A stretch of DNA of 64,000 nt, taken from assembly GCA_903813345.2 (NCBI GenBank), contig CAIIXF020000005.1, positions 30,443,375 through 30,507,374 of the forward strand. Direction: 5' to 3'. Every line of letters starts with the position of its first letter. The first letter of the stretch is position 1. Below the pieces are notes generated by a model. That model was not told where the DNA came from. It ran no database searches and saw only the letters and a list, made by a program, of their open reading frames with translations. The translations under genes and the position numbers were made by a program. Below, piece by piece: positions 1-64,000 of the stretch. This stretch comes from Owenia fusiformis. Its lineage: Eukaryota > Annelida > Polychaeta > Sabellida > Oweniidae.

Positions 1-170
1 TTTTTTTAGCGCTCTTGCCGAATATCCCGCTTTACTCCCGAGCTTTTCTACGACCTATTACGATCCCGACGCTTTAATTAAGCTTTGTTACGCTTTGGTG
101 CCGCTTTACAAGCCGCTTTAAAGCGCCATCAAAGCGCCGTTGGTGTGAACGTACCTTAAGGAAATGTTCA
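1..170. repeat. Edge fragment of an unclassified repeat
   Basis: This patch is visibly richer in CG than the flanking DNA. It repeats words built on CGCTTT, AAGCGCC and GCCGCTTTA in both orientations, then stops abruptly near TGTGAACGTACC. Short inverted GC-rich words beside AT-rich single-copy DNA fit one end of a non-autonomous DNA transposon cut by the window edge. No coding potential is seen, and family and boundaries cannot be set without the sequence to the left. Confidence 0.3.
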
Positions 171-1920
171 AAGAGCCATGGCTCAATTTTAGAATTTTTA
201 GTTTCAACAACACCATGTAAATGTTCATACTATACCTCCTGGACTACAGGTTGTTGGAATATGGGAATAAGTGGGTTCATTCTGGGGATGTCTATATGGA
301 TCTGTAAATAGCAGAGTAAAGAGGGCGTCTCACTTAAGTAACCTTAGCCACTTACATGTGAACTTATTTACTAGCCATTCTCCAGATGCAGGTCTATGGA
401 ACAACATCCATTCAGTGTTTGAAGATTGAATTCGTAGCCCTGAGCATGGAGAATGGTACAACCAAAAGCAACTGCTGTATTGTCCCTGGGTTCCTCAGAC
501 CTTGTTTGTTGCTTTTGATTTTTAGCATGTTAATAATGAGACATGTCATTTACAATTTAAATGTTTTTAAACCATATACATGTACTTGGAACTAAACACT
601 CTCTATTATACATTTTACTCAATGGATATAAGTAGGGGACTTGGTCCCATGTTTTACATTTTCTATAAATATCTATAGAGGTATACAGCATGTACGAACA
701 AGGCATTAACATGCAAAACGCCACCACATGCCATTTGTTACAGATGGCTTAACACCAACCGCTGACACAAAAAGGTCTCTTGAAATATCACAAAAATGAG
801 ATATGTTGAGAGTTAATACACACCTCATTGGCTTGTAATATAAGCCAAAACAACCAAATAAGGTGTGTATTAATGATTAACTTTCCTGTTATCTCAAAAT
901 CTGCTCAAAACTATTACCATTGGATTACAATTATGGGAAATTCATCAAAGTGAAAATTCTATGGATTAAGGAAGGGGTACCATTTACACAATTTGAGAAA
1001 TCATTGGCATACATGAAACTTATTTAAAACAGCATTAATATTATTCAAAAGCGATCGTAATAATGATTCCCAGCCCTCTGAAGTTTTAAAATTAACAATA
1101 TCTGAGTGTTAATCCAGAGACAATCCTCGAGAAATATTTTTTGGGATTATACAGTACATTCATATAGTCAACTAAATGTTTTAAAGTGTACTGATGTTTT
1201 TAGATGAAAAACAAGCAAAATGCATGAAAAAACTACCCGGATTCATTCTACAAACAACTCGTGGTCCTTTACAACTTTAATAAAAAAATATAGTTATTCT
1301 ACTGCATTAGATTTTAGACTTTGATCCAGTTAGTGCAACAATGATGTATCATCAATCAATAATTATACTTAAGCACTGAATGTGAAATTAATAAATATTA
1401 TCTGATAAGTTACTGTATTCAACAATTCACTAATGAAAGACAGGTATTTATCTAGAGTATTAACATAAACACCTCACAAATCTAGTGATAACCTTGAAGA
1501 AATGTGTAGTTATAAACACATTCAATACCTAGATTAACAGTCATGCGATGTGTGCACTTACTTGGTTATAAAAGATTAATGGAAGGACTGGTTGAATTAT
1601 AAATGGTTCAAGAGTCTTGAAAGCCAAACAATTGAACTACCATACGTGCAGAGTCTAGTTAAACTACAGAGTCTAGTTAAACTGAAGACAGAGCTCTCTT
1701 TCAAGAGGTGAAGTCGAACGAATGCAAAGGGTACATTTGAACTGAATCAGATTTATCTCCGCATAAAATGTATACAATGTATACAGAAAACTAAAAGGCT
1801 ATCCTGTTATGTAAAAGGCTCAAGGAATCACATGTATTTATCTCACTGGGACGACATTAAGAGGACCACCTTAAGAAAATAACATTACACTGTAAGAACG
1901 TACAAGTGAAAGGCAGAACA
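171..1920. other. Upstream region of the UGT gene; no gene seen
   Basis: No open frame here resembles a protein. Small structures are an inverted repeat (812-825 against 861-873, arms reading GTTAATACACACCT) and a 17-bp direct duplication, CAGAGTCTAGTTAAACT, at 1649-1665 and 1667-1683. The latter lies about 240 bp before the UGT start codon and could be promoter material. No convincing TATA box or TBC1D22 exon was found. Confidence 0.4.
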
Positions 1921-3462
1921 ATGAGACTGGTGCTTATCGTAATCCTGTGCCTGGTGCCAGCTGAATCAGGCAAGATTGCAGTCTTCCCATATGGCCAGGG
2001 ATTTAATTCAAGGCTCATGAACATGGAAAAAATAATAGGCATGTTGGCTGATGATGGACATTCAGTGACGATGATAATTAGTAGCGTATATGATGAAACT
2101 ACAAGACCTCTACACAACACTGCAAAAGTTATGAAATATCCAGCACCGGTTAATACCCTATTGATAACTGACAAAGAATTTTTGGATCAAATCAACAAGG
2201 CATCATCTGAATTAGAGATGCCTCAAATATTTATCAAAACGCAGGTGAACTTTTGTGAGAGTTTACTCAAAAATGGCCTCATGGAAAAACTTAAAATGGA
2301 AAACTTCGAGCTCCTGATTCTAGACTATGCAGACTACTGTTCTAGATTTTTAAATGATTATTTGGATATTCCAACAATAGTGTACTCCAATTTTGGTCCA
2401 ATATCTGAGGGTGAAATAGGTTTTCCATCAACCACTTCTTATATTCCCACATTTATGGTAGGATTTCAAGATACTATGACATTCTGGGAGAGATTGCAGA
2501 ATTTGTTAAGCTACAGTGCGTATGAGTTTATAGGACGTGAATTATTCATGAAGGAATTCCGTAAATTGCGCCAAAAATATGACTACAACAGAACTCTTAG
2601 TTTATGGGATTCTCACAAGAGGGCAGCTCTGTATATGAGTCATGCGAATCATGCCTTGGACTTCCCACGTCCTTTAATGCCAAACCATATATATGTTGGA
2701 GGCATGTTTTTCTCTCCTAAAAAATACATCAAACCTTCTCTACAAAAAATCATATATGACTCTGCGCCACATGGCGTGATCCTTATGAGTTTTGGGACCC
2801 TACTTTCTCATATGGCCATTGAAAAAGCTGAAATTTTTGCAAAGGTATTTGCTCAGTTACCTCATACAGTTATATGGAAATATGAAGGCATAACACCAGA
2901 AAATCTTGCTAATAACACCATATTGATGAAATGGTTACCACAGAATGATATCCTTGGGAACACAAGAACGAAACTGTTCATATCTCATTGTGGTATATCT
3001 AGCTTGTATGAAGCCGTCAACCATGCAGTTCCTACTCTAGGGATACCTTTCATGTTTGACCAGGATACAAACGCAGCTAAGATCATAACAAGATACAACA
3101 TTGGACTAGTTGTTAAATTCAAAACAATCACAGAAGAGAGTATTTATAATGCCATTAAAGCTATGCTTGAAAATAAAGTCTATAAAGACAATGCTGTTGA
3201 ACTGTCAAAAATGGCAAAAGATACTCCTGTGACGCCAAAAGCAACATTTCTTTATTGGGTGAACTTTGTTTTACGACATAAAGGACCAGGTCATTTGAGA
3301 TCTAAACCTGCTTATGAGATGTCTTGGATTCAATACTTTTCATTGGATGTGATAGCATTTGTTTTAACTGTGTGTTTGATAATCTGCACAATTGTTGCAT
3401 TCATACTGAGATGTATATGTAAATGCATATGTAGATCTAAAACTAAGTTAAAGAAACACTGA
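1921..3462 (+). CDS. UDP-glycosyltransferase (UGT family), intronless
   Basis: This is a 513-residue membrane UGT in one exon. Such enzymes transfer a sugar from a UDP-sugar to small lipophilic acceptors in the ER lumen. The ATG at 1921 starts a hydrophobic signal sequence (MRLVLIVILCLVPA); an upstream in-frame GTG at 1906 is not a likely start. The C-terminal sugar-donor signature is clear at residues 338-382: WLPQNDIL, then FISHCG, E364, P371, P376 and DQD. One position departs from the PROSITE-type pattern (T372). A transmembrane helix at about residues 474-498 is followed by a Cys/Lys-rich tail ending KLKKH, which fits a KxKxx ER-retrieval signal. The position normally held by the catalytic His, in the SHSRLMNMEK-type motif, appears to be Asn29. 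The gene lies beyond TBC1D22 exon 7 on the opposite strand, so it is probably intron-nested. The family call is secure; the substrate cannot be stated. Confidence 0.93.
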   Translation: MRLVLIVILCLVPAESGKIAVFPYGQGFNSRLMNMEKIIGMLADDGHSVTMIISSVYDETTRPLHNTAKVMKYPAPVNTLLITDKEFLDQINKASSELEMPQIFIKTQVNFCESLLKNGLMEKLKMENFELLILDYADYCSRFLNDYLDIPTIVYSNFGPISEGEIGFPSTTSYIPTFMVGFQDTMTFWERLQNLLSYSAYEFIGRELFMKEFRKLRQKYDYNRTLSLWDSHKRAALYMSHANHALDFPRPLMPNHIYVGGMFFSPKKYIKPSLQKIIYDSAPHGVILMSFGTLLSHMAIEKAEIFAKVFAQLPHTVIWKYEGITPENLANNTILMKWLPQNDILGNTRTKLFISHCGISSLYEAVNHAVPTLGIPFMFDQDTNAAKIITRYNIGLVVKFKTITEESIYNAIKAMLENKVYKDNAVELSKMAKDTPVTPKATFLYWVNFVLRHKGPGHLRSKPAYEMSWIQYFSLDVIAFVLTVCLIICTIVAFILRCICKCICRSKTKLKKH

Positions 3463-3500
3463 TCATAATGATGCATGCCTCATTAGACATTTATAATTAC

Positions 3501-3506
3501 AATAAA
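3501..3506 (+). promoter_or_regulatory. Candidate UGT polyadenylation signal
   Basis: AATAAA lies 39 bases after the UGT stop codon, which is close but plausible. No downstream GT-rich element was tested. Confidence 0.35.
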
Positions 3507-4637
3507 TGATCTCACCACAAGGTGACTTACTAGGGTCAGTTGTCATAGAGGACATACAAAAAGTCTCTCAAAAACTTCCTACTGGCATCCATTTTAATGT
3601 ATAAAATGTGACTTCATTTGTAGTTTTTGGTATATCCAAAAAACAATTTATTTTGACTTGAATTGAAAATTTTGACTTTTCAATTTGGTAAATCACTGTA
3701 CATGTAATATGGCAAAAACACCTAACCTCAGCAACATAGGCCATTGTAGTCTGACATGTCTTCAGATGATTCTAGACACATGGCTAATGGGCCTAGACTC
3801 ATCATCTTTAAAGAAAAGCATCTAGACAAATGAACCTCTGCAAAAATGAAGCAATAAAGGAAAGCCTACATAAAAATACTATCTAAGAGTATTATTTCAT
3901 CGACGTTTTTGTTTAGCCCTCAATTTTTTGAAAAATGCTCCCTTATCTCAAAATGGAATTAAATTACATATTTTTGGCATTTTCATACCAATCTGAGCAC
4001 CCATTACATTTATAGTACTTAAAAAATAAATCTTGCTTCATTTTTGCTTGAAGTTTTTGTCTGTTAATGCGAGAATAGTGATCTCTACCTGTGAGACCCA
4101 TGAGTTCTCAGCAATAAATCTCTCCATACGGTTTATATCTTTCTCAATCTACAAAATAAGCATGTATATAAGCTGCATATACATCACTTATACCCAGAGC
4201 TATTGACTTGAAATCTGGGGGAGTCATTTATGCAAAAACTGCCATTTGTGAGAAAGCTAGTCTGAATACTTCTTGCATTCTTTTTAGCCAGAATAATGCA
4301 AAGTACAGAATGTTTATATTACAGCAACAATATCAGCTTATATAATGTATTAAGATTTCAATACTTGTCTCGCTACACTCATACATTGTCAAATGTACAT
4401 AGACACTGTACTATATAAAGACAACATGAAGTATTGAAGGATTCATATTTTAGTTTTACGTAATTAAACAGTAAGCTCTATGTAATGATATTCAAATTAT
4501 GCTTTTCCATAATAGAAGTATGTGTTAAATTTATTACATGATACACCATACCAGATATATTACACAAACTGATATGCTATAATGAGTATAAAATAAACTT
4601 CACATTTAAAGAAAGATGTCACTAGTAGTTCTCTTAC
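3507..4637. other. Non-coding, 3' of UGT; intron of TBC1D22
   Basis: This AT-rich DNA lies between the UGT 3' end and the donor of TBC1D22 exon 7, which reads CAG|GTAAGAG on the minus strand. I searched the minus strand for the next TBC exon, which in vertebrates encodes a segment with an IDIPRT-like motif, and did not find it. No repeat structure stands out. Confidence 0.4.
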
Positions 4638-7600
4638 CTGTCTGAATGTGTCTTGATGGATCTCCTGGTGCCGAGTATCAAAGTATTGGTCTATAAAACT
4701 AAAATATTCTTTTCTTTTGCGTTCTAAAGTTGGTTGGCGTCTGTCCAAACTGGCAGGTAGGTAACCCTGGAATAGTTAAGGTAGAAAGATTAATTTTTGA
4801 GACCAGAGTACTCTAGTAGCGCTTGACAAATAAATTTTAATTTTCCTTGGAACAATCGCACAGACATGACTTACAGTCCATGAAAATAGCCAGTTGGCAT
4901 AAATTATCTCAATTTATATTATTTAGGCTCTCATTGATCATCATTCATTGTCATGCCTATTTCAAAAAGACAAAGTTCTGACTACAGGATAATCTGATTT
5001 TGAAAACTGCCAAATAATTAAAAAGTGAATGTCGGCATAATTATTACACACTAATGAATTTCAACATTTTCTAATCTTGGAAAATGTCTATATCTGATCA
5101 GATATCTCTTTAAACAAGGAAAGTAAGGGAAACACTAGCATTACTTTTGAAGATTGATACCAACATTGTATACATCCTTGGATCACAGGGCTTCAAAATC
5201 CAGAATATCTTCTTTCTTTTTACACCCTGCTATAAGCAGTTAGCATTTCCCCGATTAGAACTCACAATTTGATTCGCTGTCGCAACACTATTACACCATC
5301 ACTGATACACCATCACCATTAAAGTAGAACTAAACAGGTAAAACAAATTTTTTACTTACTGATAAAATTTTCCAGCATGTGGGTCGAACCTGCTTAGGAA
5401 TCCCTGACCAGCTGAGCTTTCTTAAATCTCCTGAAACACATAAAAATTATATGATATATAACATACAGTAAAAAAAAACAAGTCACACACTGAACATTAC
5501 AGTACCACAAGCGATATGTCTGGAAATGTACAAACCTGAAAAATGAGACACTGATGACCACGCCCCACCTGCCCACCTGTCAAGCTGGCTATAATGATGA
5601 CATCGCACATAAAAGAGAAATTATAGGCCAACCTGTACCACAGTCAACAGACTCTCTTTATTACTTATTTCTCATATCTGGAATACCTTTCATAATGCAA
5701 ATGTAGAATGGTTGGTGGGATATTCAGAGATATGGATTGGAGTACATACATACCAATCAAATTCAAGAAATAAAATCTGCATATGAGCTTTAAATAAAGC
5801 AGAAATTGAAATCCAGCATCAAACCATTTGAGGCAGATCCTTTACTGTAAAGAAAGAGTGACGATCAACAAAAGTTTATTTCAAATCAAATGAAAAGAAG
5901 ACTGACAGTGATCTTGGCCATTCTTTGATACTAGATTTTCAGCATACACACAGCGCAACAGGAAAAAGTAATTGTATCAAATTAAAGTTGAATTTTGAAT
6001 GAAAAAATTTAATATGCTCATAAGCCTAGATTCATCATATATTTTCGACTGTGAAAGATAAAGATTGAGGTACATATATAATCTATTCTATGAATTGTGA
6101 TAAGGAAGTTAAAATACAAAGAAAGATCCAAATCAATGACAGGATTTACAAAGTAAACATCAGTTGAGATAATGTTCAAAGGTCATGTCTTTACATGCTT
6201 TGTCTTTGATAAAAACTTGAACTTAAGAACATCAGTTGAGATAATGTTCAAAGGTCATGTCTTTACATGCTTTGTCTTTGATAAAAACTTGAAGTAAAGA
6301 ATTCAGCATGTGGTAACATACTAACATCACATTCACAAAGTGTTATTTAGTTAAAAAGATGGATTCAAGATTGTTACTGGTTGTGTTGGGGTGTTGCATA
6401 ACACCACTGATTGCTCTAAAGGATCCAGGTATGATATTCACTTACAACTGTATATTCATTTTCATATGGAGTACTGTTTATTTCTCGGATCTACTTCATA
6501 TCAAATTGGCAACAATAACCTTCTGGTAATTTTCCTTCTACATATCAGACTTTCTCTGTCCAAAGTAATCATGCAGGGCAGATCAATGTTTTCAACTAAG
6601 TAAAAACTTCACCAGGCCACCATTAGGGTGACATTAACAGTTCAGTAAGGTGAACTCTCTGGGGAGATTACTGAATTCAATTCAATTTATTTCAATTCCA
6701 GTTTCTTCAAGAGTTATTGTATCACCTGAAATTCAAGCAACTAAAGGGGAATCTGTGACTTTTACATGTGACCCAGCAAAGCCAGAGCCAGAAGAATACA
6801 TCCAATGGTGGGAGTATGTGACATCAAGATGGAGACCAAACATTATATATAATCCAGCAAGGGTACTGAAAATCTACATATGAGTACAGTAAAACATGTC
6901 TTATCCTAACACCACTGTGACCAATCAGAAGTGTTTGTATTAGCAAGTATTCACATGTCGATGTTTTAAACATGGCAGTCAATGTCGAGAATTACGAACT
7001 AAGAAAAAGTGTTCAAACTGAGAGATGCTAGGACGAGAGAGGTGTTAAGATATATAGGTTTTACTGTACTGTACAAGTATAAATTTTTGTTTTATCTTTC
7101 TTGTTTTTTGCCAAATTAATTTTTTTAATCCTAAGTGAATTCTTAAAATTTGGCGATACTTCATTTCAGCCTGGAGGTTATAACAGACGATTATATCAAT
7201 TTGAAAATGGAGGACGGAACTTTACTATTAAGACTCCACTGTTGAGTGCAGGAGGGACATATGAGTGTAGAACCCTGGTAGAGCCATCAAGTCACCCAGT
7301 TGAGCTTATTGTGTTAAGTAGGTATAATCTCATATACCAGAAAAATGATGGGTGTGCAATAATATATATATTTTCAAATATAAAACATATTTACTCACTC
7401 TCTTTCTTTTGAGTTTAATGGGAAGTACTTTGTAAAATAATATATTAGAGAGACTTGATCAAAGTTACGAGGCTCTGACAAATTCCATTGTGCAAGGGGG
7501 ACTTCTTCAGGGCTACATGTCCAATTCTAGGACATATCAATTCTCTGTTCTATTTAAAGGATCGCCTGGTTGTCTAAACAGGAGAGGTAATACCCTCAAT

Positions 7601-10600
7601 GAAGGAGATACTGCCCTGCTTAGATGCTCTGTGGAGTATCAGAGTAACAGAATCCCTCTTCTTACATGGTATACAGAACAAGGTGCTTTGGTAAGTTCTG
7701 AATATATCAATTTTAAACCAACTCTTGGCATAAAAAATACTCTCCTCCAAAAAGTATGAAAATAGAGGGTAGAGAGGGAAGGGGGCTTGAGCCATTGATG
7801 TTTTTTATGACAATGTATAAAGTACCATAACTGAGAAACTGAGCACCTATGTATATTCATAGCAGGTGATATCACAAATAGTAAAACATGATTCAGGCAC
7901 GAATCTCTTGAGTCAGGATAAATGGAGGTTCCTTGAATAATTGACAGTTTTTCAAAATTTTGACATAGTGCTATAGTAATCATTGCAAAGTACATATGTT
8001 ATGCCTCCTAAATATTTTCACAGCTACCAAGCCAGTACTCTGTGAACATGAATGGTTTGACTCAAATGACTACTAACTTTACAAATACTCATGAGCATGA
8101 TAACACAAGTCCCAACTGCCAAGTAACCATCCCTGGCACCCCTTACTTAGATAGCTGTACAGTGCGGTCACCTATGAGAGTAAGATGTGAGTAGAAGACA
8201 CTGTCAAAGGGGAAGTGGGAAGTTGTGATTTTCACCATATAATAAATATATTTGAAACATCATTCCACAGTTGAGTACTACTCAGAATTTAAAAAATTCT
8301 GCTTGTTGTTTCGGCTTTGTTCTGTGAAATTGGAATAATATTTTCAGATGTACATTTTACTGATGAATGAATTTCAATGGGCCATCGTACCTTGTATGTA
8401 ATTGTTCTAGCATATCTATTTTATCAGATTTGGTAAGAGACATAGCTATTCAACATAACTACGAAAGACCTGGTGTTCCCCATTTCCGAATTGGAGATGT
8501 AATCAACTGCACTGCAAGAGGAAACCCAGACCCACAATTCACCTGGCAAAAAGTTGGCGGAAGCGGTGGTGACATGACCATATATGGTCCCCAGTTAGAA
8601 ATCCCAGTTGGAAGCAATGGAGAATATACATTCATGTGTACTGCTAAGAATTCTGTGAACAGTGATTATCAGAGAATAAATACATCTATCACATTTGTGG
8701 TCTCAAACACACACACAGGTATGTTTCATCAAATGTTTTACATGCATATATTTTCAATTTCACATAAGTTCATTTAAACCTGTATGTCCCTCCAAAACAC
8801 AATATGTTGACTATTGTTTTTACATTTTCAAGCTCTAATATAACGTTTCTGTAAATAAAAATTGTTTTTTTCTGTGTTATATCAAAGAACAATCATTTAG
8901 TTAAAAAATAAATAAAAAAGTGAGTGCAAGGTTTGAACCCGGGGCGCCTGCGTGCTGAGCGAGCATTCTTCCGCAGGGCTACCAACTTATTATGAATGAT
9001 GAAAGTAATTAACTCATCTGCGCGCTCAGTCGACTTTTTTCGCCAATACGCTACATGGCGTGTGTCGACTCCAGGTCGACAAGCTAAAGGGAAGTTTTAA
9101 CAGACTTAAAAAGATGTCACCTTAGTATTGCAGTGCCAATGTCCGGTACTCACATTGACCGGAAGTGATTTAAAATTAATTTGGCAAAGAGAAATGATTG
9201 AAAAAATTATTTTGGTCACTTATTGATTTATTTCGAAACAAATACGAATCTGGAAGTGATCAGACATTGTGGTATTTAAAAAGGGCTAGATTAAGACTGG
9301 GTAATGATGATCAAATCGCTGCTATATTCAGTGATTCTGGTAGTGAAGCCTAATATTTGAAGACTCAGAAAATGAAATTTCAAAACGATGATGGGCCTGA
9401 CAACTCTGTGGCTGGGGGACAGGCCAGGGAAGCTGCTGGGGTACACTAAGGTAATATTTAGTAGGGTTCTTATGTTTTTTTTGCAATATAAATGTTTAGG
9501 ATTTTTTATCATCAGTGCCTCTCATTGTGATGAGTTCATACATTATCATATGATTTATACATATGTTTCTAATCATGAGTAAAAATTTGGTGGTGTCATC
9601 TCTGTTGGTTTAGATTTTATGTCACTTTCAAATTGGCAGGCATGAAAATCCTAATCTTTAATAAATTAATTAACGCTCAGTAGCTTTTAAAAATAATTAA
9701 ATAGCGCCCCAATGAGTTAAAGGCTACTTATGTTGAATGCTATAATTCAGAAGTGACGTCACGTTCTTAATTTAGAAACCTTCCAAAAATCGAAGCAATT
9801 CAATGAACAATCTTTGTAATGACACATTTATCGTGAGTATTTGTACACAAGATTTGCCCCAATTTGTTCATCATTCTATAATCTTTCATTAAGCTCAAAA
9901 TGATAAAGTTCACCCCCGAAACAACCCAAGATTGCGTTTTGGAGCGATGTGCAGGTTTAAGTAATATCTGTTTTGTTGAAAGCTCTTATGATCCTCTCCC
10001 CCACATGACACACCTCAGACCACACCCCAAGGGATGAGGCAATGGGGAGAATCCATAGACTTAACGCATAACATGAAGTTTTTTTGTTTTTTTTAGGTTA
10101 AGTTTTATTTCTTTGCATAATTTTATATAACAATATTTAACATACTAGGAAGGCCGAGGTAAAATTACATTGTTGGCCTCCCTATTAAATAAAAGTAGCA
10201 AAATAAAATTGATATAAATGGTTTCAGACATGTATTGTAAATGTATTGTTTATAAGAGTCCCAGTGGCCACAGTTGAGATGATGATAACAATAGTGATGA
10301 TGATGGTGATGAAATGTTGAGGCTAATGCTAAATGATAGAATCAACAAAATTTGCCGTAAGGTTCATAATATCAGCATTACATTTATCTGAGAACTTATG
10401 ATCTCCAAAAAGTATGGTGTGGACTTTATCTACACTATTTAGACTGGCAAATTCTCTAAAGTTAAAATTTTGCAGCTCTTGTAGTTTTTGGGTAAAGATT
10501 GACCTTGTTCCATGAAGTTAATGATGGTATAAATAATATTACTGACATGAAGGAAATATTTTAGTGTGGGTTAAACAACATTTAATTGTAGACACCAGAA

Positions 10601-13600
10601 TATTTATGCTCTGAGTTTGTGTGTAAAAACGTTCATACATGAAAGTGTTACACACATATAATTTGTGGAGAAATTGTTAAAAATCACTGAAGAATATTAC
10701 ACTAAAAATTAATGTTTTTCACTGGTTTCAGAGCACCAGTACAAGTATCAGTATGTGGCCACATTTTTCCCACACCATAATGACCCAAGACCTAGTGACA
10801 ATGACCTGACTATTGTAATGAGCAGTAGCGAAGATGCTAACGTCCACTTATTCAGTCCATATAAGGAGGTACAAGATCAGCTATTCATTCCAGCGAAACG
10901 ATCAATAAATTACACAGTTTGGTCGGACCATGGTTTAGATGAAATAGGCGACCATGTTTCAAGGAAAAGCATTTTCCTGAAAAGTGATGTCCAAATAACT
11001 GTTCAAGTTTTTAGTGGACAAAGAAGCAAGCCGGGAAACAGTATGGGATTATATTCTGCATTTCCTATACCAAGTTTTCGACCCAAGGAAAAAATGCATG
11101 TTTACTATGCAATTGGATACAGTGGTAATAATAACAATAGAAACATGATTTCGATAGCAGCTACAAATGATGATACAAAGGTCACAATTTGGTCCAAAAG
11201 AACAACCAGATATAGAAATGAGACATATCCAGCTCACACAGTGTATCTTGCTAGTGGACAGACATATGTTCACATGGATCCAGAGGCCGACCTTACAGGT
11301 ACAAAAATAGAGACAAACTACCCTGTTGTTGTAGTTAGTGGGTCTACATATGCTCAAAGGCTTGGAACAGGTAGATCTATGATCAATGAACAAATTCCTC
11401 CAATCCATCAATTAGGATCAAGATTCATTGTCCTTAAAGAGAGCTCTATACGGCATGATATACGAGTAGTTGCTACAGAGAAAAACACAGAAGTATCGTG
11501 TCAGCGCAGAATGTGTGATGCAAGTCTTGCGGCAGGACAATCAATAACAATTAACTTCACGATCTATGGCCATGATCCTGAACTCATCACGTGTAGCAAG
11601 CCATGTCTAGTAGTGAGATATGTCTATCGTCATGGCAACCCTACTATGTCCCTAGTACCTTCAGTGGAACAGTACCATAACAGAAGCCTCACATTCTCCC
11701 GTATGCCAACTGGGGATGTTGGGAATTTTAATTTATATATCTACCTTTCAACAAATGGAACACGATTCAGTGACAACTTTCTGATAAATGGTGTTCGATT
11801 GTATCTGCAAGACTGGACTTGTTTTGATTACACCTGTGGAGGACACCGTGTGGATTCCATTGATCCAAACAAAGATAACACAGTCATAATCCAATCACAA
11901 GACTCAAGTGAATTTGTTGCAACTGTAACCTTCTTGGATTTCCCTGCAAACAAATTATATAAAACCTATGCCACTACATTCTTATTTGCACAAGGTATGA
12001 CAAAGTTTAACTATTTAGCAACTGCACTGGTGATCCACTTGATTACGCTGGTTACCGAAATGGTTCGTTTTGGTAACAAAATGTCGGAACATTGAAGGTA
12101 CGATTTTTCTTTTTTCCTTATTTCACACGTTGTTGGCAAACGTGTATCATTATCATGTGCTTAAGAAAATGTACATATTTCCAAACAAATAGTTCAGAAG
12201 ACAACAGAATCTTCGATTTAATTCCTCACTTAAGTTACATAAACGGTTTTTTCGAAAAACGGTTAAGATCTGCACTTTTAACCCAAACTGTTTATGTAAC
12301 TTAAGTGAGGAATTAAATCAACGATTCTGTTGTCATAAGTCACCTGAGCTATTTTTTCGCAAACATGCACATTTTCTAAAACATATAATACTGATACACA
12401 TTTATGAGAAAAAACATTTTGGGATTCTGCCTACAACGCGTGAAATAAGGAAAAAAGAAAAATCGTACCTTCGACGTTCCGGCATTTTGTTACCAAATCG
12501 AACTGTTTTGGTAACCAGCGTAATTGAGCGGATCACCAGTGAACTGATCTCAGTATACAGTATATGGTTCAAAATATTGTTTTAATATGGTTTTAATTAT
12601 GGAGGTTTCTGCTTATCTAAATGATTTTTCAAACAAAAAGGGCCAGTCTTTATGACACAATTATCTATTAAACAATATGCTTGTTTTTATTATTTTCTTA
12701 TATATATTTCTGAAGAAGAGAGTTAAATATATCCCTCCCAGTTTCTCGCTAAAAAATCAACAATGTTTACTTGATTTCGTTTTAGTAATTCAATTCAGTA
12801 TTATCAAAATCAAACATGTTATATTTATAGATGAAGACTTTGTCCAACCACCAACCACTACGACAAGTAGCTACACAACAGAAACAACAGAGACAACTAC
12901 TAGTCTACCTCAATGGAAAGCACACAGGTATGTAGACTGTAATGATTACTTGAAGTCATACCTTTTCATCTAGATGTTAAATCTAGGATCAATGATCAAT
13001 CTTAAACCCCTCCCACTTTGAGTAAATGTGTCTCAGTGAAAAGATACACATCTCATCTATCTTAGACCATCATCGAGTCACCCTGTTTAACTGTAACAGT
13101 AACTCGGTCATATAAATATTAAGACACTCCTTGTTCATATATGCATGCTGTATCCAGTCATACATGCATAGTGCTCGGTAACAAGATATGCACTTGTCAA
13201 CAGACAGAATGCCATAGAAAGTCAGGCAATATGTCCATGCAGAAACTGTTCCTTTTCCTTGGTTAGACAGTGAGATAGTCAGTCATAAAGAAGCTGCACA
13301 TATTCTGAGTTAGAGCTCCAGCACTGTATCAATACATGTTTAATCATCATATATTCCATATATTCCATATTGTTAACATGCTGTTCTCCAGTTGTCAGTG
13401 TGTTATCAACATCCAGGTGAACTCTACCAACTGTTCCCAGGGTAGTAGCAACATAAACCAGGCCTGCGAGGTGAGCTTTCCTGTAGATGACCTTGGAACG
13501 AAATCCCAACACCTTCAAGATGGCTGTGAGGGATGTCTACACATGCTCAGAGCGTGTCCCAAAGAATGTCGCACTGAGGCGAGATCATACTGGGGGACAG

Positions 13601-16600
13601 AAGGACTGTACCGTAAGCTGGTTATCGATACTCCCGGGGGGCCGCAGGAGAAGCGCCTAGGCCAGTCATACTGTGAGGTCTATAGGAAGGAAATTCTACC
13701 TCCAGGGGCTGATATTGTGTCCAAGCATGTCATTAATGAATGTGACGAGGAGTCTTTTAACAAAGACTTCAATGCTAAGCTTTGTTGTGCAGTGCTGGAT
13801 GTGCCTGTTGTTGGGAAAATCCCTATTTGGGACTACAACTGTAATGGGATCATTGAAAATGATGAACAAGCTATGGCTAATATTGCTCATGATGACAATA
13901 GTGGATAGTCCATGATGCACCTAAACATTATACATGTACTCTCAATATCTCTCATTCTAACAACTAACTACTAATCCTTTGGTTGGTTGCAGTGAAATAC
14001 TCTCAACTATTATTTAAATTAGCCAAAGCTTGTTTTCTTTGGACACCCTTCAAATATTAAGCCAGCAGAGTTTATATTGTAAAATCTTGTGGCAGAAGTT
14101 GGCAGAAGTGAATCTGGTGGAAGTGAATTAACTATAATTTACTGTACAAAAATCTCCTAATATCTAGTAAACAAATAAATTGATCAAGTCAACTTGTGAA
14201 GTACTGCAATAAAATCTAAGGTATTCAAACTTACCTAAATCTAAGTTGTTCTGACTGAGTAAACTTTCAAATTTTTCTATTTTTGCCACTTCCCGATCTG
14301 GCACTGGCATGTTGGCAAATCGGAGAGGTGTTATTTTTGTATTGCTGTTAGGGGTTCCGTTTCCACTATTCATACGGACCCCCATCCCTGGACCCCCTAG
14401 CCTGTGGTGATGTGGATTGAGTGGAGGCACTGAAACAATAATAGATGTATATATTTAGTATTTGTTTGAATGATGTAATATACAGGGGGTCAAAGAAGTA
14501 AGATCAATGGAGATGGCATTTTTAATACTTATACACCACAATATTAAGCTGATCCCTAATTGAGACATATAAGTACACATCGAATATATTTTGCATTTTA
14601 ATAACAAAGTTTTATTCAGAGTTTGATGTCCATGATGAGATCAATTTCTGAAACACATTGTACAAGCTTATTCTATATTCACCTCCAAAATCATAAATGG
14701 AATAATCAATGTTGTGACTTAATTGAAGTTGTACGGAAATGAATACGAAAAATTTGAGAAATAGTGTGGTCTCACCTGCATCCCCTGTATGTATATCTGC
14801 TGCATTTCGATCTTCAGTGCCATTTGCAGTCTGTACCCGAAGACTGTGATTGTTAATGACTTCCATAGCCGTAGAGTGAACATCCTTCAATGACATCTAT
14901 AATGCAATGAAATAACACTAACATATGTTTACAATTAAAAGAAACATCATTTATGTAGTACTTTAATTCGTATAGTCTTTTGGGGATTTCCACTTTCCAT
15001 AACATAAACCATGTTTATGACAAATGATACCCTTAAGTCTCAGTCACATTTGCTCTATGAAGGCCGAATGGCGGCCGTAGCTTCACAAAATCGGTATAGA
15101 AAATCAACATCGTACTGCTTATCCGTACATAATATTATGCTGCATATTTCTCTCTATTTTGGGAGGCTACAGCTCAGTATGGTTGCCAAAGATCAAATGT
15201 GACTGAGGCATTAATCCATGCTATGTTTCCTTATACTCAAATTTAGAAACTCATTTTTGAATCACCTACCTTCATATTGGGCATAAGGAACATGTCATCA
15301 TCCCCATCGTCCCAAGCATCTTCTGTTTTACTTTCAAATGCCTCAAATGAATCTTTTTCCCGATGACGAGACTTTTTGGGTGAGGTACTATTAGAACTGA
15401 AAAATCAAGGACAATGGAAAGTTATAATTGCAAAACACATAAAACAATACCCGGGTTGTATTAAGTCATGTCTGTATGAATTACATACCTAGCAATGCAT
15501 TTGTATGGAAGTCAATGGGAAAGTATATGTACATATAAACAGGATGCCACAGAAGTGCATAACAACCACAGCTGCTTAGTTTCAATCTTGACTCAGACTG
15601 ACTTTCCAGCATAAAGGAATATAACATGACAAGTGGTACATACGTGTATTCAGTTTTGAACAGGATGTCTGACTGAAATCCTAATTCTGCACTTTATATA
15701 TGAGAGGAAGTAATGCCGAATGTCAAAGATCATGTAACAAAGTATGTCAAAGAACACTTTTCTTAAGTTTTTCCATTTTTCCATCAACTCACATAATGTC
15801 ATTATATATTGCACTGAATTTTATGGTAATCCATATATAAAATATTTTTAACATTCTGGAGAGGCATAAATGCAGTGAAACCTGTGTTACCGTACACCTC
15901 TCTAATCTGAACACCTCTCAAGGTGAACACTTTTTCTCTGTCCCAAATTAGTTATATCCCATTGACTTACATGTTTATAAATCCTGGAAATGTGAACACT
16001 TACTAATCCAAACACTTTTGGCAAGTTAAGATTAGACAGGTTTTACTGTAATATTAGTACATGAAGCATAATAATGTATTATCAACTCAATACAATACAA
16101 GTCACTCTTAAAGCATGACATTCTATATATTAATGAACAAGCAAATGTGAACAACAAGCAAAGCAAAAACAAGCAATACAAAAAGAAACATTTCAAAAGC
16201 AAATAACCAAACAAATCAAAAAATGTTATATGGTATAAAGTCATCAAAAGTCATTACAGGAAATATAAATGTCATGATTAAACCTGCATTGATTGATAAT
16301 CATAAGTTCTAAAGACATTTATTCAGGATAACTGGACATATATTTCAGTTTATCCTCTCTCCATTGCTTGATAATATAAGGCACCACTATCTTAAGAAAT
16401 AAGTCAAAATAATTATTTTCATATTTTTTATGTATTTTGAATTTTCTGATTGGCTAATTCTAGTGAGAGAATGTTTTTGTTTGTTAGCTGTTTTTGTTGA
16501 GTTCATATCAATGACGTTTAATAATCTCATGAAATACTGGGATCAAAAGGTAGAATTGTGAATAAGGGTGCAGGAAATCAAAAGATGCTGTATTCAGGGG

Positions 16601-19600
16601 TATTAGCCATACCTTATGATACAATGCATTTGCTCAACAATATCATATCTAAGGCAAGAGGCTGTGTGTTCACTCATCAGTATGATCAGCTCAATGCAGT
16701 CTACCTGTTTCCATTTTTCAACATACTACCCCCCCCAGGATATCAGCAGCCCTCCTATCTTTTGTTTCATTGCAAGGCATTCTACCATTTACAGGTGACA
16801 TCCAGGTTAAGATGAATATTGTACTTTATTGTTTATTTATATAAGGGGACATCTAATGCTTACAGCGCTTTGCCCCTTGTAATTGTATCTAAATGACTTG
16901 TGCTTACAATAAATATGAAAGATGAAAAAAAAAATGCAGTCTACGAGGTGTGGCTTGTACCCCTGTATAATAATTCTTAAGTCAGACATAATTAAGAAGT
17001 CACCAGGGGAAGTAGATAATGATGATTAGATGATTAGAATAAAGGTAATAAAAAAGGATGCCCACAACAGGTACATCAAAAATACACACGGTAATTTTCA
17101 CATAAAATAGCACTTTTGGAGGACATGACAATCAAAAAATAAACCTGTCATAAGTATTGTTTTTTGTATTTTTTATTGAAGAAAAATCTATTTCTGATCA
17201 TTTGACACAAAAATCCTGAAGTATTCGCATCTCTTAGTGTCTCATTCGGTCATCCAAAGTTTGACACCATCAGAATAACAGCTGCTATATGTTTCAAATT
17301 TATTGTATCCCATTTCCACAAGAATTGCACATTGTCACTGGTAAGTTTCTGGAATGGAAGAAAATGGTAGAATTAATAATATAAAAACTGAAAATATTGG
17401 AACTTAAATATCTTTTCACAAAAAATCACTTTTTTTGATTATCTTATAAATTTTTATTCCACTTAGTGATGGTTCATTTATTCTCTAGTTCATCTTACTT
17501 AAGTTAGAGTGACAAAGATATTAATTTCTTGTACAGAAAACAGTCTTTAATCAATGAAGTAACATTTCCTTGTCTTAAACAAGCAAGTATGATGATGCTT
17601 ACAGTTTGTTACACAGGTAGGTGATATTACGGATGCTACATAAAAATGTACAATGATACCCTTTTCATTTTGAAGTGTGGAGCTCTCAATGCTGTTTTAT
17701 GGCTGGCATATTTAATCTGAAATTGTTAAATAATAAGTTACAAGAGACTTAAGATATTTTTTTGTCAGGTACAAATATGAAATGCATAATTATACAAAAA
17801 ATTCAAAAAAGATGCTCAAGCAAGAATACTTTTGTGGAACATTTATATATTGACTGTCTAAAAGAAGAGAATATAGTAGTATCCTGTTACTTGAACATTG
17901 TTTAGTGATAGAAAATATAAAACAACTGTGTAGATTGCAAGTGTTTAATCTTATATACATTCAAAATAGAATAGAAAAAATTACGGATGCTACAAATAGT
18001 AAAGAATATAAACATATGAACTCACATTGGTTAGGAATTGTAAGTTTCCATAAACTAGTAACTGCATCTACTTGTTCTTCTTGTCATGTATCTTCATAAT
18101 CAGATATTAGGATATCTGCAATATATAGACATATGATACACTTCAGTGAATAGGTATTTCATATAATTATACTTCTCTAGAGGTGAAATTAACAAAGTCA
18201 GCTCGTGAGAAAAAATAAAATTATCAATTGGAAATATCTAGTTATATGTAAAATGTTTTATAATATTTAATACTAATAGATAATAGTAAATATAATATCT
18301 TATAAATATGATATTCAAATGCTACAATTTAGAATTATAAAAACATTAAGTATTTATGCCTACCTCTTATTCCGCTAGTACTTAATATTATGATGTCTGA
18401 TGGTAAAATGTCAGTTCATGTATTGGTAAAGTATTGATTGCATACACATTATTCACCCTAGCTTCCACAAATAAAAACAAAACAATATGGTTCCAATTGA
18501 AAATATAATGACATGTAGCATCTATTTTGTTTTCATTCCATTGTTCTACAGTAAAAGGAATGTTATATGTAAAAAATGAAAAATTGTGATGCGTAAAAAT
18601 GAAATGTCTTTTAATAATACTTAATGCAGTCCATTGTTGTTGAGGATAAACAGTAACATCTTATAACATAAGTTTGCAATGTTTAGTGTTGCAGTTGAAC
18701 AATCATTAATATTTAACTTTACAGTCTTTTGTGGCTGCAGTTGAACAGTAACATCTTACTCTAAGTTAGCAACTTTAACTGTTGCAATTCTATAGTTTAT
18801 CAACAATATTGTCTTGTGCTATCACAAGACAAAATCGTGTTTAATAACTAGCAATACCAATGTCCAATGTTACCACCATCTTACCCGTTCCTTAGTACTC
18901 GCAATCCTTGATTATTGATACACTTATTTGGAAGGTTATTTGAGCTTACCCGTTGGTATTGATACACTTATCTGTGTTTTTTAGGCCCGAATACTGAGGT
19001 TTATTTTTTTAATTATTGAGTCTTATTCTATTGCATTAATATGTAGTTGACTTTGTAACTACGGACGTGATATGATAGGTCTATTTCATAATATGTATAT
19101 ATAAATATCGTGATGATTAATGAATCTAGATGAAGAGTAATCATTAAAACAAACTTAGACAACATTTAATATTTAAAGAAAAATAATTTGATAGATAACT
19201 TATGCATGTATAAGTCTCTTAGTAAAAAATTTAAGGGAAACGGGTTTCGTGATTTAACAGAGGACAGCAAGGTATTAATGTTGTTGTCTACGATCCCGGT
19301 TCACGCTATTTATTTACAGTTTGTAGATTAAAGATCCTTATTTAAAGACACCGTCGTCTTTATGAATTATTTAAGACATCAGTAGTCACAGAAATTGATT
19401 ATCCGAAGAGGATACCGAGTTCTGACCAGCAGACGAACAATTGCAGACATGGGCTAAGTTTGTTTATTTAACAGTTAGATTTGTTGACTTACTGATCCGT
19501 ATTGTAATCTCTGGGAAGACGTTATTTTTATTTATTCTATACTTTGTATTTGCGTCCAATGTAATAAAGTTGATACTTTTATGAACAAGAATTTCATTTT

Positions 19601-22600
19601 AATGGCCATTTTGTATGCCTTTTATTTCCACACCATGTTTTGATTTTGCCTCGATGTTATTGTGTCATAGTGTTTTTGCTGTAAAATTCAAGAAATGTCA
19701 ACTTTTTAATTAAGGAATGTTGGTTACTCTCTTGTGGTAAATCAAATTGTTGATGATGTCAACGGATCATGAGATAACACATTGCCCGGGGAAAGATATC
19801 AATATCAGTTGTATATCGGATATAAAAATAAATATTATAGTAGATGCTAATTGTTTGCTCTGAAATAATGTGACTTATGACTATTCCAGCGAATCAGGTA
19901 GATATTTCAACGGTTTTCGCGTAATGAAAGAATTTAGTTTTCGTTTCTATTAATTTGACAAGTAGGGTCGTTGATAAACACATATAACTGTAAAAGTATT
20001 TATTGGAAGTACTTGTTTTAACAGTCTTTTCGCTTCTCTTTTTGTCTCTCGACAGGCATAGGCGTAGCCAGGGGGGGTGGGTTGCGGTGCATAACCAATA
20101 AAATAGAACCTTTTTATTGGAGTTTTTGGTAGACTTTCTCTTGCTTTTTTCTTGAACCTTCTCTCATTTCTTTCAGTTCCAAATGGGTTTTCTTGGTTTT
20201 TTGCTCTAATTTTATACGCATCCTCCAACGTTGTACCCTAGATACTTCCGCCTTTTTTTCAGTCTGTCTTGCAGTCTCTGCTTTCTGTTTTTAGCTTTTT
20301 GTTCTTTTCTTTTCTTCTCTGCCATTATCTTTTTACCTGCAGAAATCCTTTTGTCTTTTTCTGAATCTCTTTCCACATTTTTCTTCTTTTTTCTATAAGC
20401 CCGCATTCGTTCTCTTTGTTTCTCCTTCATTGCTTCGTGTAAAGGCTGATTTTTCATACATCTTTTTTTCAGCTCTTTTCTTGCTTTTTGATTTCTTTTA
20501 CGATCAACTTCTTTTACCTTTTCATATTTAGATTTGTCTTGTTTTAATTTCTCTCGATATTTTCTCACATTTTCTCTGTTTTTCTCTGCTGAAAGTCCCA
20601 TTTTGTCCTATGTTGCTCTTAGTCTTGATCTATTGGTTTCATAAGTTCACTTCTGAAGTCAGACTTTGTTTTTTTACATTATGTAATATAAACAAAATAT
20701 GTAGCATCCGTAATATAGTGTGTTTGATGTTATTAAAGAAATAGTGTCCAATTTTTTTATTGTGCCAGTTTAATTTTAATTGAATGAATGATTCCTGAAA
20801 TAAAAATGTTCATCCTTTCCATAGTTTGATATGAGAAGTTTAAAAAAGAAAAATATGGTTTTGGTTCTTTGTCAACTCTCATAATTAAATACCCCTTCTG
20901 TTCCTAAGGATATCAAGTAATTCTAGTCTGTATCAATCAATGTTGCAATATGACATGTTTCATAATACTGAAGGGTTGTGTTTATTTCTCTTTAACTGGG
21001 AATAAAGGACATTACGGATGCTACATTGTCTATTACGGATGCTACACAACCTAGATCAGCTCAGGACTCTGAAAAGGAAAAAACACAGAATATTTAAATA
21101 TGCTATTTTCTTGAGGGCGGGGTATTTGTTAAATCTAGAACAATAAAAATTAAAAATATTTCTCAGTTAACATGTAATTTAGTTTTTTCTACAGATTACG
21201 GATGCTACACTTTTTTGTCTCTTAGATATATTTAGACTTTAAATAATAATGTTTCTGTTTATTTGAAAGATTTACATGTTTTCATATTTTATTTGCTTAT
21301 AACTATCAAAAGGCTTTATTAAAACACAAAAATAATGAAATAAAAAAATATATTTTACCTGTTAGTTGATGAATCAAAAATGTTAGTGCTGAAAATTCAG
21401 AAAGTCGTAACGGAGGTAGGCTTATCTAAAAATGCTATAACTTTTCTGTTGTTCGATGTTATTTGTTGAAATAAACGGCAAAATAAAGGAAACTGAAAAT
21501 ACTAAAATAAACATATAACTTTTGTATATAAGTTTATTCAGTTTTTTCTCAAAACTTATTCTAAAATAGCTTATTTTAAAATGTCCGTTCGTAACGCTGT
21601 AAAAAGAGAGAATTTGACTCTTATTAATGCCATATACAATTTAATATGGGTTCCCATAGTTCTAAATGTGTTTGATTATGTAGAGTATACCCCAATGTAA
21701 CATATTATAACTCCAACACCAACATATACCTCTTATTTATTAATTTACAGACCTGTAACATCATTTTTCTCAAAAGTGTTATTTTATGTGAAAATTACCG
21801 ACAGGATTTGGGTTAGATTCTTTCAATTTAAGAAATGATTAGAATTTTGCAGCATTTGTCAAACATTAATGCCTGGGTCACATATGCTCCGATCCATCGG
21901 CCGGCGCCCGGGCGATTGAGTGTTTTGTTCAATATTGTATTCAATTTTGAACAAAATACTCAATCGGCCGGGCGCGTTAGTGAAAATCGGAGCAAATGTG
22001 ACCAAGGCATTAAGGTTTGTTATGCTTATATCTTAGGGTAAAATTATGATTTTGATTAGTTCATATTAATCATTTCTAAAATTATGTCTATTCATCTATA
22101 TTGTAATACAGTACCTGGAAGGTGTATCTAGTTTAGGGGGATGTTGTGCTCCATACACAGGTGTGATGCTGAAAAAGGTGCAAGAATTGAAATAAGGATG
22201 GAAAAGCAAAATATACAATCACCATGCTTTAAGGGTATTGGTCATTCTTGTTGCTGGGCATAACTTCAGTTTGTGTATGTTCATTCCCCATAGGTCAGTT
22301 ATTTTGGTCGCTTTGCATAATATTCATGTTCTTTCCAAAATATGCTCTAAATGGCCTCAGCAGTGTTTGAGTATCATGTGGAAATGCTGAGGTAGTTTTT
22401 GAGAACACTGGGATGACACAGAGGGATACATCAAAATGGATAATGGTTCAAGCAAGACAGGGCCACCCCCATACATGTTTCCCTAGCATTGTTGAGAGTG
22501 ACTTCAGGAGAGACTAATCTACACCGAGTGTGATGTTGAGTGGGCACCACATTCACCAGAAGTGAACCTCCAGGTTTTTATCTGTGGGGGTATTTCAAGA

Positions 22601-24241
22601 ATTATGTATACTAGAACAACCCTCAAAATATTGCTGAACTAAAGGCAACAAGCACAGCAAAAATCAGAGAAATCCCTAAAGAGGAATGTGTTCATCTGAG
22701 TTATTGAAAATTTTGCCTCATATGTACAAGTTTGCCTCCAACGCCGCGGAGTTCATTTGGATCAACATATTCGGGAAAGAACATGACTTTAGTTTTGTAT
22801 GAAGTGACCAAGATAACTAAACCTTTTGGGAACCATCATACAGAGACTGAAGTTTGTAGGGTTGAATAAAATTATTTGGGTTTTTGTTTTTTTGTGACAT
22901 AACAAAGCAATTCAATTCTCTTCATAATTAGTCAATGTGTCTGATGCACATAATCAATGATTTTTTTGTCGAAAATGTGGATCATGAGGATCAGGGGTCT
23001 AAGGGGTGGGTATAATAAAACAGAATGTCATGATGACATTCTTTTATATTTTTGACCCAGATATTGACATAATGCCATTTGGATGATTAATCTAAATAGG
23101 ATGTGCATTATCTTATGTCAACTCCTTAATTATAAAGTACCATACACCAAATTTAAACTTAAGATGTCTAATAGGATAAACAGAAAGATAAAGCTAATAA
23201 AATATAAGTATGGCTTCAGCTAAGTAATGTCAACTTTTACAATTTCTGTTACTAATTTTTTTTTACTTTTAACTCTTTATTGAGTAACTCTCTACTCCAT
23301 GTCACCTCAATAGTATTTTGCATACATTTCTATCTGCAGCAATGTTTCGACAAATAATTAGTCTTGGGATTCACATTTGAGTGAATGAGTCATCATTTCC
23401 ATCCATGCCCAAATTGAAAACCAGAGGGGTGACAGATCAACCAAAGTCAAGTGATCAAGTGTTCTTGATTGATATTGCTTATTATGTCAGTCTATTACCA
23501 GCTTTTAACAGTAGGTTATTCTATAATCTACTTAATCTTGCTATTGTCATATTGGCTTATCCTGTGCCATGACTATAGTCCTGTAACCAGCGCATTCTTT
23601 TGCCTGTACGATTACAACTTGGGAGAATTATCTACGCCCCTTACACTTAAGATACCTACTTCAATAGATTCCTGGGTATTTTAGCATTCTTTTTGTGTAG
23701 TTGAATCCACAATTGTTTGGGTATATCGGCAGAATGGGAACATTTTTCTTTTTCATCGAGAGATATTCCGTCACTTTCCAAGATGGTGGTTGGATTTAAA
23801 AGGGGACTCCCCGTTTGACTGACCCGGAAGTGGCCCGGATAACCAATAAATGGAAGAATTTGACGGTTGAAATAAGTTAAATATTACACGCAAATATTGC
23901 GGATTGTCTGCCGATAAACCCAGACAATCGTGGATTCAACTACACGAAAAAGAATGCTAAAATCCCAATGGACTCCTAATTGGACTCCCTTGTTCAGATA
24001 CACATTCAATACATCTTCTATATCTTTACAAAAAGAGTTCATAAATGCACCTAGATTGTTAGCTTAGGGTTGACGGAAATAACTTAAAAAGAAAACTAAA
24101 GATTAGCCTAAAGTAACAAAAATTAGAAAATTTTCTGAAAAAATTCAAAATGACCCACCTTCCTGGAACTTTCGATTCTTTCTTCCAAAATCGGGCCTTA
24201 GACCCGTCTTTCGAGTGAATGTTGCTGAAAGTAGCCATCAT
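4638..24241 (-). CDS. TBC1D22: TBC1 domain family member 22, 5' half (exons 1-7)
   Basis: TBC1D22A/B are Rab GTPase-activating proteins; TBC1D22B is reported at the Golgi with ACBD3. Coding exons on the minus strand are 24241-24159, 22168-22115, 15396-15270, 14896-14776, 14429-14235, 5430-5360 and 4766-4638. All splice phases join correctly, giving 260 codons, about half of the vertebrate length. Recognisable blocks are RFWKKESKVPG (exon 1), TPVYGAQHPP (exon 2), EDAWDDGDDD (exon 3), KIEKFESLLS (exon 5), and the start of the TBC domain in exons 6-7: SWSGIPKQVRPTCWKIL, then RKRKEYFSFIDQYF and HQDTFRQ. The first of two adjacent ATGs is taken as start. The catalytic TBC core (IxxDxxR and YxQ fingers) is not in the window and should lie left of base 1. 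Introns are large, packed with transposons, and host two plus-strand genes. Identity is firm; A versus B does not apply to an invertebrate single copy. Confidence 0.92.
6156..6292. repeat. 72-bp tandem duplication before the Ig gene
   Basis: A block beginning AACATCAGTTGAGATAATG is repeated with a period of 72 bp (6156-6227 and from 6228), nearly without mismatch. It ends about 65 bp before the start codon of the Ig/IgGFc-binding gene, so it lies in its likely promoter or 5' UTR. The near identity implies a recent duplication. Confidence 0.85.
6359..13908 (+). CDS. Secreted Ig-domain / IgGFc-binding-domain protein
   Basis: Nine exons join in phase to 946 residues: 6359-6428, 6702-6862, 7170-7317, 7560-7690, 8024-8186, 8428-8718, 10732-11994, 12831-12927 and 13392-13908. 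Residues 1-20 are a signal peptide. Three Ig-like domains follow, at about 27-122 (VTFTCDP, WWEY, GTYECR), 130-225 (LLRCSVEY, LTWYTEQ) and 226-320 (VINCTARGNP, FTWQK, YTFMCTAKN). Residues about 323-715 match the IgGFc_binding N-terminal domain family (as in FCGBP), on one 1,263-bp exon starting HQYKYQYVATFF. A Thr-rich linker (PPTTTTSS) leads to a 170-residue Cys-rich tail (CEGCLHMLRACPKEC) that ends with an EF-hand-like loop, DYNCNGIIENDE. There is no transmembrane segment, so it is probably secreted. I do not recognise a named orthologue. A recognition or mucosal role is inference from domains only. An undetected small exon between exons 8 and 9 is possible, but the phases fit directly. Confidence 0.85.
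6887..7066. mobile_element. TA-flanked MITE, CAGTAAAAC family
   Basis: This 180-bp element in intron 2 of the Ig gene has inverted ends reading CAGTAAAACATGTCTTA on the left and, reverse-complemented, CAGTAAAACCTATATATCTTA on the right. Both sides carry TA, the Tc1/mariner target duplication. Relatives are at 15873-16048, about 31299-31460 and 52467-52721. Confidence 0.75.
8924..8989 (-). repeat. tRNA-derived SINE remnant or tRNA-like pseudogene
   Basis: Read on the minus strand, the block has an A-box-like start (TTGGTAGCCCTGCGG), an anticodon-loop-like CTCAGCA (AGC, alanine type), and a clear B box, GGGTTCAAACC, at 8940-8930. The acceptor stem does not pair, so it is not a functional tRNA. 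The T/A-rich tract after it fits a SINE tail. It lies in intron 6 of the Ig gene. Confidence 0.55.
8990..10731. other. Rest of Ig-gene intron 6; no gene seen
   Basis: This stretch is non-coding. It holds a CG-bearing patch near 9015-9100 with GTCGAC words in both orientations, probably more old repeat, and a degenerate GATGATGATAA-type trinucleotide stretch near 10278-10315. It ends at the acceptor ACTGGTTTCAG before exon 7. Confidence 0.4.
12025..12541. mobile_element. Foldback element, CAC ends, 5-bp target duplication
   Basis: The 517-bp element begins CACTGGTGATCC and ends with its complement. The arms pair over long stretches: the GTACGATTTTTC...TTATTTCAC block near the ends and a second block, TTAAGTTACATAAAC, near the centre. 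Exact AACTG flanks it at 12020-12024 and 12542-12546. It starts 30 bp after the donor of exon 7 of the Ig gene. There is no transposase. CAC termini with 5-bp duplications recall Transib, but no family assignment is proven. Confidence 0.85.
12928..13391. other. Intron 8 of the Ig/IgGFc-binding gene
   Basis: This is unremarkable sequence between a GTATGT donor and the TTCTCCAG acceptor. The surrounding frames join as AG|T (Ser) without needing another exon, though a short one cannot be excluded. Confidence 0.45.
13909..14234 (+). other. 3' region of the Ig gene up to TBC1D22 exon 5
   Basis: Candidate AATAAA signals for the plus-strand gene lie at 14174 and 14208, only 20-60 bp from the edge of a TBC1D22 coding exon on the other strand. 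A transcript ending here would overlap TBC1D22 exon 5 in antisense. No other gene is seen. Confidence 0.4.
15033..15214. mobile_element. TTAA-flanked MITE, copy A
   Basis: TTAA at 15033-15036 and 15211-15214 bounds a foldback whose ends read GTCTCAGTCACATTTG and, inverted, TGCCTCAGTCACATTTG. TTAA duplications are typical of piggyBac and Kolobok. Copies B (21866-22013) and C (52578-52703) share the terminal CACATTTG core. It lies in TBC1D22 intron 3. Confidence 0.75.
15873..16048. mobile_element. Degraded CAGTAAAACCTGT-type MITE
   Basis: The left end is CAGTGAAACCTGTGTTAC; the right end is the complement of CAGTAAAACCTGTCTAAT. TA remains on the right, and the left flank is now TG. The interior carries GAACACCTCTC words also seen at 38880-39060. 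It lies in TBC1D22 intron 2. Confidence 0.65.
16693..16944 (+). mobile_element. Retroposed insertion with poly(A) tail and 12-bp duplication
   Basis: AATGCAGTCTAC occurs at 16693-16704 and again at 16933-16944. Between them is about 228 bp that ends with ACAATAAATATGAAAGATG and a run of A. A target duplication plus an AATAAA and a poly(A) tail marks target-primed reverse transcription, from either a 5'-truncated LINE or a processed copy of an mRNA. The source is not recognised. It lies in TBC1D22 intron 2. Confidence 0.75.
17626..21209. repeat. Six exact dispersed copies of ATTACGGATGCTACA
   Basis: Exact 15-mers are at 17626-17640, 17980-17994, 21011-21025, 21032-21046 and 21195-21209 on the plus strand, and 20700-20714 on the minus strand. 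All fall inside the 17089-21800 element, in two clusters about 0.5-1.1 kb from its ends. This resembles the subterminal transposase-binding sites of some plant and animal DNA transposons. Confidence 0.9.
19950..20601 (-). pseudogene. Lys/Arg-rich coiled-coil-like ORF of the 4.7-kb element
   Basis: A 129-codon frame (20601-20212) starts MGLSAEKNRENVRKY and is almost entirely charged helix (KKK, ERMRAY, QRLQDRLKKRRK). A second frame overlapping its end (20228-19950) continues with NPFGTERNERRFKKKARES and LPKTPIKRF, so one frameshift or an intron probably separates parts of one protein. The downstream PTPPGYAYACRE stretch may derive from another repeat. Similar highly charged proteins with a SLPKSPxKR-like motif recur, as I recall, as uncharacterised genes in aquatic invertebrates; that link is tentative. 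No function is claimed. Confidence 0.4.
21866..22013. mobile_element. TTAA-flanked MITE, copy B
   Basis: TTAA lies at 21866-21869 and 22010-22013. The ends are inverted: TGCCTGGGTCACATATGCTC and the complement of TGCCTTGGTCACATTTGCTC. The centre folds on GATTGAGTGTTTTGTTCAA and its complement. It sits in the 314 bp between the 4.7-kb element and TBC1D22 exon 2. Confidence 0.85.
22262..22854 (+). pseudogene. Tc1/mariner (IS630-type) transposon relic
   Basis: Imperfect inverted ends (AACTTCAGTTTGTGTATG at left; complement of AACTTCAGTCTCTGTATG at right, each with a CATGTTCTTTCC block inside) enclose broken transposase reading. On the plus strand, pieces resembling the conserved C-terminal catalytic region can be seen across several frames, including a QD-A-P-H type stretch near 22450, a WAPHSPE stretch near 22540 and an LWGY-K-Y stretch near 22590. 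They are interrupted by stops and frameshifts, so the gene is dead. It lies in TBC1D22 intron 1. Confidence 0.7.
22855..23673. other. TBC1D22 intron 1, no gene seen
   Basis: This is AT-rich DNA without recognisable coding or repeat structure. Short frames at 23381-23684 have no protein-like features. Confidence 0.4.
23674..23966. mobile_element. Foldback MITE near the TBC1D22 start
   Basis: Arms of about 60 bp pair: GGTATTTTAGCATTC, GTGTAGTTGAATCCAC and TATCGGCAGA at left have complements at right in the same order. No clear target duplication was found. It lies 193 bp inside TBC1D22 intron 1. Confidence 0.7.
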
Positions 24242-24338
24242 CAGCTATCATCCATTACGAACTATATATACTATAAAGTCCATAAAAGCGAAGAAATTAG
24301 ATAATATCTCTTAAAAAAAATTTTCATTTGTTGTCAAT
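24242..24338. promoter_or_regulatory. Bidirectional promoter between TBC1D22 and CERK
   Basis: Only 97 bp separate the two divergent start codons, so both 5' UTRs and core promoters must overlap here or extend into the genes. The sequence is AT-rich with TATATATACTATAAAG near 24265-24280, a possible TATA-like element usable in either direction. No CpG-rich tract is seen. Confidence 0.65.
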
Positions 24339-27300
24339 ATGGCGTCGTTTGACCTTGACCTCAGTTTATTCAATAGGTGGCGCTTAGTTCAGTTTGTTGT
24401 GATGATGGAAGAAGACGTTGTGTTTGAGTCCCAACTTGAACTCGATAAAAGGCGTGTAAAGTTGTACCTAACTTCTACAGAAATATTCTGGGAATGTGAA
24501 GAAAAAGATGGGGTCCATGAAGAACCTAAAAAGTCACTTCTTAACAGTAAGTATCCTTTATGAATAAACTTAAAAGTTTGCACATATTTTTTTCTAGAAT
24601 TATGTTCACAATTTTTAACCATGGTTTCTATGAATTTATAGTCAGTGCATGTAGCCTTGGGAGATAGTTAGCATCAAGTAGTTGCATCTTACTAACTTCG
24701 AGAGCCATATTAGATTTTGAAACTTAGGGCTCTCCAAAGGAGAAATGGACAGCTGAATAATAGTGACCTTTGAAACTCTAACTTTTGTTCTCTACTACTT
24801 TTTTCAAGGCCGGACTTCGTCGCTAACATGCTAAATATAAGAGTTAGCTGACGTTTGGGAGTCTGACTTACCTTCTAAAGGTTAGAACCCGAATCTTAAT
24901 GAAATCATATCACCTTTGTTCCGTCAACCATGGAGCATTTCCCACAACATCCAAGAGGTAAATCATGGACCGAGAAAATGAATGATTTCCTTGTAAGTTC
25001 CGGAAGTTTCAATACGAAAAATTACCGAACATATATGAAAACCGAATATTTGTTCGTTGTTTTCACGATTTACAGGTTCGTATGTTCTTCAATGTTTTGG
25101 TCAAAATTATAAAGCATCACCAACAGGTCTTACTCTATTAATCGACTAATACAGCAGACCGCTCATATTTCTACGTAGCATTTCGTTCAGACAAATAGTG
25201 GGACTGTAGATCACGCAGTTTCGTTCGTTGCGTACTTCACTTGAAATTGGTAATTTTAAATATTGGCTACTTCACTTAGCTTGGTGGATGTAGAACATTG
25301 CTTAATATTCTTTTAATTTTCACACCAGACATGCTTGGTTGACACGTCAACAAAGTAAAGTTCAAGGGTCAATGCGTTATTTCGTGATAACTACAACGCC
25401 TTCCCGGATGTCAACATTGATGAAAAATGAAAAAGTCGGAAAAGCATTTACACTAATTTCTATCAAATGCTACGTTTATGCATCATCATCGACGCAACAA
25501 AGGTGATATGGTTTCATTAAGATTCGGGTTCTAACCTTTAGAAGGTAAGTCAGACTCCCAAACGTCAGCTAACTCTTATATTTAGCATGTTAGCGACGAA
25601 GTCAGGCCTTGAAAAAAGTAGTAACTACAGTGGGGATCATAAAGAATTGCAAAAGCTATGAAAATTACATGCTGTCGCACATGTAATAAAATTGTGAAAA
25701 TAGTAGTGCAATTCATTTTATAGCGACGCATTATGCCTTAAACATTTCCCAGACCTATATATTTTGAGACTATCCTTTTAATACTGCGTCCCCAGCATTC
25801 ATAAAAAATGGTGTTCAAGATACACTACCCATGCAAATTATTTTTGCATCTTGGAAGCCAGGCAGTATCTGTGTGATTTTATAAAAATTCGGAAATGTTC
25901 TTCAGATATGAGCCCCCTCTAAATATTGGGTGCGGAGGTACGTTTATGGAGCTCCTCCGCACCCAATATTTAGAGGGGGCTCATATCTGAAAAACATTTC
26001 CGAATTTTTATAAAATCACACAGATACTGCCTGGCTTCCAAGATGCAAAAATAATTTGTATAGATAGTGTACCTTGTCACCATTTTTTATGAATGCTGGG
26101 GACTCAGTATTAAAACGATAATTTCAAAATAGATAGGTCTGGGAAAGGTTTAAGGCACACTGCGTCGCTATAAAATGAATTGCGCTACTATTTTCACAAT
26201 TGTATTGATATTTGGTGTCAAATACACATATCTTGGTATATTTGAAGTCCCAAAACGGCTTAGTTTCAGAAATATCCCAAATTTAAATTCAAAAATGACC
26301 GTTAGCTCCACATCCTCCGCTCATTTGCTCCGCACCCAATATTTCCCACAGGCTTTGTCTGCATAGGGTGATACTGTCACACATGTAATAAATTCTTACC
26401 TCAGTGTATTCAGTGCTCTATTTTCTAAGTCCAGATATAGTGGAATTTGTGTCCATTATGACAAATAAGAACTTAAAAATTTGAAGTGGATATTCACATG
26501 TTAATGCCGACTCTTCAAATATTGAGGTGATTTTGGAGCCCGATTGCGTCGCAATGTGGATTGGCTCCCAGAATGCAACATGACACGTGCCAGCTTTCAA
26601 AATGCAGTTCCGCCATTTTGAAACCTATCACTAGTAAATAAGGTTAACTGTTGTTGCATTCTGGGAGTCAATCCTCCTTGGATCACAAACATGGTGATTC
26701 ATGAAAACATTCGTTCGATTTGGTAGGGATTTATCCATCATTTGCAGGTATTAAGCTTTGGATTCATTTATTGTGCTACTTAAGATTATTTTTCTTTTCT
26801 TGGGAGAGTTTGATACACGAAACTTAGAATTGCTCATTGTGACAACTTTTGATGGTTGAGGTTTATTTTTGTTCCCCACTTTACCTTACTACTTATGTGT
26901 GTCACAACACAGTCATTGTAGGATTTGATTTGAGTTTTGATTCACATGCTGTTTTTCCCACAGTTTACACTTGAAATGTCATTTCAGCACTTGAGAAGGT
27001 GCGCGTAAGATTATCCAGTCAAAAAATATTGGCGCTAGCTACGCTCATATATCTTACCTCAATCCATTCTAAACACTAGCCTTAAAGCCTAAAAGTTTTG
27101 GCTGTTTCAAAGTGCATAGATATACACTTAAATCTTTAGATTGCAGCCAGTATTTCAAAATGTCCGCCATGAACATAGGGATCGTCCCTTCCGATCAACA
27201 AACTATTTTAGCTTGCCTATGCATAGTAATATTTAAATGAATCGCAAGTTGTAAACATTCAGCCTTGGTACCTCTGGAATTTCCTTACATTTTGAAATAC

Positions 27301-30300
27301 TGATTTAAAGATTGAAAGTGTACCTCTGCAATTTGGGACAACCGCTTTGAGAGAACATTTAGGGTGGTGTTAAGAATTGATTGAGGTAAGATATATGTGC
27401 ATGGCTACTGGTAAGGCCAATATTTTCCTACTTTTGAAATCTAACGCATGTGAGGTTCTAATGAAGGCTCCCAAGACCAGAAACATAGATATTGGATTGG
27501 AACTAGATAAGTGTCAGCAGCTCTTGGTTTTTGAATCGATTTTTTTTTATCAGACAGTCTTACAACATATCTATTGTACTATTAGTCTGTTAGTAGTCAA
27601 ACTTATAGCACCGGTTAGCTTACTATCCATGGGCGTAGGGCTATAATTATGAATTAGTACGCCCAGTTGGGGATGTCTGAATGTGTGGCCGAAGTCTTCT
27701 GATAAAACTTAATGGTTAAATATACGATACAGAACCATCAATAAATTTGTAAACAAAATAATGCATTTTTCATATTCACATTCTAAGCATTTATAGAAAA
27801 ATTTGAAACCGCGATTGAATGACATCATTTTTCTGTTGATTTGACCAATCAGTGACAGTGTCATCTTAATACAGATTTACAGAATAGACGTATGTCATCT
27901 CTGAACCCTGGGTCGGGGTTTTCCCCCCTCTTGTTAGGGGATAATATTATATGCACAGTTAAAGTATTAAAAGTATCAGTTGGAAGTGATCTATGAGGGT
28001 TAAAACAAGGAATTTTTTTACTTTTAATTTTAACATGAAGCAAATTAAGAATTTTTCAAAAATTGTTGTGCTTTTACAATTTTATGAAACCAAAAATAAT
28101 TTTGGTGTATTTTGTAAACTGCAAGAGTAGATTACCTTTACTCACGTCGAGAGCTACCATGTTAGATTTTGAAAGTATAGCTCTCCATCGTGAGGATCTC
28201 CCAGCTGAAGAATTGTGACATCTAAATTTGATCAGCGCCAGTCAACGGCTTGCTGTTTGTCTCAAACTGTAGCCTACATATGGGCTCATATGTGTCTACT
28301 TTCCCCGTGCATGTAGGATCGCGGATGTGCTTCTATGGCGATCAGGAGTTCTAATCGTTTTTTGTTCGATACCCATTTCCAATATGGCGGTTAAACGGAA
28401 ATACTATCGACGCATGCGCAACTTGGGAAACATCAAGCCGCCATATTGAATATACCTGGCCAAAACTTTTGACACGACCAATAAAATGAAGTCCTGATCG
28501 ATACATAGGGCAGTGAGACGTTCTATAGTTGAGCTGAATGAAAGATGGCGATGTAGGATACATTTTCAGGTATATAATGTGCAACATGAGTCAGCTGAAT
28601 TCCCTGAAATTTTCTTTGAAGTCAGGATTCTTAAGCTGTTGATTCTAGCGATAGAGAGCTATACTTTCAAAATCTAAGTAGCTCTCGACGGGAGTAAGAT
28701 TACCTTATTTCATAACATATAGTGCTAATACAAAATAATAAAGGGTGAGTTTTCAAACTAAACAGAGTGCTCCTACCAAAATGGATTTGCCTACATACCC
28801 CTGACATTACTACCTGATAGAAAGAATGCACAAATAAAACAAAAGTTTTGCTATTATAGGTAAAAATTTCTCTTAAATTTCGAAGTGATTTTACCTGTTA
28901 ATTCTGTCATTGGTCCGCCATTTTTGCGGAAGTTACACTGAAACACAAACTCCATGAAACAAAACGAAATCACTAGAAAAAAACATGGCACACATCCTGC
29001 GTATGCGCATTAAAGTTTAAACCAATCAGATTATTTGATTACTTTGCACACATGAATTATTTGCTTCTGAGCACTTACCATTGTAAAAGCTAACCACAAT
29101 AAACAAACCTGGCGAAGATTACCCTTACTTCATTTTAGCGAAATTTCAGCTCAAACTCGTGACAAATGCATTATGCATACACTGGTATGAAGCCTTGGAG
29201 ACACTCATTTTGGTAAATATGATTTACAGTACAGGGTGTCAAAAAACAACGGCACCCCCCTCTACAGCAAAAAGTCCTGAATGTTCCATATCGTGTCATA
29301 CCTCATTTGAAAGATAATCTAATTCTGGAGTTACTCCTCAAATTTCATATAATAAAACTTTATACTAAACAAGCTACATTGTTTTTAAGTTTGCTACTTG
29401 GGTGCTTTGTTTGCTGCTCTGTTACTGATTAAAGGTCAAATCTTCAGAAAGTGGAATGTGAAAGAATTAGCCCAGATTTCAACTGCACTGAATATATGGG
29501 TTCAGTTCTGAAAAACAGGGTATAGGAACTGATGGACAAAGAGCCTCTTGAAAAAAGATACAGTGAGGATGTATTTCTGAAGAATGTGCTTAGAGGATTA
29601 TGCAATGCTACACCTTTATCTGAATTTTTATTGAAATCATATCCATCCAGATAAGCTGCTGGTTGAGCAGCAACTGGTGGTCATACCAACTACTAAGAAT
29701 CAGCTTTAAATCTGTAAAATTATATGATATTAAGCTGAAATTTCTCAGGTAACTCCAGAATTAAATTGTCTTTAAAATGAGATATGACACACCATGTAAC
29801 ATTAAGTACTTTTTGCTGTAGAGGGGGGTGCCGTTGTTTTTTGACACCCTGTATATACTTTTCTGCAGTTAGGGGGAGTTTGGGACATTAAATGTTAAAA
29901 TTCAAGAAAATATGCCAACTATACGACTTATCAATTAATTTGTATCATCTTTCATTTTCATATGTCATTCAAGTCATTTCATCTGCATGTGGACTTCATG
30001 TGATGAATCTATCAAAAATGTCAAGATTCTCCTAGCTTCGTGTTTTCAATTGGGATGGTAAAATTAGGTGGTTTTCTAGATTCTGTTCAAAACTTATTTG
30101 GCGAGAATGTAAGGTCAGGATAACTTCATTTTTTAACGTTCTCAACATGGTTCTATCGATTCCAAATATGCCTCCCAGTGGTATCATGATTTATATAAGA
30201 TGTCTCATTTCTCTTAAACGCATTTGAAAGGGACTATATTATAAAATTATTTATTATCAACTTTTATCGCTTTCATGACATATAAATCAAGAGAATTTTT

Positions 30301-33300
30301 AACAACTTGAAGTTAAGATAAAGTGACTTGACTTTTTTTTAAAAAGGTCATGTCTGTTTCTCTGTGCTATCTCATGCATTGAAGCATGTGGAAACTGCAT
30401 CCACTTAAAGTTTTTTTTAAAAACCGTCTATCACCACAGGCTGGTATCGAAAAATTTGTCCGCTGTGACGGAGCGTGCTATTTTGCATAGAAACACTAAG
30501 AAACCCACACAATTTATTTTTTTACTCATATGTTTCGCTATACCAAAGAAAATTTCTTACTCCATGCAATGGGTATATCATTTGCGGGTAATTTTAACTT
30601 TTGTTTGAAGTCCAACAACGCTAAGAGTAAAAGCTATTGAAAACGGCGCCAGGGTATCATACTCCAAAATGTACCATTTGTTTTATTTCTTTTTAATAGT
30701 ACAATATAGTGACACGATAATATTTACATATGTTTTCAGCATAACTCTGAAGGTATTAATGATATCTTGATGTATTGGGTATTTTTAATATTTTTTATAA
30801 AAAATAATCTTTACATTTTTTGTCAGCTGTGACGGAGCAGTTTTAACTGTGAACTACGTTAAGAATTTAAGATTCAAATTATATCCTTTAAAAGTACCCT
30901 TAGAAGAGAGAACGTCACAAATCAATTTCCTAAATAATGACAAGCAGCCTCTTGTAGATATGGGGTAATGTAAATCTGAGATATAAAAACGACCACTCTT
31001 AGTATTTTTCGGAGGTTTGTACTGAAATCAACATGAATCAACATGATGTAAACTCAACATAATATTTCTAATACGTTTTCGCCTAGACGTCTTGAAATGT
31101 CACGTGTAGTGTAAATAGGGCTAATATTAATTTACTTATTCGAAATAGCGCACAGACATCATACCACATAATATTATATTACTGTATATAAGATGATCCC
31201 AATACAGATTTAATTTGCAATTATTTGAAATTCATGAAATTCATCGTTTTGCATAGACTAAAATTATAAAAAAAAGTTTTTGTAAACGTGCTGCACTGTA
31301 AAACCTGTATCAATGAATATCTTTCTCTAGTGAATACCTCTTCTTATCAAATATTCCTCTGACTTCTGTATGAAATTGCCTCTATGGAGTGAACATCTAT
31401 ACCAACTGGGAACACATTTTTGGGCTCCATATGTGTTCACTGTACACATATTTTACTGTAGTTGCATCAGGTAGCCATAACTCTTAGTCAAATAAAGAAC
31501 GATCTTAAAATCAAATTTTGCATTTTCGTATTTCAAGATACATTCAACTTACCTTTTGGAATGACTAAAGAGGGTAGAACAATCCACAGTCCATACCATT
31601 ATATGTATTTAGCTTCATCTTCAGCAAATCATTTTACTTCAAATAATTAAGTTACCGTAAAAAATTACCATGTCAGGCCGATGGATCCACAGAGGGCACT
31701 ACGAAAGGCAAATACCCTTTACTGAAATGGAAGTTGACTATCATTTTCATGAGTTACCATGCATTAGTTGGATTGCAGTACAAACTGAGAAAAGAAGCTT
31801 AAAGAGTGGTCGTCTATACATCTCAGAATTTGAATTGTGTACTTTTATTACGTTTCATTTTTCAGAATACTTTACGAAAGAGATTTGACACGCTCGCTCC
31901 TCTAAAGTTTAGTTGTAAAGAAATATATTATGAATCTAAATTCTTAACGCATTTTAGATTTGAAACTGCTCCGTCACAGCGGACAAAAAAATTAATTATT
32001 ATTTTTTATCAAAAAAATTAAAAATACCCAATACATAAAGATCTCATTAATACCTTCAGAGTTATGCTGAAAACATATGTAAATATTATCGTGTCGCTAT
32101 TATTGTACCATTAAAAAGAAATAAAAGAAATGGTACATTTTGGAGTATGATACTCCGACGCCGTTTTCAATAGCTTTTACTCATAACGTTGTTGGACTTC
32201 AAACAGAATTTAAAGTTACCCGCAAATGATATATCCATTGCATGGAGTCAGTAATTTTCTTTGATATAGCAAAACATATGAGTAAAAAAATAAATTGTGT
32301 GGATTTCCTAGTGATTCTATGCAAAATAGCACGCTCCGTCACAGCGGACAAATTTTTCGATACCAGCCTGTGATCACATAACTGAAGACCTATTTGCACC
32401 CATTTAAAAAAAGTATCATACACATAGAACCAGGAGAGAATTCTACTTTTTTACTTATTCGAGAACCCAACCAAAGTCAGTCAATAGTACAATAACGTCA
32501 TTTCGAAGGGCAAGATAGTGAAATATATATATATTTCACTATAGCCCGCAAAAATGACATTATTTGTATTATTACCACTGTTAATGACCAGGACTGAAAC
32601 AGCAAGAAAATCTTATGCACTGAACGATATCTAATTTCCCAGGGAAAATTGCTGGTCAAGAATTCCATTCTCGACCGGCAGTATTGGCCGCCACTATGAC
32701 GTCACATATTGCTCAGGTCGATATAGTAAAATGAATGCCTTCTAAACTAGCACTAAAACCCCTAAAACTGGCCAGGCAAGGTGGTAATAATTAATTTTCT
32801 TGACTTCAATAGAATATTAATGTTGAATGTGAACCATTGACTTTGAGACATTTGCACACTTTATATAGAATGAGCAGACAATTTCTCATAAGTTCTGTCA
32901 GACTGTGAATATCAGTTCATTTCCCACTGGAGCATTGCTAACAGTTTCGTTTTATAGATTTTATGAAGGCAGTGGTAGCCAAAATATATTAACTTTTTCC
33001 TATTTTCTTCAAATTGCCTATAGTCTTTCTGCCTGTTATCTACATCCTTTTTTTAAGTGGCTCAACATTTTACTGTCATATGCCATAGTGCCCTTTCAGC
33101 CCTTACTTTACTACAGACATGTTGTTTTTAGGATTCTCTATCATCATCGCGTCTTGTCTGTTATGGCAGGGTCAGACTATTAGACTACCTGCCATAATAA
33201 AATAGAAAAATAGAACAATTTCTTCTGAATGGAATAGTAATACATATGTCTTAATCATCAAAGCTAGTTATTTCCTAATTTCTTATTCTCAAACATTATA

Positions 33301-36300
33301 TCATACACATGTTTAAATCTTATACTTTCAGAACACAATCGCAGAATTCAGATCTCTGAAATCATAACAGTTCAAACAGAGCACACCAGCCATAATGAAA
33401 CGGGATTCACAGGAATTGAGCTGAAGAATACAGAATCTAACACATGTGCCATATATACAATTCGACGTGCCCATAAGTATAAATGGCGAGAGAGGAAGAT
33501 AACGTTAGTGAGTAAGGATTGTGCATCTTGCCAGCTGTTGATAGATGCCATCAAAGAACAATTGAAAAAATATACTGGTAAGATTATGGATTTATATTAC
33601 AACAACATCGTCCTATTTTTTATGAATGTATTTTCATGATATTCACAGACAAACTTCATTTTCATTTTCTCTTGCCTGTGATTTTAAACCAAGGAAATCT
33701 ATGATGGACTAACTTGTCCATGCCTAAAACCTGTATTGCACTCCAAAATCCTCGAAGCTCATCCATGCGTGATTTGATTGATCTGGGGATTGTATTGTAG
33801 ACAAAGGTCATTGTAACTAATCTTCTGCTTGCTTAGAGCTGTCTAGAAAGTTAATGATCTCATAGATTTGCTTTTCAATACCAACCTTGCATAAAAAGTT
33901 ATAGGCCTCGAGTTATCTGGCTACAATATCCATTTTCTCTATCATTTAATCTAGAATGATAAGCATAATTGCCTAAAGAAGTAAGACAAAAGATTTAAGA
34001 AATACAGCTCAGCTACAAAAAGGAAAATTTAAAAGTATATTGGGTTCAAAATCACAAAATTTCCAATATCTGAAATCACAAAATTCCCAATATCTGAAGC
34101 TAAATGGAGAATCTGTATTTAATACTCTCTGGGGAAGTATGCAGATATGGCATTTGCATGAGAAATATGACTGATATTAAACTGTCCCTCCTGAACCTTC
34201 AGGGTATGGTACACTCAACTCTCCTCTGTAGAATGATATGACTATTCCTATGTGCATGATAAAGCTTTGTATAGTCTTGCATCAAGTCCCAATTTTATCT
34301 TTAGCTCAGGGCCTTGTAAGTACTATTACATACTATGAGTTCTATGATTAATAACTCAATAGTCAGTTTAGCAATAATACTGTGCTCATATACAAAAGTA
34401 ACAGAGCCCTCATTATCCGGTCAGCGCTAAATTAGCGTTGCGATTTGCGTTGCGCTTGCGAATCAACATTATTCGCAAGCGCAAATCATGGTTTGCGTCG
34501 TATTACGCGCTTCACGCAAACGCAGACGCAACGCAGACGCAACAGTATGCTAATCGCAAATAAATTGGAAACGCGGGAAATTTAAACTTAGAGCTCAAAA
34601 TAGATTTATCGATTTTTTAATGTCTATGTATTTGTTTACGCCAGTGCGGATGTGTCAATCCCATACTTGGACGTGTTATAGGTACATAAAGCTGGTTTGT
34701 AAAAACTTTTATTCCATACATAGGAAGGAAATGAGCGTATCCCTGTTAAACAAGGATTTCAGAAATAAATGTGGATGAATATCTGAAAATCAGGCTATTC
34801 TAAATGAATTCTTACGGTTGGTTGGACATTTTCTGAACTCCGGCCAATTGAACAGCGTGAACAAAATGACCAAGATTGGTATGGGATAAACAGATCATCC
34901 TATAGTTCAATATCCTGAACCTCATATAGGATAATCTCTATTTATCCCATGATACTACTAATTCCCGATGAATAACCGGGAATATTTTTGATATTGAGAA
35001 AAAAATCGTATTGAAAATTTTTGCCAAACAAAGCTTCCTCTTTCAATCAGTTGGGTCGATATAGCATGCTAAAATGATGTTCTTATGTGAAAAACGAATT
35101 CCAGTTTTATCATCATCGCTCTGACACAGACAAAAATGCTTACGTATTGCTGAATGTTTTGATGTTGATGTGTTTATGTTACACATGTACAATAATTTTT
35201 TTATATTTAAAAATATCATAAAGCTAAGTCATATTTGATTAAATATACCATTTTTTCATAGAAAAATCTAACTAATGATTTTATGAAGACAGTTATGAAT
35301 ATCATGGAATAAAAAGCTAATTTACTGGTCGGGATTAAATATGGGTTTATTCCTCATGACAATTTGATATTTCACATATTGCGTGAGGGACAATTTGGTA
35401 TTTCCCTCTGACCCTCCTCTAACCCATATTGAATCCCTCCCACTACATAACCTATATATATCTTGCGAAAATCTAGATCTGTCACTGGAAGGCAGCCCAT
35501 CTTGAAAACAAGACACGTTGTCTTTGTAATTAGTCCGACTGATATAGCCTACCTAGAGAAAACCGCCGATACCTCAGCAACAATGTTCGAAACAGTAGGT
35601 TGGGATACCCCGAATATATCTCCATTTATCATTTGCATACAACCTGTAGCATAAAATCGTAATGAAATGAATACTTTTAGCTGACATGGAATTGCCTGAG
35701 GATTCCTTGTTCTTGACGCTAGATCCCCATCTAATATATTAATCAACTCAAGAATGAGTGGCCTCGGCATGCGATATCTGTTTAATATCTCATCGTCAGT
35801 CATCTCTAACGGCTGACTCCTGTCTCTGAATAAGCGTAAACCTCTTCTATTGTGAACATCCTGGAATAATATGCGCCACATTTTCCAGCTTGATCGATCC
35901 CTAATATTTTAATTTTAGCAGACGATATTTGCGAAATGGAATTGCGATATTTATTATAGATTTCACAAAACCGAGGTAGCATAATCGTGCACTTTCAGAC
36001 TTGATTTTGATAAGTTTTGGTTATTTGTGTCTCTTATGTTTTTCAACCTATTTTTAGTTGGATGTCTCAAAGGGCACTTCCTAGATTTCTACAACGATAA
36101 TGTTAATTTAAATAGGAAAACTATCAAGATTCTTGATGATATGTTTGCGATTTATATTGCGGCAGGGTCAGGGATGCCGCAAATAAAGTGGAGTTTGCGA
36201 CATAAAAATCAACTGATTTACGTGGACACAACTGTGCGATGACTGCATAATACCAAATTGCGTGCGGTTAGCAGTGTATTTGCGATGCGAAATGAAAATA

Positions 36301-39300
36301 GCGATGCGTCTACCGTGTAATAAGAAAACTGCGATTTGCGCTAAAGACGCAAAACGGCAATGAATTTGCGCTAGAGTGCCTTTGAGATGACCTCATAATA
36401 TTGTTTTGCGTACGATTTGCTAAATATTTACGTTGCGATTGCGATTTGCGGTGCGTCGACCGGATAATGAGGCCTCAGGACCTCAGTTTTGTTATTGTCT
36501 CCAACTATTTTGGTGAATGTTGTGTTGTTATGTTCGGCAGTTGGTGACTGGCGTTCATCAGTGTTTGTAAGAAATGGTAGGTGGTGACATTTTCATGTTA
36601 ATGCCTTGTCTGCCCTTAAGAGACCCTGAGTTAGAAACAATGTATGGGGTTGATACAAGACTATACATTTGTGCACTAAAATGTCATATATCAGAGATAT
36701 ACAATACTCTTTGCAAGACATTGTCTTTACTCTTTAAATGAGACATATGATCTAGCCTAGGAAAGCTCCAATCAACTGAATAGGCAGACAGTAACTTTGT
36801 CTAGCCAATGTATGCAAATTCTCAAAGGAAGAAGTATCATAGTTCATCCACTGAAGCTGTAGTCTAGCAATGAGATCAGTCTCAAGATAAGATCAGACTC
36901 TAGAGACCAAAGGGCTCTTAGTTGAACATCTTTCTGAATACCAAATCAAAGAGACTGGATATTAGAGGTTGAATATTGGAACGTATTTGTCATGTATCCG
37001 ACCAACATTTCATAATCTAGGTCTAAGAAAAATTATTGCTTCTCTTGAAAATTGTCTTCGTCTTTGAATGTTCTTCAAGTGATAGATTCTCAGATTAAGA
37101 CTGTAGATCCATTAATATCCTTCATTAAATGATCACAAAATCACGGGGAGAAATAATGAAATTACGGGAAACTGCAAATTGAAATGGGGTTGTCACGGTG
37201 ATCCTAGTGCTAGATTGAAAACTGGAATATTATTTCGATCTCAAAATTGTACATCTCCTCAGTAATAGACCATCCAATGTGAGATCCATGGTATCTGTTT
37301 ATATATTCATTTTATATATCAGCTTCATATGTCTAAGTTATAGCCAAGGATGATTAATTTTACATGTTACTTGGGTCTCATTTAAGACATTTATCCATCA
37401 GACTATTATGTGGCCTAGTTAAAAATTGGTTTCAATAAACCTAGGCACGAAATAAACCACTAAAGTATCTGATTATGTCCTGAAGGAGAAACTGGGGAAT
37501 TATTACATATTTTACAGCCTTTCATATGTATGAGTTCTTGTCTAAAATAAAGGTTATGATAGATTATGTTCAGAGAGTTAACCATTAAAAGAATAAGTAT
37601 AGACCTTAGGTCAATATTTCAGTTATTTTAGTTGTCCCATCAGCTTAGTCCCCTTCTATTCCCTAAATGTATAACAATAAAAATTGCCTTAAGAATAATG
37701 GACATTACCCCCTCCCACACCTTGTTATATTAATTGTCATTACGGGTGTACCATTATGTATTCACCTTTTCAATTACAATTGCCACAAAACTGATTAACC
37801 AAAGATTAATGTGAGACACTTTGTATTTTTTCAAGAAAAATCTTTGAGACATCCATGATATTGTCATTTTCTGCAGTAAATGTCAGCATGTCACCTACGA
37901 GGCTATCGATAAAGTAATTATCGTTACTAGTTTTGCAAGATACTCTCATAACAGATTAGTTGCCGTAATTCTATGCTTGATTGGCTGAACTAAAAAGTAC
38001 CACAGCTTTCAATTACAAGCATCTGTTATTCCCATTTGCATGATTTGATTATATTGCAAATATTTTTTTGTAGAAAATCGACCGAAGAGACTCTTACTAT
38101 TTGTTAATCCATATGGAGGGAAAAAACGAGGACCAAAAATTTATGCAGAGAAAATCGAGCCTTTATTCGAACTGGCGAAAATACAAGTTGACGTTGTTGG
38201 TAAATAAGCACATGCTTTCATTAACGACATGAGAGTATTTATTCCATTATTACTCGACATAATCAAGGTCATGTGATATGACAATGATCAAGAAATCTAA
38301 AAACTATGCAATAAAAAATTTCAATGTTTGATATTTTTGAAAAACCTAATTTTTAATTTATAATTTTTAGGTTTCTTAGTCAAAACCATTTTACCTGATT
38401 TTGCGCATGGTGGTTAATTATAGAATTTATTACTTGGTTTATTGCCGAGTTCAAATGTGACATCAGTTGATTCTGGTCATTTTACTTAGGGAAGAGGATG
38501 ATATTCTTAAAACACATTCCAGAACATCAAATATATTCCAGAACAATGAATTATTCTATTATTATATTTTTTTAATATTAAGCCTCAAAAATCATAAAAT
38601 ATTGCATAGTTAATCGTAATAGATGTTATCGATTTTTTAATGAGTACAGTGGTTTGTTTCAGTTACCCAGAGAGCAAATCATGCCAAAGACATTGTCTCT
38701 GATTATGATCTCGGGAGGATAGATGGGTAAGTGGTTGGCAAATGCAATGATTCCAATGACAATGAAACCTCTCCAAGTGACATGAATTCTCTTGTGAATG
38801 TTTAAAGCCCCAGTCCTCCACAATCATGTATCAAGTAATAATATATAATTTGTTACACAAATAAAAACAATTAACCTTAACTTGCGAACATCTCTCTCTT
38901 TCTCTTGCAAAAAATGAACTGAAATGAACACCTTTCTCATGATTTAATCTCTTTAGTGAACACCTCTCTCTGGTGAACACCTTTCGAATGAAAACCTCCT
39001 TCAAGCGAATGTTTACCTGTAGTGAACTTTCCGCCAATGAACACCCATTTTTAAAGAACATCTGTAAAAGTACATATAATGAAATTAATAGCCATATCAT
39101 ACAATATTCCGTTCGGTTCTTTGTTTTTATACCAATTATACCATTTATCATAATGTTTTTTGAAGTCATTTTTGACACATTTATGGTGAAGATTGTATTT
39201 CTGTTGTAGCATCATATGTGTTGGTGGCGATGGGATGTTTTCAGAGATACTCCATGGACTTCTGCTGCGAACACTGAAGGATTCTGGGATACATACATTA

Positions 39301-42300
39301 GGGCCATCTATTCCATTGATCCAGCCACAACTTAGAATTGGCATCATTCCAGCAGGTAAAGGAATCACAAATGAACAGTAGGGCATTGTCTTGGGCTCCA
39401 ATTGTTAACCGAAACTGCAGAGCACCACGGTTCTTTGGGCTTGTTTGGTATGTTCGGTATATACGGTTCGATTAATTAATGAAACTGTTGGAGCAGAGTA
39501 TTATTAATATTGTCATATTGACAATATTGTTATGTTATGTTATGTTATTGTTTTATTTCAGTTTATAATAAAATCATATAGATCAAATAAGACGGAAGAC
39601 CCCCTAATGGGAGTATTATCCATATTACAACGTAAAATAATGAAAAAAATTACAAAATGTCTACACACCACTGAACCCCATCTCCACCTCAGTCCCCCCC
39701 CACAACCACATGTACAATGCCTTTAGAAAAAGAACAGTTGATTGAGTGCCAGAAATGTGTCTCAGGATAAACTGAATAGTATGGGTCAGTTTTAGGTCAT
39801 GTTTATTGATATATGTTAATTTGTGGTCATCTTCAACACTGAATGTTTAGTTATGCATTTAATCATAACTTTTGCTTTGATATGATAATGTTGAAGGAAA
39901 GATGCACTATTGAATTTACTGATTTGTTATTGTTATTTGCTTGTTCTTGCATTTAGACCAATGGTTTATGATTTATTAAATATTGCTTCAGTTTTGTCTT
40001 AAAGTATTGTCTTAAATATTGTCAATATAAGTGTTTAAACAATTTTACCTGAAGAAGAAAGATGTAGAAATGAATCATGAAATTATAAAGAATAAAAAAA
40101 ATTTTGCAGACATTTCAAAAGTCTTTTAGTTCACATTGAAAAAACATCAAGTTATTGATTTGAGTATTTAGCATTACTTATTACTTACATTCTAAGAAAT
40201 CAATAAATGTTCACATTTTTTAGACAGTCCCCGAATACACTCTTTGTTCCAATGTTTGTTTTAGGTTCCACCAATACAGTGGTTCACAGTACAACAGGGG
40301 CAGATGATCCTGTAACATCCGCCTTGCATATAATTCTAGGTAAGCATGGCAATATCTAAAATATAAGATTAACTATCATTGGCGTGGCACTATTTTGATT
40401 AGTATTAGGCCATGACGGGAACAAGAGTTAAAAACAAAGCAAAAAAAGGAGCATTCAATTTTGAAATATGGTTGTTTTTTGAGGTTTATGTATTTGTAAC
40501 CACACCAGGCGCTATGCCCATGCCTATTACTTTGGGAATGCATATTTTGTTTGTTTGGGTTTGCTACACTGTGGTGTTGGGATTTTCTAGTATGGTAAAC
40601 CATTCATTCATACCACATTCATTATTAATATTATTGCCTACTCAATGTAGAAATGAATATACACCAATTTATATCCTTTACTGTTTAAAAAGAGGGTGGG
40701 AAACCAAGAAATCAAAGATGAACCTTTATGAAAAGTTGAACCTACATGAAGATAGGTCCAACATTGAATTCTGGGTAATTCCTCTCTTCTGTTCAACAGT
40801 AAGTAGCCAGGGATAAGTGTGAAATGAGGTGAAGGGGTTTAGAAAAACATATTATTATAGATTAGTGTTAGGGCTTGGATAGTCATGTTTTCTATCCCAT
40901 CATGATTGAGGAGTAGTTCTTGCATAAATCAATAATTTGATACATTTCCCCCAAGCTATATATATCTGACAAGTTCAATCAATAGATCATGCTAGATTCA
41001 TTTTGGTTATGCTGACCTTTTATATTTCAGAAGTATATTCAGTTTAATTATTTTACTCGTAATCAATAGAATGCCCTTTCATATGTTTCCGATGTGAAGT
41101 CAAGAGATTTGTTTAGATTACCATCATTCACCAGAATCCATATGGCTTTTTATTGGAAATAGTTTATTCACTGTCAAATCATGATTAGTAGATTTGATTT
41201 TAATCAGTCTTAGTCTTAGTCCCCAAAGGGGAGCTTTTGCCAAGGAGGAGCTTTTTGACAGTTTTTGGCCAAAAAATTATGAGAAAAGTGCTCAGAATAG
41301 TGAAAAACTGCATGGCCCATAGCTGCTCCACCTGGCTATGGGCCTGCATCAGTGGTTTCCAGACCCCTTGCTTCTAAAATTGAGTGCGGTAAGAATTACT
41401 GCATGAACCTCGTTTCAGTATTGCCACTAGTATTTTTAAAATAAATAGAGGTTATTTAATGGGAGGGATGGAATATGGATTTTATTCCGAGGGAAAATAT
41501 GATATTGGCCAAGGAAAATATCATATTGACAGAGGGCGATAGCCCGAGTGTCAATATGATATTTTCTGAAAATTTGGATGTGCATATTTTGAAACCTAAC
41601 ATGGAATTAGATGCTTTGAGATCTAGTCTAGATCAATTCAACATGCTAATAAGTCTGAAAGTTCTCATTTTAACATGCAATGTAAACCCGAAAATAGATA
41701 GATAATACATCACTGTATAGCATACCTTAAAGCCTCATCGAGTCTGTGATTTTTGATTAGAGATGGAGGTATTTATTAGCATGATAAAAGCACTATGCTC
41801 ACTAGACCAGCTTATCAATATTTAAAAGGATGTGATAAACCCATATTTGAAATCTTCATTATTTTTTCGTGGTTGGCATATTATAGTTATTTTGTGTGGG
41901 ATTTTATATTCAACAGGGGACAACATGGCTATAGATGTCACCACCTTACACCATAGCAACCACTTCCTGTGTTTCAATGTATCATTGCTTGGATATGGTT
42001 TCTATGGAGATGTGATAGTAGATAGTGAAGATAAGAGATGGATGGGGCCAAAAAGATATGATTGGTCAGGTAAGATAATTTTACAGCACACATAATACAA
42101 ATAGTTTCACCTTTTATTCTGTGTCTCTTTTTGTACCAGTTTTATTGTCACCAAAAATAATGGCCCATATTAATTGATTAACAAGTTTTTTATACATGAT
42201 TTTATTGCATTATTTCTTAAAAAATATACAAACAATTGGTTTTTTAATTAATGATTAACTAGTATGGGTTGTGTTGTATAAATAATATATGTCTGTTCCA

Positions 42301-45300
42301 CTGATCCATTTCAGTAATAGTAAAACCTGTAGAGAGGAACACATCTGAAAGTGGAATACCTTTTTGTACTTTTCGTGTGTGTATTCACCTTTATGTAATG
42401 TATATCTCTCCATGTCACCCCATTTGAATGAGTAAAATGGATATATGAATTTTTTCATTTCAGGTCTGAAGAAAACTTTATCCAATAATTCTTATGAGGG
42501 AGAGGTGACATTTCTCCCTGGCCCAAATAAACATTTACATCCTAAAGATGGCAGCAGATGTCTTCTTGGGTATGTTATAAATAATTCATAATGATGAATC
42601 CTCTGTTTTTTGATACACTAAAATATGAGGGTATATATTGTTTAGATTTACAATATCGATGTTTGCAGTTGCATATATAGCAAATTAGCAGTTTTTACAA
42701 ATGTGATTCAAGCGTGATTTACATGATTCGGTCTTTTAAGAATGTACTCTTTGATATATTATTTTCTTGTCTACAATTACATACATGGTGTCCAGAAAGT
42801 ATGGGGCCCCTCTAAGCAGACATATACCAATGTCTTCATAGTATGTGTCATATATTATTTTAAAGTTTATCCGAAGTTGATTCAACACTCAAATGGAAAA
42901 AAGTTAAAGGCATTTCAAAATTAGTATATATTGTTTCAGATGTAAAGTGTGTAATGAAGCAGCCCTTTCTTACGCCAGTGGTGAACCTCATACCCCTGAT
43001 GGCTTTGGTATGTCATTTTTCAAAATAAATGTCATGAACATGTTATAAGGAGATGTGTCAAACTAACTTTGACATTATCTTTTCCGATGAATAGTTGTTG
43101 CAAAAATAGTGAAATACATGTATGTACAAAAATAGGTCCAACGGTAGTCATCCCTTCACCGATTGACCAAATATTGTCATTTCCCTGTGTGTCTTATTTT
43201 GAATATACATATAATTTTCAATAAATGGCCCATGGGTCTTATTCCATTTTGAATTGGCTTTGTTTCAAGAAAATAAGGCAATGACGTGAACTAGAAATTT
43301 TACATTGTTGTTCCTCTCTTCAGGAGATGATGCATGGAGAAGGGTGCGTGGTAAATTCCTAGCTATAAATTCGTTTACCATGAGTTGTCGTTGTGAGAAG
43401 AGTCCTGAGGGTGTTGCACCATGCTGCCACCTGGGGGACGGATGTCTAGATCTAGTGCTAGTACACGAGACTTCGAGGATAGACTACATTAGACACTTAT
43501 GGAGGTGTACAGCTAAGAAAGATAATCAGGTTTGAATCTCTTCCTCATATGAATATGAACTGAATATGTCCTTTACTAGGGATCTTACATTTCTAAATAT
43601 TTTCAATATATGTTGTTATAATGGTGTTCATTTGTCAAAAAGTTTTGGACAAATGAAAAAAAACACTAAAACACTAAAACATGATGCATCAAAAGAAAAG
43701 TATCCATTCATACATACACATAATTGTTATTAGTATCATGACAATGATGGAATTAGCATACACCAAGTGAGCCCAATGAATGGTTCTATTTTTATGTCAC
43801 CACCACAAGTGGTCACATATTGTTGTAATCTTCAAATTTTATGGATGGTGTTTCGGCATTCGGAGTTGGGGAGTTGGACATCTGTAACAAATGGCAGGTG
43901 GTGACATTTTTCATATCAATGCCTTATATATGATTTATTATACACAAGTTTTCCATACATGTCAATATCTAACATTAGGCTCTCCAATCCTGTAATACAT
44001 TGCTGTATATCGTTCATAAACTATAATATTTACATGTGCATTGCAGTTTGACATGGACTTCATACAAGTCCACAGAGTGCGTCAGTTTAAGTTCCGGCCA
44101 TTAATTGACGATGATGATGTCATAGATGATTGTGCAGAGGCTCATCCAGATGGTCAACAAACTTTGAAATCTCACGTCAAGCAAGGGTCATGTAATAGTG
44201 TTTGGAACTCTGATGGGGAACCCATTGAGCAAGCAGCTATAGATGTCAGGTAAGATGATATTGATGTCAGGTAAAATGCTAGAGATGTCAGGTAAGATGC
44301 TATTGATATCAGGTACGATGCTATAGATGTCAGTTAAAATGATATTGATGTCAGGTAAAATGCTATAGATGTCAGGTAAGATGCTATTGATATCGGGTAC
44401 GATGCTATTGATGTCAGGTAAAATGATATTGATGTCAGGTAAAATGCTATAGATGTCAGGTAAGATGCTATTGATATCGGGTTCGATGCTATAGATGTCA
44501 GGTAAAATTATATTGATGTCAGGTAAAATGCTTTAGATGTTAGGTAAAATGCTATTGATATCGGGTACGATGCTAATGATGTTAGATGCTGTTGACTGGT
44601 ATATCTGCCTTTGTAACATTTTGTTACACTCTTTGTAACGTGTAATTATAACATACCTATGATGATGTATAGTGTAAACTGTTCACAAGACAGCGGGCCA
44701 ATATAACTTTTGAAAAGCCCGCGCCCGCTAACTTTCTGATTGGTCAAGCGCTGTTACTACGTCATACATTAGGCCTAGGACAAATTGACTCGTACATTCG
44801 TAAGATACAAACATGTGAATAAATCATCATTTCCGAACCAATTAGATAAGAAAATGGTACTCTGACCAGACTAGATCATCATAGGTATGTTATAAATCGT
44901 TTATGTCACTATAGTTGCACATATGCCCTTGGTTCTCAGTGATCAATGTCCCTCCCAAGGTCGGGCCATATATCACTGAAACCCTCGGGCATTTATGCAA
45001 CAATAGTAACATAACCTCTAAGTATGCAATCAGATGTTGACATTTTGTCATGTTAATGCCTTGTAAAGTATAGAATATACATGTTTGTTAACAAAAGGGA
45101 CTTTCAGTAAATAAGTATCATTGGTATTGACATCACAATCATTTCAATCACAATAAGTTTTAATTCAATTTTAATTGTCTACCTTCTTCAGACTTATGGT
45201 TATTCTGATTTAGTTCAGATGAAGATTTACAGAAAATATAACACAATACAGACCTCTATAAAGTAAAAGCCTGTGCTTCCTTGAATCACTTCATGAAATT

Positions 45301-45546
45301 GTGAACAAGTGTACAATACTAATTGGACTCATATTAAAATCTATATTTTAGGATTGTTCTTTATACTTCTGTATATTGTATCATTATGATTAGTAATTGC
45401 GACACCACTATGTAGACAATATTTTTGTTCTTTTTAGAGTTCACTGTCAAGCTATCAAGCTGTTTGCTAGAGGAATTGAAGAATATGATAGTGATGATCA
45501 GATTACTTGTGGAGCATCATGTGTGTCTTGTAGTAGGAAACATTGA
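24339..45546 (+). CDS. CERK: Ceramide kinase, complete, 12 exons
   Basis: CERK phosphorylates ceramide to ceramide-1-phosphate with ATP at internal membranes and is Ca2+-responsive. Exons are 24339-24546, 33332-33577, 38074-38199, 38663-38726, 39210-39355, 40265-40339, 41917-42069, 42464-42569, 42940-43007, 43324-43529, 44047-44249 and 45438-45546. All phases fit, giving 569 residues (human 537). A PH-like region covers about residues 25-150 (exons 1-2; SEIITVQ, HKYKWRERKITLV). The diacylglycerol-kinase catalytic domain follows: FVNPYGGKKRG at 161-171 and the nucleotide-binding GGDG at 220-223, then GIIPAGSTN and LLGYGFYGDV. The CERK-specific CxxxCxxC motif (C372, C376, C379) spans the exon 8/9 junction. 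C-terminal blocks GKFLAIN, HLGDG and LFARGIEE are conserved. Starts at 24402 or 24405 are alternatives. The last ten residues and stop are encoded by a minisatellite unit. Confidence 0.95.
24690..24792 (+). repeat. Solo end related to the 28139-28696 element
   Basis: From TACTAACTTCGAGAGCC onward, about 90 bp parallel the left end of the element at 28139 (shared TTAGATTTTGAAA, GCTCTCC, CAGCTGAA, GTGACCT-like blocks). No matching right end was found. The next foldback begins immediately after it, suggesting truncation or a nested insertion. Confidence 0.6.
24793..25623. mobile_element. Foldback element with ~128-bp inverted repeats
   Basis: The left arm 24793-24920 (TACTACTTTTTTCAAGGC ... CACCTTTGTT) is nearly perfectly complementary to 25496-25623. 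The centre contains no recognisable protein. No target duplication could be fixed. It lies in CERK intron 1, 246 bp after the exon 1 donor. Confidence 0.85.
25690..26201. repeat. Near-perfect 0.5-kb palindrome
   Basis: Arms of about 245 bp pair almost throughout, around a 15-nt loop at 25939-25953 flanked by TGCGGAGG and CCTCCGCA. Outer ends are AATTGTGAAAATAGTAG and its complement. A direct repeat CTGTC(G/A)CACATGTAATAAA occurs before it (from 25672) and beyond it (from 26373), and CTCCGCACCCAATATTT recurs near 26327. The region is therefore composite. It lies in CERK intron 1. Confidence 0.9.
26558..26674. repeat. Small inverted repeat, 23-bp arms
   Basis: GGATTGGCTCCCAGAATGCA at 26558 and its complement ending 26674 (TGTTGCATTCTGGGAGTC...) enclose about 70 bp. 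It is probably the remains of another foldback in CERK intron 1. Confidence 0.6.
27022..27428. mobile_element. Foldback MITE in CERK intron 1
   Basis: Ends read AAAATATTGGCGCTAGC and, inverted, AAAATATTGGCCTTACC. Further paired blocks are ATATATCTTACCTCAAT and CAGTATTTCAAAATGT with their complements. It has no coding content and no clear target duplication. Confidence 0.75.
28139..28696. mobile_element. DNA transposon with exact 10-bp target duplication
   Basis: AGATTACCTT occurs at 28129-28138 and 28697-28706, directly outside inverted ends TACTCACGTCGAGAGCTA and, inverted, TACTCCCGTCGAGAGCTA. The arms continue through TTAGATTTTGAAAGTATA. A 9-10-bp duplication is characteristic of Mutator-like elements. 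The interior has no transposase. It is 558 bp, in CERK intron 1. Confidence 0.85.
29232..29851. mobile_element. TA-flanked mariner-type MITE, CAGGGTGTC ends
   Basis: TA lies at 29230-29231 and 29852-29853. The inverted ends start CAGGGTGTCAAAAAACAACG and continue for about 100 bp with few differences. The 420-bp centre has no intact frame. It lies in CERK intron 1. Confidence 0.88.
30435..32372. mobile_element. 1.9-kb foldback with ~410-bp arms, 5-bp target duplication
   Basis: ATCAC is at 30430-30434 and 32373-32377. Inverted arms of about 410 bp start CACAGGCTGGTATCGAAAAA. The motif GTC(C/A)GCTGTGACGGAGC stands near both the outer and inner end of each arm (30458, 30822, 31968, 32333). A TA-MITE relative (about 31299-31460) is nested in the centre. 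The small frame at 31670-31888 is not recognisable. It lies in CERK intron 1. Confidence 0.88.
32378..33331. other. End of CERK intron 1, no gene seen
   Basis: This single-copy-looking DNA holds a perfect AT hairpin around 32517-32546 (TAGTGAAATATATA and complement). The frame at 32905-33183 has no recognisable protein features. It ends at the acceptor TACTTTCAG of exon 2. Confidence 0.4.
33578..34401. other. CERK intron 2, left part; no gene seen
   Basis: AT-rich DNA between the exon 2 donor and the Harbinger element. A short duplication AAATCACAAAATT(T/C)CCAATATCTGAA occurs near 34049-34098. Nothing else is supported. Confidence 0.35.
34405..36475. mobile_element. PIF/Harbinger transposon, decayed
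   Basis: Inverted ends AG(C/G)CCTCATTATCCGGTC are flanked by CAG at 34402-34404 and 36476-36478, a 3-bp CWG-type duplication expected of Harbinger. Inside each end, tens of bases of repeated TTGCG/CGCAA words (GCGATTTGCG and variants) run in both orientations. A transposase fragment lies on the minus strand at 35549-35881. The 2.07-kb length is short for an autonomous copy. It lies in CERK intron 2. Confidence 0.88.
35549..35881 (-). pseudogene. Harbinger (HARBI1-like) transposase, N-terminal fragment
   Basis: The 110-codon frame begins MWRILFQDVHN. It shows the N-terminal helical region of Harbinger nucleases (LEMTDDEILNRYRMPRP, LILELINIL) and the helix-turn-helix-like block ISLRFYATGCMQM...GVSQPTVSNIV. 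It stops after VFSR. The DDE catalytic domain (about 200 further residues in HARBI1) is not found downstream, so it is truncated. Confidence 0.8.
36488..36609. repeat. Dispersed repeat, copy 1
   Basis: Shares TCTCCAACT, TTCGGCAGTTGG, GGCGTTCA and GGTGGTGACATTTTCATG blocks, in the same order, with copies at 43814-43926 and 48350-48437. The tail TGTTAATGCCTTGT also occurs alone near 45050. It is an unclassified short interspersed repeat without visible TIRs. Confidence 0.6.
36610..38073. other. CERK intron 2, right part; no gene seen
   Basis: Non-coding, AT-rich, with no inverted repeat, tandem array or protein-like frame seen. It ends at the T-rich acceptor ATTTTTTTGTAG of exon 3. Confidence 0.4.
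38880..39065. repeat. Degenerate tandem GTGAACACCTCTCTC words
   Basis: Five or more diverged copies of TGAACACCT(C/T)T occur between 38926 and 39048, in CERK intron 4. The same word appears inside the MITE at 15873-16048, so this is probably the interior of an old relative that expanded. Confidence 0.5.
39356..41916. other. CERK introns 5 and 6 apart from exon 6
   Basis: Apart from exon 6 (40265-40339), no coding sequence is seen. A 134-codon frame at 40412-40816 is low-complexity chance reading. A perfect hairpin lies at 41514-41566 (separate entry). Confidence 0.4.
41514..41566. repeat. Perfect 18-bp hairpin with GC-rich loop
   Basis: GAAAATATCATATTGACA and its exact complement flank a 17-nt loop that itself pairs (GGGC/GCCC). 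It lies in CERK intron 6 and is likely the core of a small foldback. Confidence 0.75.
43814..43926. repeat. Dispersed repeat, copy 2
   Basis: ACATATTGTTG, ATGGATGGTGTTTCGGC, TAACAAATGGCAGGTGGTGA and TCAATGCCTT blocks align with copies 1 and 3. It lies in CERK intron 10. Confidence 0.6.
44236..44571 (+). repeat. 21-bp minisatellite repeating the exon 11 splice donor
   Basis: Sixteen units of GCTATAGATGTCAGGTAAGAT (variants GATATTGATGTCAGGTAAAAT and GCTATTGATATCGGGTACGAT) run without gaps. Units 3-14 repeat as an 84-bp block of four types. The first 14 bases of unit 1 are CERK coding sequence and its CAG|GTAAGA is the real donor at 44249/44250. Most later units retain CAG|GTAA. In frame, every such donor is preceded by no stop but followed by TAA. 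Confidence 0.95.
44901..45014. repeat. Imperfect foldback in CERK intron 11
   Basis: TTATGTCACTATAGTTGCAC ... TCTCAGTGATCAATG pairs with 44967-45014 (CATATATCACTGAAA ... TATGCAACAATAGTAACATAA). It is a small MITE-like structure without a clear duplication. Confidence 0.6.
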
Positions 45547-46376
45547 ACAAGAGACACATTTGGAGCATTATGTGTGTCTTGTAGAAGGAAACATTGAATA
45601 AGAGACACATATTGAGCAGCATGTGTGTCTTGAAGTAGGAAACATTGAACAAGAGACACATGTGGAGCATTATGTGTGTCTTGTAGAAGGAAACATTGAA
45701 TAAGAGACACATATTGAGCAGCATGTGTGTCTTGTAGTAGGAAACATTGAACAAGAGACACATTTGGAGCGTAATGTGTGTCTTGTAGTAGGAAACATTG
45801 AACAAGAGACACATGTTTCTTGTAGCAGGAAACATTGAATAAGAGACACATGTTTCTTGTAGCAGGAAACATTGAATAAAAGACACATATGGAGCAGCAT
45901 GTGTGTCTTGTAGTAGGAAACATTGAACAAAAGACACATCTGGAGTGTCATGTGTGTCTTGTAGTAGGAAACATTGAATAAGAGACACATATGGAGCGGC
46001 ATATGTGTCTTGTAGTAGGAAACATTGCACAAGAGACACATGTGGAGCATTATGTGTGTCCTGTAGCAGGAAACATTGAACAAGAGACACATTTGGAGTG
46101 TAATGTGTGTCATTTAGCAGGAAACATTGAACAAGAGACACATGTGGAGCTTAATATGTGTCTTGTAGCAGGAACATTGAACAAGAGACACAATTGGAGT
46201 GTAATGTGTGTCTTACAGCAGGAAACATTGAACAAAAGAGACATGTGGAGCGTCTTGTTGCAGGAAACATTGCAGAAGTGACACATGTGGATAATTATGT
46301 GTGTCTTGTAGCAGGAAACATTGAACAAGTGACACATATTATGGATCATTATGTGTGTCTTGTAGCAGGAGATGTG
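45511..46376 (+). repeat. 51-bp minisatellite overlapping the CERK stop codon
   Basis: About 17 units of roughly 51 bp share GTGTGTCTTGTAG, CAGGAAACATTGAA and AAGAGACACAT; a few are shortened. Unit 1 encodes CERK residues GASCVSCSRKH and the TGA at 45544-45546. Later units form the probable 3' UTR. One unit has mutated to AATAAA (45875-45880), a possible poly(A) signal. Because 51 is divisible by three, long but meaningless frames occur on both strands. Confidence 0.95.
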
Positions 46377-46651
46377 TCATTTTAATTTATTCTTGATTGT
46401 GAGCTTTGTTCAAGTTCACAGTCATAAGTGATGATTTCAAATATTGAAATCTATTGTTGAGAGAAGTGCAGTATATAATCCCTTTATCCAAGAGTGTCAA
46501 GGATATCATTTTTATCCACCAAAAATCATATCCATGAGGTAAAAATGATAATTTTGGCCCAAAAATAATTTTTACACTAAGTAATGAGTGATCAAATTGT
46601 GTCAATGGTATTTGTGCCCATAATTATTATATACTTTGTAACTTGCATATA

Positions 46652-46826
46652 CACGCGATACTAACTTCGACCGTTAATTTGAATTTTTGACCTATCAGAT
46701 ACTTGAAAATCAAGGATTGCGAGTCTCATACTGCACCGTTTTTCTTCAAACTTATACCATTAAAAGCAAAACAAAATTGCCTTTCTGTCAAAAATTCAAA
46801 TTAACGGTCGAAGTTATTGCCGCGTG
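46652..46826. mobile_element. 175-bp foldback, CAC ends, 5-bp target duplication
   Basis: Ends CACGCGATACTAACTTCGAC and, inverted, CACGCGGCAATAACTTCGAC continue into TTAATTTGAATTTTTGAC (about 38 bp paired). ATATA lies at 46647-46651 and 46827-46831. It is non-coding, between CERK and filamin. Confidence 0.8.
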
Positions 46827-48349
46827 ATATAGACTCAGTAGAGTTAATATTTATAATAGATATATTATATATCAAGTCAATGCAATAAGAGTGCAATTAT
46901 TTAAGTATTTAGTTTTGATTTTGCAGCTATAGTTTTCAGCCATTAGGTATATTGATAAAATGTGATATGAGTATTTTGAGCCATTTCTTTTCAACAAAGA
47001 CTAGTCTCAACAGAAACATCCTATTTGTTAGTTGTTATTGGAAGATATATCTAGTTTGATCTCCAGATGGGGACTCTGAAAGTGGTAGAATTAGTTTGCG
47101 TCACAGAGGTACTATTGTTTTAGTTAGTATACATATGTATGAAATTAAAAAAATAATTGTTGATGGTTATATAGATTGATCAATTTGTGTCATAAGTAAA
47201 CAAATACAATAAAAAATACAATTATGTTTATTAACTAATTCTAATAATTGATATTCCAAAAGTTTTCTGCAAAACTGCAAAAATTCATTTCAGCTTTGTA
47301 AAACTTAAGAAATTATTTGCAATCTGCTTGATTGTGCTTTGTTTTTTTTTGATGAAATAAAAAGTTTTCATTAACACAGCCATGGTTTAACAGTTTCTTC
47401 CAGTAAGGAGTCAGGTGAAATATCAATGTTAATTCTTTGCAACATCTATTCAACCCAATATTACATTGTCCCTTCCTTCCATATTTATTCAAACTAGCGC
47501 AAAACATTGAAATAACATAATGTAACCTGATTTTGCTTTTCAATTTCAGTGTTTCTTACTTAATATGGAGAGTGGTATTTTTATCATTCCCAAATAAAAC
47601 TAATATTGATTAAAATAAAACATGATGTTTGACCATGCCCCTTAGGGTTTTAGAATCTGAAGTTGTACATATATCTCCGTTGATACGCTTATCCAAAAAG
47701 GCCAAAGTAAATTTGCTTAGAGCAAGTGCCAGCATCTGATTGAAAACATCCATATTGTAGTCTTATTTATTAGCTTGTCTTACTTTTGGAATTCCATGAT
47801 TTTACATGTATTTATATAGGAACTATACTTAGGTGTGTTACTTAATGTTCAGTTTACAATTTAAGATGTAAATATACATGTAGATGGCATGTAGTCCTTT
47901 TGGACATTGTAAGGTGTATACAGTATATTTCATTCATTTCCAATTTGGGCAGTTTTTTAAACTGCCAGACTTGTAGAGCTTTATTTTCGTCAAATTATCT
48001 AATGTTTTATACACTTTCCTGATCACATTGTCTATAGATACATATATATATAAATAGATACATATGTTTTCAAGTCACAAATTTTAAACTATTCCTGATT
48101 TTAGTTTGATTTGTCTAAATTGCATAAGATTTTTAAAAAATCAATAATGCCGATCAGTGCAGTGCGCAATGTCAGGAAAGTGGAGTTTTAAAACATGGTA
48201 CATCGATAATGCAAAAATATTCGAAATGAAGAGTTCACATGTATACTGTCTAAATGTGTGGTGTACATTTTAATAAATATTTAAAATGATAAATCTGTTG
48301 TTTGTAAATATTGATGTAAAAGTAGTTTTTATGGAATCAACAGAAGTAG

Positions 48350-48437
48350 CAACATATTGTTAGTCTCCAACTTTTTTTTTGTGGATGGTGTTTGGCAGGT
48401 GGCGTTCAGCATTTGTATTATAACAAATGGCAGGTGG
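48350..48437. repeat. Dispersed repeat, copy 3
   Basis: ACATATTGTTAGTCTCCAAC, TGGATGGTGTTTGGCAG and TAACAAATGGCAGGTGG match copies 1 and 2. The 3' tail is lost. Confidence 0.6.
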
Positions 48438-49777
48438 TTTTTTCTTTAACAATACATTAGGTTGGGGAATTCCAAACTTAAATCATGGTAAGTAAGTTAA
48501 AGACTGGAATTTTGATTTAAAAATGGCTACCTGATGTTACAACAGTAAAAGAAATAGGGAACCACGAGTCTTCACGTTTTTAGGTGCTACTTTTAGGAAA
48601 TTGCAGTTTCTAAGAATCTGTACATAAAATTGAACTCAACAAAGAGTGTACTTAATGGCAAAACTGTTATTTTTTATTAGCAGAATTCTTCCTAGGTTCC
48701 CCTACATATGTATAGTATTATATGTATAAGTTGCATACAAAATATGTGGATATAAATGGTTGGCTAGAGCAAAAGCTAACATACATGGTATACACACATG
48801 TAATTCCTATTATTATGTCACAATTGTGAGCGGGGAGAAGCAAACAATCCCTGAAAAAAAGCTAGACCCTTTGTTCTAAAACCGCAACAGAATTGTATTT
48901 TTCGTATATTTTATATTTCTTTTAATCAAAGATTTTAAAACAATGGGTTTCGCAATTTGACACAAAGGAACATTTTGAAACCATTTCATAAAATATTGGC
49001 TTAGATTGGCAATTTTCTGGCGGATAAATTGCCGATTTACGCAATATCCCATGGCTGCTTGGGTTAGTACATGATATTTGCTTCTATGTTGCAACAAGCA
49101 ACAAGGCAATAAAAGCTTCCATTTTAGCATCAGTAATTTCTGATTGTGAAATATAAAGTATATCTAACATATAAATAATAAGTTTCATGTATATAAACAT
49201 TCAATTTAGTTCCAAACCAATTTGGAAAGTCAACTAAAACATTTCTCTGATCCTCTTAAACTAAACTGAATCTACAGATCACAAGGTCTTCCAAAAATGA
49301 AACATTCAATAATTTGGTACTACACCTCTACGCGCTTACAGCCATTTTTAACCCTTTTATTGCCAAATAACGATAAAAACATTGGCAATAAAGGGGTTAA
49401 TATAAAGTACTTCTTATAATTATTGCTTCGTATCATGTTATGACATACAAAATATCTAGCTATGTAAGGTGTATATTCTATACATACGTATTTAACATTT
49501 AATGTACATATGATAAAAAATATGACAATATGAAAGAACTTTTGGATGATTGAAAATATGTGATATTAAACCTTTGCATATGTTCTGAAAACTGATCATG
49601 ATTGAAAACCATAAATTTTCTTCTGTTTATATTTAAAACAGAATAACATGCATGTAAGTACATAATGAATCGTCTATTTAATCCTTATTAAATTTCATAT
49701 CAGTTGTGTGTCATTACACAATTTAAAGTAAAAGCATCAATCTTAAGTATGGATGATAGCCTAGATCATAACAGCAG

Positions 49778-49871
49778 TTGATTGGTAGCCTAGACTATAC
49801 TTGAATCATTGATTGGTAGCCTAAGACTATACTTGAATCATTGATTGGTAGCCTAGACTATACTTGAATCA
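49778..49871. repeat. Three tandem copies of a 31-bp unit
   Basis: TTGATTGGTAGCCTAGACTA followed by TACTTGAATCA occurs three times (31, 32 and 31 bp; the middle one has one extra A). Confidence 0.9.
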
Positions 49872-50389
49872 TTACATATGACATGGTTTGTGACTAGACA
49901 ATACTATTTCAAAAAATAATCTTTTAACAATCTGACAATCACAGTTCAATTTGTCTATCATCTCGGAGAATTATTCGCTCATTCTCAGGTCTCGTCAAAG
50001 TGACATGCATGTGTGTACGAGTTTTAAAATTAATTTGATAATATTAAACATAATGCAACATGCAAATATTATGCTGGCAGTGTCGGTATGCGTATTGCGC
50101 AACAATTTTTAACAATGTCATTGCACAGTCTCATTCAATTCTCTCTCTGAATGGTTTCTTTTTCCATCTTCCATTATAGATTCCGAAATTTACACATCGT
50201 ATCTGATTGATTTCTTTTTCCAAATCTGGCATTTATACACAACTCAATATCTCTATTCTTCAGCTTGTCCAATATGGAAGTAACAGCATTGTTAAAGCAT
50301 CATGAATTATAAATCCAACCCTCAAGGTTTGAGACGTAATATAAAATTTGAATATTATCCTACAAATCGTCTGCTAGTGAAGCAGAGGA

Positions 50390-53300
50390 TTATGGGGCCT
50401 CAAAATGGAAGGGGGATCCTGGGATATGATCATCACCCCACTTGACGACCAAGACGTATTGGCCACGTTCTTTCACGCTGTAGTTAACAGTATAGTTCAG
50501 ATTTCCTGTATGAGTTATCTTGATCTCCTCACATGGGATTGTTGGTCCCATGATACCAACCATCAACATGTTCCTGCCTGGAAAACATCAAGATTTTCAA
50601 ATTAATAATTCAGTAAAGATTGTCCAATAATAACATGAATCTGCTTATAAAATCCCTGAAAAATAATAGCAACATTTTCCTTAAAAATTAACAAATAGAA
50701 GAATTTTATCTTAATACCGTTGGTGATAATGATAAGCATCATCATTAAACCAAATAAGTATCAGTCACTGAGATATTCTTCACATTTACATTGTCAATCT
50801 TTATTGTTAAAAGCGTATCCTGGACTTTATTGCAATGTTTTATTAAGCAATACCCCATTGCAGCATTTGAAACATGTCATAACTTATCCTGGACTAAACG
50901 TACCTGCTTTAGACCCATCAATAGAGAAAGTTTCAGTTTTGTTCACATTTGCCCTATTCAAGCCTGTACCCTTAGCAATGACCTTGCTGGCATCAGAGTC
51001 AAACCTTGCCATACTAGAGAATTGTTGTGTGGTACTTGACTTGGTTACAGTTTCCACGACAACTGCAGAGTGTTCATGAAGGCCAGAGACACGTCCACTT
51101 CCTAAAAGAGAAACATATAAAAGATAAATAGAATAGAATACATGTATAAATATAATATGACACAATGTAATGTATATAATATCATATGATGTAAATATTA
51201 ATTGGTCAGTGATCCTATTTATACAACTTGCTTCAGTCATGTTAAAATATCTAAATCATTGTGACACTAAAGAAAAGATTATCACATTGAAAATGAATTC
51301 CAATCTACTCAATAACTAGATCTACAACAAACAGATGCAAACAAAAATGTTTGTTATAATTATGTGAGACTATGTCGTAGATAATATTTCCTAACCTACT
51401 TCGTAATTTCATTTTCATTTAAATCAGCCAACATAAAATATAAAATCAGAACAAACCCATGTCAACCTTGCCCAACCAAATAGTCACATGAACTGCATTT
51501 CTGCCATCTATTCAATAATATGAGAATTATATACTTCTGATTAAAAATCACTCGATTGTTAGTCCTTGTTTCCCTATAAGCTCAGTTCCAATAAAACCAC
51601 TAACTCCCTCGACTTAAGAAAAATTTCAAAATAAATAAATAAAAAGAAAAAAAAGTAGGGAAATAAAAAGAATCCATGATCCTGTGTTGAAATGGGCAAT
51701 TCTACACCCTATACTACCAATAACCACTATAGCTTTCTAGTCATGCAGGTGATGATTGTATTCATCCCAATACTGCTGACTATAGCACTACACATGATGT
51801 AAAAGATATAAATAGGATTTACACTTGAAACAGATATAAAGAGTAAGTTCAAAATGAGAGTCACTTTTTGATTTTAAAGAATGATTAAGTTTGTATCTCA
51901 ATTCTTCATTTCCGACTTGAGCATAGATATTTTGGGATAATATGTCTAAAGAGAAAGCAAATTGTATGGTTCGACTGAAAATTATTTCTTTCACTTTTTT
52001 CATGCCCTCTGAAAGATCCATCTCCATATGAAATCCTTACCTCGTAAAAAAACCAACTAAAATGCTCACATATAAGTTAAGTGTATCCTGTAAAAATAGG
52101 CAGAAAAGTAAGTGGGAGTTCCCTGAAGAAAAAAGTTCAAGTGTAAACCCCATAGTGATGTAGAATAAGAATGTAAAAAGCCTGCACACCTGTCACGATA
52201 GCCTTGAAGGGACTACCAGCGATATGAATGTTGCCAGCATAGCGGACAGAAATGAGGTATTCTCCAGGAGCGGTGGGAGTATAGCTGAATTCATATCCCT
52301 CATCAATTTCTTTGCAGTTGAGCTGAACCTTAGATGGCCCATCAATAGTCACTGAGAGGGCACCGGATCCAGCATTTACTGTGTTTACAATAAACTTGGC
52401 CTTCTTGCCTGGAAGCGAATGTACAGAGTAAAGCCGACATGTTCGTAATATTCAAAAAGTTCAGTACAGTAGAACCTGTTGTGATAAGCACCTGTTATTA
52501 ACATTGACACGAAAAAATTTGAAAAGCTGAAGAGCTCTAAAGCTGCACTTTTCCGAGACACAGAGGTGTCAGATATGTCCGAGTCACATTTGGTCCGATA
52601 TCACTGGCCAATTGAGTATTTCGTTCAATACAATTTTCAACAAAATACTCAATTGGCCAGGGAGCGACTGATGAATCGAATCAAAGCAAATGTGACTCGG
52701 GATTACAGACAGGTTCCACAGTACATGTATTAATACATTTAAAGATGAGTACAGATCAAGTTCTGCATTGAATATTTTTTATTCAAGTGTAGGCACATAT
52801 GCAGGACTTGGTTTTACAAGACACCAAATGCTTTTGAGAAGCAAATGTTAATAATGTATGAACACAGATCAATAAAGCATTTCAATGAAATAATGTTAAT
52901 TGGTGTCAATATAGCGGTAGTAACATAAACCCACCACATCTACTTTATAAACAGATTGTACATGTATTTTCAGTTAGGAAAAAAGAAGATAAAAGTATGG
53001 ATTAGATTTACATGTTAATATTTCTCATAATATTTATCATTTATTGAATGGTAAGTTGTAAGTTATTTTTATTTTTCTACTGTATCAACAGATAAATCTT
53101 AATTTTGAAGTGAAAATATGTTAATTCAGTTTTAATTTTAATTATGTTTAATCTTAGTATTTGAAATTGTTGAAATCTAAAGCTACTTGTCAACCAATAT
53201 TTATTTTAAGACATCATTAAATAATTAAGACATTGAAATTTTAATTCATGAATGTAGACAATAAGCATCCACTATATAATGTACAGCTCAATAATCTATA

Positions 53301-56300
53301 GCTTGTTACTTGTTCAATAAAGTTGAGAAAAATGTACATATGGATATACAGAAGGCATCAAAATTCCAGAATGCCCAAATCTTACCAGTTTCTCCCTTGA
53401 TCAATCCTTCACCATATGCATGTACAAGTCCAGGGTCTGCATCAGTTTTGCCTACAAGCACTCTGAATGGACTGCCTGGTATATGAGCACCATTGAATCG
53501 CACGTGAACATAATGGATTCCATTTTCACGTGGGATGAATCTAACAGCGTAGTGACCCTCGTCAATTTCTTGAACAACAGCTTCGTCTTCTGCGCCAGAG
53601 GGTGCGACGATTCGAGCATCGAGTTTACCTAGAGCACCATTGGTTTCTACTGTGAATGCAGCTGGCTTGCCAATCTGAATTTAGGAAAATAACATTGAGT
53701 TTAATAATGTATGGTAATGGTTACATTAATGAGTTTTGGGTTTCATGCTTATAACATGATACATATGTTCCTTTTAACTGTTTAAGTGAACCAGATTTCA
53801 TCAGATAATTTCATTACAGCCGATTAATCAAATACAAGACTGAACTTCAAAACCTTCGTTAAAATACAAAATGGCTTTATATTACATAAGATCGAACCAT
53901 TCCACCTTCACCCTATTTAAATAATGTGTTAAACGTCAACAAATCTTAATTGAACTTAAAAATAAAACAAAAATTTCATTTTTTTAATTTAACAGGAGAC
54001 AAACAATAAACTGGGACTGGGAGGATGGTAAACTGAACGAACCGAAATTGCAATAAATAATATCAAAACCAGAACATAAATGGGGTATTAACGTACATAC
54101 TGTAGTTGAAAGACTGGGAACATTTAATGTTTGTGCTTTGGTATACTGGTATATGTTGAGGAAGCTGACAATTTAGCATATAAAACAATTATTGATGGTA
54201 AATGACTGGTAGTGTTATTTGTGTGTTATTTTTTGTACTATCAAGCTTAACTATGAATTATATAAATCTTAGCGAGGACATGTAGGATATTCGATTGTAC
54301 TTTTAGTTGAACGATTTTTTGGAGGTCCTGCTAATGGTCCCAAAAATGACAATCGAATTACCTAAAGAAGAAATATTTCATGAGAGTTTGGAACACAACA
54401 AGAATGTATATACCCTTTTAAAGCCAGCCACAACATTATGATAATAATAACAATATAAAGCAAATGACTTAACACACTACGGCTTACTATGGGACTAAAT
54501 ATTTTGGTTGAGTTGTAGCACTGCAATGTTCATTCTAACCAAATCTCATTGAATTAGCAAATATTGCCACAATTATAACTGGCAAATGTGTAGAACCAAT
54601 TTATAGGCCTTCTTTCCACTTCAATCTTAATCCAGAAATGAACATTACAGGTCACAATAGAGGACAGTGTATTGGAAGAACAGTGCCATCTATAAATGCT
54701 ATACAATACCTGGAATTTTATCTAGTGACCAAATAAAACAGAGAATATATAACTAAATAGTCTATACTACAGGCATAGGTCAAAATTTGATTAAAAAGAT
54801 CAAAAATCTGGTAAAAACATTTCAATGATAAACTGCACATGCCAGTATATTAACTGTTAAATTCATGGACTGAAATAACGATGATCATTTTAAATCAAAT
54901 TTTGACCCAATATTTACCAATAGATAGTGATACAAAACTTTCTACCCATATCAAACCCCAGGATGATGAAACTAATTTTGAAAATGAAAGTTTTGTATCG
55001 CTCAAAAAAGAATTGAAAACATAAATAAAATACATATGTGATGTAGAACATGAAACTGAACTAATAAGAGATCAGCACTTGTAGAAAATAAAGCAAATGA
55101 TTTATTATTTACATCACTTTCTATACTAAACTACTGTAAGAAAATGCTGCACAAATGTTAGACCAATTCATTACAGTGCTGCCACTGTACTAGGAAACTT
55201 GTTGTTTCCTGCTGAACAGCAAACAAATGGCCTTGATTGATCTGTATATACACAGATTTACTGAGAGAATGTAATTTATGAGGAAATGATGAAAGTAGGC
55301 TAAACTATACAAATTGGTTTTAGACAGTTACAAAAACCTCAATTTCTAGGTATGACGTATGGACAAGTCATTTTCTGACATATGAATGAGCCAATTTCTA
55401 AATCTGTCTGAAAACCAAATGCAATGCTCACTTCTACATGCTGATAAATATATAGTGTATATATAGAATATGTAGTGTGCTTTGTGGCAATAGCGAGTAA
55501 AGCTTTGCTTGCCAAATACAGAATCATATAGCTGTGTATTTTCTACAAGATATAACTGATTAATGATAGATTTCAAACGTGTCACTCAAATGTGTCACTC
55601 AGAAGTGTCACTCAAATGTGTCACTCAAGTGTGTCACTCAAAAGTGTCTTACTTTTAAAATATTCTGCAGGCCGCATTAAAAGAGAGAAACCACATAAAT
55701 TTTCAACTTGAAAAAGCCATCAAATATCCTCAAAACACAATATAGCAAATGTATGCGTTACATATAACTTATCTAGTATAAGTACAACTAAGCATTGTTC
55801 ATGCAGCTTTAATATATGAATATGATACAAGCCTTAAAAATATGATTGCAAATGTTCAATGGATGATATATGAGTATGAATCTGCACCATAAAATTGACA
55901 TACAATATACTGTATAAAGTAAAATAAGTGACGACAAAACTTGGTAAATCGTTATAACATAATGTAAATAAAACACGCACCTGTAATCCCTTATCTTGTA
56001 ATTGACTAACAGTCAGTTTCCTAGCATCTGTTACAGATGGACTAATGAACACTCTAAATGGTGAATCTGGGATGTGTTGATCGTTGAATTTCACAGATAC
56101 GAGATATTCGCCTGGCTCGGTACATTTGTAGTTTACTCCGCAAGAGCCATCTTTACGATCTTCAAAGTTGATTTCAGCCTTTGATGGTCCCTCAACTGCT
56201 ATAGAAAGACCTCCGGCACCTGCTTCCCTTGTGTAGATATTGAACTCATCTGGAAATGGAGGATGTGATAAATCATAACACCTTTTCACTTTTTTAAGAA

Positions 56301-59300
56301 TATTTCAAGTAATTTGTCAAAAACTATTCCATATTATTTTTAAATAGATATACACACATATTAAATATATGAAATCATAATTTTCAAGATGAGTTTGTTT
56401 TTAGTTTGAAAATATATTACTACTTTATGTTCATTCCTTATACTCTTTGGTGCTTGTTTAACATTTCAACAGCTATAAGTATTCCAAAATCACCTTCAAT
56501 TTTTCTAAGCAAAGTAACATATTAAGACATTGAATCCAGTCTACTCACTTGGTTGATCAACCTCTCCCTTTTCTAAACCAGGTCCAGCAGCACGGACCTT
56601 GTGTGCGCCTCCCTCAGTAATAGGGCCCACAGTGAACTGGAAGGGACTGCCAGGGATGTGCATACCCCTGTGTTTCACACTGACTGTGTGGATGCCCATC
56701 TCTTTGGGTACGAATTTGATACTGTAGTGGCAATCCCCGAGGTCGTTGATCTCACACAATTCGGTGACACCTGATGGGCTGGTTACTGCAGCTTCCATAT
56801 CAAATGGACTAGTGCCTGGAAATGATATAATAATCAATAAATGTTCTTCATATTATATAATATTACATCATTTCTCATCATTACATTTATACATATCATT
56901 ATATAATGGACAAAATGCAGTCTGAAAGCATTTAACCTGGATAACATTTAATTATAATTTAATTAAAAATGTGGAGTTGTCTGTTGAGGAAGTGAGGAAA
57001 TCAGTTGAAAAGACTAGCTAGGTCTTGAAAGAATGAAATTTAAAACAGCACTCCATCATAGAGCTAAATATTTAAATCCCAAATGAATATACTTCTCTTA
57101 CCTGGGATTTTAAGGCTAAGTTCACATTGTGATCCTACACTAGTGACATCTACAAGATCTCGTTGACGGGTGATTTTCTCTGTGACTTTGCTGCTTGGTT
57201 CACCTCCGATCTTTACAATGAAGGGACTTCCTGAAATTCAAAGAATATTCATGCATTGATCTTTTCATCATTAAGGGGAAAAAATTGAAATCAAAGCGTA
57301 ACATAAAAAATTGTGGAGGATCTGTCTTGCAAAAGCGAACTTCTATTAATTCATTAATCGGGGGAATATGAATTCTTCTTAAATTTACAAAATGTAATCC
57401 TGGTGAACATGTTTATTCTTTACATGTAAACTAATGAAAATTTTTAATCATGTAAAAAATTTTTAGTCCATGCTTACCTGGGACATGCTCATCAGCAAAT
57501 TTGACGTTGATAATGTATGTTCCTGGTTCTGTTGGTTTGTATGTGACACGGCAAGAGCCATCCTCATTATCATGGCACTCAATATCAGCTTTGCTGGGAC
57601 CTTCAATAGAGAGACTAAGTCCTCCATAGCCAGCATCTTTAGTGTTGACTGTAAATTCATTCAGCTGGTTTGCCATGCCTTCTTCAATACCCTTTCCATA
57701 GACCTTTACTTTGCTGGCATTGCCAATCTCACTCTCGCCAACGTAGATCTTGAAGGGGCTGTTTGGTATGTGTTTTCCATCACGGAAAACATTAACTAAA
57801 TGCTCCCCAACCTCACGTGGAGTAAATGAGATTCCTAAAACAACAAGGTAATTTTCTATTACTCAAAATAAAGATTTCTATTTAAAAAATGGGTGTGAAA
57901 GACTATCGCAAAATATTCTGTTCTGCATTCTCAATGCAATAGCAAATGAATAGGTAAATATTTTACATTGTTTGATAGAATGAATAAAGGGCACGTCCAT
58001 GTACCATAATATAATAGATAAGGAGTGAATCGTACCTAAGTGTCCATTGGCTAGTCTCTTCAACAAGCATGGTTCTTCAGCACCAGATGGACTCTTGATT
58101 GTTGCAGTTAGGTTACTGATATCAGTCTCCTTAACCTTAAGAGATATCTCACTGCTGCTTCCAACAGAGAGCTGAGCCTTGCGGCCACTATCTCCAGAAA
58201 TCTTAGCAGTAAATGGTGATCCCTTGATGTGCTTATCGGCAAACTTAACAATGATTTTGTACTCTCCAGGTGCCATTGGGAAGTATGTGACGCTGCATGT
58301 GCCATCTTTGTTGTCTTGGCATGTGATCTCTGCCTTTGAGGGTCCCTCTACAGCCAAGGCAAGGCCACCTAAGGGGAACAATATTAGTACTCAGTTAGTA
58401 ACAAATTTACTGAACTGAGTAGTAGATAGCCATAGTAGTGATTTAGTCGCAATTTAACACCAAAATACCAGTAGCTGATTTGAAATGTTAGTTATATTTT
58501 CTGTATTTCTTGGATTTAAAGCAAAAATAACTTGATTTCACACATGAATTGTATTTGGTCAATACAAGATTCTTATCTTCCGACCAATTTGAACATTGTC
58601 ACATGCAGCAAATATGGTTTCATGCTTCTATGATTCTTTGAATAGATGAATAGGAATAATTCTTAAAGGGGTACTTTAAAATCTAAATGTAAAACAGTCT
58701 GTAATTTGCACCATCAATAGATTTTGACACAATCCTGTTATTTTTTCAATATCTATGCTTGAAAAATATTGCTAACCCAGACTTTCTCTTCATTGATTTC
58801 AGAACTTCTAGTCGAGTTAACCAGTTAAAAGCAATTTTTCAAGCTTCGATATTTTGAGAAAATATGATTTGTATCTGTATCATAGTGCACTGATAGTGTA
58901 AGTTACAGGCCGCTATGATTTTATGCATTCATGAGATATTTGAAGATATAACCACTTTAATTTCTAAAATATCAGTGCAAATTTTAGATGCCGCCATACC
59001 TGCGCCAGCATCCTTTGTTACTATGGTGAAGTTGCAAGGCTCTCCAGCAATACCATGGCTCAAACCTGGGCCATATGCAGTCACGAAGCCACTGTTGACA
59101 GAGTCCACGTGGAACTGGAAGGGGGAGCCTGAAACCAAACAATGATATTAATTACAATGTATGTATACAATAAATAAACAAATGTATTACAGGTATAAAT
59201 TTATATTGCATCCATTTTTGAACTATGCTGAGTACTGAGTTATTCAAATCTTGATTTCATATATTGTACCATGTTGTACTATGTTAATTGAAAGTGTTAA

Positions 59301-62300
59301 TTATAAGCCAATCTGGAATTTGTGTATTTTCCTCTCTTATTTTTCTGATATATTAACACAATACACCGCAGGAGGATAAAGTGCCTTATCTTATCTCAGC
59401 TTAGCGCTTCAGACTGTTCATCTAATTCAATATCCATATAAATAATTCAATATTTCTGTCCAAGTTTATATTATACCTCTCATAGTATCTGTGCTCTTAA
59501 CCAATAACAAAGTAAATGTCATTACTATTCTATTAGGGCTATTAACAAGAATTTTTCATCCAATGTAGGCTACTAGGCATACTTCAATTTGGCACAATTA
59601 GCACTCTAAATATAAAATATTGCAGTTTGCTGTCGGATTCGGTGTTTTCATGTTACTAGTGATTAATGAATGCTTTATACGAACTTAGACTTTAAGGCAT
59701 TTACCAATAAAACCCAAAGTTTCAGCGATATCTGTTATGCTGTTATCTATGATGCCTAGACATTTAATGAGAAACGATTGATTTCTGGTGGTTTTTCCAT
59801 AAAGATTACTAAATCCAGATCATGCTACAGAGCTATCATTAGGGCCCCATTAGAGATGACATAAAAGGATGAAGTCCAAAAATAGCAGGCAAAAAGGATA
59901 CATAGTTATTTTCATGACACTACCACTCCAGAGATCAAGAAAATTCAGACACAGAGGAAATTTAAAAAAAATTGTTTCTAGTTCTGGTCACTATCTTTTC
60001 AAATATTAGCCCCACCTACTTTAATAAAACAGGTAATCTTTCTCTCCCTTTTTGTATAAAAAACTCTATTACCAGTTTGCCTTTTTTAATTTCTTCCCTA
60101 TTTGCATCCAATTTGGGAGAAGAAAACCTGGATGACTATATATGCGAAATGATGGTAATAAAGGAGTTTGTCCAAAGATAAACACCAACATAATTATTTG
60201 ATTGAATCAAGATATGAAAATAATAATAAGAATCTAACACATGATTGATGGAAAATCTTATTTGGTCGACTTGGTATTGATTTCCTTCTGATTTCCATGA
60301 TATAGATTGAATAAGGAAAGATCCAATAGCCAGCAAACTTTGATGAGTATGTTATTGCAAGAGCCATCCTCAAATGATGGAGCTCGTATGTATCACATAC
60401 TGAGGAGAAAACATACTGAAATTGATTTTGTCGAGTCAATTAAATGAAATGCCATCACAAATTCAAACAACCATGTGACAAAAATAGTGATTTTTTGTAA
60501 AACGAGCCTCCGATGTTACTACGCTTTTACCTGGTATTTCCTGGTCATTGTATTTGACATGTAGGTAGTGGAGCCCAACCTCAGATGGTGTGTAGCGACA
60601 AGTTACAGTGCCATCTTTATTGTCCTCAATCTTGGGGAAGGCTATCTTGCCAGAGGGCATCACTACTTCAGCTGAAACATACAAAATCAATCATGTAGTT
60701 AATCTCAATTATTAAAATAAAAAAAGAATAATAAGGTATACATTTAATAAAGATTTATCGAGTTTGAAAGCAATATATGATTTTGATAAAGAAGCTCACT
60801 ATGTTTTGTAAACATTGTACATTCGCTGTATACTATTTTTGAAAGGAATGAGAACATTATATTGAATCATACACAGTATATATATCATATGAATCTTTAA
60901 GTTTTGATTCATGATTTGTATTTGACTAGAAACACAATTAACTATGACAATTGTGTCTCTAACTGTATTCCATTTCTATTCAATATTCTAAGTTATTTCT
61001 AGAATTATTTGACAGTTTTTTACAGGGAAATAGCAAATTGGTCGACCTTTTGTTGCATTCACAAGTTTGTAACATGCTATCTATAGACAGAGTCTTGTTA
61101 TCTCAATTAGGAGCTTTTGAGAAACGAGAGCTATCAATTGGGAATTAAAGGCAATCCAAAAGACTTAACTCCCAGCTTCAACCACTACAGACATTATTGA
61201 TTCATTGGTCATGAAGTCAAATAAACCATTAACTCTTACTCTGTACATAGATATATAAAGTTCCAAGCATTTTGTCTTTATTAATATCCCCTGTGTTATA
61301 TCATAGCATGTCTATGAGATAAATGGTCAATGTATCCCATCATGTATAATCCATATCCACTCAGAACAAGAACTCTCCATTAAGGACTTATATATCTCGT
61401 ATCCTATAATCCAAGCTCTATTAATAATCCATTTTTTAATCACGGTTCATTTAACGCCAAAAATTACGATTGTTTGTCTTTCACAGCAAAATATATGATT
61501 ATTGACAATCCATTGTACTTCTATATGTGTTAGCTAATTCATCCTGGTTATAATATCAAATAGCAGTCTGTTACCAAAACAACAGCCAACATTCTTTGAA
61601 ACTTCACCATCATGATGAAAAAATGTTCGTACATGTTCATCATTCTAAATTGATGTAAACTTCATTAATTCTCATACTCTGTAGACCCTCTCAGATCACC
61701 TTAAGTTGAATGATCTTTTATTGGTAGAATAGCATACACTGACATGATATTTATAAGATGAATTCAATGCTGTAATATAGAAAATGAGATGTCTGGCCCT
61801 ACTTTACACATTACAGTGTCTTGCAAATATTACAGCATATGTGAATATTTGTCCAACAATATACAAGGCCATTATATTATTAACAGTAAGAATACAATTT
61901 CTAATATTGCATATATGAGAGAAAATTAAACATTCCAAAGATGACCACTGGCTCTGTAGATTACAATAGATAATGACATTAGAGCATCTAAGTTGGTCAG
62001 CGCCCAAGGGTATAACTACAAAACTGGAAGAGGCTTTCTAATAAATTGGGAGACATTTCAAGGGGTGTCACAAAATATTGGTGAAATGAAATTATAGTAT
62101 TAAATGTGCCATTCTTCCACTGAATAGTTGGAATTGTCAGCAGACATTTGCTCCAACTATTACTGTGTTTAAGCATCATATGATTAAAGCCTCTCACGTC
62201 AACTAATAAGGTTATCTCAATAGTGCCAAAAAATCCCGAGTATAAAAAAGAAAACCCTTCAAGTTAAACCTCATTACATTCCTATTTCAAAGATGTCAAG

Positions 62301-63094
62301 GATGTTCCAAAAGTTCAATATATTTGGCATTTTCTAAGATAATATTCATTAAAACATGTTTAAGTGAGAAATGTCAAAGATGATCCTTTAAGAGGTTGGC
62401 TTTATTCAGCTCGGCATTAATTTGTGCCATACAATAATTAATGTGATATACGGTGCATTATATGTTACGCTGCCTAATGTTAACTTACCAGTCTTGATAC
62501 TAAATCGATTTGCGAATTTCATTGATTTTTCTACTAATAATTTGGGCAGATAACTGATACCAAAAATAGTTTTTTCTGTTGATTTATAGATTCCACAATT
62601 GAATACTGGCCAGGCAGCTTCGCACAATTTAATTACGATAATATTGTTACATAATGTTACAACCAATGAGGCAGTTCCCTGTATTTTGTGACTATGATTT
62701 GGTTTATAAAGTTTTTTGATTATGTCTGGAATAGCACCAATTCATTCAGTTGGTTGCAAGTGACTGCCTAACATAGAGAAAAATCATATTGATGATTCAT
62801 CATTCAATTATCATTTTCGATATGTTTTCAATAAATAATCTGAGAGTGTGCCAATGCTGAACCACTACTTAGATATAAAGCTATCAGCTAGGTGGCAAAA
62901 ATAGAAAATGATTTCAAATTTAAGACTATATACCATAAATACGGGTCATGAATACCATAAACTAAAGCTGATTACTTACCAGTGACAAAGTTGAATATGG
63001 GTCCTACTGGTATACAGAAGTCTACAGGGTTGAATGTGCCTGGGGCGGATTGCAGTGAGTCAACGGTATCAGCTTGTACGAGTTCTTCTCCAGC
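50390..63094 (-). CDS. Filamin, 3' part (Ig repeats ~16-24), partial
   Basis: Filamins crosslink actin as dimers and act as mechanosensing scaffolds. Twelve minus-strand exons join in phase: 63094-62980, 60671-60531, 59128-59000, 58368-58036, 57834-57478, 57230-57102, 56815-56549, 56249-55981, 53674-53386, 52408-52190, 51101-50904 and 50577-50390 (stop 50392-50390). They encode about 877 residues. Typical filamin repeat motifs recur: GPGL, AGxGGL, VEGPSKA, DNxDGTCSV, PGEY and HIPGSPF. Compared with vertebrate FLNA they cover repeats 16-24: NPVDFCIPV and VVMPSGK (16), [13 protein letters not shown] (start of 20), [19 protein letters not shown] (21), and after a hinge-2-like stretch in 51101-50904, the dimerisation repeat 24 ending [14 protein letters not shown] domains and repeats 1-15 must lie right of the window. 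The single-copy invertebrate gene is orthologous to all vertebrate filamins. Confidence 0.94.
51102..52189. other. Filamin intron between the repeat 23 exon and hinge 2
   Basis: Non-coding AT-rich DNA. The minus-strand frame at 51788-52027 does not resemble a filamin repeat and lacks splice context. No repeat structure was seen. Confidence 0.4.
52467..52721. mobile_element. CAGTAGAACCTGT-type TA-MITE carrying a nested MITE
   Basis: Left end CAGTAGAACCTGTTGTG and right end, inverted, CTGTGGAACCTGTCTGTA are each bordered by TA. A TTAA-type MITE (52578-52703) sits inside, so insertion order is readable. It lies in a filamin intron. Confidence 0.7.
52578..52703. mobile_element. TTAA-family MITE, copy C
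   Basis: TCCGAGTCACATTTGGTCCG and its near-complement bound a foldback whose centre, CCAATTGAGTATTTCGTTCA, matches copy B. Flanking TTAA is not preserved. Confidence 0.75.
53675..55980. other. Filamin intron, with a 13-bp tandem repeat
   Basis: Non-coding. Five tandem 13-bp units of AAATGTGTCACTC (with variants) lie at 55575-55639. Otherwise no gene or element is recognised. Confidence 0.45.
55575..55639. repeat. Five 13-bp tandem units, AAATGTGTCACTC
   Basis: Units differ at positions 2-5 only (AAAC, AAAT, AGAA, AAAT, AAGT before GTGTCACTC or equivalent). It lies in a filamin intron. Confidence 0.85.
59129..60530. other. Filamin intron, no gene seen
   Basis: AT-rich, no recognisable element. 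The short frames at 59972-60439 lack filamin motifs. Confidence 0.4.
60672..62979. other. Filamin intron, no gene seen
   Basis: About 2.3 kb of AT-rich non-coding DNA between the two repeat 16 exons. No TIRs, tandem repeats or coding frames were recognised. Confidence 0.4.
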
Positions 63095-64000
63095 CTATAT
63101 TGCAAAAAATAAACACAGATTTACATCAGGTCACATTAAACCCAGTTGTCTTTTATTATGTTTCTTTGCAATTCACGTGCTTTCATGGTACATTGAGTAA
63201 AAATCATTACATTCAGCTCAAGCTGTGATCTTGCAAAATATCAGGGATTTAATTTCCCGTAATGATGTAATTTGTATTCATAATTCATCTTTTTGAGAAT
63301 ATTGTGATTATCAATTGTAAAACAAACTGTAATCAATAGATTAATTTGTTTGTAAATGTTGTTTATGGATTTTTACAATTTATTGGTCATCTGCACAAAA
63401 TCTATATGCGCAAATCTATTTTATCTAAAATTAAAATGAAGTCTATACTGGAGTCTAATTCTGAATTAATTTTACCTAAATCATAATGAAAATGTAATCT
63501 AGTGCAACAAAAATGTTCTACACACTAACTTCATGCAAATTATTTCCACAAATATTACAACTATTATATAATTGTTTGTAATCTTCCTAGTTTGCAACAC
63601 AATGATATAGAGGTCTATTCTCAAAATCACAACTCTACATGTAGAGACGTTTATTCTTGAGAGCTTATTTTTCATTCTGGATTGTGATTTAATCAAAAGG
63701 TCTATGATGAAGATTAGTAAGCCTGGAAGAGCATTCTATAGCTGTACGATACTAACTATAACTATATATAAATGCATCTAATTTGACCAACAACCAACAC
63801 ACTTAAGTAATGGGCAATATATACTTTTCTCTATCTTTTTGGGTGAAACCAGGAGAGGGACACTGACTTTGTTTAAGACTCACATTTCATCACATGGATG
63901 TTTTAAGAAGCAAAAATGAGGGTACAACTGAAGTGCAAAATGTTGATAAAATTGAAGCAAAAGATATTAATGTAATGTGTGCCTCTGGGTCATATAAGGG
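63095..64000. other. Filamin intron running off the window
   Basis: It follows the acceptor of exon 63094-62980 (minus strand, GCAATATAG). The next upstream exon, expected to encode the end of repeat 15, is not seen before base 64000. Confidence 0.4.

Follow-up and report, generated by a model that had tools for sequence, protein, structure and literature searches.

The penultimate coding exon of CERK ends in an array of 21-bp tandem units, the first of which is the exon end itself together with its splice donor. We consider that this array is probably an exon-junction minisatellite, of the kind described in lancelets as a ‘mirage’, which was produced by duplication through slippage or unequal exchange, grew in blocks and carries donor copies that are mostly neutral. 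Positions given without a contig are those of the window, the whole stretch of 64,000 nucleotides that was analysed, which has a GC content of 34%.

A donor-bearing array at the end of a CERK exon

A sequence-only reading of this DNA had named the gene as CERK, and Pfam matches to CERK_C (1.2e-27), PH_CERK (1.8e-6) and DAGK_cat (3.4e-6) agree with that identity. The penultimate coding exon is preceded immediately by an acceptor, ...ATTGCAG, and ends in ...EQAAIDV + AG; when it is joined to the terminal exon the frame is restored as R-VHCQAIKLFARGIEEYDSDDQITCGASCVSCSRKH-stop. This junction is crossed by the CERK_C profile alignment, which reaches profile position 224 of 227, and the score rises by 21 bits, from 76.3 bits for exons 10 and 11 to 97.3 bits, on addition of the terminal exon; the boundaries of exon 10 were taken from the open frame and the numbers 10 and 11 are nominal. 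Coordinates are collected in Table 1, in which, as in the text, a slash marks a splice junction.

Table 1. Features of the CERK array and its surroundings in the window, with the places of a dispersed family on other parts of the assembly.
Feature	Position	Strand	Remarks
Penultimate coding exon of CERK	44047..44249	+	Reads FDMDFIQVHRV...EQAAIDV-AG; Pfam CERK_C with flanking exons, 97.3 bits
Array unit 1	44236..44256	+	14 coding bases + donor GTAAGAT; presumed seed and presumed real donor (CAG/GTAAGA)
Array units 2-16, intronic copies	44257..44571	+	CAG/GTAA in 9/15
Partial array unit 17	44572..44585	+	Donor gone (TTAG/ATGC)
Last coding intron of CERK, 1188 nt	44250..45437	+	Holds the 21-bp array
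TAA in frame	44252..44254	+	Met at once with any later donor (GTC AGG TAA); also first stop if the intron is retained
Terminal coding exon of CERK	45438..45546	+	(AG)A GTT CAC...: R VHCQAIKLFARGIEEYDSDDQITCGASCVSCSRKH; TGA at 45544-45546
Dispersed CAGGTAAGCACG family	C1:38277825, C3:7460328, C4:3454492, C5:12849927, C5:13837216, C5:29433414, C6:31354237, C7:13594135-13594470, C9:30529366		

The array had been placed at 44236-44571, and this stretch indeed holds 16 full 21-bp units, followed by a 17th that lacks the donor. TRF finds it at period 21 (44236-44582, 16.5 copies, score 435) and, with a higher score, at period 84 (4.1 copies, 94% matches, score 610). Both the unit listing and the reading frame confirm that unit 1, GCTATAGATGTCAG/GTAAGAT, consists of the last 14 coding bases of the exon at 44047-44249 plus its donor. 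Later copies of CAG/GTAA do stand in tandem, as had been proposed, although their number had been overstated at about a dozen: nine of the 15 units 2-16 have the exact word. A GT occupies the donor register in 14 of these 15 units (unit 5 has TT); the variants GTAC and GTTC are found in units 4, 8 and 16 and in unit 12 respectively, and the 12-base donor context of unit 1 recurs exactly in three, units 3, 7 and 11. The tandem units span the exon–intron boundary and many of them retain the splice signal, as in mirages. The array also starts at the exon's own donor, as do splicing-modifying VNTRs of the ABCA7/CBS type.

Origin and growth of the array

Four-unit blocks agree at 77-81 of 84 positions, which argues for growth of the array by blocks of four and, with the TRF period of 84, upholds the earlier description of an 84-bp superstructure. 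Growth from the CERK exon end, the other historical claim of that description, is supported by the sequence in that unit 1 is the exon end. Units 7 and 11 have exactly the sequence of unit 1, and unit 3 departs from it by a single base; unit 1 is thus closer to the third unit of every block than to the first. Summed over the other fifteen units, its identity amounts to 277/315, tied with units 7, 11 and 13; unit 9 reaches 279. A near-ancestral unit would show a summed identity as high as this, which fits an exon-end seed without proving it. Towards the far end, units 14, 15 and 17 bear private changes; edge decay is only partial, because unit 16 is identical to unit 8.

From this anatomy we infer that the exon end was the seed and that the array came second. 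In the mechanism that we favour, slippage or unequal exchange would have made tandem duplicates of a 21-bp stretch that straddles the boundary between the penultimate CERK exon and its intron, after which the array would have grown into the intron in 84-bp blocks of four units, taking copies of the donor along.

Donor strength and the consequences of using a later donor

Donor strength was estimated as a simple duplex with the U1 5' end. Unit 1, at -11.1 kcal/mol, is the strongest donor of the array and is equalled in units 3, 7 and 11; six of the remaining later units stand at -8.4 kcal/mol and the other six between -1.7 and -7.2 kcal/mol. Because the donors of units 3, 7 and 11 equal the real one, neutrality of the copies for splicing is not to be assumed.

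The prediction that any later donor would lead at once to an in-frame TAA holds for all of donors 2-16, each of which would give GTC AGG TAA and a protein ending in ...AAIDVR. Such a product would lose the last 35 residues, the part that aligns with the closing stretch of CERK_C (profile positions 196-224 of 227). The distance from the stop to the exon junction would be 16 nt with donor 2, 37 nt with donor 3 and at least 58 nt with donors 4 and later. Nonsense-mediated decay usually follows a rule of 50-55 nt; by this rule, transcripts from donors 2 and 3 would escape decay and those from donors 4 and later would trigger it.

The exon is likely to be defined from upstream, and for this reason nearly all transcripts presumably use the first donor; the remaining donors of the array are probably mostly neutral passengers. 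Unit 3, the donor context of which is that of unit 1, 42 nt downstream, would be the most likely competitor, and we would expect its use to be rare. Occasional use of a later donor would yield CERK without its last 35 residues.

We looked in the column variation of the 16 units for a sign that decoy donors are preserved by selection, and saw none: 18 of 144 letters in the donor columns (-3 to +6) depart from the column majority, compared with 18 of 192 elsewhere in the unit, a comparison that is weak evidence because block-duplicated units are not independent. The suggestion that copy number tunes CERK splicing thus finds no support, since the donor columns vary at least as much as the others. 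Nothing that we found indicates a job for the donor copies. RNA folding of the array gave z = -1.80, with 4 of 100 shuffles as good. A scan for bacterial promoters and terminators returned nine promoter-like signals (7.9 expected) and one terminator-like signal (0.6 expected), which are meaningless in an animal gene.

Known counterparts

The published cases are compared here as far as they are described in the parts of the papers that were covered. Lancelet mirages are tandem duplications of exon–intron boundaries in the genes for Adh3, troponin C, globins and PGBD5; in those parts of the reports they leave normal splicing undisturbed, are unstable in length and are regarded as possible seeds of new introns (PMC3087553, PMC3902484). 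The CERK array shares with them tandem units that span the boundary, many with AG/GT, and a block-wise or concerted turnover. The mirages differ in being cephalochordate, with units of 10-160 bp and demonstrated length polymorphism, whereas the CERK array probably belongs to an annelid, has a 21-bp unit with an 84-bp higher order and comes from one assembly (PMC3087553, PMC3902484).

In humans, the donor GT of exon 18 opens the 25-bp VNTR of ABCA7 intron 18; retention of one unit, with a premature stop, amounted to about 2% in the tissues measured and was independent of array length, and greater length was accompanied by increased skipping of exon 19 and decreased expression (PMC5954066, as excerpted). 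Both arrays extend from the exon's own donor, and retention of one unit gives a premature stop, in CERK by prediction. The ABCA7 array takes the donor GT as its first two bases whereas unit 1 in CERK also includes 14 coding bases, and RNA and allele-length data exist for ABCA7 (PMC5954066). The human CBS 31-bp VNTR, c.1444_1467+7(16_21), has 16-21 units, each of which by its HGVS name is made up of the last 24 coding and seven intronic bases, the same layout as the 14 + 7 of CERK; gene and lineage are different, and population alleles are known for CBS only (PMC2630376, same limitation). Variable internal tandem repeats at exon–intron boundaries have also been catalogued in human segmental duplications. 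Like the CERK array, these are minisatellites at such boundaries that possibly alter splicing; unlike it, they occur in primate paralogues of recent date, and transcripts were the basis for scoring them (PMC2812944, in the part covered). Near real donors of human genes, competitive decoy donors are depleted in exons, and in introns this holds only for the strongest (PMC8964760, likewise in part).

These counterparts point both ways, because mirages are reported to leave splicing intact and ABCA7 shows both unit retention and length-dependent skipping. The class of exon-end arrays is known from lancelet and human, and the CERK array adds a case. In a search of open-licence literature, with most subscription journals outside it, we found no report of an annelid minisatellite of this kind at an exon boundary. 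Nearest to it come the intronic minisatellites of earthworm metallothionein, for which the parts of the paper covered mention no splice-site unit (PMC12783039). As to lineage, the genome has three matches over the cut-off, one of them with an internal stop, to Eryth_link_C (PF16915), the erythrocruorin linker family known from annelids. Searches with GFP (PF01353), as a lancelet marker, and with mollusc haemocyanin (PF14830) gave no match here and none in the control genomes, and therefore carry no information on lineage. If the host is an annelid, arrays of this class exist outside lancelets and vertebrates as well.

How the spliceosome settles on the first site when equally good ones follow it is a question that arrays of near-identical donors put to the test, and such arrays have been proposed as one way in which new introns arise. 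Should the class prove common beyond lancelets and humans, it would be something that mutation produces at exon ends in general, and an animal in which several conserved genes carry natural arrays would lend itself well to measuring their effect on splicing.

Weighing of other explanations

We regard it as unlikely that the later donors, above all that of unit 3, act as decoys in competition with unit 1, with truncated or decay-degraded transcripts in proportion to array length. The strength of the copies speaks for such competition, three later donor contexts being those of unit 1 and six more lying within 2.7 kcal/mol of it, as do the immediate closure of the frame after a later donor and the precedent of the ABCA7 array, in which the first GT is the donor of exon 18 and one-unit retention brings a premature stop (PMC5954066, from the part covered). 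However, conservation is no higher in the donor columns than elsewhere in the unit, the lancelet mirages are reported, in the parts covered, without disturbance of splicing (PMC3087553, PMC3902484), and in ABCA7 it was exon skipping that changed with array length, the one-unit retention of about 2% being constant (PMC5954066). Very improbable, in our judgement, is a role in which the units of the array, their donors unused, would serve as consecutive U1 snRNP sites and aid splicing of the last intron or suppress premature cleavage in it. Nine later units would pair with the U1 5' end at -8.4 kcal/mol or better, and AATAAA (44818) and ATTAAA (45333) occur in the intron 3' of the array; yet the donor words vary like other array positions, and chance occurrence of such words would be expected in AT-rich DNA.

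We give hardly any credence to a dispersed repeat or satellite that adjoins the exon by chance. A dispersed family that has CAGGTAAG repeats inside it does exist in the genome, in at least nine places, but unit 1 of the CERK array codes for protein in the correct frame. The array is also unlike a dispersed repeat, transposable element or satellite because a genome search (which skips very common words) matched its stretch at one site only, with six matches, all here. An exon-junction minisatellite with mostly neutral copies is the explanation that we prefer.

Donor-word arrays elsewhere in the genome

Exon-end arrays recur at other loci of this genome. We sampled 29 loci with at least three CAGGTAAG or CAGGTAA words in close tandem: 17 from triple CAGGTAAG, four from the same word with gaps of up to 25 nt and eight, all on C1, from triple CAGGTAA. 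The triples of both words were taken from among the matches listed, which for CAGGTAAG reach into C9 and for CAGGTAA cover C1 and the start of C2. Five of the 29 start at homology-supported exon ends, two are displaced from such an exon, nine are likely exon ends as judged by eye and 13 have no visible exon. At the five, the first donor of the array follows an exon of XPNPEP3 (L005, 1.7e-15), a probable dynein heavy chain (L009, 9.8e-5, below the Pfam curated cut-off), an Il2rg-family protein as defined by Pfam (L015, 7.6e-8), PP2A-B56 (L018, 1.2e-15) and mTOR (L060, 6.9e-35), and at L005, L018 and L060 the homology alignment reaches the last residue before the donor. The two displaced arrays have their first donor 54 bases downstream of a tRNA-synt_2d exon (L004) and 87 bases downstream of a methyltransferase exon (L017; 0.0053, below cut-off). 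By eye, the unit of the L017 array looks like the sequence at which the methyltransferase exon truly ends (...TACACACCTCGG/GTAAGTTAC), as it would had the array arisen at that exon end and later been separated from it.

The nine likely exon ends (L003, L006, L008, L011, L012, L013, L016, L062 and L069) were judged so from an open frame, an acceptor and, for some, presumed homologues. None of the eight other than L003 reached 0.01 in the Pfam search, and PDB searches of L069, L016 and L011 gave no true match, L069 returning only designed proteins. 

The tandem units inside the dispersed family mentioned above, which was seen in at least nine places (Table 1), read CAGGTAAGCACG... Another long array, at C1:62115189-62117030 and no more than about 90 kb from the contig end, is built of 16-bp units that resemble CAGGTAATACGACTAA.

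Are donor words enriched in arrays, and arrays at exon ends?

Donor words are only modestly over-represented in arrays, to judge from genome-wide counts of the word and of its reverse. Triple CAGGTAAG gave 177 matches (102 forward, 75 reverse) compared with 63 for the reversed word, or at least 17 loci plus at least nine dispersed-family places compared with 10 loci; with gaps of up to 25 nt, the figures are 15 non-dispersed loci and nine reversed-word loci. Single words number 13,502 for CAGGTAAG and 11,865 for its reverse. Triple CAGGTAA gave 458 matches compared with 141, these matches not being independent.

A coding score upstream of the first donor was higher at arrays than at random CAGGTAAG sites (Mann–Whitney p = 0.035), and reached 4 at 15 of 28 arrays compared with 9 of 40 random sites (p = 0.009); at cuts of 6, 8 and 10 the difference was not significant (p = 0.22, 0.26 and 0.69). 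This score favours arrays, several candidate donors having been scored for each; L065, with no candidate, was dropped, and at least L007, L008 and L016 were scored at the wrong donor. Among the controls, L044 lies inside the mTOR array, and L031/L032, L055/L056 and L049-L052 are repeats of one another. Random single CAGGTAAG sites, judged by the same eye, are often real donors too.

The Pfam search covered 20 array loci, with one frame each, and 29 control sites, with 30 frames. At E <= 0.01 it gave matches at 7 of 29 array loci and 2 of 40 controls (Fisher p = 0.025), or 7 of 20 and 2 of 29 if searched sites only are counted (p = 0.017). The figures are 8/29 and 5/40 at 0.05 (p = 0.10), 4/29 and 1/40 above the curated cut-off (p = 0.095), and 5/29 and 2/40 at 0.01 when the displaced L004 and L017 are removed (p = 0.10). 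The array loci left out of the search were L003, L007, L010, L014, L019, L061, L064, L065 and L071, a frame of at least 20 aa being present in L010, L065 and L071; the controls left out were L024, L028, L033, L038, L043 and L053, with no frame of at least 20 aa, L032, L051, L052 and L056 as duplicates or near-duplicates, and L044. The outcome is unstable, because p varies with the Pfam cut (0.025 at 0.01, 0.10 at 0.05). The excess of exon ends in arrays over random donor words is weak to modest, and strong enrichment is not shown.

A more far-reaching proposal is that exon ends in this genome recurrently seed donor-bearing minisatellites, that many unrelated genes (CERK, mTOR, XPNPEP3, PP2A-B56 and others) would carry runs of near-equal donors, the runs varying in length, and that in CERK the length of the array would determine how much is made of a truncated isoform that is spliced from donor 3 and escapes decay. 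Taken as a whole, we think this improbable.

A second array at the CERK stop codon

Another array, of 51-bp units, starts inside the terminal CERK exon and extends over 45508-46370 (TRF). Its first unit supplies the last 12 residues of CERK (CGASCVSCSRKH) and the stop codon. The donor of the last intron and the coding end of CERK both lie within minisatellites, since the 21-bp array covers the one and the 51-bp array the other. A 211-base piece of the 51-bp array has five matches in the genome, all at this one place. Its first two units fold into hairpins, with z = -4.13 and none of 200 shuffles as good.
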